A DNA stretch of 64,000 nucleotides from Bryum argenteum. Lineage: Eukaryota > Streptophyta > Bryopsida > Bryales > Bryaceae. This document shows positions 1 through 64,000 of this stretch, piece by piece. The notes under the pieces are model-generated. The model made no database searches. It had not been told where the DNA came from and saw only the letters and a list, made by a program, of their open reading frames with translations. Location: the NCBI GenBank assembly GCA_037043015.1, contig CM073325.1:11511001-11575000 (forward strand), read 5' to 3'. Both the position numbers and the translations under genes were made by a program. How positions within the stretch are numbered: position 1 is the first letter of the stretch; each line of letters opens with the position of its first letter.

Positions 1-562
1 CCAACAACTCCAACTTAAGAAATTAAAAACAAATTTAAGTAAGTTAAATCCACTGGTGATGATTCTAATACACCCAAACTTCTACTTACTTTACCCATTT
101 ACACAAATTACTCGCCTGCAAATAATTTGGACACCACGTCAGTCGCCACGTCGGAATCCACCTCGTATTTATACAGGGTCGTCTACGCCCAGCTGGAGCT
201 AGGCCTCTGAAGAAGTGGATAATGAAGAAGAAGCGAAGTCCGATTTCGAGGAGCTCGCCGCAGATTGAAAGGGCTTGCTCCTCCGGAGCCTCGCCCTCGA
301 ACATTCACGATTCACCATTAGCATTTCAGCCTTCCTCACTCTATTCTTCTCCACACTCTCTCATAGCCTCTCAATCAGCTCTCTCACAACGAGAGAGCAA
401 TAAAAGATAGAGAATCAGATTGTCAATTGACACTCTCAGTATCAAACACACTCTTGCAATTGCAGTGTCTGTGCGGATTCTAGGTTTGCGAAATTCGAAT
501 TTGGGATGCGATTCTGGCGATGTCCAGAAGGTAGGTAGGGTTTAAGGGGGTTTGGGTGAGAA
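1..562. other. 5' flank and leader of the FTSHI4-type gene
   Basis: No gene is seen here. The stretch from about 200 to 562 is purine/pyrimidine mixed and CT-rich around 330-410, as is common in plant leaders. I find no convincing TATA box, so the transcription start cannot be fixed. Short open frames on both strands have no recognisable motif and are taken as chance. Confidence 0.5.
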
Positions 563-3500
563 ATGGCAATGGGGGCACTTGCGCCCTGTTGTTCTGTAGC
601 GCTGAGGCCGCCGGCCTCGAGCTTCTTTCTGCGCCAAGTGCGTCCCGTGCAGTTCCGTAGCTCGCTGTTTCTCTCCTCCCGTCTGCGACTGAGACCGTCC
701 CGCCATTTTCATTCTAACCCTAAACCGAGGGTTTTGGTGCGGGCTGAGGCTGAATCCGAGGAGAGTCCTCCTCCTGACAATGAGGAATTGAATGAGGAGG
801 AGGGGGATGACGAGGAGGAGAATTACGAGATGACGCCGCCTTACGAAGACTCTTCGGATGATGAGAATGAAGAGGAAGCGCGCCCTGTAGGTCCCGTTTC
901 TTGGCTCAAGGAAAAGATTCGCCGCAAGTCGGAAGAGGAATTGGAAGCGGAACAAGAGGAGAAATCTGCCGAGGCTCTAGAGGTTTGTGCAATACGTCTC
1001 GCTGTTCTGTACCTTGAATCTGGACTGCAAGATTTTTTGTGCAGAATTCCTTAAACCCTGACTCTTGAAATTTTGAACGTGCCGCCAATTCGCTAGTCAG
1101 TATCACATCAATGTTGCTCATTGATATACCCTTGATATTCAAACTACAGAAGATTCAAATGCACCAGGTTAACAGTATCTGGATTAAGAGATTTAAGAAG
1201 AGGACCTAAAACTGGCTTGGCTTTTGGTATACCTACTCAAAAAGATCAAATGTACGGATCTAGTCTTTCGCATTCTTTGTCTAGTCTTTAATTTTTGTAT
1301 TTTCACTGAACAATTTTATTCTCAGAGGCTTAAACCCTACAACTTGAGAGTAAGGAGAAGGTGTAATCATTATGTCGAGAGGCAAGCAGTAGGAGTAATA
1401 GCAATCTTAGGAGAATATCTATGCTTTCTTTTGAACAATGTATGCAGAATTTTTCCATGGGATTCAGTTCTGATGTGTGTAAGATTGATATGTTCTTCTT
1501 ACATAATATTCAAGGGTTTTGCAATAAGGTACCTGTTTCTGACTGTTGTTTGTACTCCTGTAGATAATCAGACAAAGTGAGCTTAGACGTATCAAGGAAG
1601 AGGAGGAGCTGGAGAAACAGGGCGAGATTCAGGCCGAGAGAGAAATGATACAGAATACTATGTGGGCAAAATCTATACAGAAATTCCAGGGGAAGTTGAA
1701 AGGGTCGCCCTGGGATCCTTTACCCGGGGAAGAGATTCCTTACAGTGTTTTCATGCAGCTTCTGGACGACAAGAAGGTGCAGTACATGGACTATGGTGAA
1801 TTTGGACAATACGTTGCAGGTATGTTGCGAACGATTTTGCATTGCATACCTGAAAGTTAAAACCGTCAAGTGCATTTTTACCTAATTAGAACAGTCGAAA
1901 GATTGCTACTGGCACATTTTGAGATAGAAGTGGTTGTTGCAGTTATATTGCCGCATTTGCGGGAAGAGGATCAGTCTTCTGAGCAAGTGATTGAGCAACA
2001 ACAGGAGGGCGATGAGTTGGATGAGTCGATTCCCAAGCCTCCTCCTGACCTTCTAATGCCTGATGAGGATCGGCTAGTGTTCAAACGGCACCTGGTTGAT
2101 CAAATGCCTGCTGATGGATGGAATGACGTGTGGAAGCAATTGCACAGACAAATTTCTCATGTGGAAATTGTGCAACCGCGTTCATTGCCAATGCAAATGT
2201 ATCCCACTTTTGAGACTGCGGTCGTTTGGGGAATGCGGCTTATTCTTGCAGCTACCGTTTACAAGGTTCTCGATCGGTGGTTGTATCCTATCTACAAGAT
2301 GAAGGATCCAGAAGACCGGCCAGTAAGGAACCGACCTAAGTTGAAGAATAATGAATTCGGAGAACTTGGAGCTTTAGGTCAAAGCAGGTAATTCACCCAT
2401 GTCCACAAGGCCCATTGAAGCGAGTTGCTTAAGTACACTGTGTGACATACGATTTTCCTGTGCAGGGCAAGGTTTATATCAGCAGAGGAGAGCACTGGCG
2501 TCACTTTCGATGATTTTGCAGGCCAGGAATACGTGAAAAGAGAATTGCAGGAGGTGGTCAAGATCCTCAAGGATGCTAGGGAGTTCGAGGAATTGGGAAT
2601 TTATTGCCCGAAGGGTGTGCTTTTGTATGGTCCTCCTGGTACAGGAAAGACTTTGCTTGCCAAGGCTATTGCAGGAGAAGCTGGTGTTCCTTTCTTCTCT
2701 GCGAGTGGAGCTGAGTTTGTAGAGGTACTACCTACTTCTGATACTTTGTTCGTGCTATTTGAGCCCATTATTATTTCGGAGGGATAGTTCTAAGATTCAC
2801 TTGTTAATCTGCTTCTTACATATATGGTGATATGCTGTTTTCGCCATGCAGATGTTTGTGGGAGTAGCTGCAGCCAGGGTTAGAGACTTGTTTGCACGAG
2901 CTCGACAGTTTGCACCTTCCATCATTTTCATTGATGAGATTGACGCTATCGGTGCTAAGCGTGGTGGACCAGATGTCGGCGGGGTGAGTTCCTTCTTTTA
3001 AGTTTCTTCATCCTCTACGGACTAGGCTGCTCGCCATTCTATATCTTATTTTCCGTACATTCAGTCAAGTTTTTCGTCTCAGCATTCTTGTGATCTCAAG
3101 TTGATCCGACTGACCGTGTATTTGGCTCACAGGGTGGTGTGGAGAGAGAACAAGGACTCATCCAAATTTTGACAGAGCTGGATGGGTTTCAGAGCCAAGG
3201 ATCCAAGGTATCTCCACATTTAGTACTACGAAACTGAGGAACTTAGGACTTGGTTTTACTCAGTTGCAGTATAGTACATCTCTTTTGTTAGTATGTCATA
3301 TGGGAAGTTCATATAGCACACGGTCGTTAGTTCTATCGTCAGTAGATGTATATTGTGATGTTTTTGCACACGGCCTGATGTATGCATTCTGCAGGTTTTG
3401 GTAGTAGGTGCAACGAACAGGTTGGACATGTTAGATCCAGCACTTTTACGGAAAGGACGGTTCGACAAGACCATCAGCATCGGACTTCCCTCTGAAGAAG

Positions 3501-5783
3501 GACGTTTGGCAATATTGCAGGTATCTATCAGTTCGTTACTCTTAAACAAGTCTTGTAAAATTGGTAAGTGTACAGACTAGTACCATGACGAGTCTCATAC
3601 TAGTGATCTAGTCGATCAGGGCTTGAAATCTATCTTGAGCTGTGAATAACTGTGTGATGTTGAGTTTCCAGGTGCATGCCCGCAATAAAGGCTTCAGGTC
3701 TGAAAAGGAGAAGGAAGAGCTTTTGAAGGAGCTAGCTAGCACTACCTTTGATTACAGTGGTGCTGAGCTTCAAAACGTTCTGTAAGCATTTCTACTTGCA
3801 CCATGTCTACTTCGTTGCAATGATAAGTTCTCCGTAAGGAAACTTACTGGGTACCTAGTGCAGTTGTTATGACCCTGATTGCTTTTCAGTTGTTGCCCAA
3901 GTAAGAACGATGGGCATTAGTGATAATATCTTACTTGCACTTACTCATAAATAGTGAGATTTTAAAGCACCTATATGATTGAGACTAAGGAGTATTTTCC
4001 ATGTACAGGAACGAGGCTGCAATCTTGGCAGCAAGGAAGGATAGAGATATGATCGAGAAAGCTGATTTGGAGGAGGCTATCAGAAGAGTAAGACTCTTTC
4101 GGTTGTCTCCAAAAGATAGAACTTCTTGCTATTTTTTTGAAAACATGAGTCTCTATTGTGAGACTGAGGTTTTTTGTCTGTGTTTATCAGCAAGCAGGAA
4201 ACTTCGCTACTGGCGAAGAGGATGCTGTGGATATCAGTGGTGAAGCTCGGTTACGAATTTCTTACAGGGAGGCCGCTATTGCCGTACTGGAGTGCGCCTT
4301 ACCAAATCAAAATCGGCCATTCGTGAAGGTCAGCCCCTACTTCTAAGATCCATATAATTCTTTCATCGAGCAATTGCTGACCTCATTCTAAACCTCATTG
4401 ACACTGTTCTGACTCAACAGACTAGCGTGAGGGAAATTGATACGTTTCCTAATATGGAGTATACCGATCCAAGGAATCGTGTATTCACTTACAAGCAGGA
4501 CTTTATCAACTCTATCGTACGCGCTTGTGCTCGTAAGTTGCAGTTTCTCTCTCTCTGTGATGCTATCTTTATGTTTTCTTTCTTGAATGTTCATAATTAT
4601 CATTGATGAGTTACTTCGATATTCCAACAGCTCGAGTTGTGGAGGACTTAATTTTTGGAAAGGACAACCTATCTTGGATGTCGGGTTCGGCACTCAGTGA
4701 GGCAGGATTGTTGGCGGACTACATGATTTTGAGATCAGGCATGACTGCTTTGGGGAAGGTTTACTACCGTACTCAGCAAGATGTCATGCTCCACGTAAGT
4801 TCATCACCATCAATTTATGAAGTAATGAGGACACTAGTCGTATTCTGACCTTTCTTTAGCATATTCACACCCAATTAATAAGGCCCTTTGTTGATGCAGA
4901 TTGTGCCAAAGGTGCAAGCCTTACGAGAAGAGTACATGCGCTACGCAGTGGAGAAGTGTTCATCAATATTGAGGGAATACCGTTCTGCACTGGAAACAAT
5001 TGCAGGTGCGTATTATCACATAAGATATTTTTGCATTTAATTGCTTTTAGTGCAGTCTTTGAAGACGTTTTTTCCGTTGACTCGGCAGAGAGATTGTTGG
5101 AGAAGGAGGAGGTTGGCGCTCCTGAAATATGGGATATCTTTCACAAGGCTCCCCGCATCCCACAGGTATATCACCTTCTCCTATTACTAAGCCTTTCTAT
5201 TTCCAAGACTTACTACTCCATGGTAGAAGTAGCTCTATTCTTTTATTGTCTTTACCTTTGAATGGTGTTGTCATAATCTCCTATACGTTGCTCTAAATTC
5301 TATCCTCAAATGTTCTTTATATCTCAAACTGCATAGGGTATCCTTTAGCTTTGTATTGGAAATGTAATACCGGGACATGATATGAATCTAATGGTAATGT
5401 TTTGGACACAAAGCCGGAGCCAACGCGGGTGAACGAGCATGGGGCTCTAATGTACGCCGGGCGCTGGGGCATTCATGGAGTTTCGCTCCCAGGACGAGCC
5501 ACATTTTCTCCAGGCAATGTTGGCTGGGTCACTTTTGGTGCTCCAAGACCTCAACAGGTACATTATCATTCGTTTTATGTATAGTGCTATTCTGTTTTAC
5601 TTCTCTACTTGACCAACACTAACCATTTTAACTTGTTTCCTGCAGTTGAGAGTCCTCAGTAACGAAACATTCAATATGCTTGACAAGATAGCAGAACAGA
5701 ACCTGGCAGAGATAGCGAAGAGGACTGACGAGGAAGACGATGAAGATGTAGCCGATGTTGTTTTCCCACACCAATTTTTGTGA
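563..5783 (+). CDS. FTSHI4: FTSHI4-type plastid AAA-ATPase, protease-inactive FtsH homologue
   Basis: Sixteen exons join in frame: 563-982, 1564-1819, 1943-2387, 2466-2724, 2852-2983, 3133-3207, 3395-3520, 3672-3781, 4009-4087, 4191-4328, 4421-4532, 4631-4794, 4900-5005, 5089-5165, 5414-5557, 5646-5783 (926 aa). The first ~60 residues are rich in Ser, Arg and Ala with few acids, like a plastid transit peptide; an acidic stretch follows. A membrane segment lies near residues 316-334. Walker A GPPGTGKT is at 429-436, Walker B IFIDEIDA at 485-492, and the RKGRF second-region-of-homology arginine near 551. The position of the FtsH zinc site HEXXH reads REAAI (660-664), so both histidine ligands are gone and proteolysis is not expected. 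Family knowledge: FtsHi proteins act in the chloroplast envelope as ATPase or import-motor components and are essential in Arabidopsis. Assignment to FTSHI4 rather than another FtsHi rests on the length and on a C-terminal [15 protein letters not shown] block. Exon 14 could instead start at 5056, adding 11 residues in frame. Confidence 0.88.
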
Positions 5784-6919
5784 AGTGATCAAATTAATGA
5801 TATTGTGGTGCTCCTAAAATTTTCGCCCATTCTGGTTTACTCATGTTTTACTCAATGGTTGTTTAGGTGGCTGTGCACTTAGCTACGTTCCGTCGAGTAT
5901 ATGTCTATACTAGAGATGTCGTTTCTTTACAATTTTGAGGGTTTAGTATTCTAGTAATTGTACGAAACATTGTATGTTAATTCAAATGTTTTTGTTCTAC
6001 GGTTATGAAAGGGTGCGACTGTTCAATGTTATTCAATCAGGAAATGCTACTTTCGGCATATTCAGAATATGGCACATGTGTTGCGTTCGGAGGAGCTTGC
6101 AAGAATGAATTTTATTGAAAAGTGATTGGAACAGGTTATGAAGAAGAAACATATCTGCAAGGATTGTTTCGGTTTTGGAAGTGATATCTAAGCCCCATTG
6201 GAAATTCAATGGAATATACAGCTTCTTTGATTCAGCCTTGAAATTCTTCGAAAGAGAATACTAGATTTCATGGTTCGCATGGACATTGAATCACCTGCTG
6301 CAGATTTTGATGTAGATTTTTGAGTAGTTGATATGGAGGTTTCGATATAAATTTTTGGAAAGTACTTGGATATGGAGATAGCCTTATATTTTAGGTTTTG
6401 AAAGAAGAAGTATACCAATATTAGTAGAGGAGCTAATTTCTTAGTTTCACTGAAGAGGATTAGTTTTTAGGGTCTGTAGTGGAGATTCAAGGGCGGTTAA
6501 TCTAGGCTCAAAACGTAGGAACAATTGTTGCTATCATCAAGAGTAGGATGTTTATGTAATCAGCAATAGGATGATTTTGTATCAATAGATTGTATTAAAT
6601 ATTTGAATATTACTATATAAGCTTTCAATTATGCTCATTGTACACAGTAAGTTTACTGGGGTTCGTTGTTCAACATGTTTGATGCGTGACATTGTAAATT
6701 GTTCAGTGATTGCGTCAAATGGTGTTATTTGAATTTCTAATTTATTTTATAGCAGAATCGATTGACAACGTGCGTAAACTTTACATGTCTCGAACCATGT
6801 CTAATTTTCAAGCATTTACAAATTTCTCACTGTTTTGCAAATTCTAAACTACACCTTGAAGATTTTAGAAGTTACGAATCCAAGGCGAAAGTAATCATTT
6901 ATTACTTAATTGGGATAAA
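5784..6919. other. Intergenic: 3' flank of FTSHI4-type gene and upstream of F-box-like ORF
   Basis: AT-rich DNA without a supported gene. The first few hundred bases probably hold the 3' UTR of the upstream gene. No clear TATA box or known repeat was recognised before the ORF at 6920. Confidence 0.4.
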
Positions 6920-9292
6920 ATGGCATCAAATTTAAATAATAGGGTTCAAAATAATCCAAGATTGACAAATAAAGGTTATCCAACTATTGAGGAAATTATT
7001 AAAGCTAGGGGTAGAATGGATGAAGTAGAGATAAGAGATAACTCCAAGCCTTATAATGAAGTTCATTTGTCATTGGATTTAAACAAAGACAAAATTGCAT
7101 CTTCGGATAATCATGTCAAAGTGAATATATTGTCAGCCGGTCCTGCTCAAATGCCAGTTGAAAGAGCAAAGGTTGATATTTATTCTCATAATCCTTGTGG
7201 CCGGCATGACCTTATTGACGTAGACATTTACAAACTTCCATGGAGACTAGGTGAAGGAAATGTAAATGTCAAAATTAGCCCATTTGAACCACCAAAGCGA
7301 ATAAAGGTTGAGTTGTTTCCAACTCCTGACCTCGATGTCACTTGTTTAGTTCCTGGAAGCACAATTGATTGGAATGATGTGCCCAGAAGGCCAATTGGAA
7401 AACTAAGACCAAGACGTGGTTTACCTTACTCAAGACTACCGATGGATCCAACTGATGAAGATGGTATACCAACTAGAGATTACAGAAGAGCCCCATCTCC
7501 TACATGGGGTGGTAGAAAAAATAGTCGAAAACAAGGTTGGGCTCGCGGTATTCATGAAAAGAGTACATTTATGTTATCTGATCCTGATAGGTTCGCACGT
7601 GTAAAAGTGAAATTTCTAATGAGTGACCACACGCATTCATATTACAAGGAGACTCTTGATGAGCCACCAAAGGTACGTAAAGTTGGAGATGTCGACACTA
7701 CACTCATCAAACTCAAATTTCAATCTCCAAAAGACTTTCTTGCAAATGGTGCCTTTGGACCATGGGGTATAGATCACATATTTATATCACTTGATGAAAA
7801 GCTAGATAAGGCAAAATATAGTTGTCCACAATCTTGCATACGAGACCTTTATATCTTTCCCCCTGGTGATATCCATAATTGGTGGGTAATTGCAAAATAC
7901 CCTCACGGAGATTATACCAGAAGAAAAATTAGAGATTTGATTTTCTCAAAATTACCAATAGCAAAATTATTTGAGACTTTATGGATAATTCCTCAGTGGA
8001 AACAAAGACTTTTAAGTCTTAGTAAGAATTATCGCATACAAAGTCATCTAGTACACAACAAAGAATATTGTCCAACATTGTTTAACATAAAAGACAACTC
8101 TTTTCATGCTTTCCACATAGAGCACCGAGTATGGAGAGACTTTCCTAACTTTGAATGGGTGCCTATAAACATAATAGGGATGTTAGCCGGTGATGGAGGA
8201 TTGTTGTTATTTTATGGCACTGATAAACCTAAGGAAGTCATACAAAGAGGAAAGAGAACACTCCACATTCCTCCATGGCAAGCTGTGAAAAGAAAATTTG
8301 ATTCTAGTATTTATGTAAATCAACATATATTAGTAGTTTGCAATCCAATAACTAGAGCATATCGGTTTTTGCCTCCTTTTAATCTCTTTCTCCAGTCTCC
8401 TATAGCTCGTATGGTGGTTTCTAATTGTGGAGGTTTTTACACAATTTACTTAATGGGTTGGCACAATATAAAAGAACCCGAGCTTTGCGTAGCAGTTTAC
8501 AACTCTGAAAATGAGAGTTGGGTAGAACATTTAAAACCTTTCAAAGCTCAAGAAGTGGTTTCTAAAGTAGGTTATGTTAGAGCACTTCCTTTGATAAGAC
8601 ATGGTCCTAATGGTGGTTTGAAAATTTACAATGTTATTGAGATGCCTCTCGACCCTGAAAAACCGCTAGAATTTCAACCTTGCGTTCTTGCATATTGCTT
8701 GAATTCTCTTACTTGGATTACTGAATTATGGGTTCAACCACAACCACTCCCTCTGTCAATTCCAATAGATCCACCATTATTTCGTGCAGATCCACCAACT
8801 CTTGTTGAGTGCAAAAATAATCTATTTGGAGTAGCTCGAATATTTAGAGGAACAAAAGCTTATATACAAGTGTATAAACTTTGTTCACCAAAACCAATTA
8901 CAGTTGATCCACCTCCTAAAGATTCTGATTTACTTCCTAAAGCATTTGCTCCACCCGCCAAAGAGCCCCTACCGCCTTTACCACCTGCTAAAAATGCTGA
9001 ACCACCTCCTCCAACATCAAATTTCTTACCTTATGGACCACCAATGCCTTCGAAGTATTTTCAAAATAATTTTCCTCGACAATATCATCCTTATGAAGTA
9101 CCTTTGGAACTAAATTGTGCCTCGGGAATGGGAAACATATGGATTGCTCCGCCTAATGGTTGTATGATTATATTCTTTAATATAAGAGTAAAAGAATGGA
9201 GTTGTATCACTTCTATAAAAGTTGATCACTACCATGAAGGGATTCAAATAGGAAATTGGGCATTTCAACCAGCTATACATGCAATAGTTTAA
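6920..9292 (+). CDS. Intronless 790-aa F-box-like / kelch-type protein with novel N-terminal half
   Basis: One uninterrupted ATG-to-TAA frame of 790 codons. Residues ~334-371 read like the distal part of an F-box (LIFSKLPIAKLF, then WKQRLLS). Residues ~385-660 resemble the kelch/F-box-associated half of plant F-box proteins: GDGGLLLFYG, then VVCNPITRAYRFLPP, then VAVYNSENESWVEH. Known members use the F-box to bind SKP1 in SCF ubiquitin ligases and the C-terminal half to bind substrate; here this is inference only, since the F-box start is poorly conserved. A proline-rich insert (~659-715) divides the end of this half. The first ~330 residues match nothing I recognise; residues ~60-140 repeat short alternating strands such as VKVNI, AKVDIY, IDVDIY, VNVKI and IKVEL. 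Codons are strongly A/T-ending, unlike the neighbouring genes, and there is no intron. It could be a retrogene, a fast-evolving lineage-specific gene or a domesticated mobile-element gene. Confidence 0.6.
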   Translation: MASNLNNRVQNNPRLTNKGYPTIEEIIKARGRMDEVEIRDNSKPYNEVHLSLDLNKDKIASSDNHVKVNILSAGPAQMPVERAKVDIYSHNPCGRHDLIDVDIYKLPWRLGEGNVNVKISPFEPPKRIKVELFPTPDLDVTCLVPGSTIDWNDVPRRPIGKLRPRRGLPYSRLPMDPTDEDGIPTRDYRRAPSPTWGGRKNSRKQGWARGIHEKSTFMLSDPDRFARVKVKFLMSDHTHSYYKETLDEPPKVRKVGDVDTTLIKLKFQSPKDFLANGAFGPWGIDHIFISLDEKLDKAKYSCPQSCIRDLYIFPPGDIHNWWVIAKYPHGDYTRRKIRDLIFSKLPIAKLFETLWIIPQWKQRLLSLSKNYRIQSHLVHNKEYCPTLFNIKDNSFHAFHIEHRVWRDFPNFEWVPINIIGMLAGDGGLLLFYGTDKPKEVIQRGKRTLHIPPWQAVKRKFDSSIYVNQHILVVCNPITRAYRFLPPFNLFLQSPIARMVVSNCGGFYTIYLMGWHNIKEPELCVAVYNSENESWVEHLKPFKAQEVVSKVGYVRALPLIRHGPNGGLKIYNVIEMPLDPEKPLEFQPCVLAYCLNSLTWITELWVQPQPLPLSIPIDPPLFRADPPTLVECKNNLFGVARIFRGTKAYIQVYKLCSPKPITVDPPPKDSDLLPKAFAPPAKEPLPPLPPAKNAEPPPPTSNFLPYGPPMPSKYFQNNFPRQYHPYEVPLELNCASGMGNIWIAPPNGCMIIFFNIRVKEWSCITSIKVDHYHEGIQIGNWAFQPAIHAIV

Positions 9293-9873
9293 ACCGAGAA
9301 AATATTTTAAAACCTTACTTTTGTATTAATATAGTAAGATTGTGAACACATTGACAGGTAAAGCTATTATGTCAAATAGATAATTCAACTTGGTTGATGA
9401 AAATCATGGAAAAGAACAAACTAAGATTCTTGACTTGATAATTTACCTAAAAAGAAACCAACTTGCAACATGTATATTTGAAGCTTATCAAAGGTTTTTT
9501 CTTTTTCTTCCAAAAGCTAATGCAAGGAGAATATTATAGGTAGCTTTGTAGATCAAATCTAAACCTTAGATTAATTGATTAGTAATCTACCCACTACTTC
9601 TTGGGGGTTACCATGTGAAATCAATTACGCTTGTATGAAATATTTAACATTTTGCTTGTGAAATGTGCATGTGGTAAAATATCATAATGATGAGATGTTC
9701 TAGAAGGAAATGGCTTTACAAAAGAGTGTGCTCGGAACAAAACCAATCCACAAGTTTTAACTGAAGGGATAGGTAGTTCCAAACTCTATATTCATACTCT
9801 TTAATGCAAGTTACATGCTTTACATATTTTTATATATATAACCACGATGTCTATGCACCTTTAATCGTCAATA
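9293..9873. other. Intergenic, AT-rich, nothing recognised
   Basis: Follows the stop of the F-box-like ORF; probably includes its 3' UTR. A short TATATATATA run lies near 9830. No gene, RNA or repeat could be supported. Confidence 0.35.
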
Positions 9874-10115
9874 TTAACCCTTAAACGTCATATGTTGTCC
9901 TGATACCACACCCAAAATCTCTTTTAAACTCCACTTTTAGCATTATTCTATTTTTAATTTGCGTGAGCTCTATTCTAAGAAAGTATAGATCTCTTTAAGG
10001 TGCTCAGTTTGGAATTTTAAAAATTCCATTTGGTATAATGGAGTGTAAGTTATGAGCAAGATTCTCTTAAAAAAAAACCCAACCCCTCGGGCTGGGTCTG
10101 ACGTTTAAGGGTTAA
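9874..10115. mobile_element. MITE, family C (TTAA-flanked, CCCTTAAACGTCA ends)
   Basis: The left end TTAACCCTTAAACGTCA and the right end TGACGTTTAAGGGTTAA are perfect 17-bp reverse complements, 242 bp apart from edge to edge. If TTAA is the target duplication, the element proper is 9878-10111 and starts CCC and ends GGG. The interior is AT-rich and has no coding capacity. This form is shared with family B (40517 and 43987). Confidence 0.7.
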
Positions 10116-11499
10116 AGCTTAGAAGTTACAGTATTAACTTTTTTTCCAAAAGCAATGATTACATGATATATTGAAAAGAATTTGTTAAGTGAGCATAGTT
10201 TTTCATTTCGTATACTAAATTTAGAATTTAAGCCGTAAGTCATTATGAGTCAAACAAGATTACACTAAACTTTCATGAAAGCTAGTTTGATATTGTCCTC
10301 CACAAAGTTGATTGTATAGTAAGCAATTAACTGAATAGTTGAATGGATGCTATTATAGCATGATGACTATGCTTAATAGATAAAAATCATGTGGTACCAA
10401 GTCACTAAAATAATTTGAGTGTATTATTGTCTAGCCATATTGTAACCTTCAAGCTTTGTCTCATCTTGACGATGTTATCAATCAATAATGGTTAGTGCCC
10501 CATACGCTAACTTCTCCATAATCTCTTTTGACACGGTCTCAACATTTTTCTTACTTTGTATAGATATACAACTTCTTTTACATTTGATGAGACTAGAACA
10601 TATGTATATCATCCACAAAAATTGGAGCCATACATATTGTACAAGTATATGATTGTTGTGCTGTAGTTGCTCTAGATGCAACAAGCTGTCAAACATGTAA
10701 AGATTATGTTTTTATGGTTGAAGTATTGACATTTCTATAATAAGTATGGATATACAAAGTATCGTACAATATCTCTTGCATACTAAAAAAATCATCAAGT
10801 TATGGAATTTTAATGTATTTGCATATGTGAATTTCCTTTCTAGGATGTCCTTATTGAACATGACACCATGTTATTGTGAGTTAAGACATCCTTTCTTTTT
10901 CTACATACAAGAATTTTAATGCTTACAAATTTTCATAGTTTTAACTATTATAACAAGGATTATGAATTCTCATGAAGAATACTAATTTAGCCATGTCTTA
11001 ACTAAGATAAAATTAACAAGCAATATGTGAGCTATATAAATTATCACATCTATAGATGAAAAAATTTAGAATATCTTCCAATGATACTTGTAAATTTTAC
11101 ATTTCTTTGTAATAAAATGGTTCAAGAAATTAGAGGTACTGGAAAATGTTATTGTTGATATCTAAATGTTTGTTTTGATCCCTTGACTTCTACTAGAGGA
11201 TCCCAAATTCATATGTTTATGTTCTTTATACTTAAATAAGCACCCAAGAGTTATAGCTCGGTCACCCCTAGATCTGAATAGGCTCTCAACCAACTTTGTC
11301 TTTAAATGCAATGTTGTAAGCACAAAAATCGTGAAAATAAGATGCGTATGCGATGAAGTATAGAACTAAAGGTTTCAAGCTTGAGAAGTAATGGACATGT
11401 ACGAATATCCGACTAGTGCATTTTTTTAGGTTTTATAGGTTGTACAAGGGTAAAATTGCATAGACATGTTTCCAACTCATCTAAAAACAAAAGCTTGAA
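10116..11499. other. Intergenic, AT-rich, nothing recognised
   Basis: Low-GC DNA without long frames, splice-linked exons or a repeat that I could match elsewhere in the window. Confidence 0.35.
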
Positions 11500-11765
11500 G
11501 AGCCTCATATCATATTTTCTACCAAAATTGCTTTTTTTGGCCCTCAGAAAACTATTTACCGTTCTACAACAAGGGAAAAACAAATTTTCTCCAACTTTGG
11601 ATATTATGATCTCAAAATTGGTAAGGAATTTGAATCTAAGATTTGATATACATACATGTATTCAAGTTCGGTACTAGATCCTATGGTTAAATACCTAAAA
11701 ATACCTCATAGTTTGAAAGTTTTCACCTTGCATTAAAAGAGGGCAATTTTAGGCACTTTTGAGGC
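11500..11765. repeat. Degenerate relative of MITE family A
   Basis: The segment around 11585-11690 (ACTTTGGATATTATGATCTC, later GATCCTATGGTT) follows the same order as the interior of the family A copy at 26770-27029 (ACTTTGACCTTTATAATCTC, later GATCCTACGGTT). The ends are too decayed to place, so the limits are approximate. Confidence 0.45.
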
Positions 11766-12953
11766 TTTTGGGCACTTTTGAGGCTGGTTGCCTATAGGGG
11801 TTTATGTTCAAAAGTGTTTTTTGAAGTTCAATAAATATGTCACATACAAAGTTACTGAATTTTGGAACAAGATGAAGTGCTTTTTACAGGTAGTTGTTGA
11901 TTAGCATGAATAAATTACTGTATAATTACTAGTTAGAGTTGTTTGTATGTTCAAACGTGTTCTATGAAGAAATCAACTCAAATATTATACGATGTCTTTA
12001 GACTAGTTAGTCATTCAAAATTACTACATACAATTGTGTACAATTTGTAAATGGTATTCCAAAGTGAACCTCAATAACATGGTCTCTATGTCATGAAAAC
12101 ATGGCTCGCTATCCCTCAAAATTCATTCATTCAAAATAAGTAACAATTGGATCCATCATCCAACTTTCTTTTCATTAGATCATGAAATAATAAGAAAGCA
12201 ATCAACATTTGAACCCACACTTGCAATTAAATCTCAAATAAGTAGGTTTAGACTTCTAAATGTACTTGCGCTTGTGCATTATGCAAGGGGCCTTGCTTGT
12301 TTAAATTTTGATCCAAATTAGGCATTGCTATGGAATTTAGAAAAAAATTCTATAAGTGTTGTAGGGCCTCCTACAATATGGTATTGGAAAATGGGAAAAC
12401 AAAGATTGTGATATGAAATATTTATGTGTTAAAAGTTACTCTTAAGGCAATGTCCACTTTTTAATCTAGACATGAAGTGAAAAAATATTTTATCTATTTG
12501 TAGCTCTATGATCTTTGTAAATGAAATCATATCAACACTTGTGAAACCATTTGCTACCCATATCAGTAGTTTGATACAAGTTCTTATGGTTGAAAGTACA
12601 AAACTAGGAATAATTAATGTTCCATAACTCAACTAGTGACTTTTTTGGTACTTTGAATTTTGCAAGTCAGAAGATGACACAAAACTATAGGGAGTTAATA
12701 TGTTAAAAATACACTAACAAACCATGCTTGTAAGAGAATCATGACACAAGTATGAAATACCATATTATATATGCTTGTAATCATGTTGTAGAGTATGATA
12801 TGTACAACAAATCATAACTTACAAATATTATTTCTGATTGATCACTAATATTTTATGATTTCAATGTTTTTTGAATACATGAGCTAAAGACCTTACGACG
12901 TAATATCATCCTTGATCCTTTGTATGTTCATCGAAGATTAGAGTGAATTCTTG
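11766..12953. other. Intergenic, AT-rich, nothing recognised
   Basis: No supported gene or RNA. A short direct duplication (GGCACTTTTGAGGCT) occurs near 11753-11785. Confidence 0.35.
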
Positions 12954-13160
12954 GAGAGCAGCACAACTCATAGTTGGTTTAAAACCATGCCCCTCACAAT
13001 GAGGAGGTTGCGGGTTCCAATCCTCATGTTAGATTGGTCCTCATCATGTGATACCATCCAATCATATATTTATTTATATCTTTATTCAACACACATGAGC
13101 TGTACAATTGCACGCCTCGAGGTTTTGCCATTGGGCACTTTAGAACTTCATGAGTGAGAA
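12954..13160 (+). repeat. tRNA-derived SINE-like sequence
   Basis: Positions 12966-12979 (ACTCATAGTTGG) resemble a Pol III box A as in a tRNA D arm, and 13012-13023 (GGGTTCCAATCC) resembles box B. They lie about 45 bases apart, with a CCTC...GAGG anticodon-arm-like hairpin between. The acceptor stem does not close, so it is not a functional tRNA. The body after the tRNA-like head has no clear end. It could also be a lone tRNA relic. Confidence 0.45.
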
Positions 13161-13448
13161 TTCAAACTTCCCACCTAATGACAACAAAAGCTGTTGGATA
13201 CTAACTGCCCTCATCTTTCTAGTTTAAGGTCATTCCAAATCATGCTGGGGTTTTTGAACCTCAATGTATAAGTACCTCAAAACCCTTTGAGAAAATAATA
13301 TGTACATTAACTAAGTAAAAATCAACAAAATGTTCACCTTGAGAAGGATAAGTACTTCCAATATAGATTTTGTGATTTTCAAGAATTAACATCCATGAAT
13401 ATGTTTAGCAAACACTCAATCCCCACACCAACCTCTGAACATGTTTAG

Positions 13449-13687
13449 CCCCTTAAGGAGAAGCTCATCCAAAACAACCATATCTAAAATCAGTGAACAA
13501 ATCATTCTTGAATACAATTTTGGGATATCCAACCGTAGGATCTTATTTATAACTCTCTAATTCATTTATCCGCAAGTTAGTATCAAATTACATTGTATGG
13601 ATCTTTAGTTACATTTAGTTAAAGATACGATGTTACAAGAACATCATTTTTTTTTGCGCAAATCGACCACAATGTGAACTTTAGGGG
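13449..13687. mobile_element. MITE, family A (CCCC...GGGG, about 240 bp)
   Basis: Starts CCCCTTAAGG and ends CTTTAGGGG, flanked on both sides by TTAG, which could be a mutated or alternative TTAA target duplication. The interior (GGGATATCCAACCGTAGGAT) matches the copy at 21192-21451. No coding capacity. It lies about 280 bp upstream of the CCT3 start codon. Confidence 0.6.
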
Positions 13688-13969
13688 TTAGAGTTCTTCT
13701 TCTTGAATTCCTAACATGCACGGTAATACGCTGCTCGGCAACAAAGAGAATCAGAAGTTGAGCAAAGGTATGATAATAAGGAGGAGACGGTAATAAGCCG
13801 GAAAGCGGTAACAGGATCGTCGTCTCCACAACTGCCCTCCCAAGACCGTGAGTAGGCCAAGGTTTCCCATTGCAGCCCTAGTTTGCAGTTCGTCGCCATC
13901 GCCACTACTGTTACGCATCACGCTCCTCGATCCATCGCCGTAGCACGATCGCCTCATTATTTCGTCAAA
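13688..13969 (+). promoter_or_regulatory. CCT3 promoter and leader region
   Basis: Short interval between a MITE and the CCT3 start codon. It becomes GC-richer toward the gene (13800-13960). No TATA box is evident, as is usual for housekeeping genes. A telo-box-like AGGGTTT motif appears just after the first splice donor, near 14020. Confidence 0.4.
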
Positions 13970-16900
13970 ATGCAGGCCCCAGTGCTGGTTCTCAGTACGT
14001 CGCCGCCTTTTCTCTCTCCCAGGGTTTATGGCGCTTCAGGGTTTTAGGTCAATGCGTTTTTTCTTTCTTCAATCGAGCGATCTCCTGAATGTTCTGCATT
14101 GATGTTGTTTCAGATGATGCTACTAAGCGGGAGACTGGAAGCCGGGTGCATCGCGCCAATATTCAAGCCTCCAAGGTATCGTGACACTCCCTAACCGCCG
14201 ATCTGGCTATGAATTTTAAAAAAATGCATTGATCGCCTTAGGTTTAGGGTTGGCATAACTGTATAAGCATTGGCACCAAGCGCAGAAGAACTAGTAGCGA
14301 GTTTCTTCACGTTAAGCTGGATACCGTCGATCAACGATGAAATTATAGTTGACTGATATGAGCGAATGGCGATTAAAGTCCAATGGCGCTACGTCTTATA
14401 GGTTTGTAGAGGTTTAGGGTTTTTCATTTTGTAACTGTACATGTGCATCGATGCCAGACTCAGAAGAGGTAGTAGCGAGGTTTTTCACGTTAAGCTAGCT
14501 ACAGTTACATTCACTTTTTTTGACGGTTGCGACCGAAGTTCTTCTTGCTGACATGATCAAGGTGCATCGATGTTTGAGTTTTGCGGTTTTCTATGAGTTT
14601 AGGGTTTTTTAGTCTGTAACTGTTATAAGCATTGATATTAGACTCAGGAGAAGTAGTGGCTCGTTCTTTCTTGAAGGTGACTCCCATTAAGCTGGATACA
14701 GTACAATGCTCTGGATTGCTCATTGTTAGGGCACTTGTGACTTCTGGATCGTTAAAAGGTCGAAGTTTCGTGTTATCGGGAGGTTTTATCGGGCAAAGGT
14801 GAAATGATCGAGGTGCTAATTATCAACGTGTTGTTATGGTGTGTACCGCCAGGCTGTGGCAGATGTTATTCGGACAACATTAGGGCCAAGGTCGATGTTG
14901 AAGATGCTTCTTGATGCTAGTGGAGGTAAATGTTAATTACGACTGGCCATATCTCTTTGATACTGTTGAGGGTGGCTGAATAAGTGTTTAATAAGGCCAT
15001 CTTTGATGGCAGGGATTGTCCTTACAAACGATGGTAACGCTATTTTGAGAGAGCTTGATGTCTCGCACCCTGCTGCGAAGTCTATGATAGAGCTCAGTCG
15101 TACGCAAGATGAGGAGGTTGGTGATGGAACCACATCGGTTATCATTCTAGGTGAGCATTTTTTTATCTTCTTACTACCTGATTACTTTCGTCGAAGCAGA
15201 AACTATCGAAGTTGCGAAGTTTTTGAAGGGCAAGTTTGATGATCTGTATGCATTGTTTTTCCCGCTTTGTTGCTTATGCTGATGTGCATCTTGGTTTTGG
15301 CAGCCGGCGAGATGCTCTATGTTGCTGAGCAATTTTTGGACAGGCAATTTCACCCCACTGTCATTTGCCGAGGTTAGTACATCTGAATTTTTTTGCTAGT
15401 CGGCAGTGATCAGTGCTGGCAACAAGTCCCATTTGTAATAAACTCGAGCACGCATGCTGCAATTTACTCATGGTTATCAGGTTCTCAAGGTTTTCAGGTT
15501 ATATGGTACTATCAATAACCCGTTATGTTTGATGTGTTTTTATGCAGCTTATTCTAAGGCTTTGGAGGATGCAGTGGCTGCCCTGAGGGATATTTCTTTT
15601 GACATCGATATTAACGATCGTAAGTGCATGCAGGAGTAACATTGTCTATGATGTTGTGGAAGCTCGTTCATGTATAAATATGACTCCTGATTCTGAATTT
15701 GTTGGAAAATTGTTTCTAAAGCTTTGAATTGTCATGCAGGTGAAATGATGCTGAACATCGTCCGAAGTTGTATTGGCACAAAATTCACTAGCCGTTTTGG
15801 CACCTTAATTGCTGTAAGCCTTCTGTATCAACGACTCCTATGTTATACGATATCTTGTTAAGTTCTTTCATTACTCGGCTCATTTCGGTCTATGTCATGA
15901 GAGTTTACAGTGAAAAGTTTTTTTCATGCAGGATTTGGCCATTGATTCTGTTGCTACTATCTCCGTCGATATGGGAAATGGACTTCGCGAGGTTGACATC
16001 AAGAAATACATAAAAACGGAAAAGATTCCAGGAGGGCAGTTGGAAGATTCGATGGTTCTCAAGGGAGTGATGTTCAATAAAGATGTTGTGTCCCCAGGGA
16101 AAATGCGAAGGAAGATTGTGAACCCTCGTATTATTCTCCTGGATTCGCCCCTAGAGTACAAGAAAGGAGAGAATCAGACAAACGCAGAGATCATGAAAGA
16201 AGAGGATTGGTAAGCTCTCACCTTTTAACTTTGCGTTCGTCGTTTTGTCTGCATATTCCGAACCATTGCTCCATTTCCGTTACTTAGCATGCTTATTTGA
16301 TTGGCAGGGCTACACTTCTGCGAATGGAGGAAGAGTATATTGAGAACTTGTGTGTTCAAATCATAAAGTTCAAGCCCGATTTGGTGATAACGGAGAAAGG
16401 CTTGAGTGATTTGGCTTCACATTATCTCAGCAAGGCAGGTATTAGTGCTATTCGCAGATTAAGGAAGACCGACAATAATCGTATTGCTCGTGCTTGTGGG
16501 GCCACTATTGTGAACCGGCCAGAGGAGCTTCAGGAGAGTGATGTCGGCACTGGTTGTGGCCTCTTTGAGGTTAAGAAGATTGGAGATGAGTACTTCTCTT
16601 TCATTGTTGAGTGCAAGGACCCCAAAGCTTGCACAGTCCTGCTAAGAGGTCCCAGCAAAGATCTCCTAAACGAGGTGGAACGCAACTTAGCGGTGAGTTC
16701 ACAGTAAATAGTTAACTGGTTGTCCATATTCAGCAGTATGCCCGTATACTTGATGGACTCAAAGAAGGTTGTATATTGATTTGCAACGGATGGGATATGA
16801 CAGGATGCCATGGGAGTAGCTCGCAACGTTATCAAAGATGCGAAATTGGTGCCAGGTGGTGGAGCTTCAGAAATGGCTGTTGCAGCTATCTTGAAGAAGA

Positions 16901-17844
16901 AGAGTATGTCAATCGAAGGTGTCGAACAGGTTGGTAACTTTTTGCTATGATTGGATTGTTTCTGTAAGCGCAATATTGTACTGATTTTTGGCCTGCGAGT
17001 TTTAGCCCCCTACCTTCAGGGTGTCAGCGGTCTAATTTGTATTTTAGTTTTATTTTACTCGCAATTTCGTTCTGAAGGTTAGATGCTAGCAATGTCATGA
17101 CAGTTATACATCGGTAGATTGTGTTGGGTTAGAATACTTGAACTCATATTTTCTATTTAATTAGTATCTACAAATAGATTGCTTAATTCTCAAGAATGGT
17201 TTCAGTCGTTTGGGTTCTGATATACATGTGTTTGGTTGCAGTTGCCATATAGGGCAGTTGTTCAAGCCCTAGAAGTGATTCCTCGAACTCTAGCTCAAAA
17301 CTGTGGTGTCAATGTCATTCGGACCATGACCGCCCTCCAAGCCAAGGTTCATCTTCTCAACATCTCTTCAATTTTCTCATCCTGTGAATCTGTCCATTGT
17401 ACTGTACCATCACTGCTCCATAACGATATACTGCAGTGCCACGTTCAGTCTGTCACCAATGTCAGGAGCTGACGTATTTCATCTTTCGTTGCAGCACGCT
17501 AACGGTGAAAATCAGAATGTTGGCATTGATGGCAACACTGGAGAAATCACCGACATGAAAGAGCTCGGAGTGAGTACCATCTTATTATTTCTCACGGTTG
17601 CTTCAGTTTCTACGACATTGTTTACTGATCAGTGTTTGTTTGACCTAACGTTTTCCAGGTGTGGGACTCCTTCGGAGTGAAGCAACAGACCTTCAAAACA
17701 GCAATAGAAGCTGCCTGCATGCTGTTAAGAATCGATGACATCGTGAGTGGAATCAAGAAGAAGCAAGCTGCTGGAGCTGCACCCAAGCAGCCCGTAACAT
17801 CGACAGGGGAGGATGTCGATAGTGAGCAAATGATCCCAGAGTAG
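13970..17844 (+). CDS. CCT3: T-complex protein 1 subunit gamma (CCT/TRiC chaperonin)
   Basis: Thirteen exons join in frame: 13970-13994, 14114-14175, 14853-14925, 15013-15150, 15304-15372, 15548-15619, 15740-15813, 15932-16209, 16308-16692, 16804-16929, 17242-17346, 17495-17569, 17659-17844, giving 555 aa, the same length as the Arabidopsis protein. The product is one of eight subunits of the cytosolic double-ring chaperonin that folds actin, tubulin and other proteins using ATP. The group II nucleotide-binding motifs are intact: TNDG (58-61), GDGTTS (90-95), and near the C-terminus [32 protein letters not shown] and [12 protein letters not shown] are typical of the gamma subunit. The first exon codes only 8 residues plus one base, and intron 2 is 677 bp with an internal repeat. 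Conservation is strong along the whole protein, so it is most likely functional. Confidence 0.96.
14241..14705 (+). repeat. Threefold imperfect repeat inside CCT3 intron 2
   Basis: Three related units begin near 14241, 14411 and 14596. Each runs from a TTTAGGGTT telo-box-like motif through GTAACTG/TAACTGT, a CAGAAGA or CAGGAGA block, a TAGTAGCGAG-like block and finally GTTAAGCT(G/A). Spacing is about 170-185 bp. The units lie in the longest intron of CCT3, close to the start codon, where plant intronic enhancers are often found; a regulatory role is inference. Confidence 0.6.
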
Positions 17845-18879
17845 AGCCACAGAGTAAATACTATATGAATTCCTCCCCTTATGCCTTATAAATCAGCAAC
17901 ACCAGCTTACTAGAATTCGTTTTTTTACAGCCACCCTCTCTTAGCTCAGGGTGCATTCTAGTTGGAGAAGACAGAGCAGTAATAGGGGTCAGTCAGAGTA
18001 CAGTCCTTTCCTTGTTTAGGGGCTGCCTCAAATTTTGAAGTGGTCCAAACAAAATTCAATGGTAATCCTCACATTTTTCGTAGCATGCCAACTTGCGCAA
18101 TCTTTTGAAGTGTGACGACAGGGGATTGATTGGAACGACAATCAAGGAGCTTCCATCGTTTTCAGGTCCATCACCAATCTATGAATGAATGTGTCAGTGT
18201 TTTGCTTTTGAGGCCCTTGGTTCTAGAAAATAATATCATATAACAACGGATAAGTAGTGCAAATATCTCACGATGGTCCTCCCTGTATTTGCTCCCTTCC
18301 GGAGGATAGGGAAATTTAGATTTTGCTGGTACTAATGGCAAGATCTTTCACCACCTTAACAAACTGTAAGTATCTCTTTCCTTTTCTTCTCTGCATGGCG
18401 ATGTTGAGTGCCATCATCATCACCTTGTCAGGTGCCATTATTTCCTTACTGAGAGTTGTACGACGTGAATTTTGACAGGATTCACACAATATATGTGGAG
18501 AAGTACTACAGAAACTTCCCTTGTAACTTTATAGGGAAACTCAGGTATGTATATATGTGTCCCCACACGAATCCACTCAGTAGATGAGGGTTGTCAAAAG
18601 CAGATTCACGTGTCCATGTCTGCTACAAGACGTGTTGTCCATGCCTTTCGCTTCGTCTTTCTGTGCTTGGAGCGTATCCAAGGTAACTCAAATTCTCACG
18701 TTCCTGCTAAGCTATGTGCATTGCTAACCTGGTATTAGAAGCCGTATTAGCTTAGGGTCTATTTGAACATATCAATTGTGGTTGTGAGAGTGAAGCACTG
18801 AAATCAAGTGAATATATGGACCAGGTTCGTTGGTGGCATGTTTACTACCACCACATATACTTTTGCGAGCTAACAACAT
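17845..18879. other. 3' flank of CCT3 and intergenic DNA
   Basis: The first few hundred bases probably contain the CCT3 3' UTR. No other gene is supported; the open frame near 18547-18738 has no recognisable motif. Confidence 0.4.
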
Positions 18880-19200
18880 TACTGGAAAAGTGTGGTTATT
18901 TCATCAATCTAAATGATTCATTGATTCATTCCACTGCATTAGTGGAGAAATGCGGTATTTCCACTTATCCTAACCAAGCTAAATGACTTAGTTCACGATT
19001 TCCACTGAGCTTACTTGAATGAGACATTCTTGGTGGGAATATCGATGGAGAGCTTGTTGGAAACATCGTACCTTTCCACTAATGCCAGGATTGGCACCGA
19101 ACTTGGTGGAACGTTCGTGGTGAAAATACCACACTTCTCCACTACTGTCTCAGACTCATTGTCAGTACTGAGACAGTCGTGGAGAAGTGTGGTATTTTGA
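18880..19200. repeat. Four-copy motif cluster ending in a 33-bp-arm hairpin
   Basis: A motif close to GTGGAGAAGTGTGGTATTTT occurs near 18883-18904 and 18941-18963, then inverted at 19121-19142 and again forward at 19178-19200. The last two form arms 19121-19153 and 19168-19200, which pair over 33 bp with two mismatches around a 14-base loop. It could be a small foldback element or a hairpin RNA locus. Confidence 0.65.
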
Positions 19201-19920
19201 CAGTAGGTTGTGGAATAACGGCGTCACGTTCTGACTAAAAACTGTTTAATGCTCCAGAATTCGGGAGGGAAGGCAGTAAGACATTCTCAAAGTAGATGTG
19301 TAAGCTATGCTAGTTCTTACACTTTCATGTGGATAAGAACAACTGGTGTTGTCACTAATGAAGTGGTGATTAGTTACAAAGATCCCTTGTCCAGCATGGG
19401 GTGGTATCTCTTGGGTTTGATGACCATCGTGGGTCCTTCAACAGCATCTTAGCTCTCTAAAGTGAGTCATCGATCTACCACCTTATCCAAGCTCAGCCAA
19501 GCCAAGCCCAGCCTTCGTCAGTCTTCGCAAACTGGAGGCTTATTCGGTTATTCGAATGGGAGAGTATTTGGGAGACATTCCTCTACTCATCATTTGTTGT
19601 ATTTTTTTTCGTTCATTAATTGGAAGATACTTGCGTCCTGTTTATTTTTGAAAATTGTTGATGCGGTTTGCCCGGGAAGAGATTCTAACAGAAATTATTT
19701 ATGCCCCTACCTTGGCAAGTACAGTAGACCGGTGTATGACCGTTTCTATGTAGTGTAGTATAGGTATAGCTGGAGTGTAGTTATTTTCTCGTGGGTGTGC
19801 TTTGGGGTGGTGGAGGCATGTTGTAGCTAGTGACATGCATGGTTGACATTTGGCTTTTGCTACTGGTGCGGTAACTCATCCCATTTGCTTCGCTTTTGTG
19901 CTGTACTCTTTATTGGCTAT
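19201..19920. other. Intergenic, nothing recognised
   Basis: Moderate-GC DNA with short open frames that carry no domain signature. A run of GCTCAGCCAAGCCAAGCCCA near 19490 is a minor simple repeat. Confidence 0.3.
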
Positions 19921-20075
19921 TACAATTTGCTACCCTACTTTGTTCACAATTTGCTACCCTACTTTGTCTTAATTTGCTACCCTACTTTGTTCACAATCTG
20001 CTATTCTAGTTCTGCTACAATTTGCTGCTCTACTTTACTCACAACTTGCCACCCTAGTTCTGCTACAATTTGCAA
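19921..20075. repeat. Minisatellite, about 24-bp unit, six to seven copies
   Basis: Units of the form CAATTTGCTACCCTACTTTG follow one another, with drift toward CTGCTCTACTTT and CACCCTAGTTCTGC in later copies. The open frame across it translates to a low-complexity repeat and is not a credible gene. Confidence 0.75.
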
Positions 20076-20134
20076 TTTGATTCATCTGCTGCAGCAGCTC
20101 AAGCTCCTTGCAATGTCTTTGCTATTGCTAAGTA

Positions 20135-20947
20135 CTCCCACCGTCTCAGAAAAACACCATGATTTACTGGAAATGGTTGGATTTTTACGATGGTTTAGAT
20201 TGCTCATTGATATGGTTTGGATGGTTTGGATTACTCATTAACCCCTAAATGGTTTGACTCATTTGTAGTAAAATGAACACATCCTTAAAAGCATTGTCAT
20301 AGGTGGAGGTAAAAGTGTGTTATCCAAATCTCAACCGTACAATCTTGTCGTAGACATATTGAACATCATGTGGGTCAAATTTTGAGTCATGAGGCTTCAT
20401 AGATTGCGAGATCGTAATGTATTAATACTCAAAAATGATCACATAATTTCATCATTTTCACTTTAAAGTGAAAATGCTACCATTAGACTTATTGCAATGA
20501 AAAAGTCACCAATTAGAATGTTGTTCACCTTCATCTCAGTAGCATCCTTGAACAAAAAAAAACCATGAGAAAAATTTCTTTGTGCAAATAATGGCCCTGC
20601 AATGGTGAAAACTGCCCTAAATTTTACAAAGGAAAAAATGTCCAAAACTAGGCTGCTGTCACTGAAATGCATGTCATTAATTCATACTTCATTGTATGGG
20701 TCTGAGATTTTTAAGACATGAACTAGACTTGATTTGGGACCCAACCCAAGTGATTTCGTCCAAAACGGAGTCCGGATGAAGAAGTTATGGCTCTCCAAAG
20801 TTTCTGTCATCCAAAATGTCGTTTTTCGACATTCGGCCCGCTTAAGGGTTAATATCAAATTGTGAAATGGAATTAATATCGAATTGTTGAATTATTGTGA
20901 AATGGATGTTTGAGCCAATTCATAGTATTTTTGTGAGACTGAGGGAG
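20135..20947. mobile_element. Stowaway/mariner-like MITE with TA target duplication
   Basis: The left end CTCCCACCGTCTCAGAAAAA matches the reverse complement of the right end, CTCCCTCAGTCTCACAAAAA, at 17 of 20 positions, and TA flanks both ends (20133-20134 and 20948-20949). CTCCCTC-type ends with TA duplication are typical of Stowaway elements of the Tc1/mariner group. The 813-bp length is explained by a nested TTAA-flanked segment at 20242-20848. Confidence 0.6.
20242..20848. mobile_element. TTAA-flanked insertion nested in the Stowaway-like element
   Basis: Begins CCCCTAAATGG after TTAA (20238-20241) and ends CTTAAGGG before TTAA (20849-20852). The left end resembles family A and the right end families B and C, so it may be composite. 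The first 180 bp recur inverted near 23740-23925 and inside the foldback at 26084-28040 (for example TTTGACTCATTTGTAG and ATGTGGGTCAAA). Confidence 0.5.
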
Positions 20948-20949
20948 TA

Positions 20950-21191
20950 GCAGTTTCAATTAGAGTCAAATGAACCTCACAGCACAAAGCCAATAGTTTA
21001 CAATTCGATTCTTTGAGAAGTATCGTAGGTGGTCAGTAGTTCAGCAGAAACTGAGTTATTTTTGAAAAAGCTGTCAATTCGGTTTGGAGAAAGTTTGATA
21101 TCTGTACTAGTCATAATTAGAACCATAAATGAGATGGAATCGCGGTTTAAGTATGTTTGCCAAAGTCCAAAATTCAAATTTGATTCTTTAA
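20950..21191. other. Short intergenic spacer between mobile elements
   Basis: No gene or repeat recognised. TTAA at 21188-21191 is the left target-site copy for the next element. Confidence 0.3.
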
Positions 21192-21451
21192 CCCCTAAAG
21201 GAGAAGACCCCTACAGTGACTTCCAAGACGGCCATTTCTGAAATCCATGAACATCTCTTTTTGAATTTGATTTTGGGATATCCAAATGTGGGATCTTATT
21301 TACAACTGTCTCATTGGTGTCCTCCTCAATTTTTATCAACTTTCACCATAAGGATCCCGAGTTATCTAGAGTCAAAGTTTTAGTTTTTGCAAAAACAACA
21401 TATCTTTCTTAAGCAAATGGACCACAATGTGGTCGGTTTCAACTTTGGGGG
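21192..21451. mobile_element. MITE, family A (260 bp)
   Basis: Begins CCCCTAAAGG after TTAA (21188-21191) and ends CTTTGGGGG before TCAA, a one-base change from TTAA. The interior around 21280 (GGGATATCCAAATGTGGGAT) matches the copy at 13449-13687. No coding capacity. Confidence 0.6.
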
Positions 21452-23319
21452 TCAATTGGCATTTGAGTGTGGAGGTTTGGTAATCATTATTTTTACAATG
21501 AATGTTGCTTATTCAAAGTGTCATCTTATCATTACAGCTATTGGTGATGTTGGTATAAAGGTTAAAAGTTGAAAGCATTTTGTGAGAGCTTTCAATAGTA
21601 AGAAGTGAGATTTGAGTTGGTAGAAACCTTTCAAAACAATTTTCATTGTGTCTAAGTCAAAGTACATCGTACCTTGTACCTTTTACATTGTCAAACCACC
21701 ATCTACCGACATCTTTCACCATTGATGCTTAACAATCAACGGTTTTTTTCCGAAATTTTCAAAGGTTATACCTACGATTCATTTAGGAAGAGCACAAACT
21801 TGCCAAATCAACAAGGTATGATGTTCATTTGCATAAGAGAAATCAAATTATGTTTTTGGACACATAGGGTAATGTTTGCAGATTTTGAGATTACTTCTAT
21901 TATACATTACTAGAGTTTGAACTTTCATGACTTTTCTCGAAAATACACGAGTAAACTAGTGTTTATTTAACTATGTGAATTTTGTTCTCAAATGTGGTCA
22001 AAATAAAACTAAAAAACCATGACTTCCAATGTTACATATGGATGTTTATTTTCATCTCACAAGCTCGACTTCATGTAAATTAACCTCTAAAGCTACGAGG
22101 CCTGCTAAAAATTGCCTTCTTTCGCTGCAAGCCAAGATTTTTTACTCTATAATGTAATTTGGAGAAAAACTTGATATTTCAACCTAAAGTTGGTCAAGCC
22201 TCTTCAAATTCTTGTTCCTTGGCAAGTTAGGTACATGTTTTACAAAGTTCTATTTTTGACATCTAAAAGGCATATGAAGAATTATATAGATTATCTAAAT
22301 GGTGACAACATACCTTGGTAGGTTTTTACCCTTACAACAAATCAAAATCTGAAAAAAGGTAAATTCCTAAATTTTAGTGCACACCATTATCTCAAAAATA
22401 TTCTCGCATAGCCCAACCTAAATATGGTGCCAAGAATTGCAAAGGAACAGGATCGGAAGCGGTAGCTCCTACAATAATGCAATATTCTAAAGCACCTGCT
22501 TCCAAAAGAATCTTAACTAATTGTGCCACGGTTGAACGTTTCTGTCAAATTGCTACATACACGCAATACAATTTTTCACTATCTGAGGTGCCTTGTGTGT
22601 TACTTTGCTTCTAGTTCAATATGCTATCAATAGCAGTTTTTCAGTTTGTCTCTCTCCTATTATAAGTTCTAGTTGACCATGAGCTATAGGTTTTTGAAGT
22701 TATTGTAATCTAATAGCTTTTGGGCATAATTTTGAGAATGTATGGGGATATACTCCACTTTTGGGCATGCCCTAATAGTGCTTTCAAACCGTGAGAGTGA
22801 ATATCTTGTAAAGTATAAGGAATTTTGACGCATGAATGGTCTTGTTGAAAAGGTCTAGGAATACACTACAATTTGCAAAAGACTTGGAATTCACACAACT
22901 AAGTATAGTATGTGAAGAGTCTGACCAAAGTCAAAACGGCCATATTTTGGCGTCTTGAAACTTTAGGGATTAAAACTTGTAAATATTTTAGTTATTGTTG
23001 CTCCTCAGCTGATGTTGCTTTATGAAACATATATCTGCACAATATAATGCATTGCCAACATTTGATGTGGTTTCAGTGGTGCCAAATTAAAGGTTTACAA
23101 AGATGATATTATTTGCAATCCAGTGGTTGTTTAGAACGTTGTATGATTTCTTAGTCAACTGTTTTGGCTTCTTATTGATAACCACAATAAAAACTAGCTT
23201 TAAACATGTTTTTTTCTCTATAACTTTTGAGGCGATTTTCATCATTGAAAAGACATTATATGTAGAAAGAAAATTTTCTCATGTTTGTCTGTTTGTTTAT
23301 TTTTATTTTGTTTTTTTAA
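21452..23319. other. Intergenic, AT-rich; possible decayed TTAA-type element
   Basis: No gene is supported. TTAACCTCTAAAGC near 22079 and CTTTAGGGATTAA near 22963-22975 look like decayed ends of a longer (about 0.9 kb) relative of the TTAA-type MITEs, but the match is short. Confidence 0.3.
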
Positions 23320-23578
23320 CCCCTAACTCTCCTTGTTGCAAAACGGTCTAAGTCACAAAATGTGACCTTCCTTTGGATTAAGCTCAAATAATCTCAATCC
23401 AAGCATTATTTAAAAGATTCAACCGTAAGATCTCAAAGTTCACTTGACATTCTTCTCACATACCAAATTTGAACCGTTCATTCTTCCTCATTTGTAAGAT
23501 TATAATGGTCAAAGTTGGCTGAGTTTTTCTCTTGCGGGAACCTCCAAACCCGATTCGGGTTTTAAGGAGAGTTAGGGG
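23320..23578. mobile_element. MITE, family A (259 bp, 15-bp perfect inverted ends)
   Basis: The left end CCCCTAACTCTCCTT is the exact reverse complement of the right end AAGGAGAGTTAGGGG. TTAA precedes the element, and TTGT, a drifted TTAA, follows it. The interior contains ATTATAATGGTCAAAGTTGG, as in the copy at 40524-40764. Confidence 0.75.
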
Positions 23579-25292
23579 TTGTATGTTTTCTTCTTTCAAG
23601 GGTGTTGTTGAGGTGACAGTTAATATCTTTTGTAATTGATGATTTTTTCATTGCAATCAATCTATCGGTAACATTTCCACTTCAGAAGTGCAAATTATGA
23701 GCTTCTATGATGTTTCTGAGCACTCATACGTCATAATCTTCCAATCTATGAGTCCTCATGACTCAAAATTTGACCCACATGATGTAAGATATGTCTACTA
23801 CAAGATTGTCCAAATAACTTACCTCTTATTTCTATTTATGACACTTATAAAATAAAATAAAACATGTGTTTTTTATGCTAAAAATGAGTCAAACCATTAA
23901 GAAGTTAAGGTGTTCGGATTGTGGTACACCTACAACTACCAAATTCCTTTTATATTTCATAACCAATCCAACATAAGTCCAAATACATGACTCCAAATGG
24001 TACATTCTCCCATAAACTCTAGACGGTTTCCGAAAATGGCCACTCCACAATAAGCTTCCTACAATGAAGACTATAAAGGCGCGAGGAAAAATTATATACA
24101 TAGAAAAATGTCGTCAAACTGACAGGAATAAATTCTTATGGGTAGTACGTATGAGGCCATGAATTATCATGCAAAAAAGCCAAGCACTGGATCGTGAAGA
24201 CGTTATAGATGTCACGGAGAGCATTAGATTCCCTCGGGCAGGGTTGTACTATGACACATGAAAAAAAGTAAAGGGGGGTCTCTTTGTGGGGGGGGGGGGG
24301 GCAGGATGGAAATTCCAAATGATGAGTAGTGAGTAAGTAGTCATGGTATGCTCTGACCCATAAAAGCGCGTAAGGCCCATACCACTATCATGCCCATCAT
24401 TCGTTAATGCCAGTCATTTTCCAAGTGGTCACGGTACCCCCGCGCACCACGGGCGGAGAGGCCTACCCCCTCCCTTCCCTGCCACCGTGCTGCCGGCCCA
24501 AGGACGGCGCAAAAACGAGTGACGCTCACTCATGCCACTTGCCTCCGTCCCGTTTTGGCCATACGGACGATGTTATTGCCCGTCTTGGCAAGTCAATTCT
24601 CATAATCTATGGCGGTATGGCCTATGCTCGGTACCTTGGTACATTGTACCTTCCTCTCCCTAATGGGGCGCATCGTTAATCTACGTGACAAATAGATATG
24701 CATGGGGGTGCATGTTTGTACATTCGTAAGGTAAGTTGTTGGATTTGAGATCTTGCACTTAACTTGCATGCACTTTGATTCATGATGACATTAGCATACA
24801 TGTACCTCAACGTTCGTATATGACCTCGTCGCGCACCAAACTTGAGTAGTTCTTCCTTGTCGCGAGCAAACAAAGTAATAAGGTCGGTGCATGTATATGC
24901 CAAAGGGCTCCTAGTTATTGCTCGTGTGTTTTTTTTTTTTTTTTTTTTTGACTTCATCGCTTGGCTTGTTGTGACTACGGCCGCCTTTTTGCGAACATTA
25001 TCACTTCAAGATTCCCCTACTTTTGGAAGATTCAACATTTTCATAAACCTAGAGATTGATGGGGTATTGTACATTACATGATGAATCTCATTAAAGTTGT
25101 AGTCATTAATATCGTGTACTTTATTCTTGTAGTGCTGTCACACCCGAATGGCATATCTTCCTCCTCATCTGTACTAGGTTGTAGATCTTTTATAGCCCCT
25201 ATACGTCCTTGATTCCAAAAAACAAAAATTTGGATAACAAGTTGAAGGGCTCTATATATTTCATTCAAGTCTGTTTTCGGCAAAATTTGCTA
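23579..25292. other. Intergenic with repeat fragment, homopolymers and a GC-rich patch
   Basis: 23740-23925 is an inverted copy of the repeat at 20242. A run of G lies near 24290-24301 and a run of T near 24930-24949. Positions 24430-24530 are unusually GC-rich for this region and carry a 90-codon open frame with no recognisable domain; I do not call it a gene. Confidence 0.35.
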
Positions 25293-26022
25293 GTTTATTC
25301 AAATTGTATATTCATCATCTCCAAACGTTATACATAAATTGATTGATATACTAATATGGCTAAACTTTAAGAATTTAGTATTAAGAATTTAATATTAAGA
25401 ATTTATTGTCAATAATTTATAGTTAGCAAGTTGATTTGATGAATATGATCGCACCTATTATTCAATTCTTATTGAAAAGTTGAAAAACTATATTAACAAA
25501 TGCTTCTCTAAAAAAATCAACAAATGTGTATGTTTTAAGTCCTTACACCTACAATCAACATGGAGCTTATAGACATGAAAATGATGAGTGATGGCAATTT
25601 GTTGATACTTATATGATTTTCAAAAGAGAGTTGATGGACCATGTTTGCAAATCTTGACTTTTCATGCTTTCCATAGGGCTTTGACGGTCTAAAATTGAAC
25701 AGAATCACTCAAAAAAATTGAAAAATTGCCATCCCTCATCATTTTCATGTCTATAAGCTCCATGTTGATTGTACTTAAAATGTACAAATTTGTTGATTTT
25801 TTTAGAGAAGCAATTGTTAATATAGTTTATCAACTTCTCACTAAGAATTGCATAATAGGTGCAACCATATTCATCAAATCAACTTGCTAACTCTACATTA
25901 TTCACAATCAATTTTTAATAGTGGATTCTCAATGATAAATTCTTAAAGCTTAGCCATATTAGTATAATAATTGATTGATGTATAACGTTTAGATATGATG
26001 AATATACAAATTTGAATAAATT
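25293..26022. mobile_element. Foldback element, about 730 bp with arms of about 300 bp
   Basis: 25293-25610 and 25720-26022 are long inverted repeats. ATTCAAATTGTATATTCATC opens the left arm and its complement closes the right one. Inner landmarks such as GGAGCTTATAGACATGAAAA pair with TTTTCATGTCTATAAGCTCC. The loop (~25611-25719) has no coding capacity. The RNA would fold into a long imperfect hairpin. Confidence 0.75.
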
Positions 26023-26083
26023 AGATAACTCAAATATTCATTTGTGGTTTAAGGTGAATGTTGTATTCATCTATATCTTATAT

Positions 26084-28040
26084 TAGCCTACTTGTGTCTC
26101 TTTTCCTTCCATTCTTATGACAACAAGCAAGCTCCTGTCCTACATAGTTACTGTATTAGAGGTTTTGTCCTTGTACCACCTTACTTACTACCTTGGTAAA
26201 GTTCATGTGAGAAATGGCTGCGTCGCTCATTGAGACACACCTCAACATCGACATAAACACAGAGTTGACAAGAACTCGCACACTCCCCTTCTAGAAGTTT
26301 CATTGTAGTTAGACAAGAGTTGTTAGTAACTTTGACCCACATGAGATTACAATATGTTTATTACAAGATTGTACAATTGTGATGTCCGAAAAATTTATTT
26401 TTGTTACCATTTGTGACACTTTTTTATCTTTTTGGAGATGTGTTCTTTTTGCTACAAATGATCCGGAGGGTCAACATGATGCTTGTTTCAACAAATCATT
26501 GTTTTTATATGGAAATAATTTGCATGAAGGTCATATGAGCGTATTGAGTCTTCAAAGTCTTCACTTGAGTTTACTGTATGATTAGCATGTTGTATTTTCA
26601 AAAAAATTAATGGCTCTAGTGTTATAATCACGCTCACATCACATGAGATGTACAATGGTACTCATGCCAATGATGGATGAGTGCAAATCGCTAAAAGGAA
26701 GTTGTGCATATAGCTAAAAGTCGCTTAAAGGAAGATAGCATAGATACTGTTGGTTCGTGCATAACTTAACCCCTAAAGGCCCAAGAAAGCCGAAAATGGC
26801 TTTTTGGGGTTTCCGCAGGAAAAAAAGTCAGCTAACTTTGACCTTTATAATCTCAAAATTGGAAAAAAATTAACGGCTCAAATTTGACATATGAGTATAG
26901 GGTCAAGTTCACTTCAAGATCCTACGGTTGGATCTTCTAATGAATGCTTAGATTGAGTTTTTTTGGGCCTGAAGTAGAAGAGGGTCCTTTGTGATAATTT
27001 AGACAATTTTGTATCAAGGGCCTTTAGGGGTTAAACGTCATCAATTGACGTTGATCCGATATTGATCCCTCTTATCCCTTCATTGAATTAGGCATTGATC
27101 TTGGTTTTAATTTCCATCACTAGCTCCCTAATATCATTGAAACCTCAAAATTGCAACTTCGACCTATATGCACTCTCGGCAGTGTGAACCAATATGTTCT
27201 ATCTTATCTAAACTTCCAACCATAAGATCTTGTACCTGAGCTTCTTTCTAGTCACCACAAAATAAATAAATTCTAAATGATACTACTACTCTAATTTTCA
27301 AATAATCTAAGTTCACGCTCTTGTCAGTTTTACAAGGGCAACCTTCAGAATTTACAAGGCGAGCTACAAAGTTTGCAAAAAAACTTAACACATAGTTCAA
27401 AAAATTGACCATTGGATATTTCTCATTTGCAAAGTTTGTGCGAAAGTTTTTTTAATGGCATTGCTTGGAAGCCACTGAGTCCATGGTGCAAAGAAAGACT
27501 TGAAGATTGTTACCTCAAACACATTTCACTCATATCTTTCCATGTAGATAACTAAGTTGGGTACGTTCATGCAAGACTTTGAAGACTCAATACGCTCATA
27601 TGAACATCATGCAATTCATTTCCCTTTAAAAACAACGATTCTCTGAAACAAGCATCATGCTAACCCCCCGACTCATTTGTAGCAAAAAGAACAAATTTCC
27701 AAAATAAAATTTTCATAAATCGAAACAAAGGTAAATTTTTCACATAGACCAACCGTACAGTACTATCTTGTAATAAACTCATGTGGGTCAAAGTTACTAA
27801 CAACTCTTGTCTGACTACAATGAAACCTCTAGAAGGGGAGTGTGCCAGTTCTTGTCAAATCTGTGTTTATGTCGATGTTGAGGTGTGTCTAAATGAGAGA
27901 CGCAGCCATTTCTCACATGAACTTTACCAAGGTAGTAAGTAAGGTGGTACAAGGACAAAACCTCTAATACAGTAACTATGTAGGACAGGAGCTTGCTTGT
28001 TGTCATAAGAATGGAAGGAAATGAGACACAAGTAGGCTAG
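26084..28040. mobile_element. Large foldback element, about 1.96 kb, with nested family A MITE
   Basis: 26084-26345 and 27780-28040 are nearly identical inverted arms of about 260 bp, starting TAGCCTACTTGTGTCTC. Weaker inverted similarity continues inward to about 26560 and 27560 (for example CATATGAGCGTATTGAGTCT). The centre holds a family A MITE at 26770-27029. No transposase is encoded. Confidence 0.75.
26770..27029. mobile_element. MITE, family A, reference copy (260 bp, TTAA on both sides)
   Basis: Begins CCCCTAAAGGCCC and ends GGGCCTTTAGGGG (13-bp perfect inverted ends) with TTAA at 26766-26769 and 27030-27033. The reverse complement aligns along its whole length with the copy at 40524-40764, sharing landmarks AGATCCAACCGTAGGATCTT and GGTCAAAGTT. 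Confidence 0.8.
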
Positions 28041-29349
28041 TACACACATGATGCCAATGACGGTCTGCTGCCACTGCTGACTCTGCAGTGCAGTGCAGTG
28101 CAGTGCTGGGGAGTAAGTAGGCTGTAGTCTCTCATGCTTCCAACTTCCTTGGTCACTTCCACACGAAACCATCCCTCTTACATGATGTAAGTATGTAAGG
28201 CCAGGGCAGAGTAATGGAATTAATAGGCTGCTGGAGTAGTCTGATTGATGCTGGGCGCCAGTGCAGGCGCCTGTTGAGCCCTGAATTTCCCTGGTCAAGC
28301 AGTAGTCGGCCACACCGAAACTGAGCCTCTTTCCACCGGTTCAACAGTGTGTGTGTCCCAGAAGGGAATTATCTGCTCACCCTTAATTGTCCATGGGGTC
28401 TGAAACGGGCAGCCCCACAACATCTTTTGGACTTGGGCATTGTGAATTGTGCACTTTCTGAACTTGGGCATTCATGTGAATGAACCAGTCAATGATGGGC
28501 TTACAACCTCCTTCAAGGTTATGTACAGTACAACCCATGACCCACTCATAGAAATATACCTTTGAGGCCCTCCCTTTGTGGAATGATCCTGAAGCATTGT
28601 AGTTTTGTATATGCTCACAGGAAATTCCCTATGAGCCTACACGAAACTTTTCCCTTTTGATTTGGTAATAATAAATTTTTCTTTCGGGCAGCTTGGTTCA
28701 TTGTTACTTTTATGAGCTAAGGAATAAATTACACAATTGCTAAATATGGTATCAAGAGGTATAGATTATTCAATGACCGATTACATTGGTTTGCACAAAA
28801 TCCTTCGAATTCGCTTGTGGAACTTCTGTTCTAAAAGCCATCTTGCTTGTGGGCGCTTCATTATGTATAATACACTTTCCTTTGATAGACCTTGAAGTAG
28901 CAATTAACTTAGCCCTTTTCTCGCATCTGTGGCGTGGAGACACACACAAGCATGCACAAGTATATATTAGTACAACATGTCATAATATGTGATTGTATTC
29001 AAAAACAAAACAAACACATAAACTTTACAAGTGTAGTTTGTCACAAAGTGCAGTTTCTCAAGATTTAAGCATTCAATATGTTGTAGAGATTAAAATACTA
29101 TGTTATTGAGGGATAGTATAGCATGCGTTTTTAAGGTTGTACAAACAGAATGTCTTCGACATTCTTGCCGCCGTGTTTCTGGGATCGATGGCAAGGTAGA
29201 CGTGCACCACCAAATACTCAAAAAACACTACCGAATGGATATCTTTTGTTTGTTGAACCATAAAGCACCAAATCTAAACTATGTCGTTAATGCATTCCTT
29301 GCAAGATGGGCAACGCAAGAGCTCAAGATCGTTGCCGGGGTGTGAAGAG
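28041..29349. other. Intergenic; short GCAGT microsatellite
   Basis: A (GCAGT)n tract occupies about 28085-28106. No gene is supported. The 81-codon open frame at 29100-29345 runs directly into the decayed transposase region and might be its 5' part, but it has no diagnostic motif. Confidence 0.35.
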
Positions 29350-32115
29350 GCCTAGACTTGCCTAGAGAGAGAGGAAGTTGAATGTGATTCTATTGTAGCT
29401 GAAAAGGAAAAAGCAGCAAAACACCAGCGACAATGCAAGGCAAGGAAGAGGCTTCTACAAGAAAGATCGCAACAAGTTAGTGAGAGAGTATGGTGAATCG
29501 GGAAATTCCCTGTCGAGTGTCAAGGACAATTAGTTCTCTCAAATGATGCTTTTGGTCCAGAGTTTTGAAAGGTTGTCTTAGATTCTCTTTTGAAGAACAA
29601 TGCCATTGTAGAACACTTGCTGGAATATTACTTGGAAGCCAAAGCTACTCATACGTTTGTTTTAGTCTTACACGAAAGAGTTAGAATTGTTGAAGAATCT
29701 ATCGTCAAAAGAAAAGTTGGTCAAGAAGACGACCTTGCTAGAAGCGGCTGTGAATTGTGATGACACTCGGGTTCGTGCCCTGTCAAGAGTGTTGGGCACA
29801 AGAGCTAGAAATATCACGTCTGCGATACATCAACATTGGACTTTTGAATTGAATGGATCATGTATTTTTTAGAAGAAGGAATGGAGTTCCTCATGGAACT
29901 AAAGAGCTTGTAATTGCTTGGTGGACTTTAGAAACTTGTGTGAGTCGCGACAAGAAAGATGTTAGTAGAAAGAGGTTGGGCCCCAAAGTTTATGATCGAC
30001 ACGTTACCCACCTTCTACTGGAGAGTCAGGTATGGAATTTCAGAGTTGACTTCTAACTTCTTCAAGTTTATTGAATTTTCTCTTAACTTCATGGACATTC
30101 TGCAAAGGGGTCTGTTGCCAATTCTTGCATTAGGATTTCAGTAGTCTTAACACGTCATTGACATTGTTGACCCCTTTGAAGTTTAGATAGTATTGTTGTA
30201 CGTGAGTTTTGGGGAGGCCTACAGACTGCTAGCTCCTTCCTTGTATACATAGTAATGCTAATCTACGATGTTACACTCTATACAGAACCACCTTCACGGT
30301 CTTGCTTTTGTGGTGTTAATATCCGTGTAAGACAATTCATAATACCGCTAACATGTTGTCAGAGGATTATTATTATACATACCTTAGTAGTCTCTAAGAG
30401 TCATGGATTAAAGTATCTATATTGTGAATTCGCAACTCATGGTTTGCATTCATAGCACTACAACATATTTTAGAAAGATGTTGTCGTACTACGTTCTGTA
30501 CAAGTGGTGTGTAATGAATACATTAGATACCTTGTTAGTGTCCAAGAGTCATAATTGTCTAAAGTCAATCTACTATGAAAGCTTACCTCACAGTATGCAT
30601 TTGTAGCACTGAAATATACTTCAATATACTTCAAGAAGAGGTGTGTATATATTTTGTATCCAATTTGTGTTGAATGTGTTGTCCTTGCTCTACTTTTAGG
30701 TACTGATCATGTGTACCATAGGTCTATAATGATAGTCCAGTTTAGTCCTTGATGTATTCTTAGGTACTTGTAGTGTGAAAATGGGGTGGAATATGTAGAA
30801 TTCATTATTATTTGTTATACTTTGCTATAAGGATTTATTGGGTTTACTCCCACATTTACCTACTTACTCCAAACATACAACAACTGAAGTATGTGAGAGT
30901 ACTAATTAAGTGTGCCATTCACCAAAATGTATTCTGCAGGCTTTCATCTTTGATCGTTTTGTTCAATCCCAACCACAAGCAAACATATCTTTGCGTGCGT
31001 TTGAGTGCCTAAAGCCTTTCTTCGTGAAGAAGCGCAAAGACAGAAATCTGTTGCTGCAAGTATCATGTTGAGATAGACATGCTATAAGAGGCCGCAACAC
31101 AATGAGGGATGCAATGAAGGGAGTACACACTTCTATTTGTTGTATTTGTTCATGTCTTGTTTACAACTATTCGGATGAGGATTCTTGTTGTGCTCACTTA
31201 AGCAAATGTGACAGTGTTACTAAATTTTGGGAGCAGATTGTATGTCCAAAAGATGAATCTGAGTTCCATAAGCTTGACTGTGTGATGGGTTCATGTTCAG
31301 ATTGTGGAGTTTCTACTCTTCCCTTCTGTCCATTAGAGGTGGATGCTCCTGCATTCAAACTAAAGTGGAGGTGATTCAGCTATCAAGTTGTGGGAGTAAA
31401 CAATGATGGTGAACCCAAAAAACGAATCTAGGAAGTTTTCATGGAAACATCTTCTCTTGAATGGCTTCTGCATTTGGAGCCAAAGTTGCAGGAGTTTGTT
31501 ACTCACAATTTTGTTGTTAGGTGGCAAGATGTAGAATGTAGAATTAGTATGAGGGAGTTACCTGTTGATGTTATCCTCTCCCATGTAGATTTGGTTTAAA
31601 TTACTCATTTGAGATCCAAAATGAGATTCATTCTATGCATTGGCATTCCTCCTAGATAACTATCCTTGTTCACATAACATATAGATTAGACCCGCGAACT
31701 AATAATAGGTCTACGAAAGTCATTTATATGTATCAGATGACAAAATTCATCACATTGTTTGTTCAACATTGTTTCTTGCAACATTCGAAGTGGTTGGAAG
31801 TGCAAGGTGTTAATGCTTCACGCCATTGGGTTTGGAGTGATGGTTGTGCAGGGCAATTTAAGGTGTAAGACCCACGTACTTTGTCAGTAGATATCCAGGA
31901 CTAACGGCCGGGTGTGTAATGACTTGGAACGTTTTTGGGACATGGCACGGGAAAGGGGAGTGGGATGGAGCCGGTGCTGTGGTGAAGAGAGCCTTGTGAA
32001 CGAAGGAGCTGCACAACCCCTCGCAAAAGTTAAAAGATGCTAAGGACGCGGTTGATTTTCTGCAGGAGAATATGGAGGGCATGGTGGAGAATGGAGCACA
32101 CAAAGTCACAAAGTA
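29350..32115 (+). pseudogene. Decayed transposase-like gene
   Basis: Coding-like peptides on the + strand are broken by many stops and frame changes. A Cys-rich part near 31130-31340 reads GSCSDCGVSTLPFCPLE, like a zinc-binding stretch. At 31821-31860 the frame reads HWVWSDGCAGQFK. After a frame change, 31881-31999 reads FVSRYPGLTAG, then TWNVFGTWHGKGEWDGAGA and VVKRAL, followed by a stop. The Asp in SDGCAGQ and the HGKGxxDGxG motif look like conserved catalytic positions of a transposase family that I have seen in plant and animal genomic proteins, but I cannot name the superfamily with confidence. The region just after (32115 on) is duplicated at 42423 and may be the rest of the same element. 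Not expected to give a functional protein. Confidence 0.5.
30375..30640. repeat. Tandem duplication, about 150-bp unit
   Basis: 30383-30480 and 30530-30640 share ACCTTAGTAGTCTCTAAGAG / ACCTTGTTAGTGTCCAAGAG, then GCATT(C/T)(A/G)TAGCACT further on. It lies inside the decayed transposase region, possibly in a former intron. Confidence 0.45.
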
Positions 32116-33960
32116 GTATCTTATCGATACTTCCACTTTGTTAGGCTTGATGAGGTGGATTATGGGCACCCGCATTGTAGTATCACCATTGCACATTCAA
32201 GAAAAATGCACTCTATCCACTGAGTGTCCATTTTTGATCCAACCTTGCTTATAGTAAGAAATTTTTCATGTTATTTTTCTCCTTGCATGGACAAGTGACT
32301 GGGAGCATTTGAGAAGGTGGGCCATGTCTTGCCTAGAGAATCCTGAAGCTTGTGCCATCAGATGTGCATTTTGTAAGGGAGCATATGACTTCTGCAATTT
32401 GAAGATGGAAATGAGGAGCCCTAGGACTATGCGACAGCCGCTCCTACTCCATTCTTTCGCCGCCTTAGTCTCCTAATTGAACTGTCTCTTTTCCGGGCAA
32501 ATACAATTGTAGCTGAAACTGGAGATTTGGATGTGCGAGTCCATCTTTTCTCCAAGTTCTCTTTGAGAAAGCGAGTGAGCTCCTCCAATTTAACTGGAGA
32601 CATGGGTAGTAATCATGAATTCCTCGGTTCGAGTCCTTCTTTGAATTCGGTGCGCATGTACGATGGTCCATGCTCTGGAAATTCGTTCGAGGAGGTTTTA
32701 CTAAAAACCCCATGTAAATCATAGTATTCACGTGGACTCAACTTAACGGATCTGCATGATCAGTGTGCTGATCAGTGTGCATGATCAGTGTTTCAGATAC
32801 TACGATGGAAAAGATGCCTGCATCACCATTTTATCCTTTGAAAGTTGCAGCGGATACCAAAGTATATTTGGTGAGATCCTATGTTGATCCAATTAATTCT
32901 TTATTATTGTGTGTTGTTGTGGTCCTAGTATGAAGAGGAAAGAATGTGTCTGTGCTTGATTTAGTTGTCGTGGTTCGGGAAAAAACTTCAAAAGTTTGCT
33001 AGAAGATATGATCAAGAATTTTGTGACACTTGATCAGTGGATGACGGTTTACAAGAATAAATTTTAAGAAACTTATTGGAAGCGAAAAAGGAATAATCAT
33101 TACTTTTCGATGTATCACAGTTCATAGTCGTTCTTTTGACTCGTGCAAAACAATTATTTTCACAGTATGTCGAATCAAAAACAACATGTTGTCTCGACCA
33201 TCCAATTGATGGATCATTTATGACAAGCCAAGGAGTTCCAAGAATGCACGAATATCGTCATGCGTTGATTAAGTCTGCGATCAGTATTTCCTTGTGACCA
33301 TCCACATCCAATTCCACTTTAGTGATTAAACCAAAGTTGATGATACATTCGTCGATAACTCTTACTTCCCGAGGAGTTGCTTTCAACCGTGTCACTCAGC
33401 GACGTATTCCCATACTCCGTCCCATACATTCTAGTATCTTAAAAGGTATACCACCAAAATTCTTGTAAAGGTAACTTCCTTTCTACCAAAAAATAGCCTT
33501 AAAGTCAGTTATTCATATTGACCATGTGGGTAACATTGATGGGTGCAAATTGACCATGTGTGGTACATTGATTTTGCAAGAAAAGGAAATATAAATTGAC
33601 TAGATTTGATGTCGGGTCCTTTTTCTGATTAGCGATGTTTTGTAGTGGAGGAATAGAGTATTATTCTTGTCGTGGGTACTAGATTGATTTTTGGAGTCAT
33701 GTCACATGATGTGTATGGCAATGGCTATAGTAACACTGATGGGTGCAAATTACCATGTGCCGTACATTGATTTTGCAGGAAAAGGAAAAACAAATTGACC
33801 ATGTATGGGTGGAGATGTGATGGCAGGTCCTTTTTTTAACTAAGAGATGTTTTGTAGTCAAGGAATAGAGTATTATTGTCATGGTGGGTATGAGATTGAT
33901 TTTGGAGTCATGTCACATGATGTGTATGGCAATGGCCATGGTATCAGTGGAGAGAAGAAC
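32115..33960. repeat. Segment duplicated at 42423-43925 (copy 1)
   Basis: From TATCTTATCGATACTTCCAC onward this follows 42423-43925 in the same orientation, with indels. Shared landmarks include GAGGTGGATNATGGGCACCC, ATTCTTTCGCCGCCT, GTTCGAGGAGG and GTATATTTGGTGAGATCCTA. Conceptual translation of the first part (RLDEVDYGHPH) continues the style of the decayed transposase upstream. It is probably the 3' part of that mobile element. Confidence 0.65.
33531..33935. repeat. Local tandem duplication, about 200-bp unit
   Basis: 33531-33729 and 33733-33935 repeat the order (A)CATTGATGGGTGCAAATT, GATTTTGCA(A/G)GAAAAGG, GATGTTTTGTAGT, GAATAGAGTATTATT and ATGTCACATGATGTGTATGG. The other copy of the segment (43681-43885) has only one unit, so the doubling happened in this copy. 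Confidence 0.7.
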
Positions 33961-34640
33961 CCTATTTGAACACGTCAAGAGGGACATACATCTGGGTGTA
34001 TAAAGATTTCAGTAGCGCCAAAGTCTACCAAAGATTAAATTGTCAATAAGATGATAGTTCCAATGAGAGTAAGTGAGTTATTGGGTCTATAGTGGCCCCA
34101 AGATATAAAGGTTCAAGTTTCTCTTCATCGTTATTAGTAAAGGATGGTTGCCGCGGTGAAGTATTTACGACATCATGTGCCGTCAAGATTTTCAGATTTG
34201 CATGTGTTGCCCAAGTATGGAGCCCGTTGCCTCAATCCCTTTTCCTCAATCCTTAATGTCTCAATCCTCAATGCCTCGATACCTTTTTCGAGCTCCTCAC
34301 TGTGCAAATCAACTTCCAATGCAAAAAGAGATAACCGTTTGGATGGATTTGTTGAACAGTTTCTTCCAACATGGCCATTCTAACCACATCCCTAGCACCA
34401 ACCATGTCGTTGATAGTCCAATTGTTGGGCTCTTTGTTTTAGCCAGAGCCATACTTACTTGAACATCGGCACACGTTTCGATGTGTCGGAAATTTTTACT
34501 GAAATTTACCAGCATAGCTTTAGCTTGGAATTACCAAGCTTGAAGGCTTTGAGTCCAAAACAGAGGATTGAGACAAAAACTATGGAGGAGACCTTTCCGA
34601 GTTTGATGTCGCGCTTGCACTCGTTTGCCATCATCATCCA
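33961..34640. other. Intergenic, possible remains of the retroelement downstream of gag
   Basis: On the minus strand this lies 3' of the decayed gag region, where a pol-like region would be expected, but no protease or reverse transcriptase motif is recognisable. Confidence 0.3.
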
Positions 34641-35310
34641 GTCTTGATGACTCGAGGTTTCGGCAGTTGCCACCAAATCAAGAATTTCGTCTTGAGTCCT
34701 GCACGAAAACGTGCCACTAAACTAGACTCATCCCAGTCTACCTGAGCATATTCATTGAATGTAGAAATATACACTGCTACCAAGCTTGTCTACTTAATTC
34801 TCCCCAAATGATCCTCCGCATTCCCTCTTTAATCGATGTCGCCACCAATAACGGCCGCTCGGAAAGCATCATAGTTCAAGAGTAAATCATGTCGACGTCC
34901 TTTACGCGGAGCTTGTAATATCGGCATCGCCCAACTTTGAGCAACTCCAGTCATGTATGAAAATGCGTAGGAAATCTTGTCTTCATCATAACGGTACAAT
35001 CCCGGCTCACTTCTGAAAACAAGCTGGAGTTTAGCAAACCATTGATACAATTCACAACCTCTTTTTCCCACAAACTTCTCCAAAGCTGCAACCTTTGACT
35101 CTTTCTCTGTAACCACAAGGTCGTCATGTCATTTCTACCGAGATTGAGTCCAAGTTTGAAATGGCACCGTTGTTGCTCTCAGCAATTTGCTGCACAAAAT
35201 GAGGTAGCGTTGCCTGAAATACACTATGGATCTGGCGTTGAATGAATTCTGCCCATTCCGAATTCTGGAACCGAGTTCATCGTTTGATTCCTGCTTCTTC
35301 TTGCTCCATG
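34640..35310 (-). pseudogene. Decayed LTR-retrotransposon gag (Ty3/gypsy-like)
   Basis: Reading the minus strand, a start region MEQEEAGIKR is followed by a stop, a stretch PHFVQQIAESNNG, another stop, and then an open 96-codon piece (34829-35116). That piece has KFVGKRGCELYQWFAKLQ, DEDKISYAFSYMTGVAQSW and LLNYDAFRAAV, the pattern of the retrotransposon gag capsid domain. A frame change then gives FNEYAQVDWDESSLVARFRA, also typical of gag. The several stops and frameshifts show it is dead. Limits are approximate, and LTRs and a primer-binding site could not be identified with confidence. Confidence 0.65.
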
Positions 35311-37626
35311 ACAATAGAAGTCACTAACTCGGAAGAACAAAATCACCGTAACAGTATCGCTATCGCTTCTTGGTGTTGTAGAAAAGTGAAAATCCTTTGG
35401 TTCTACCCACAGTGGGTCCTACCGAGAGTGTAGAAAAATCGATGACTTGACCTAATGTTACGAACAATAATCTGACAAGAAACACTAGGAGAAATCCTGA
35501 AAATAACGAGTTAAGAGAATCACACAAACTACAAGAGGTCGAGTGAGAGAGAAGCTTATCACTCGAGCTTGTTATACGTAAAGTGCATGTCTAATTGTCT
35601 CAACCGACCGTAGAAGAACAGTCCATCGTAACTTCCGCAATCCAGCTCTTACAGTCTACTCGTAACAATAATTAAACGCAGCAACAAAAACCTCACAAGC
35701 GGAAATCCTTTCGCACTCCAACTCCATGGCTCACTTAGAGCGGCAAAGAAAAACCAGAAGAACAAAACTTCCATCGCTCAGAATAACTAAAAACACACTC
35801 CAAACCCTAGTCGATCGTATGTCATTGTCCTCGTGGCAAGACTGCATCTGCCCAAGGTTTTTATTTCTAGGAGGGGGATTACGTCGGGTGAGGCCCCATC
35901 TGACAACATCCTCAATATCTCCCTCTGTTGCTCCTAGCTCATCGTTTTGTTCCTCTACAGAGGCCCGTTTTCCTATGAAGTCCGAGTGCGCAGTCTCTCT
36001 TGTGCGCATCTAAGTGTTAGTTGCAGGTAATCAAACTAGGCTCGAGCGTTGTCATTCTGCATCATCATATTCTTTAACATAGACACAACCTCCATGACTG
36101 CTTCAAATTTTGGCCTTACAAACCAAAGGAGAAGCTCGTTAGGAACAAAAAACATGTGCCATATGTGAATAGAAAACGCGAAAAAATGAAGACCCAAAGG
36201 TAAATTGCAATCATTACCAAAATTCAAGGAAAGAAACCCATGTTTGATCCTTCTTCATCATTGCGGCACCTTCGAGTTTTTCCTTAATCTATGAATAGAA
36301 AAGGACAATGACGCAAGTGCGCCTATAGTCTAACTCCAATTTTCTTTTTTTAATTCAACCTATGCACTCCTTGCTCCATTTGCATCGTCTCTGAAGTTAG
36401 CATGTCTTCCTCTGTCCATAGTGGTGCTCGAAGCTTCAGCTATCGGCAAATGAAGTGCATGTCATAAGCCTTCTTTGATCAATAGGCGTAAGCAATCAAC
36501 GAGAGAGGTCTCGAGAGATCATAAGTGGTTAGAATGATGCATCTTGAGCATGTCGTCAAGTGAGCTTTGACAAGTACTATCAACCAATTCAAAAATGGTT
36601 GTAAAGCCCTCAAGCTCTAGAGGAATGTCTATGATGACGCCCATCTCTTTTGCCTACCTCTTCCGCGATTTGTCGCGGTTGTGTGCTTCTAGATTTTTGC
36701 TCCACTTTGTACGTCCTAGTCTTTGCAATTAGCATTGGTGTTAGTGTACAGGCATGAATAGAATCAAACTGGGTATGCGCAAGACTGGATCAATGCTCTC
36801 TATGTTAATGATTTTTTGGCTAAAAGAAATGACGCGCTAGATGTACATGCACATTGGTGGTTGTTTCTAACTACAACGCTAAACAACATCTAAATATGCC
36901 ATAGTAACCGTCCATAACGCACTTCCGAAACACATCACATTACCTTAACCTAAGCACGCAACATCCAAAATGGAGAAGTTGTTCACAATAAAAGCGCATG
37001 AGATTCCGTGTGAGTGCGTGACTGAAGTGGAGTGGTAAGAGTGTGCCAAGCGTTGTGCTCTAGGCCGGGCCATTGAGGTGCCTCAAAAGCTCGTAGGTAC
37101 CGCTTGGGCAAGTGTCAAAACCCCACCTTTGGCGGGAAGACAAGGCAGATGAGAAGACTGCTTACCAATCACTTTTTTAGACCAGCCGGTTATAATAAAA
37201 ATTTATTTTTGCCAACATAATCTCTGCCACGTGTCACTCTCCCATTGGTCAATGGGGACACTAAAATGTGAGCGAAATCACGGGATAACTCTAAGTTCTG
37301 GTGTGCTAAAATTTAAGAGACTTCAACCCTCTTGACCGGATTACATGAATACCTCGTGGGTTGGGGTTTCTCACACTTCAAATAAGACTCCACTCTCTGG
37401 CCCACACTGCGGGCTGGACATGCTCTAAGGTATCTAATGCAATGCATTCGACTGCATTTCATACCCACAAAGGGCTGCACCTTCGTTTCGTGGATACATG
37501 TTCATGCCAACCTCAGGTTCCTTGCCTCCCTCACCACTCTTTAGAGCAACTTCTAGCTCTTCTTACAACCCCCCCCCCCCTTTCAACTAAACACTTGTTT
37601 CATGGCGGTGTACTTCGGAGTCTAAG
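35311..37626. other. Intergenic; possible retroelement LTR/leader and unclassified DNA
   Basis: 35311-36040 lies 5' of the decayed gag on the minus strand and may contain leader or LTR. A C-homopolymer lies near 37569-37580. Around 37030-37090 there is a faint tRNA box A-like string without a box B. No gene is supported. Confidence 0.35.
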
Positions 37627-37783
37627 GATCTGTTTACATTACGGTGAAGGAGTCCACCATCAAGAAATGAAGGAAAATCCCAAATCTTAAAATTGATTGA
37701 AATTGAGAATCTTGATCCGTGTTGGGTTGAAAATGTGATTCTTAATCAACCAGTGGCCTCCATGGTAGTGTAAACTGGCCCAG
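37627..37783. mobile_element. MITE, family F (TGTTTACA-type ends)
   Basis: The left end CTGTTTACATTACGGTGAAG and the right end CCATGGTAGTGTAAACTGG are imperfect inverted repeats about 150 bp apart. Between them is AAGAAATGAAG...GATTGAAATTGAG, which matches the copy at 41545-41702. Such ends occur in hAT-type MITEs, but the target duplication is not clear. Confidence 0.5.
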
Positions 37784-40516
37784 ATTCTATGCATCATGAC
37801 TACTATGGTGTACTAAAACGTATGTTTAGATTTGCCAACAAGTTTGATATTTTGTTTCAATAATATTAGTGTAGTCGACCCTCTTTAGTTTGGCCCACCC
37901 TGCCCCCTAGAAAATGTAATAATCCATTTTTTACATGTTTGGAGGCCCTCTATTCTTTTTTTTCAAACTTTGAGTTTAAAAATGTAATTGTACACCCCAT
38001 TTTACACTTAGAAAATGCTCCTTGATGTTTTGGTGATATTAAAAATTAAAATTTACGAGAAGTTATTTTTTGGGCACCATGGGCTCGCAAGAGGCCCAAG
38101 CCCTCTATTATATTGCCCTTATTGGTGAGGATAGCTCCTTTCTACTCCACCACCAAGTTTTATTCCACTCTTGAGATCTCAAGTGTAGGAATAAAATTCT
38201 CACAAGTTAGCAACTTTTATGATCATGTTATCGTGTATCAATCGAGACATTTGTTTTTTGTAACATTTAAAAAATATATATATTGAAGTAGTATGGAATC
38301 ATAGAAGGTTCTTCTCAAGAATGAATCACAATTGACAAGTAGACTTGACGTACAGGGTTGCACATATATGTACTAATGATACATAAAAGTAAGTCATGTG
38401 TTTTCAAGGGATAAGTTGATCAATCAACCTTTGAACCCATACATGATACAACCATCCACATGTGAGAGTTGTCGAGAATCATTGTAGTATGGAGCTCATT
38501 GACATGCAAATGATTTAGTAATGACAAGTTCTTGTAGATAAGTCAGGAGCGTGGTATGAACTGTAGAGGCCCTGGAGGAGTGCCAAGAAATATGCGGCGA
38601 TGGTGCATCACTTCCTCCACATGTGGTGTAAGGGTGATATCTTATGCAAGAACAGAGGAGGAGTCCCAAATTGGAACCGGGGACCGCACTTCGAATTCTT
38701 GCCCCAACTCCCCAAGAGCTGAGTACGAGATTTGCGTCAACAAGAATCAACCTTGCTACCAACGCTGGTTTTGCAAGAGAATGTTCTCCTCCCCATTTGG
38801 AGTCAGAACGTAGATGGCTCAGGATAGTCACCTCCCGTGCCCTCACGCACTTGGGTGGGCACCCCCACTCCTCTCCAGACCCGTTCTGATCCTAAGGAAG
38901 TTTCATCGACAGTCTTACTCGATGCAACTCAGCTACTACCGAGGCTATAACGAGGCCTTCTTATACTTCAGAGGATCATGGACTCTTTGGCGGACGAAGT
39001 CATCGGTGAAGGCGGAGTTAACTTACCGGAGGACATTCAGTCTCCTCATAAGTTAGAAGAGCACTGAACCTTCTGGGCCAATCTGTGAAGCTTTACACTT
39101 TGTGACCCAAGGTCGGTTGTTCATTATATGACTCTCGGCCTTCCAGTGCTCCCTTTGTAGGGCCAAGGGCTTGGGCGACGTGATCCACTCGCATGTAATT
39201 GTTTTGGTTAATCTATTGTAAACCTCAAAACACGGGCTTAAATTGTTATAAATCGGTCATGTAACTATCAAGCGAAAGTTTGATGAACCATGTTTGCAAT
39301 TGTCAACTTGGCGTTATCTCAATATCGCTTCATCCGTTTCATGAAGTTGTAGGTAGTCACTTTCAACAAATATTCAAGTTTGTCTTGTCTTTTATGGTTC
39401 TAAGGTTGTGAATGAAACTCTTCGCACCAAAAATTTGCTCACAAGGAGATTCATATACTGCATGATAGGAAGGCATTTGGTTCACATGCACATCAACAAA
39501 AGCCATATTGTTCAAGAGTGAAAAGGTACCACAATATGTTTTGCATTTGCTTATCATGTTACTTTTTCCAAAAATGGTTCTAGTAATGTGGATGAATGCT
39601 CTTACAAATTATGAAGCCTCTTGATGTCATGTTTGCACCCATATAAATGACTATATGATGCATCGTTGCCAATCTTCACAAAACACTCTCATAAATAACT
39701 CTAAAAGAAAAACATTGAGCCAATGACACACACTCTAAACCTATTATGATAAATGTTTGAATCGGTTCAAATCCAATTTTTTCAAAACTTTAAAACCTCC
39801 ACTCAATACTTCCAAAATTACATCTCAAAGTTCTGTTTTGTCCTCAAATCAAGATAACTCAAGTTAAAGAATATCCTCATTTTTTCTATGTTTGAATTCA
39901 TATATACTTCAAAGTTACCTTTTTATAATTACAAACACCCATGTTCAAAATATCATGAATATAAAAAAAATTCTTCGTAGGAGCATGGAATATTCCTTGT
40001 GCTGATGCAACCATGCCCGGATTGACACAACAAAAAAAAACAACCCAGCCTACGTACCCTAAAACCGTTATGGAGCTGGCATGCACACACCACACGGGCA
40101 ATTTGAAAATTACAAGACAATAATAGGATAACAAACCGTTATTCCAGTTGGAATACAAACCCACCTCCACGAAACAACAAAATAGGGTGAGTGGACATTG
40201 ACGATAAGATTGGCAAGCTCCAAAACAAAACAAAACAAAACAAAAATATTGACTCTTCTGACTTTCTCTGTGCCTCTGAAGGCTCATGCCCTCAAGCTAC
40301 CATCATCACCGAACTCTGCAACACACAAACTAGCCTTGAGCTCAAGGAAGCAAGCAAGCAAAAAGGGGAACACCTCCCCAAAAACCTCTGCTTTCTTTGA
40401 CCTTCTCCACGCAAGGCATTGCATTGGGAATGCCACTATACAATAGTACTACTACTCTTACACATAAAACCCACGTTGAGAATTATCCAAAGCTCTCATA
40501 TTTTTATTATATTCAA
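37784..40516. other. Intergenic, no supported gene
   Basis: 38500-38890 has overlapping open frames on both strands with slightly higher GC but no recognisable domain. 40220-40245 is a short ACAAA-type simple repeat. Otherwise AT-rich DNA with nothing recognised. Confidence 0.35.
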
Positions 40517-41103
40517 CCCTTAACCCCTAAAGGTTCTTGATGCAAAATTGTAAGAATAGACATTCCCTTACTTCAGGCCTAAAAACTCTCAATCTAAGAA
40601 TTATTTGGAAGATCCAACCGTAGGATCTTGAAGTTAACTTAACCTTCCACTCACTGGCCAAAATTAAACCGTTGATTCTTCTTCATTTGTGAGATTATAA
40701 TGGTCAAAGTTGGCTGAATTTTGGACTCCAAAAAGCAGTTTTCGCTTTCCTGGACCTTTAGGGGTTAAACGCCTTAGCAAGCCCGAGGAGTTTTTTTTTC
40801 CAACAGAATCAGCTCTCACTACTCTCAACTTTTTACTTATATTTTGATGTCAAACTCATCACCTTCTTCTGATGCATTCATTTTACAATTCAGATCACAA
40901 TTTGTATGAGTGATATTGTGGTCTGAAAGGAATGTAGTAGGTAGGTAGGTTGGGGTTGTATATAACCTTGTAGGAGGTTGCAAGCTCATCATTGATTGGT
41001 TCATTCAAGCTGCCCAAGTTCAAAAAGTGCACTGTTTATGATGCCCCAAGTCCAGAAGATGCTGTGATCCAATTTCGGGCTGCCCGTTTCAGGCGTTTAA
41101 GGG
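40517..41103. mobile_element. MITE, family B, interrupted by a family A MITE
   Basis: Removing 40524-40764 and one TTAA restores a left end CCCTTAAACGCC that is the reverse complement of the right end GGCGTTTAAGGG (41092-41103), flanked by TCAA and TTAA. Net length is about 342 bp. The interior (ATATTTTGATGTCAAACT, AGGAGGTTGCAAGCTCATCA, GCACTGTTTATGATGCCC) matches the copy at 43987-44355. Confidence 0.75.
40524..40764. mobile_element. MITE, family A, inserted in the terminal repeat of family B
   Basis: Begins CCCCTAAAGGT and ends ACCTTTAGGGG, with TTAA at 40520-40523 and 40765-40768. The interior is the reverse complement of the copy at 26770-27029, with landmarks AGATCCAACCGTAGGATCTT and ATAATGGTCAAAGTTGGCTG. 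Confidence 0.8.
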
Positions 41104-41544
41104 TTAATATTTTATTGTTTGTGCAGTACAGTATTGGGGGTTGTGCCAAAAAGGGACCCCACGAAAATATCCTTGGTTCAACCATGCAATTCCGTTCCGT
41201 GCTTAGTGGGTTTTGCTGTTTCACTAAATATGTATGAATGAGCTGAGGGCCTGCTTTAGTTAGCATAGGGAATGGAATGCTGGTGGTGGGCTTGACCCTT
41301 GGAGGTCCGATTGCGGCAGCTTGAAAAAGGAAGGTTCCTCTCTGATGCTCGCTTTTGCGCTTTTGAGCTTCGTTAGAGGAAGTGTGATTGACGGTGGCAA
41401 TCACGTTGTTGTGTGTTGTGTTGCACGTGGGTTTAATTCGAACTCATGCATGCAAGTTTTTTTTGAAGTTTTTTAAAAGTTGAGAATTGTTCATACCCTC
41501 ATACCCTCGTTAAACATGCGAACATGCACACAAGTTTTTGTTAG
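41104..41544. other. Intergenic spacer, nothing recognised
   Basis: A 122-codon minus-strand open frame at 41036-41404 overlaps the end of a MITE and has no domain signature, so it is not called. Confidence 0.3.
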
Positions 41545-41702
41545 CGCCCGTTTACACTATCGAGGAGAAGTTCACCGGTCAAGAAATCAAGAAGAAATCT
41601 CATACGTGATTGGTTGAGATTGAGGTTTATGAAATGGGATTGGTTGGAAATGAAATTCTTTGAAAGCGGCGACCTTTCTTCACCGTAGTGTAACCTTGCC
41701 CT
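41545..41702. mobile_element. MITE, family F, second copy
   Basis: The left end GCCCGTTTACACTATCGAGG and the right end CACCGTAGTGTAACCTTGCC are imperfect inverted repeats. The interior TCAAGAAATCAAGAAGAAAT and GATTGGTTGAGATTGAG match the copy at 37627-37783. Confidence 0.5.
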
Positions 41703-41884
41703 TTAGACTTGTATCATGAAGCCTTCTTAATGCCTGCATTTTTAAGACCTCATTACCGTATTTTTGCCTTAGAACTATTGTACCTTCTTTTGATGCAAGG
41801 AGAGTTTTTAGGTTCGTGGCGTATTTTGAGGTATGTAAATTGGTACCAGACTTAGACATGTTTATGTACACCAAATCTTGAAGG

Positions 41885-42380
41885 TAAATCCCTATTCTAA
41901 AACCTCATGTAAATTGTTGTATTCACGTGGAACTGAACTCAACGGATCCACATGATCAGTTTCTATGATGGAAAAGATGTTTGCATTATCATTGTATCTT
42001 TGAAAGTTGGAGCGGACACCAAAGTATATTTGGGGAGATCCTATGCTATCCAACTAATTCCTTGTTGTGTGTGGCTGTGGTCTTGGTATGAAGAGGAAAT
42101 AATGTGTCCTCTTTTCCCGGTTATAAGTTGTCATTTTTGGGAGAAAAACAAATTCGAATTGCTAGAAGTTGAAAAGATATGATGAGAATTTTGTGACACT
42201 TGATCGGTGGATGACGGTTTGGAAGAATAAAGTTCAAGAAACTTACGGGAAGCCAACAAGGAATGATCAGTACTTTTTGATGTATCACAGTTCATAGTCG
42301 TTCTTTGACTCGTGCAAAACAATTGTTTTTACAGTATGGCGAATCGAAAAAAAATGTTGTCTCGACCATCGAATTGATAG
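41885..42380. repeat. Third, partial copy of the 32-34 kb / 42-44 kb segment
   Basis: From TCATGTAAATTGTTGTATTC through GTATATTTGGGGAGATCCTA to CTCGACCATCGAATTGATAG, the order equals 32710-33215 and 43065-43535. It lies directly upstream of copy 2 in the same orientation. Confidence 0.6.
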
Positions 42381-42422
42381 AGATTTGATCTTGTCGTCTC
42401 AACCATCCATCTGATAGAGATA

Positions 42423-43925
42423 ATATCTTATAAATACTTCCACCTTGTTAGGCCTGATGAGGTGGATGATGGGCACCCGCATGGTTGTCACACCATTGCA
42501 CGTTCAAGAAAAGTGCAATCTATCCAGGAGTGTCGATTTCTGATCCAACCTTGTTTATGGTAAGAAATTTGTCATGTTATTTTTCTCCTTGCATGGACAG
42601 TGACTAGGGAGCATGTGAGAAGGTGGACCATGTCCAACCCTAGAGAATCCTAAAGCTTGTGCCATTAGATGTGCATTCTGTAAGAGAGCATATGACTTCT
42701 CGGCAGTTTGCTTGTGCCATCAGATGTGCATTTTGTAAGGGAGCATATGACTTCTCGGCACTTTGAAGATGGAGATGAGAAGCCTTGGAACTATGCCACA
42801 AGTCGCTCCTACTCGATTCTTTCGCCGCCTCAGTCTCCTAATTGAATTGTCTCTTTTCAGGGCAAATACAATCGGAGCTTTGGATCTGCAAATCCATCTT
42901 TTCTCCAAGTTCTCTTTGAAAAAGCACGTAAGCTCCTCCAATTTAACGGGAGATGTGGGTAGTAATCCTGTATTCCTTCGTTCGAGTTCTTCTTTGAATT
43001 CGGAGCGCATGTCTGATGGTCCATGCTCACGCAATTCGTTCGAGGAGGTTTCACTAGAAACCCCATGTATATCGTAGTATTCAGGTGGACTGTACTTAAC
43101 GGATCCGATCAGTGTTTCAGATACTACGATGGAGAAGATGTCTGCATCACCATTTTATCCTTTGAAAGTTGCAGCGGGTACCAAAGTATATTTGGTGAGA
43201 TCCTATCTTGATCCAATTGATTCCTTGTTGTTGTGTGTCATTGTGGTCCTGGTATAAAGAGGAAATAATGTGTTGGTGCCTAATTTAGTTGTGCTCGTTC
43301 GGGAGAAAAAAAGTTTGCTAGAAGTCGAAAAAATATGATCAAAATTTTGTGACACTTGATCGGTGGATGACGGTTTACAAGAATAAAGTTTAAGAAACTT
43401 CATGAAAGCCAAAAAGGAATAATGAGTACTTGTCGATGTATCACGGTTCATAGTCGTCCCTTTGACTCTTTCAAAACAATTGTTTTTTAGAGTATGTCAA
43501 ATCGAAAACAATACGTCTCGACCATCCAATTGATGGATCGTGGTGAGCGACGTATTCCCATACTCCGTCCCATACATTCTAGTATCTTAAAAGGTATACC
43601 ACCAAAATTCTTGTAAAGGTAACTTCCTTTCTACCTTAAAGAAAATAGCCTTAAAGTCAATTATTCATATTGACCATGTGCGTAACATTGATGGGTGCAA
43701 ATTGACCATGTGTGGTACATTGATTTTGCAAGAAAAATAAAAATAAATCGACTAGATGTGATGTCGGGTTCTTTACTTGATTAGAGATGTTTTGTAGTGG
43801 AGGAATAGAGTATTATTGTCATGGTGGGTACGAGATTGATTTTTGGAGTCATGTCACATGATGTGTATGGCAATGGCTATGGTATCGGTGGAGAAAAGAA
43901 GCCTATTTGAACACGTCAAGAGGAT
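42423..43925. repeat. Segment duplicated from 32115-33960 (copy 2)
   Basis: Same order and orientation as copy 1. It contains an extra local duplication of GCCAT(T/C)AGATGTGCATT(C/T)TGTAAG near 42660-42740. Open frames here have no diagnostic motif and look like the decayed 3' part of a mobile element. Confidence 0.65.
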
Positions 43926-44400
43926 TGAAGAGCATTGGTGTTTACATAGTACGAGGATCTTTGGAAATATTGATGATAAGGGTTAAGGGTTAAGGGTTAA
44001 ACGCCCAAGCAAGCCCGAGGGGCATGATTCCAACAGAATCTTCCCTGTAGCTCTCACTGTACTCAACATTTCACTCATATTTTGATGTCAAACTGGTCAC
44101 CTTCTTCTGATGCATTCAAAAAGTGAAATTTCACAATTCAAATCACAATTTGTATGAATGATTTTGTGCTTTGAAAGGATTGTGGTAGGTAGGTTGGGGT
44201 GGTACATAACCTTGTAGGAGGTTGCAAGCTCATCATTGATTGGCCTATTCACGATGCCCAAGTTCAAAAAGTGCACTATTCATGATGCCCAAGTCCAAAA
44301 GATGCTGTGATTCAATTTTGGGCTGCCCGTTTCAGACCCCATGGGCGTTTAAGGGTTAAGATACTAGAATGTATGGGACGGAGTATGGGAATACGTCGCT
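43546..44400. mobile_element. 855-bp element with 45-bp perfect terminal inverted repeats
   Basis: 43546-43590 (starting AGCGACGTATTCCCATACTC) and 44356-44400 are exact reverse complements over 45 bp; no mismatch was seen. The same 45-bp sequence occurs once at 33398-33442 in copy 1 of the duplication. A family B MITE sits just inside the right end. The CTCCGTCCCATA part resembles Stowaway-type ends, but no TA duplication is seen at the outer edge. Confidence 0.6.
43987..44355. mobile_element. MITE, family B, second copy
   Basis: The right end GGGCGTTTAAGGG precedes TTAA (44356-44359). The left side reads GGGTTAAACGCCC after a threefold GGGTTAA run (43979-43993), so the left terminus is rearranged relative to the copy at 40517. 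The interior matches that copy along its whole length. Confidence 0.6.
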
Positions 44401-44900
44401 GACCCACTAGAAGGGGAAAACATGGAGGTAGACTTTTGTGGTATTTGAAAATGGGGCATGATTCTTGCAACTTATTCTTCAGTTAGTGGCAGAAATAGGG
44501 GAAGCCCCCAAATTTTATTTCAAGCTGGCTATGATCATGTAGACGTGCCAGGAATGTCCAAAAATGTCACCTAACTGCCATGAGTGAGAAATCTTGGACG
44601 GTCATGGATCCAGCCCAGCAGCCAGCTTGGCCGGTACTGCCTTTATTCCATAATAATCGCCCATTCTAAACTCATAGTACTGGTGGGAAGCGAAGATCTA
44701 GAACACAACCCCCTCTTTTAACGGGTCACCGCTCGTGGTTGCTACCGACCGCCGCCGCGCGCTAACGGCCTAGCCGGCCGCGGCCGCGCGGGGAAGCTTC
44801 TGCGCTCCTGCTCTAATAAGCCGCGCGTGCTCATCGAGGCTCCCCCTCCTCCCTGACAACACTATAAGGCAGGGGTGCCGGTGCGCAATTGACAACACCA
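44401..44900 (+). promoter_or_regulatory. GC-rich promoter of the trehalose phosphatase gene
   Basis: 44740-44800 is the most GC- and CpG-rich stretch of the intergenic DNA and includes GCCGGCCGCGGCCGCGCGGG. A TATA-like ACTATAAGGC lies at 44861-44870, which would place transcription start near 44890-44900. The position is inferred from sequence only. Confidence 0.5.
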
Positions 44901-46542
44901 GATTTTCTCATCGTTAGAGCGCAATCCCGCTATTTTCCATCTCATTGTTCAGGTAGAGCTTTTCTTTTCGTTATGGCGCTTTCGTTGCATGTTTAACTCC
45001 ATGTTGCGACTTTTGTTGACGGAGAGGAACTGGGAGTTTGGGACTTTAGCTTACTACCAGGCAGATCGGCGTGTTCGTGGCGAGTAGTGAGCGTTAATTC
45101 GGCACATGCATCGATTAATAAGAGCAATTTGCGTTAGGTGGAACGTTGCGCTGCCTTTTCGCCGAAAGTCTAGAACAAGTGCGAGTGGCGCTTGGTGAAT
45201 GTTTCCAGACGCGTGGCCGTCAGTAACGAGGCGCGTTCACGTTTCTGGCGTCATCAGTAGTTGTGACGTTGTGAGAGTGCAAGTTGTGTGTGTGCGTGTT
45301 CTGGTTTTTACTCTTATAATACTTCTGCGGTCGGTATTGTGCAATTCGCTGTGAATGTGTTTCGCGTACGTACGCTTTGCGTGTGAGCTCGAGGTGAGAG
45401 AGAAGGCAAGCGCATTGGTGTTCATTTTTCTTCTTAGAGCTGCATGAATAGGTCCGGGAGTTTTTACTTCACTTTTGTTGTTGTTGCTGAAACGCTCGCG
45501 ATGGTTTGAGACTTGGAGAGGTTCATGTCGAGTTGTGTGCGTTTCAGTGTAAGAGCGTAGCATTGTGCGTCGGACTAGAAAGTACGAAAAAAAATTCTGT
45601 CATGTAACGACGGAACAGATATTTTCTATTAATCAAGATCTGTTCCGGATACAGGATTCGACCTCTGAAAAGGTTTTTTAGAATCGCATCGTACTTATGA
45701 AAGTGTTTTCGCATCATGTTTTCTTGTCCGGACTCGTGTACGTCGTGGCTCCATTGTGTGGTCATGCACAAAGTTGGTGGACTGGCGATATATATCCACG
45801 TTGAGTTGATCTTGAATTTATTGTGACGCATTTTCATGTGAATCCGCTTCGCGGCCAATCCTCCCCTGTGTCTGTGTGATTTTCAGTGTGTACGACTCGT
45901 GTTTTCATACGGAGCTCCCCGGTTGACATCTAAACCCCGGCGTCTGTAGCTGGATTACCTCCTGTCTTCAGGTGAAGATCATTATCTCGACATAGTTTTT
46001 GTTTTAGGTCGCTTGTTTTCAGCTGGACGTCGCAGTATTGCAATGTCTCTTCTCTTTTATTTGTAGAAAAGAAGTAGATCGAATGTTTGTTGGAAAGACA
46101 CGTGTTCTACGTGCGTTTTTTCTGTTTAGAGATCGTCGGAGCGCAGCTGCGGCATTTGATTTTAAAGATGAAAATTTAAGTCTCGACATTTTTGTTCGTC
46201 AGTTCTGGAAGTGACAGTGGTTGAATTTCGTGGCTTGCAGAATTATAATTCTAAAGAGGAGATCCAAGAAGTGTTATACGTTAGTTGAAGCCGTCGATTG
46301 ATCTATACTTTCTAGGCTGCTGATCGGATTTCCTCGGTATTTCCATACACGGATTTCCATCAAGCGGTTTCCTTTTCATGATAAGGAGAGTGTTTGGAGG
46401 TATCAATTGCGCCATCTTTTACGAGCACGCGAAGTCGCAAGGTTGATTCCTTTTCCTTTAGAACCAATCACGTTCCAGCGAAGCTTCTCTGTGAGTCTGT
46501 GCTCGGAGACGAAGCTTCTAGCAGTCGAAGGAGGTGGTGAGC
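44901..46542 (+). other. Probable long 5' leader (with possible intron) of the TPP gene
   Basis: About 1.6 kb of non-AT-rich DNA separates the TATA-like box from the TPP start codon and has no credible protein gene. CAGGTAGAG at 44950-44958 is a plausible splice donor for a leader intron. TTTTCAG near 45880 and TTTTCAG near 46018 are possible acceptors. Minus-strand open frames at 45237-45563 and 45544-45858 have no domain and are not called. Confidence 0.45.
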
Positions 46543-48800
46543 ATGATTTATAAGAGTGAGGGCGCTGGTTTCGACAGTTTCAATCAAGGAAATCTTGAAA
46601 TTGCCGAAGTTGGCCTTCTACGATCGAGCTTGTCTACGCTAGGAGAAGGAATGGTAGGTGGAATGTCATTGAGGTCGAGGCGGGCCTCAGTTTGTGGAGA
46701 ATCGACAGCCTCCTCTTGCCCTGCGTTTTCTGTGTCTTCGCTGTTATCTACTTCACCTTCGAAGCCGACAGCAACTGCTGCGTCCTTGGTCTCCATGAAG
46801 TCGATGAGTGTCGCCACGCCGAAGAAGCACGGCCCTTACGCGGACAAGGGTCACCTGACAACATGGATCGATGCAATGAGAGCACAGTCGCCGGGCCGAC
46901 ATCGGCCTCACCATGGAGAGGTCGTTGATGCCTTGGACACGGAGGCTGCGATATACAGCTCTTGGCTCGTAAGTACCGACACTGATTCATTTACACTTGG
47001 CCTTGAGGAACGAATATCTACGTTCCGGAATTTTTCTTCCATCGAAGTTATGCCTAGGTTTTTGTACCTCGTTTTTTCTGATTGTGTTTACGTCGTTTGT
47101 TCAATGCAGGAGAAACATCCATCGGCGTTGACCTCTTTTGAGAAAATGGTGAAGCTTGCGAAGTCTAAGCAGATAGTTGTCTTCCTTGACTACGATGGCA
47201 CATTGTCGCCCATCGTCGCAAATCCGGACCGGGCTGTGATGTCTGACGAGGTAAGGACTTTCTCCACAGGTTTTTCGGTTTGTTTTTGTCGGTAGTACAC
47301 CTACGTTGCCTTCTTGGCATTTCAACCCACGCTTACCCTGTTTTGCTATCGCGCAGATGCGGGCTGTTGTTAAGGATTTGGCCACTTGCTTTCCTACTGC
47401 AATAATCAGTGGAAGAGCCCGCCCAAAGGTGTACGAATTTGTGCAATTGTCAGAGTTGTATTACGCGGGAAGTCACGGTATGGACATAGCCGGTCCTGCG
47501 AAGAGTTCAAGTGGCTTCAAGGTGGCCGGAAGCCGAAGCCAAGACAAGAAGGTACACCTCTTTCTGACACTGTCATTGCATCTATTTACTTACAAGACCT
47601 TGTTCTCTGCAGAAATTATTTGTGTATTGTACTTTAGGTATACCTGGCGCTTATTCGTTTGGACTTGTCTGACAGTAACTTGATTCTTGTCATTGAACAG
47701 GGCAACGACGTTGTGTTCTTCCAGCCTGCCAGTGAATACCTGCCATTGATGGATACGGTATGTTTTTGTTGTACCAATGTTCGCCATTTGTCTTATGATG
47801 CGCCTCATATTATGCTCTTAGCATAGCATTTTCTTGGAATCTTATTGCCCTTGATCGAACTCAGCAGTTGTGAAATTATCAGTCTCTCACCATGCGTATT
47901 CTATCCGCAGGTTTGTAACATCTTGACCGAAACCACCAAAGTCATCAAGGGCGCAAGAGTTGAACACAACAAGTATTGTGTTACTGTGCATTTCCGTAAT
48001 GTGAGAGAGGAGGTACTTAGTCACGCAACACTCACCTCATCTATTTTCGTTCGTGTAGTTTCAATGGCAGTACTACAACGTAGATGTTCACGGTGCCGGT
48101 ACTTGCTCCTCTAATTACGTTGTTTTCATCTTGGGTGCAGCAATGGGAAGCTCTTGCATCGAAAGTTCAGAACATTTTGAAGGATTATCCGACTCTAAGC
48201 CTCACTCACGGCCGGAAGGTGTTGGAGGTCCGCCCGTCTATTGCTTGGGACAAAGGCAAAGCTGTCGATTACCTCCTGAATTCTCTCGGTACGCACAATC
48301 ATCCTGCAGATGTGCATTGTTGCAATGAGTTTTCATTTATCGTGTTCGTCTATTGTGGTGACAATACTGAACTGACTGCATTGTCCAATGTTGCAGGTTT
48401 TGCTGATTCAAGTGAAGTTTTCCCGATTTACATTGGCGACGATCGTACCGACGAAGATGCTTTTCAGGTTTGTACTTGACACAGCTACCTGGTCTGAGTT
48501 TTAGTGAGATAGCTATCTTGCTATTGTACTGTCTCCGACTATATGATGCATAACATAGGCACTCTTCTTCTTTACATCTTACGTAAAAACTCACGACGTT
48601 TTTATCTTGTTATGCAGCTGTTGAACAGCATGGAGCACAGCTGCAGCATCTTGGTGTCAAGTGTACCCAAGTCAACGAAAGCCAACGTCTCGCTTCGAGA
48701 TCCATCAGAGGTGCAGGAATTTTTGCGACGATTGGTGCACTGGAAGAAATGGGGACCGGAGAAACGAAACAGCGGAACATACGGACGGCATTTCCTATAG
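46543..48800 (+). CDS. TPP: Trehalose-6-phosphate phosphatase
   Basis: Eight exons join in frame: 46543-46968, 47110-47250, 47357-47551, 47701-47757, 47911-48012, 48141-48288, 48397-48467, 48618-48800, giving 440 aa. The enzyme removes phosphate from trehalose-6-phosphate, a sugar-status signal in plants, leaving trehalose. It is a HAD-family hydrolase: motif I is [10 protein letters not shown] (nucleophile D169, acid/base D171), the SGR motif is at 207-209, and the metal-binding motif is [10 protein letters not shown] (370-379). WDKGKAV and the closing [16 protein letters not shown] are typical of plant TPPs. No trehalose synthase domain is present, so it is a stand-alone class III-type TPP. 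The N-terminal ~140 residues are Ser-rich and poorly conserved, as in other plant members. The ATG at 46543 is the first in this frame after an in-frame GTG region; splice sites are canonical. Confidence 0.95.
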
Positions 48801-51286
48801 ACGACAATGATAGCAGCCGGCAACAACGATAATATTCTACCTCATGACCTCATTCGCCTGGTCAAATTTTGTCAATCCATCTTGACAAATTTTGTCATCC
48901 TTGTCAAGATTCCAGCTCCTCCCTCCTACCCACCCACTTCCGAGTCCTCGGTCGCGCCTCATCCTCAGCAGTTCGCTAAGAGGTTTCCATTGCCATTTTC
49001 AACCGGCAGGGAGCTTGTACAGAATATACAGGAGATGAGGATCGATGCTGTAGTGACGAGCGCATGAAGTGGTGGAGCTGGCCTTTTCCACTGTAGGCGA
49101 CCCTTGTATCATGTATCGAACCTGACGTTCATATAGAGGAGGTATAGGGCACCACTACCCTTAATACTTACAGATGACTCTCTTTATATCATAGCCTCTC
49201 TTGTAATCTACCCTTCGTGATTGACAGCATATCACACCTCATGCATTTTTTGGACGCATCAAACAATTTCACTACTGTGTAAATTTCACTATTCTGTAAA
49301 GGTTCCTGTCTTACATGCAAGTGGCGTTGCTATAGTATCCTAGATATTTTCTTGCTTTTGGGATAATTCTAACATACTCGATGGCAGCAAGTAAAGAAGA
49401 AGATTTCGTTAATCATGAGAAGAATATCTATCATTGTGAAGTTTTGAGAACCTAACGTTAAAAAGCTTCAAAGCAGTTGTCCAGTTCCACTAGCCGACGA
49501 AAAACGAGAATATTGTATTCGGCATGGAGGGCAAGACTGTAGACTTGTATATTAAATGGTATGAAAACGTGATCTCTGCACTTGTTAAGCAACTTCTCCT
49601 TTATGAGCAATGAAATTACTCTGAACCAGCTAGACTGCCTTGTAATGTAGAGTATATTCTTTTATCCCAGTTAGTCATGAAGAATTATTCTGCGTTGAAC
49701 TAACCAGTTTCTTTGTCGTTAATGGATTTTCTTCCGAATATAAGAAACTCACCTTACAGCTGAAGTAAAGTATAATTCTCTTTCTTGACAATGTTGCGAC
49801 GAAAAGGTGCTCCAGTTACTAAACGTGGTATATGCATTGTTTGTTATAAAAGTTTGTTATTTTACTAATGGAAGGAAGAGCGATATCCTTCACGTATTGA
49901 AATTTTGTAAGTAACTGACTGCCCTGCTCAGCTTCTCAAGTTCGACCTCAATCTTTGCAGAAGTGTGACAACGAGAACAACACTGGATCAGAGTGATCTG
50001 CAAACGACCTTCATTTTTGTTACTTGATTGTCAAATGAAATAATTGGAACTATTGTAAGAAATCGGGAGTATCATTTAGACTGCTCACATACGCAAACCA
50101 GTCAATGGAATTCTTGTTCATTTGGCATTTGATCCTGTCGGGTCCCCCTATGAATTATCCATTCTCGTAAATGCAATCTCATCATTTTTTAATTAGAAGA
50201 TATTTGAAAAAAAAGTCACATTCCAAAATCTTTTCCGTGAGATCTATTCGAAAACATAGTTGTTTTCCCTATAGAATGTATGATGAGGTGTATCATGATA
50301 TTGAAGTTGCTCTTGGGATTGTTCGGGACTTGGGGCCCTGCCAAGTGTTTTCATCTTTTGAAATTGTACCTTCGAATTGAAGCGAGCAATAAATGAAGGC
50401 GATGAATTGATTGGCCTCCCATTCTCTCACTTTTTGGAGGGTTGACCATATTGAACTTATCCCTTATCTATAAGGATATGATTTGAGAAGATTGACATTA
50501 ACCCTTCATGTAAGGCCCTTTGGGTCAATTTCACAATTGAATGAACTAATTCAGTGAAATTTTTTTGCCTTCTTTCGGCTCCAATATCACCTTGACTCTC
50601 CATGTAAAGCACCCATAATGTACAAAGGATGATTCATGATGTATGCACATTCAAATCATTGTTTTGTGCCTTCTCAAGGACATAACATGACATAAATAAT
50701 ATCCAAAAAGATATATGGTTATCACATTACAAGGGTCGAGGGGGTGTTTTCTAATTTATGTATGGCAGATTTAAAAGAATGAACTTTTGAACTCTCAAAA
50801 TTTGGTTGTGTGGTTTTTTATGAGCATCTTGAGCAGAGTGGCTAAAAGGATGAGAAAGCTACATTCTGAATAAAAGGGTGATTATCTTTTCCAGGCTCTC
50901 TAACTCGCCAAATTCGGCGTTGGCAAAAAGTGGCCCTCAACCAGCCAAAGGTGGTCTCTCTCTATGATGAATTACCTGTTTGGCCTCCATCCAACTCTGA
51001 GCCTTTTAGGCATTGTCTTCTACAATTGACTTGACTTTGTCTTTAGTTAGCATGTCTTTTGGAGGAACTTCAAACCTTTTGAACTTTAAGAACTTTTGAG
51101 TTTTTGTTGTGATTTGGTGAAGTTCTCCCAATATAAGGACAAATAGGCTAAATTTAACAACCCCATACATGGCAACATCTCTCTAATCTTGGTGTTACTT
51201 CAGAGGATGCTCCAAGGAGTAGACAAAACAACATTTAGAATGTTATATAGTTATGACATTGCAAGAGGAAATACAAAATGTGAATT
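48801..51286. other. 3' flank of TPP and intergenic DNA
   Basis: 48801-49300 probably includes the 3' UTR. The frame 48807-49067 runs straight on from the end of TPP and has no domain. The remainder is AT-rich with nothing recognised. Confidence 0.4.
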
Positions 51287-51369
51287 TGGTGACTGTGGGA
51301 TTTGAACCCACGCATGCTTATGCATAGGCAGTCTTATGACCACCCCCTTAACCACTCGGACAAGTCAGC
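51287..51369 (-). tRNA. Class II tRNA-like sequence (Ser/Leu type), probably degenerate
   Basis: On the minus strand an acceptor stem GCTGACT / AGTCACC pairs at six of seven positions. TGTCCGAGTGGTTAAGG is a typical Ser/Leu-type D arm and box A. A long variable arm ATGC-ATAA-GCAT pairs fully. GTGGGTTCAAATCCCAC is a perfect T arm with box B, and TTTT follows about 10 bases downstream. The anticodon arm pairs poorly, so the anticodon cannot be set; TAAG lies in the loop region. It may be a tRNA pseudogene or the head of a tRNA-derived SINE. Confidence 0.5.
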
Positions 51370-53107
51370 TTGAGTTCAATACGTGATAACAAAGTTGTGG
51401 TCTTGCAAATATATATACGATAGTATATGGTTTACTTTACTCTTTGTAGATTTTCAGTTTATGCCCGTCCATCAAGTCTTGTTCTATCATATTCATGTGC
51501 TTGTTTACTAACAATACCGCATTATGCATACATGCAAGCATAATTAAAAATGGACAATAAAGATTTCAGAAATAACATCAAATCTTTGAGATTTACCAAA
51601 AGCTTTAAAACTTTGTTTACAAAATGTTGAGTCAAATTCAACATCACAAATATAGAACAATTCTCTTGTTCCAAAATTGGCTTGTCAAAGGTACAAGTCC
51701 TACCAGACCCTATAAAAAAAACATTACATAATTGTATAAAACTCTGAGATTCATAACTCATCTTCCAAGCCCACAAGTTTCTTAAGTCGAAATGTACCAT
51801 TTTGCCAAGTGGAGCAAGACCTGGTGCACAATTCTATGTCAAATCTGAAACTACCCACATAAACTTTAGTAGCTTCTCTTTCCACTCACTTCTACTCCAA
51901 AAGCCACCATCTTTCCTTCCTTCCATTTTCAATTCACCACAAAAAAAACAAAAAATAAAAAAACATCCAAAGCGACAAAAAAAAACATCCACTCACAATC
52001 TCATGAATTCAAGTCAATTGTTGGTCAGAGAAAGTAGGTCAAGCTTCTTCGTCCGTTTCGCAACGCACTCAATCTCTTTAGATCTGATAATCAATCTCCT
52101 TTTCTGTAGTAAAAAGGTGAAGAAGAAGAAGAAGAAATAGTCCACGGTCATGTTGGCCCACCTGCACAACCAAGTCGCCATCGCCATTGCAGACGTCAAT
52201 TGAATTGAAGCACGAGCCATATGATTATGCTTACCACCCTCACGAAGGTTCTTACACAATTGCCAGCCACCAACATGCTAGACTGTGGTCAAGCAGAATC
52301 TGAGTAGCAGGACCATCATTGACACAGCCCATGTGATCACGTTCTTTTGGATGCATTGATCGAGGGAATTGTCCTACGTAAACCACCGATGGAAATATCT
52401 ACCGGTGAATAAGGACTTATGACTATGGACATGTATAGTCATATTGTCTCGAGCGACTAAAGTAAACGTCTAAGAACATGACTTTTGAAAGTCATGTTAT
52501 TATAGTTTGTGGTCACATACCACATGTTATGACTAATACTGTGTGACGATGAACCGTCAAAACATGGTTATAAGATGATTACGAAAAGCTGTATCTTCAA
52601 TCATCTTAATCTTAGTTGCTCAAGACAATATGACTACACCCATAGTCGTAACACTTTGAAGAATGTGTTGTAGTGCTCATGATTCTCAAATTCGGTTCAT
52701 TAGGAAAGTGGGAAGTGATTGAAAGGAAGGTTGTGGAATCTGGGAATTGGAAGTGTGCAAAGGAAAACGAATGTGATGTAGCTGATGGCAAAAATGAGTC
52801 GCATACAGTCGGCAGTGGTTTCACGAATCTCTTGCCCCCCTTCAGAATGTTGCAGTAAGTCTTGTCCTTCGCTCCATGGCTCATTTTGATCTTTGCAGAG
52901 ACCAACCCTGTCGATATCGTTCGAAGAAGCAGTGTTCTAACAGCAATTAAAGACATTTGGTGTAGTATTTAATTCTTGTCTTCAAGCTTACCGAATGCAA
53001 TGGTATTCTTTCGTACTGTTGGGGTTGAAATATTAACCAGGGTTAATTCTCCGAGTGTTCGATTGTCGGTTGTTATCTGCTTCATTTCATCGTGGCACTA
53101 ATCTCCA
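51370..53107. other. Intergenic; A-rich tract and small palindromes
   Basis: 51940-52000 is A-rich simple sequence. A near-perfect hairpin AACATGACTT/AAGTCATGTT with a TTGA loop lies at 52475-52498. Open frames at 51802-52140 and 52612-52956 have no domain and are not called. Confidence 0.4.
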
Positions 53108-53625
53108 GGATGTTGCTAGAGTAAGTGCCTCAGATTCGTAGAGAATTGATCGCTGCAGGAAATTAGAGGAAACCGAATTGATTATCACATCCTGGAATAT
53201 CCGGCATTGACGAGGAAGTTCTTTGAGCTTCAATCGGTATCTTGTGCAGCAAGCACATGATGATAAAGTGTTTGAATGCCGAGTTGAAGCTCGATCCGTA
53301 TGCAAACTTACATGCCACTTATTTAACACAAACATCACTCGATGGTACACAAACATCAATCAAGGTATGAGTAAGTATCCAAGAAATACTTGATTCTGAA
53401 AATGTTGTACGAAGTTGAAGAGAAGTCCTTGTTGAGTGCTCATGAGGCTTTCCAAACAGATTTGCATGGAATTTGTACGAGTGGTGTCTGCATGGGTTGA
53501 AGATGAGGTTCTGCATGAGGTTCTGCATGAGGTTTTGCATGGGTTTTAATTGGGGTTGACTGTACAAAGTATTTTGTGTATGATTGGTCATGTCTGCTGT
53601 ACTAAGGGTATGTTGATGGGAATGG
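53108..53625. repeat. Diverged local duplication, copy 1
   Basis: Shares ordered blocks with 54187-55022: CAGGATGTTG, GAAATTAGAGGA, TTGAAGCTCGAT, AAACAGATTTGCATGGAATT and TGTACAAAGTATTTTGTGTA. Inside, GAGGTTCTGCAT is repeated three times (53510-53545). The function is unknown; it could be a decayed gene or non-coding transcript. Confidence 0.6.
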
Positions 53626-54186
53626 CATAAATGAAGAGCTAATTCTGAACAGCTTTTAAAAACCCGGAAAATGGAAATGATCATCTCTTCCTTCTGATTT
53701 GATTGAAAATTAGCACAGAAGGAATATAAGCAAATGTATATTATGGGACTCCTGCAAAGATAATTTCCCATGTTTTATCAACATTAAAATCCTCTTATAA
53801 GTTGTTTGAGTAATCGAGACTTCAATAGGTTTTGAATGTAGCATTTGAAGAGAATCGTGCTTTGTAATTGAAAAGGATTCATACAAAGACATATGAATAT
53901 AGTTGTGAGTAGTTTTCAAAGTAAGGAGTACAATTTGCCAGTGTACACAATCAAGGTTTTAGTTCATTTATTCAAAAGTTGAGTCTAAAGTCCCATGTTA
54001 GCATGAATTTCTGGAGCTGATGCACATGGCCTTCCAAGGACTCTGTGTTTTTCCTTTTTCTTTCTCAGTATGATAACAATGTCTGGAGTAAAATGTTTTG
54101 TACTCAGACACATTTTATTGTCAGGTTTAATTCATCGTAGCAACCATGAATTTTATCTTCCGCTTACGAAACTGCACAATTCCTCA

Positions 54187-55022
54187 GGATGTTGGAGTGA
54201 GTGGCTCGCTTCTGATTACAGTCGATCATAGACAAGAGAGAAAGCCTGCAAGGAAATTGGAGGACGCTGAATTGATGATTACATCCTGGTAATTCTGGCA
54301 CTTAACTGGGAATTCTTTCTTTGACATAGAGCTTCGATCGATCCTTTTGTGCAACTATAGAAGCGCATTATGCCGGAGAATTCGAATGCCAGTTGAAGCT
54401 CGATCGATATGCACTCTTACATGTATGAGCAAACATTAAACACCAATCGAGGTACGAGTAACTATGTAAGATAAGTGATGATTGCTCTCGCTTAATATAT
54501 GTTGCAATTGATTAGCTTAAAATGAGAGGAACCATCTAGCATAAAGATTGTAATGAACAGTGAGTTTTTGTTGATTCCAATCATACTTAATAGCTGTGAG
54601 TTCTCAATACTGTTCACATTCTACGACTCAACAACTTTATATGTTTCTAAATATTGATGTAGCAATGAAAGAGTTTGCCATTTGATGAAGGGTATGTCTA
54701 CCTTACGTCAATCTCCTCAATTCTCATGAAAATGATGATTGATCGAAACAAGAAGCTGAAAACTAGTTGCAAATTCCACTCATTATCAACATTATCCTTT
54801 GAATTAGTTACCCTGAATTCTGAAGAGATCATGAGAAGTCCTTGTTGAGCATGAGGTTTTCTAAACAGATTTGCATGGAATTTGTACGAGTAGTGTCTGC
54901 ATGGGTTTGAAACTGAGATTTATTTGCATGGGGTTTTAAATGCCTGCCTGGGGTTGATTGTACAAAGTATTTTGTGTATGATTGATCATGTCTGCTGTAC
55001 TAAAGGATATGTTGATTGGAAT
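54187..55022. repeat. Diverged local duplication, copy 2
   Basis: Same blocks and orientation as 53108-53625, with about 250 bp of extra AT-rich sequence in the middle (54480-54840). No coding frame spans it. Confidence 0.6.
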
Positions 55023-55282
55023 GGTACTAATGAATATAAATCATTTAAGAATTCATTGAGAATTCATCATCTATTCTAGTTGTCAAATGCATGCTACATT
55101 GAACTAACTCTGAACCACCGTCTGGGAAGAATTTTGCAACTTTCTGGCCAATATCCTACAATTCTACAATAGATGGGTTATTTTCCTTATCTTGTGTAGT
55201 CTATTTTTTGCTAATCTACTGGGAATAATAAAAAATTGTATAATATTGATGGGTTTTTTTGTATGATTTCAAAATCTACTAG

Positions 55283-56275
55283 TATGACCTTGTCGAAATC
55301 TCGTGATTCATCGACCCGTTTTGGGATCCAATTGTTTTCCACAACTCTACCGAAAAAACTCGCTTTCGACGACACTTCATGCGGATTTGACCGGCCGCTC
55401 CCAAGATCATAATGCCACAAAACAAACTACGTGCCTTAAATACAAACTAGTATGGTTAGCGCCGTTGCCACCAATATATTCTCAAGTTTTATATACTTAA
55501 GTAAGTTACTATAATTGTATAAAAGAATAAATGTAATAAAAATCTTCTATAATTAGGTCACTTTTGTAATTTTTGGTGATTTAGGGCCAAAAAATTCTTC
55601 AAAATTCAATATCTCGGGACTCGTCGTCTCTTTTGCGATCAGATTGTTTTCCACAACTTCACAAAAAAAATCCCTTCCAACGGCACATCATACAACCCGA
55701 TCGGACAAGCGGTCCCGCAGATCATAATCTCACAAAACAAAGTCCTGAAAGTAGTAAATGCCTTAAATAAAAGCCTAAAATGGCCCGTGGAGTTGCCACA
55801 AATTAGGTCATTTTTATTAAATGACTCAATGACGCTACGACACCCAACGCATCAATGAAAACCATTGTATGCTCTACTCTATTGTACTTGGTGCATAATA
55901 GAGACAGCTCTTCACATCCTCACTACCAGCTCTTCACATCCTCACTACCAAAACTAGATGCTCTAGCTAACACGATAGAAGCAACGTCCTAGACGCAGAA
56001 CACACACCCACTACCGAGACCATCTCTGCACCTGTTTTCAAGATCCACCGGTATGAGCCACGTGTTGAGTTACTTGAGTTCAGTGTGCTGTTATAAAATT
56101 CTCCAATAATTTTGTACTTCTTGGTGGTTAGGGGCCATAAATACTTCCAAATTCAGTATATCGGGACCGGTTGACTCGTTTTGCAATCTGATTGTTTTAC
56201 CACTCCCAATGAATCCTTATGCGGCCAGATCCAACTCCCGGTTCCTATAATTATATTGTCACTTGCAAAACAAAA
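55283..56275. repeat. Three diverged copies of a roughly 170-bp sequence
   Basis: 55283-55455, 55595-55795 and 56140-56275 each run from a TCGTGATTC/TCGGGACTCG/TCGGGACCGG block through (C/T)(A/T)GATTGTTTT(C/A)CCAC to a CGGCCAGAT/CGGATTTGA block and ATCATAAT...CACAAAACAAA. They lie in the same orientation with unequal spacing. Confidence 0.5.
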
Positions 56276-56570
56276 GACAACTCAACAGAACTCAAGAGAA
56301 AAGAACAACACTCAACATAACAGTACTGAACGGAACAAAACTCAACTCAACAGAACTCAACAGAACAACATAGAAATCAATTGAACGGAATAGATCTCAA
56401 CAGAGATCAGAACTCAACAAAACAAAATTCAACAAAATAGAACTAACAAAACTCAATAGAACAGAACTCAACAGAACAGAATAGAACTCAACAGAACTCA
56501 ATAGAACTCAATGGAACTCAATAGAATCAAATAAAACTTAACCAAACTAAAAAGAATAGAACAAAATAAT
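56276..56570. repeat. Degenerate simple repeat (ACAGAACTCA)n
   Basis: About 295 bp of A/C-rich sequence in which ACTCAACAGA, AACAGAACTC and AATAGAACTC recur many times with drift. It follows directly on the third copy of the preceding repeat. Confidence 0.85.
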
Positions 56571-57749
56571 AGATTTTAATTTGATTTGTTTATAAAACAC
56601 TTATATCCATCACTTTGATTTATACAGTGATCCTGTTTCAGTTTTAAAAAAATTGTAACACGCAATTGCTTCTCACTTTGCCCATTTACACAATTCTCTT
56701 CAATTGCATAATCCCACATAGATTACTCACACAAAAATTTGATGTGTTTCTAAGAAAGTAAGAGAAAGTGAGGAGAAATAGAAAATATGAACAAAATATG
56801 AACTTAGAAATTCTATCACTTTTCGCACATTTCCAAAATGAAATAAAATAGAAGAATACTAATAATGAACCTATAAATAAACCATCTATACTACAAGTCT
56901 AGAGCTATAAAAATGAATTTTTCTACTAGTGAAGAAGTTAGTATGCTCAAAATTGCTTAAGATGAGGCACAGAAAGAGGTACATTATAGCCTCCATTTTC
57001 AAATTTCATTTTGTTTAGTTAAAGGTACACCTATAGCTTCGACTTCCAATAATCAAAGATAATCCAAACCTCATATTCTAAATTGCACATTCTTGAACAT
57101 TAAAGGAGAGCAGAGTCGTTTCATGTTAAATGGCTAAGCCAAGGGGACACAAGATGAGATCTATAAGATAGTTCTTAACTTATCATGAGATAAGATGAAC
57201 TATCTTTGCAATTCCAGTTGACAACTCTTAACAAATTATATGTCAACTTGGTCTACAATTTTTATGCCGAATCGCTATGTTCTCTTCTACTACAAAATCA
57301 ATTTCCTACGCTACTTCCCACTGTAAATTTTGTGCTTATTGAGCATATTAGAGCAACTCTTTTCAAATACAGAATCCACGCACTCCAATCGAGATGGGAG
57401 GGAGCCCTTAGAAGAGACAACAAGTAAAAGGATTTACAAGGCACTTCTGTCATAAAACAGTTGCAATTTAACTCAACTTCAAACCTCATGTGGAAAAAAG
57501 AGAAGAGTTGTAGATGGGGCCAAGTTCACTAGGTAAAGTGTTGTAATTTATTCCTCTTTCCAGGTACATTCTTGTCACCTTTTTGCTGCTATAAGTAGAT
57601 CTCTTTCCTTGCATGTGCATCTCTTCCTTTAGAGTTTAAAGTGACCAAATAAAATATATTAAAACCAAGCTAGATAAGGATTTATATGCTACATTGGAGC
57701 CTACACTATTTGATCACACTATGTTCCATTTTTTAGCATATTCATAAAA
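56571..57749. other. Intergenic, AT-rich; lone CACTA-like end
   Basis: TTTTTCTACTAGTG near 56917-56930 equals the right end of the element at 57750-58272 and may be a solo remnant. No gene is supported. Confidence 0.4.
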
Positions 57750-58272
57750 CACTAGTAGAAAAAGGCACTAAAAGTACGTCTCTAATGACTTCAATGAATT
57801 GTCCATAATGATACAAGAGTGCTTGTTTTCATTGTGCTTCTAATGACATCAAAATAAATTATTATATTTTTCATTGTTTTTTTTTTTTTTTTTTTTTTTC
57901 TTCCTCGGTTGTAACAAGCATACTTTAGCATGCTATAGTGGTGCTTGGATTAAATAAACGTTTTCAGACAAACAAAAACGTTGATCTTATCTAAGCGTTG
58001 ACCATAACAAAACAATGCTTCTTTGCATAATAAGGGGGCAGGGCCAGCGTTCTTAACTAGACGTTGATTTTAACAAGGTTGATCTTAATATCCAAGTACC
58101 ACTGAAGATTAATTAATTTTTTTTAAAGAAAGGTGAGAAATAAAACAAGTTATTCTAATGTCATTAGAAGCACAATTAAAATAAGCAGTATTGTATCATC
58201 ACTCTCGTACCATTTCCAACAAGTCATTAGAGTCATTAGAGATGTCACTTTTTGTGCCTTTTTCTACTAGTG
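57750..58272. mobile_element. CACTA-like MITE, 523 bp
   Basis: The left end CACTAGTAGAAAAAGGCACT and the right end GTGCCTTTTTCTACTAGTG are inverted over 19 bp, and similarity continues inward (TCTCTAATGACTTC / TCATTAGAGATG). CACTA-type ends define the CMC superfamily. A T-tract lies near 57878-57899. No transposase is encoded and no exact target duplication was seen. Confidence 0.65.
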
Positions 58273-58668
58273 ATACACATAAAAACCTACAAAGTTTTCA
58301 TTTGTTCCTTTAACAAGCGAGTCACACTTTATAATACTCACGTTTAATCGAGGTTCCCTCAAAACTATGAATTATGGGGAATACATCCACAAAACCTTTC
58401 TTGTTTGTATTCTAGATGATTCCTTTACTCTCCTTGTTCAATCGTGCATGCGTTTACGTCAGAAAACGCCGCTTCCTAAGCCAAAATAAAAATAAATCTC
58501 CCTCCTTGTGAGACTTCGCCTTCCTCGCGGGGATTTATTTTTACATTATCTTGTCCTTTAGGGGATTGTCTTATACATAGTGATCATGCTCCTCCATGGT
58601 CAGTTTTACCTGCAAGGTTAGTTACTGGTACTGCATATCTATCTCTTGTTTAAATTTTCCACCAATAA

Positions 58669-58712
<44 letters not shown>

Positions 58713-59005
58713 TTCAATTCGGGTCAAAATTTCCAAAAGTAGAAAGATTTGAATTGATGCAACCGAGGCAACAACAACAGAGGCAGAGATTTAGTAGGGA
58801 AAGGACGGCTGAATTCCGTTGTACAATTACTGTACACGCACATCCAGAAACCCCCCCGGCTAAGCTCGCCCAAGCGGACTTGAAAGATTTGAATGTCAGG
58901 ATTTCTGCTGATTCCACAACAATTGCCAGATCCTCTGGATTTCAATCTTGTGTGCTCGCATGCTCATTGCCAGTCACTCACTGCCTATCTTCAACCCAAA
59001 TTGCT
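58273..59005. other. Intergenic with a 40-base poly(A) tract
   Basis: AATAAAT followed by an unbroken A run (58671-58710) looks like the tail of a retroposed sequence, but no flanking duplication or recognisable source could be found. Open frames around 58714-59008 on both strands have no domain. Confidence 0.4.
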
Positions 59006-59235
59006 TAAGGTAGAAGTGGCTAAAACCGTCCGGCCCCAAAAACCGTCCGACTTTCAGCTTTGCATACTTGGAATAGTGGTGTAAAATATTAATTATTTGT
59101 TGATAGTCTGCAAAGCTAGTGCAGACTCCATCCCCAAAAAAAAGACATTTTTTGAGTAATCCTATAATTTCCTATGAATATTTGAACCCTGCTGTGCGGT
59201 TTTTGGGGCTGAGCGGTTTTAGCCACTCCTACCTT
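59006..59235. mobile_element. MITE, family E, copy 1 (about 230 bp)
   Basis: The left end AAGGTAGAAGTGGCTAAAAC and the right end GTTTTAGCCACTCCTACCTT begin inverted repeats of about 40 bp that include CCCCAAAAACCG / CGGTTTTTGGGG. The interior has GCTTTGCATACTTGGAATAG and a weak internal inverted pair. Confidence 0.75.
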
Positions 59236-59402
59236 ATTCCTTTTGTTTTCCCTCCACTGTTCAATCTGCATTTATTGCAAGATTAGATTCGAATACAACA
59301 TTCAAAATCCCTTTTTGTGGTATCCAATGCAACGGTGTAATATGCACAAACTTTATCATGAGTGAAAAACATTGAAACTAGCTAGGATTGTGTATGATTC
59401 TC

Positions 59403-59692
59403 ACTCCCTCTGTTCAGGAGAGGTTACGTAAGGTAGGAGTGGCTAAAACCGTCCAGCCCCAAAAACCGTCAGAATTTCAGCTTTGCATACTTGGAATAGT
59501 GGTGTAAAATTTTAACTATTTTTCGATAGTCTGCAAAGCTAGTGCAAATCCATCCCCAGAAAAAAGACATTTTTTGAGTAATCCTATAATTTCCCATGAA
59601 TATTTGAACCCTAATGTGCAGTTTTTGGGGCTGGACGGTTTTAGCCACTCCTACCTTAAGTACTGCACGGTTCGTCCCGAACAGAGGGAGAC
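59403..59692. mobile_element. Outer MITE with CTCCCTCTGTTC ends, carrying family E copy 2
   Basis: CACTCCCTCTGTTCAGGA at the left and TCCCGAACAGAGGGAG at the right are inverted over about 15 bp, like Stowaway-type ends. Outside the inner element only about 60 bp remain. Confidence 0.5.
59430..59658. mobile_element. MITE, family E, copy 2
   Basis: Almost the same sequence as 59006-59235 in the same orientation, with left end AAGGTAGGAGTGGCTAAAAC and right end GTTTTAGCCACTCCTACCTT. The inverted ends are better preserved than in copy 1, suggesting a younger insertion. Confidence 0.75.
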
Positions 59693-60524
59693 TGTTATTT
59701 CTAGACCTGTAAGGCGGCCACATGTACGGACCTGCAACATTTCAGGGCCTTCCTAGTAGTAAAGGGTTCATAAGTAAGTGTACATGACCTTCCCAGTTGT
59801 AAAGGGTGTGGACACGGGGGCCGTAAACAAGTGCTACCAGTGTTTCTCCGAGCCCCATCAGCCAATTAGATTTTTTCTTGAAAATCCCTGAAGTTTCCGG
59901 TTAACATCCCTCATGGCCGTTTCTGATAATTTTGAATTCAAAACTGGGGTCTCTGACCCCATTTGGCATTTTAAGCCTATACATTAAAACTATGATCCTG
60001 TTTACAACACCTTCTACATAGGTATGCAAGGGTGGTGAAATTTAGAAAAGTAAAAAAAATAATCAGTTAAGCGGTTGAGTGAACAGTTAGAGTATGTTTA
60101 TTTGCAGACGGTTCTGCCTGACTACTCTATCCGTATAATCAACTGTTCGCGAGTAGGAAATTGCAATTCCTGATATGAAGAAGGCTGCTGACGACTGCAC
60201 CAACACTCTTGTCAGATCTTCCATTTTGACAGACTGTTCAATATCGATTATTGTCACATGTACCATCTACAATCACTGTGTATAACAACCATCAGAAACA
60301 TTCCAGACAAATGGTGAGATTCATATGAAACAAAAAAACATCATCTTTATGAACAAAAATCGCTTCACAAGTGTACAAAAGGGGAAGCTCACTAGCTATC
60401 TAACAATTCCACAACCATCGATCGATCGATTCCGTTCTTCCGCTCCGGCCTGGACGTGATTATGTCCACAGCCTCTCATCTATCTATCTAACAGCACTCC
60501 TATGGATCCAAAGCTCCGGTCAAA
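59693..60524. other. 3' flank of the NAT gene and intergenic DNA
   Basis: 60200-60524 is probably the 3' UTR of the minus-strand transporter gene. It contains an ATCGATCGATCG run near 60417-60428. No other feature was recognised. Confidence 0.4.
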
Positions 60525-63500
60525 TCATGTGGGGGGAAAGAATTTGTGGAGGCCGAGAGGGAGTCGGTAAAACTCGAGGTTTCTGGCATCGCGATCGAAG
60601 ACGCGGAACTTGCGGGTCCACAGCATGCCACGATCCTTCTTACTCACATGCCGGGTCAAGGTATTGTCCAAGAAGGCCGCGACGATAAGGGCCACGATGA
60701 TCGGGGACGAGAAGAACCCGTTCACGATGTCGTTGAACCAGCGGGCATGAGTGTACACTGGTCCATGCCCTGCTCGGATCGTGAACTCAGAGAAGTACTG
60801 GGGGACTGAGAGCCCCAGGAAGATCGAGATTCCCACGATGAAGATGTTGCGTGTCATGTTCATGTTGGCGAATTGGAGCTGGGAGATTCCGGTGCCCACT
60901 ACCATCCCGAATGTTATGCAGAGGATGGCGGCGACTATTGGTTGGGGGATGGAAGCGACAATGGCGCCGAACTTGCCGAAGAGCCCGAAGAAGATCATGA
61001 AGGCGGAGGAGATTTGGATCACGCGGCGGCTGCCTACGCGGGTCAAGCCGACCAGACCTGCATTCTCCCTGTAAAGAAAGACATTGATCGATCAGAATGG
61101 TAATAGACATGAGACCATTCTGTGACAATGAAGCCGTGATCGATCAGGACGGTGAAGCTCTTTATCTATGATCAATCGGGAACCATGATGTCATGCTCGA
61201 TCAGAGCGATGGAGGTTGTAAAGACATGATCTATGAAAGCTAGAAAGCCATGATTTATGGGAACTGTGAAGGTATGAATCCATGATCCAATCTGAACGAA
61301 GCTATGAATCCATAGTTATCAGATCTGTGAAGCTACAGAACGGTACTGAGTAGACAAGTACACCCATTAAGCCCTGATCGATCAGAACAATGAAGCTACT
61401 AGAGCCGTGATCGATCAAAACTGAGAAGCTCAAAGGTCATAGACGATTACGAAATGTAGCCACGAAGCCAAGATCGATGAGATGAGGCCACAGAGGAATG
61501 GACGATCAGAGCCATTAAGACATGGACGACCAGAGCAACGAGGCCGTGATCGATTAGCACGAAAACCAGCCAGATTCGGGTTAATACAAACGAAGAGTGG
61601 GACTTACGGGGCGACGGTAGCTCCAGTGAACGTCCCGAAAACGCCGTTCAGCAACACGCCGATGCCTTGCCAACCGATGCCGCGGCTGATGACGTGAGGC
61701 GGCGGGGGAGTGGCACCTGCGAGACGAGAGATGGCGTAGAAACCTCCCGTGGACTGCATCAAATGGCACACCATCAATTCAACTATCACATCCATGAAAA
61801 ATCAGAACGGTGAAGAGCATCTGATCTGAATTTATTCAAGGAGAGGAATGTGAGATGTGACGGACCTCGACGAGTGCGGCGAAGGCGGCGGTCATGATGG
61901 CGAACGCATTCCCGGCGTCGAAAGTCGGCGCTCCCCACTGAAGTGGATACGGCACGCGAACCCACGGCGCAGCACTCACCAGTCCCGCTCTGTCCGTGCG
62001 GCAATGGATTTGCCCTAACTCCGAGGCGTGGTCGTAGGCACCTGCCACAGTGAGGATCGCTGCGTACGCCCACACTATCGCCACGCCGATGATTACGGGA
62101 AATAGCTCGAAGAAATGTACACCGCGATAGTGGAAATGCCTCAGATACTGCGTGCCAGCCAGCCAACCAACCGATCAGCCCTGTCCACAGAGTTGATCAC
62201 TTCCTCACAGACGTTCGATCCCTTATACTCAAAAGCTCGGTACCACTTCCATCACTCACATCGATCTCTCACTTTAACGAGATCGTTCACTCACTTCCAG
62301 GAGCTCGGTCAATCATGTACGCCACAAATGTTCAGAATCTGGATCAGTACTCAGTTTGAGTGCTGACATTCCAATACTTCATCCGTACTCCCAACAATCT
62401 CTCAGATTTAGTAGGTCGATCACTCACAATCGAGAGCTCCATTACTCACGTACAGTGGCTCACATTGACAAGGTCGGTCGTTCACACACTATAACACACA
62501 CCCACGAAGCTCGAACACTTGCATACAGTAACTAACTTACCTGAGACAAGAGCAGGATGACGAGCAGCGCAGGAATGCCAACTTCAACACACTTGCCAAC
62601 CTGCAGGACAACATCACGATCAAGGAGTTACGGAACATGGATACTAGCAGTTCGTCTTGAAATGTTTGAGATCTCGACGACGTACCCCTGGGAATCCGCG
62701 TTCGAAGAGGCCGAGCCCGACGAGCGCTGTGACAGGGGCAATAACGATGGGGCTAATGAATCTGCACATAGTAATCACGGTCAAGATCCAATCACCGAGC
62801 ATGTGCACAAATCACAGCTATCGTCTTCCTTACCGTGCGGCGATTCCCCAGAGACCGCTAAACCCGAGGATGATGTTCAGAGCCGACCCCGCGATGAACG
62901 CCCCTTGCACTTCCCGCATGGATCGAATGAACCGCTGTACGTCACACGAGCGAAAACTACGGTCAGTCTATCTGTCACCGTACCTTCTTCCGATTAGAAA
63001 TTCAAAAAAAGGCGAGTGCGTGCCTCGTGCGGGTCTGCAATCTCAGCGAGGCTTGGAGTGAGGATGATGGAGATCGTGGGTGCGAGGAAGTAGAAGGAGC
63101 TCCCCATTACTGCCGGTAACCGCGTCCCTAACGTTGTCTGCAGGAACGTGTTGATTCCGGACACGAACACCACTGTTTGGATCACCCTCACGAAGTCCCG
63201 AGTCTCGAACTGCACGCAATCGATATATCAGAACACTCCCACAACTGCAATTCATCGGCTGAAAGATGGGATGACCACTGTTCACTCACCGCCGCCGATA
63301 CGCCCGTGTTGGTTTGGAAGATGAGTAGCGGAATCAGCACCGCCGTTCCCACCATTGTTACATAATGCTGAAAGGCCAACAATATCGCCTCCGCTGCACA
63401 TACACACGCGCGCAATCCAGCCGCCCCCAAATCAGCGACCACTACGAAAAGCTCGCAACATCTATTAATACGAAGCTCCCAGTTGATCACGCTCGGAGCA

Positions 63501-64000
63501 TCAGTCACCACTTCAAAACTCGCACAATCCTCACAGAGCTCGAAGTTGGTAAAGCCCACACTTTAAACAGAGAATTATTAACATCAGATGAAACACCAAA
63601 CATACTCCTCTCAAAACACGCAATCGAGCAACCCCCAAATTCCGCCACCGTAACAACAATGCAGAATGCTCACAAAGTCTGGACAATGCTCTCAATTGAT
63701 CAAGCTTACAGACTCAGTCACAGTTACACCTCACAGAATCAATACAGAGCTCGAAGCTCCTCCTGAGATACTTGCACAAACCTCTCAGAATCAACGCCGA
63801 AGTTACCGAAACCTTACACAACCATGAAAGGTTCACAACTTACACGAACCTCTACAAATGCTCAAGCTCACCGTCACTCAATACACTCAAACCTCACAAA
63901 ATCCATAGAGGATCAATTCATGGAATGAGAATGATGCCACTCACGCCAGTGGGGGTTGTCGTTGATGCAATAAGCCAAGCCCGGCAGCTGCTCGAGGGCC
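60525..64000 (-). CDS. NAT: Nucleobase-ascorbate transporter (NAT/NCS2 family), N-terminus beyond window
   Basis: Minus-strand exons in transcription order: 64000-63945 (partial), 63393-63290, 63209-63024, 62934-62834, 62761-62686, 62600-62541, 62147-61866, 61753-61608, 61068-60525, giving 517 residues. Plant NATs are about 520-550 aa, so only a short N-terminus is missing. They are multi-pass membrane proteins, and characterised family members carry purines, uracil or ascorbate; substrate here is not decidable. Family landmarks are LPGLAYCINDNPHW near the start, AFQHYVTMVGTAVLIP, GTRLPAVMGSSF, the NAT signature ENAGLVGLTR across the last exon joint, and RGIGWQGIG. The end LEFYRLPLGLHKFFPPT is typical of plant members. 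One intron (63023-62935) starts with GC instead of GT; all joints keep the frame. Long introns carry a degenerate repeat. Plus-strand frames over 60546-61103 are shadows. Confidence 0.93.
61075..61600. repeat. Degenerate minisatellite in the last intron of NAT
   Basis: Short units close to GTGATCGATCAGAACGGTGA and AAGCT recur at irregular 40-60 bp spacing (clear near 61078, 61135, 61375 and 61408, weaker elsewhere). Related pieces continue in the neighbouring intron (61795-61815). Confidence 0.55.

Follow-up and report, generated by a model that had tools for sequence, protein, structure and literature searches.

piggyBac-like MITEs and candidate full-length partner elements in the genome of the moss Bryum argenteum

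The five short CCCC...GGGG elements in a 64,000-bp stretch of the Bryum argenteum genome (contig CM073325.1, positions 11,511,001 to 11,575,000; the window) are almost certainly non-autonomous piggyBac MITEs, and they look like internal-deletion derivatives of elements of 5.7-6.0 kb. piggyBac, a widely used gene-transfer tool, is a jumping gene best known from, and mostly studied in, animals. The initial annotation had read the short elements as piggyBac-like MITEs, an identity upheld by PF13843 partners, a DDD triad, TTAA flanks and gap-free empty sites. The genome searched comprised 258.8 Mb in 25 contigs, with the window on contig C5, and the window features are collected in Table 1.

Table 1. 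Lineage-A and lineage-B features in the window (positions of the window; + and -, strands).
Feature	Position	Strand	Details
Focal lineage-A MITE	26766..27034	+	261-bp element 26770-27030; TTAA at 26766-26769 and 27031-27034
Focal 5' terminal block common to full-length elements	26766..26812	+	83-87.5% over 40-47 bp
Focal block homologous to full-length 3' sub-terminal region	26820..26932	+	71-74% over 104-118 columns, seven elements
Sub-terminal imperfect palindrome AAGATCCTACGGTTGGATCTT, candidate transposase-binding site	26916..26936	+	Putative binding
Right terminal inverted repeat GGGCCTTTAGGGG	27018..27030	+	13 bp, perfect against left end
Lineage-A MITE	40520..40768	-	Element 40524-40764, 241 bp; flanks TTAA/TTAA
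Lineage-A MITE, older copy	23316..23582	-	Element 23320-23578, 259 bp; flanks TTAA/TTGT
Lineage-A MITE, older copy	21188..21455	-	Element 21192-21451, 260 bp; flanks TTAA/TCAA
Lineage-A MITE, older copy	13445..13691	-	Element 13449-13687, 239 bp; flanks TTAG/TTAG
Fragment resembling 3' region of full-length lineage-A elements	27443..27581	-	82% over 101 columns to L051; 72% over 118 to L049/L050
Lineage-B MITE TTAACCCTTAAACGTC...GACGTTTAAGGGTTAA	9874..10115	+	Window TTAA inverted-repeat scan
Lineage-B MITE (CCCTTAAACG ends), split by the element at 40520-40768	40513..41107	.	Joined-flank alignment
Lineage-B MITE, one end rearranged	43997..44359	-	95% to B element nested in L013
Lineage-B MITE fragment	28379..28526	+	81%

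All five copies lie where they had been placed, at 13449, 21192, 23320, 26770 and 40524. The lengths first given, 239-260 bp, held for four of them, the focal copy being one base longer, and the focal span of 26766..27033 located the element correctly and ended one base short, because the right TTAA occupies 27031-27034. TTAA on both sides, claimed for intact copies, was found at 26770 and 40524 (2/5); the copy at 13449 has TTAG on both sides (1/5), and those at 21192 and 23320 have TTAA on the left side only (2/5). Related interiors were confirmed for the copies at 26770, 40524 and 23320, which are mutually 75-76% alike, and the copies at 13449 and 21192 (72.6% alike) are linked to these three mainly through one sub-terminal motif. 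The window on its own gave weak statistical support, since a scan for TTAA with a 12-bp inverted repeat returned seven pairs, three of them starting with CC (9874, 26766 and 40520), versus 0-7 for seven other four-letter words.

The reality of the family was decided by the genome, in which the 14-mer TTAACCCCTAAAGG, comprising the end and TTAA, has 1459 + 1443 = 2,902 exact matches (end matches, not counted elements) versus 0 + 2 for the reversed pattern. The genome-wide copy search proposed in the initial annotation revealed at least 40 places matching the 268-bp query 26766-27033 at 96-100% (40 of 2030 candidates scored). Boundaries stopped at TTAA, as had been predicted, on both sides in 25 of the 26 fetched copies, L025 having CATG in its place on one side; seven of the 26 tabulated copies (L009-L014 and L070) had been picked by a TTAA-containing pattern and so do not count as independent, and the query that retrieved the 15 focal-type copies itself includes TTAA. 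The elements are short, non-coding, uniform in length and present in high copy number, and their ends are common to autonomous elements, the features by which piggyBac MITEs are recognized.

The search for longer elements with the same ends and a DDD transposase likewise yielded what had been anticipated: a piggyBac transposase is encoded in elements of 5.7-6.0 kb that have TTAACCCCTAAA at their ends. Three of them, L009, L010 and L011, were located as end pairs 5.7 kb apart among the 100 TTAACCCCTAAAGG end matches listed, and four more, L049-L052, were located by their transposase and not by their ends. All seven lineage-A full elements have TTAA and CCCCTAAA ends, which in L049-L052 form perfect CCCCTAA... 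inverted repeats of 14-16 bp inside the TTAA. Each of L049-L052 has one open transposase frame of 841-925 aa, and the frame is broken in L009, L010 and L011. Pfam PF13843 (DDE_Tnp_1_7) was detected in lineage-A elements with E values of 1.6e-62 to 5e-77, and it was the sole Pfam family in all six long elements scanned (L009, L011, L049, L051, L052 and the lineage-B element L070), so that an autonomous partner from another superfamily was not encountered among them; L010 and L050 carry a frame homologous to the transposase. With the L009 transposase as query, the genome yielded at least 84 matches, 61-100% identical to it (78 of 970 candidates scored), of which 18 among the 84 listed are near-full-length without an internal stop and with a frame of at least 800 aa by manual count, the longest open frames among the matches listed reaching 982 aa from stop to stop. 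GTAGGGG or TTAGGGG followed by TTAA was present downstream in 16 of 20 further transposase copies for which 0.9-1 kb was fetched, and no end was found within that distance in the other four (L079, L081, L084 and L091).

Comparison with PDB sequences returned only two matches for the transposase, piggyBat (the better, E 1.6e-27) and piggyBac. The predicted fold (pLDDT 86.7) best matched 6x67 and 9c0f, with Foldseek E values of 4e-27 for piggyBac and 8e-25 for piggyBat, followed by Tn5 at 3.5e-7. Alignment to the catalytic Asp residues of 6x67 placed the DDD triad at D566/D657/D774 (L051 numbering), two of these positions being invariant and the third conserved in at least 90%. The C-terminus is rich in Cys and His in the alignment and may form the Cys-rich (zinc) domain of the superfamily. 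dN/dS of the catalytic part was 0.115-0.119 in the three of ten pairs for which it was computable, and purifying selection on the lineage-A transposase is evident at this level of comparison.

The best-surviving rival explanation holds that the elements are relics of a dead system, with near-identical copies arising from segmental duplication or gene conversion. Some window copies are indeed old (72-76% identity, altered flanks), and the broken frames of L009, L010 and L011 point the same way, but the purifying selection on the transposase and the comparison of copies make this reading unlikely. Six of the 15 focal-type copies compared, which as the best-scoring ones lean the age sample towards young copies, are identical over 260 bp, although their immediate flanks differ between loci. 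Flank-against-flank comparison of 21 loci revealed a few stretches in common (L001, L004, L008 and L027), none of them putting two insertions at one site. L010 and L011 share 99.7% identity over 5.7 kb. Recent movement of the focal-type MITEs is likely on this sequence evidence, and the family may still be active.

The target site was analyzed by joining the 45-bp flanks of 21 insertion sites over one TTAA and searching the genome with the product (40 of 2151 candidates scored), so that the empty sites described here are unoccupied paralogues within one genome, not sites in other accessions. Paralogues spanning the join were found at eight of the 21 sites, and no empty paralogue among the candidates scored at the remaining 13. 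All 17 empty loci fetched align without a gap across the join, and exactly one TTAA is present at the join in 11 of them (sites L004, L008, L011, L024 and L027). The other six (sites L006, L009 and L023, that is, three of the eight sites) have substitutions in diverged copies in place of TTAA and no change in length; the expectation that empty sites carry a single TTAA thus held in full for the 11 and in length for the six. Six of the 23 empty-paralogue matches at the L024 site were among those fetched, and the empty site of L011 is that of a full-length element. Nested insertions were found as well: L012 shows an A-type MITE inside another A-type MITE, with paralogues reading TTAG at the site, and L013 shows a B-type element in an A-type MITE, with a single TTAA in the paralogue. 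Within the window, the A-type MITE at 40520-40768 sits in a TTAA within the terminal repeat of the B-type MITE listed at 40513; when the two flanks are joined, they match the 370-bp B element of L013 (82% over 375 columns) with a single TTAA at the join. As read from these alignments, the target duplication is the 4-bp TTAA characteristic of piggyBac. The focal-type MITEs L087 and L004 each occupy precisely the TTAA that terminates another piggyBac-like element, which leaves the two elements side by side with a TTAA in common.

Two other superfamilies were considered because TTAA includes both TA and TAA/TTA, and both were rejected on the empty sites and the PF13843 partner. Stowaway-like MITEs of the Tc1/mariner type would have a TA duplication, with the outer T and A belonging to a target preference or to the repeat (ACCCCT...AGGGGT), and TTAACCCC...GGGGTTAA can indeed also be read as TA + ACCCC...GGGGT + TA; the chance of this is nonetheless minute, as one TTAA at the join leaves every empty locus free of gaps, 11 with TTAA exactly, the six scanned long elements carry no Pfam family besides PF13843, and the 13449 copy is flanked by TTAG on both sides. 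Tourist-like MITEs of PIF/Harbinger, with a 3-bp TWA duplication (TAA/TTA in the plant Tourist MITEs of the passage seen in PMC10004981) that is contained in TTAA, are just as improbable, given that the empty sites yield a 4-bp duplication and that PF13843 is the one Pfam family in the six scanned long elements, where a Harbinger transposase would be expected inside TTAACCCCTAA-ended elements.

Returning to the piggyBac reading, we compared the focal MITE with the full-length elements, with which it is co-linear. Its 5' end is 85% identical over 47 bp to L009, L010, L011 and L051, 87.5% over 40 bp to L052 and 83% over 42 bp to L049 and L050, and between its positions 55 and 167 it matches the 3' sub-terminal region of the full-length elements at 71-74%. 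When 20 lineage-A 3' ends were aligned (four full elements and 16 partial fetches, the near-duplicates L010, L011 and L050 being left out), AAGATCYWACGGTTG stood out in two strongly conserved copies, 51 bp apart at about 128 and about 179 bp from the 3' end, with less conserved flanking columns. The copy nearer the end is retained in all five window MITEs with 0-5 mismatches in 21 bases; at up to five mismatches, the window has one further match (27211) outside these MITEs, and five single-base shuffles gave one in total. At five mismatches, no copy beyond the two at the 3' end was found in the seven full elements. Since the C-terminal domains of the piggyBac and piggyBat transposases bind sub-terminal palindromes (PMC11707139, in part), we propose the 3' motif as a candidate binding site of the moss transposase. 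The match at 27211, with four mismatches, lies beyond the focal copy, and the window segment 27211-27581 is probably a decayed piggyBac end just past it.

Under the deletion model, the genes would have been lost from the MITEs, and what remains would be the 5' end (in the focal copy, about 47 bp) together with the motif-bearing 3' sub-terminal region. The full-length elements would make a piggyBac-type DDD transposase presumed to bind an element at its CCCCTAA ends and at the sub-terminal motif, to cut the element out and to join it into a new TTAA, giving a 4-bp flank on each side; the MITEs may be cross-mobilized by this enzyme. Among the seven full elements and the 20 partial 3' ends, no direct parent of the focal MITE was found, the closest full-length match there being about 87% (ends) and 74% (interior).

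A second group of elements, lineage B, has CCCTTAAACG ends. Its end sequence TTAACCCTTAAACG has 2991 + 2954 = 5,945 genome matches (control, 1 + 3), and its 5.2-kb element L070 encodes PF13843 (E 1.4e-82). A transposase tree of 34 sequences, from which the short hits P0009, P0013 and P0015 were left out, unites the four lineage-A proteins with L070 and 13 proteins from metagenomes in a single supported group (100/99), to which the three named mollusc proteins do not belong. Judged by their ends and transposases, there are two piggyBac lineages in the moss genome. The lineage-B copies of the window at 9874, 43997 and about 40513, as well as the position of the A-copy 40524 inside the last of these, had been absent from the initial annotation. 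One end of the B copy at 43981-44359 reads TTAAGGGTTAAGGGTTAAACG and not TTAACCCTTAAACG, as might result from inversion and repetition of an 11-bp block. With both TTAA counted, the lineage-B elements L071 and L072 measure only about 80 bp, which may be close to the minimum for a mobile element.

Upstream of the transposase lies a second frame, ORF1, in the lineage-A elements L010, L049, L050, L051 and L052 and in L070 of lineage B. Judged by a dN/dS of 0.21-0.31 in five of six pairs within lineage A, ORF1 is under purifying selection in that lineage; L070 ORF1 and L051 ORF1 share 29% identity. The ORF1 and transposase frames overlap with a +1 shift in L049-L051, and in L010 and L052 a GT...AG intron is predicted that ends at the transposase's conserved ATGGAGTGG, no intron being present there in L049-L051. 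Scans of three ORF1 frames plus the L070 frame gave no Pfam match, only seven metagenome proteins were found as relatives, and the predicted structure, five helices at intermediate confidence (pLDDT 73), had no PDB fold match at E 0.001.

The moss elements resemble piggyBac (IFP2) of Trichoplusia ni (PDB 6x67/6x68) in TTAA target and flanks, CCC-type ends, DDD fold, sub-terminal palindromic motif and, apparently, a C-terminal Cys-rich region. They are, however, 5.2-6.0 kb long with a second conserved frame, in contrast to the 2.4 kb and single 1.8-kb frame of piggyBac (PMC2874221, in part), and their motif was found, at five mismatches in the seven full elements, only near the 3' end (about 128 and 179 bp), whereas the passage seen of PMC11707139 gives a 19-bp palindrome at both piggyBac ends. 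piggyBat of Myotis lucifugus (PDB 9c0f) likewise has repeated sub-terminal imperfect palindromes at one end only (PMC11707139, same passage), but its motif sequence, spacing and host differ, and identity on the fold alignment is 22%. Pokey of Daphnia and its mPok MITEs share with the moss families a long piggyBac element (4-10 kb), TTAA duplication and short MITEs (PMC3315735, in part); Pokey targets a 28S rDNA site besides other places, whereas no such target was seen in the moss, and the host kingdom differs. The angiosperm PiggyBac MITEs and Ceratopteris PiggyBac repeats are, like the moss families, plant elements, present in plant TE listings or counts, but the passages seen (PMC10004981 and PMC6890710) show no plant transposase, ends or empty sites.

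The superfamily is already known; what is new is that it occurs here in a plant, as two abundant lineages, with a large number of open transposase frames, an additional frame and a 3' motif present twice. Within the open-licence passages covered, no piggyBac with transposase, ends and empty sites is described in a moss or other land plant; these passages name piggyBac as one of the plant superfamilies, give repeat counts or state its occurrence in plants. One review, as excerpted, regards the piggyBac relatives in plants, fungi and animals as probably inactive (PMC2874221), and a 2017 Physcomitrella paper describes the piggyBac system, in the part seen, as still awaiting a test in that moss (PMC5505980). 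Our data suggest that a plant maintained a piggyBac system of its own until recently, and that a land plant retained at least two piggyBac lineages, one with many open frames under purifying selection, both of which spread thousands of ends. Tentatively, and with somewhat less than even confidence, we envisage a plant-adapted, still mobile two-gene piggyBac (DDD transposase and ORF1) in two deeply split lineages with a doubled 3' palindrome, one copy of which is in the MITEs. If this is true, plants have their own live piggyBac machinery, with a parts list unlike the animal one. Mosses are genetically tractable, so that piggyBac activity, seamless excision and target choice would be directly testable in a plant nucleus.

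Several further observations were made. In the lineage-A MITE L014, inspection by eye revealed that a unit surrounding the sub-terminal motif is expanded head to tail, with several copies of AAGTTAACTTCAAGATCCTACGGT. The repeat that holds the L024 MITE may be a longer non-autonomous member, because a TTAACCCCTAAAGG end lies about 1 kb away at all four contig C1 copies listed (8012446, 10894435, 21924347 and 31423089). The window also holds a trehalose-phosphate-phosphatase exon (46546-47292), whose best named relative is from Physcomitrium patens (54% over 96% of the query, E 1.9e-61), followed by Sphagnum (E 7e-22), Marchantia (1e-17) and then angiosperms, an order that, for this one gene, points to a moss host. 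On contig C1, the largest at 44.1 Mb, both families are about ten-fold rarer, with 62 of the 2902 A ends, 94 of the 5945 B ends and one of the 84 transposase matches listed; a sex chromosome or heterochromatin would fit this scarcity.
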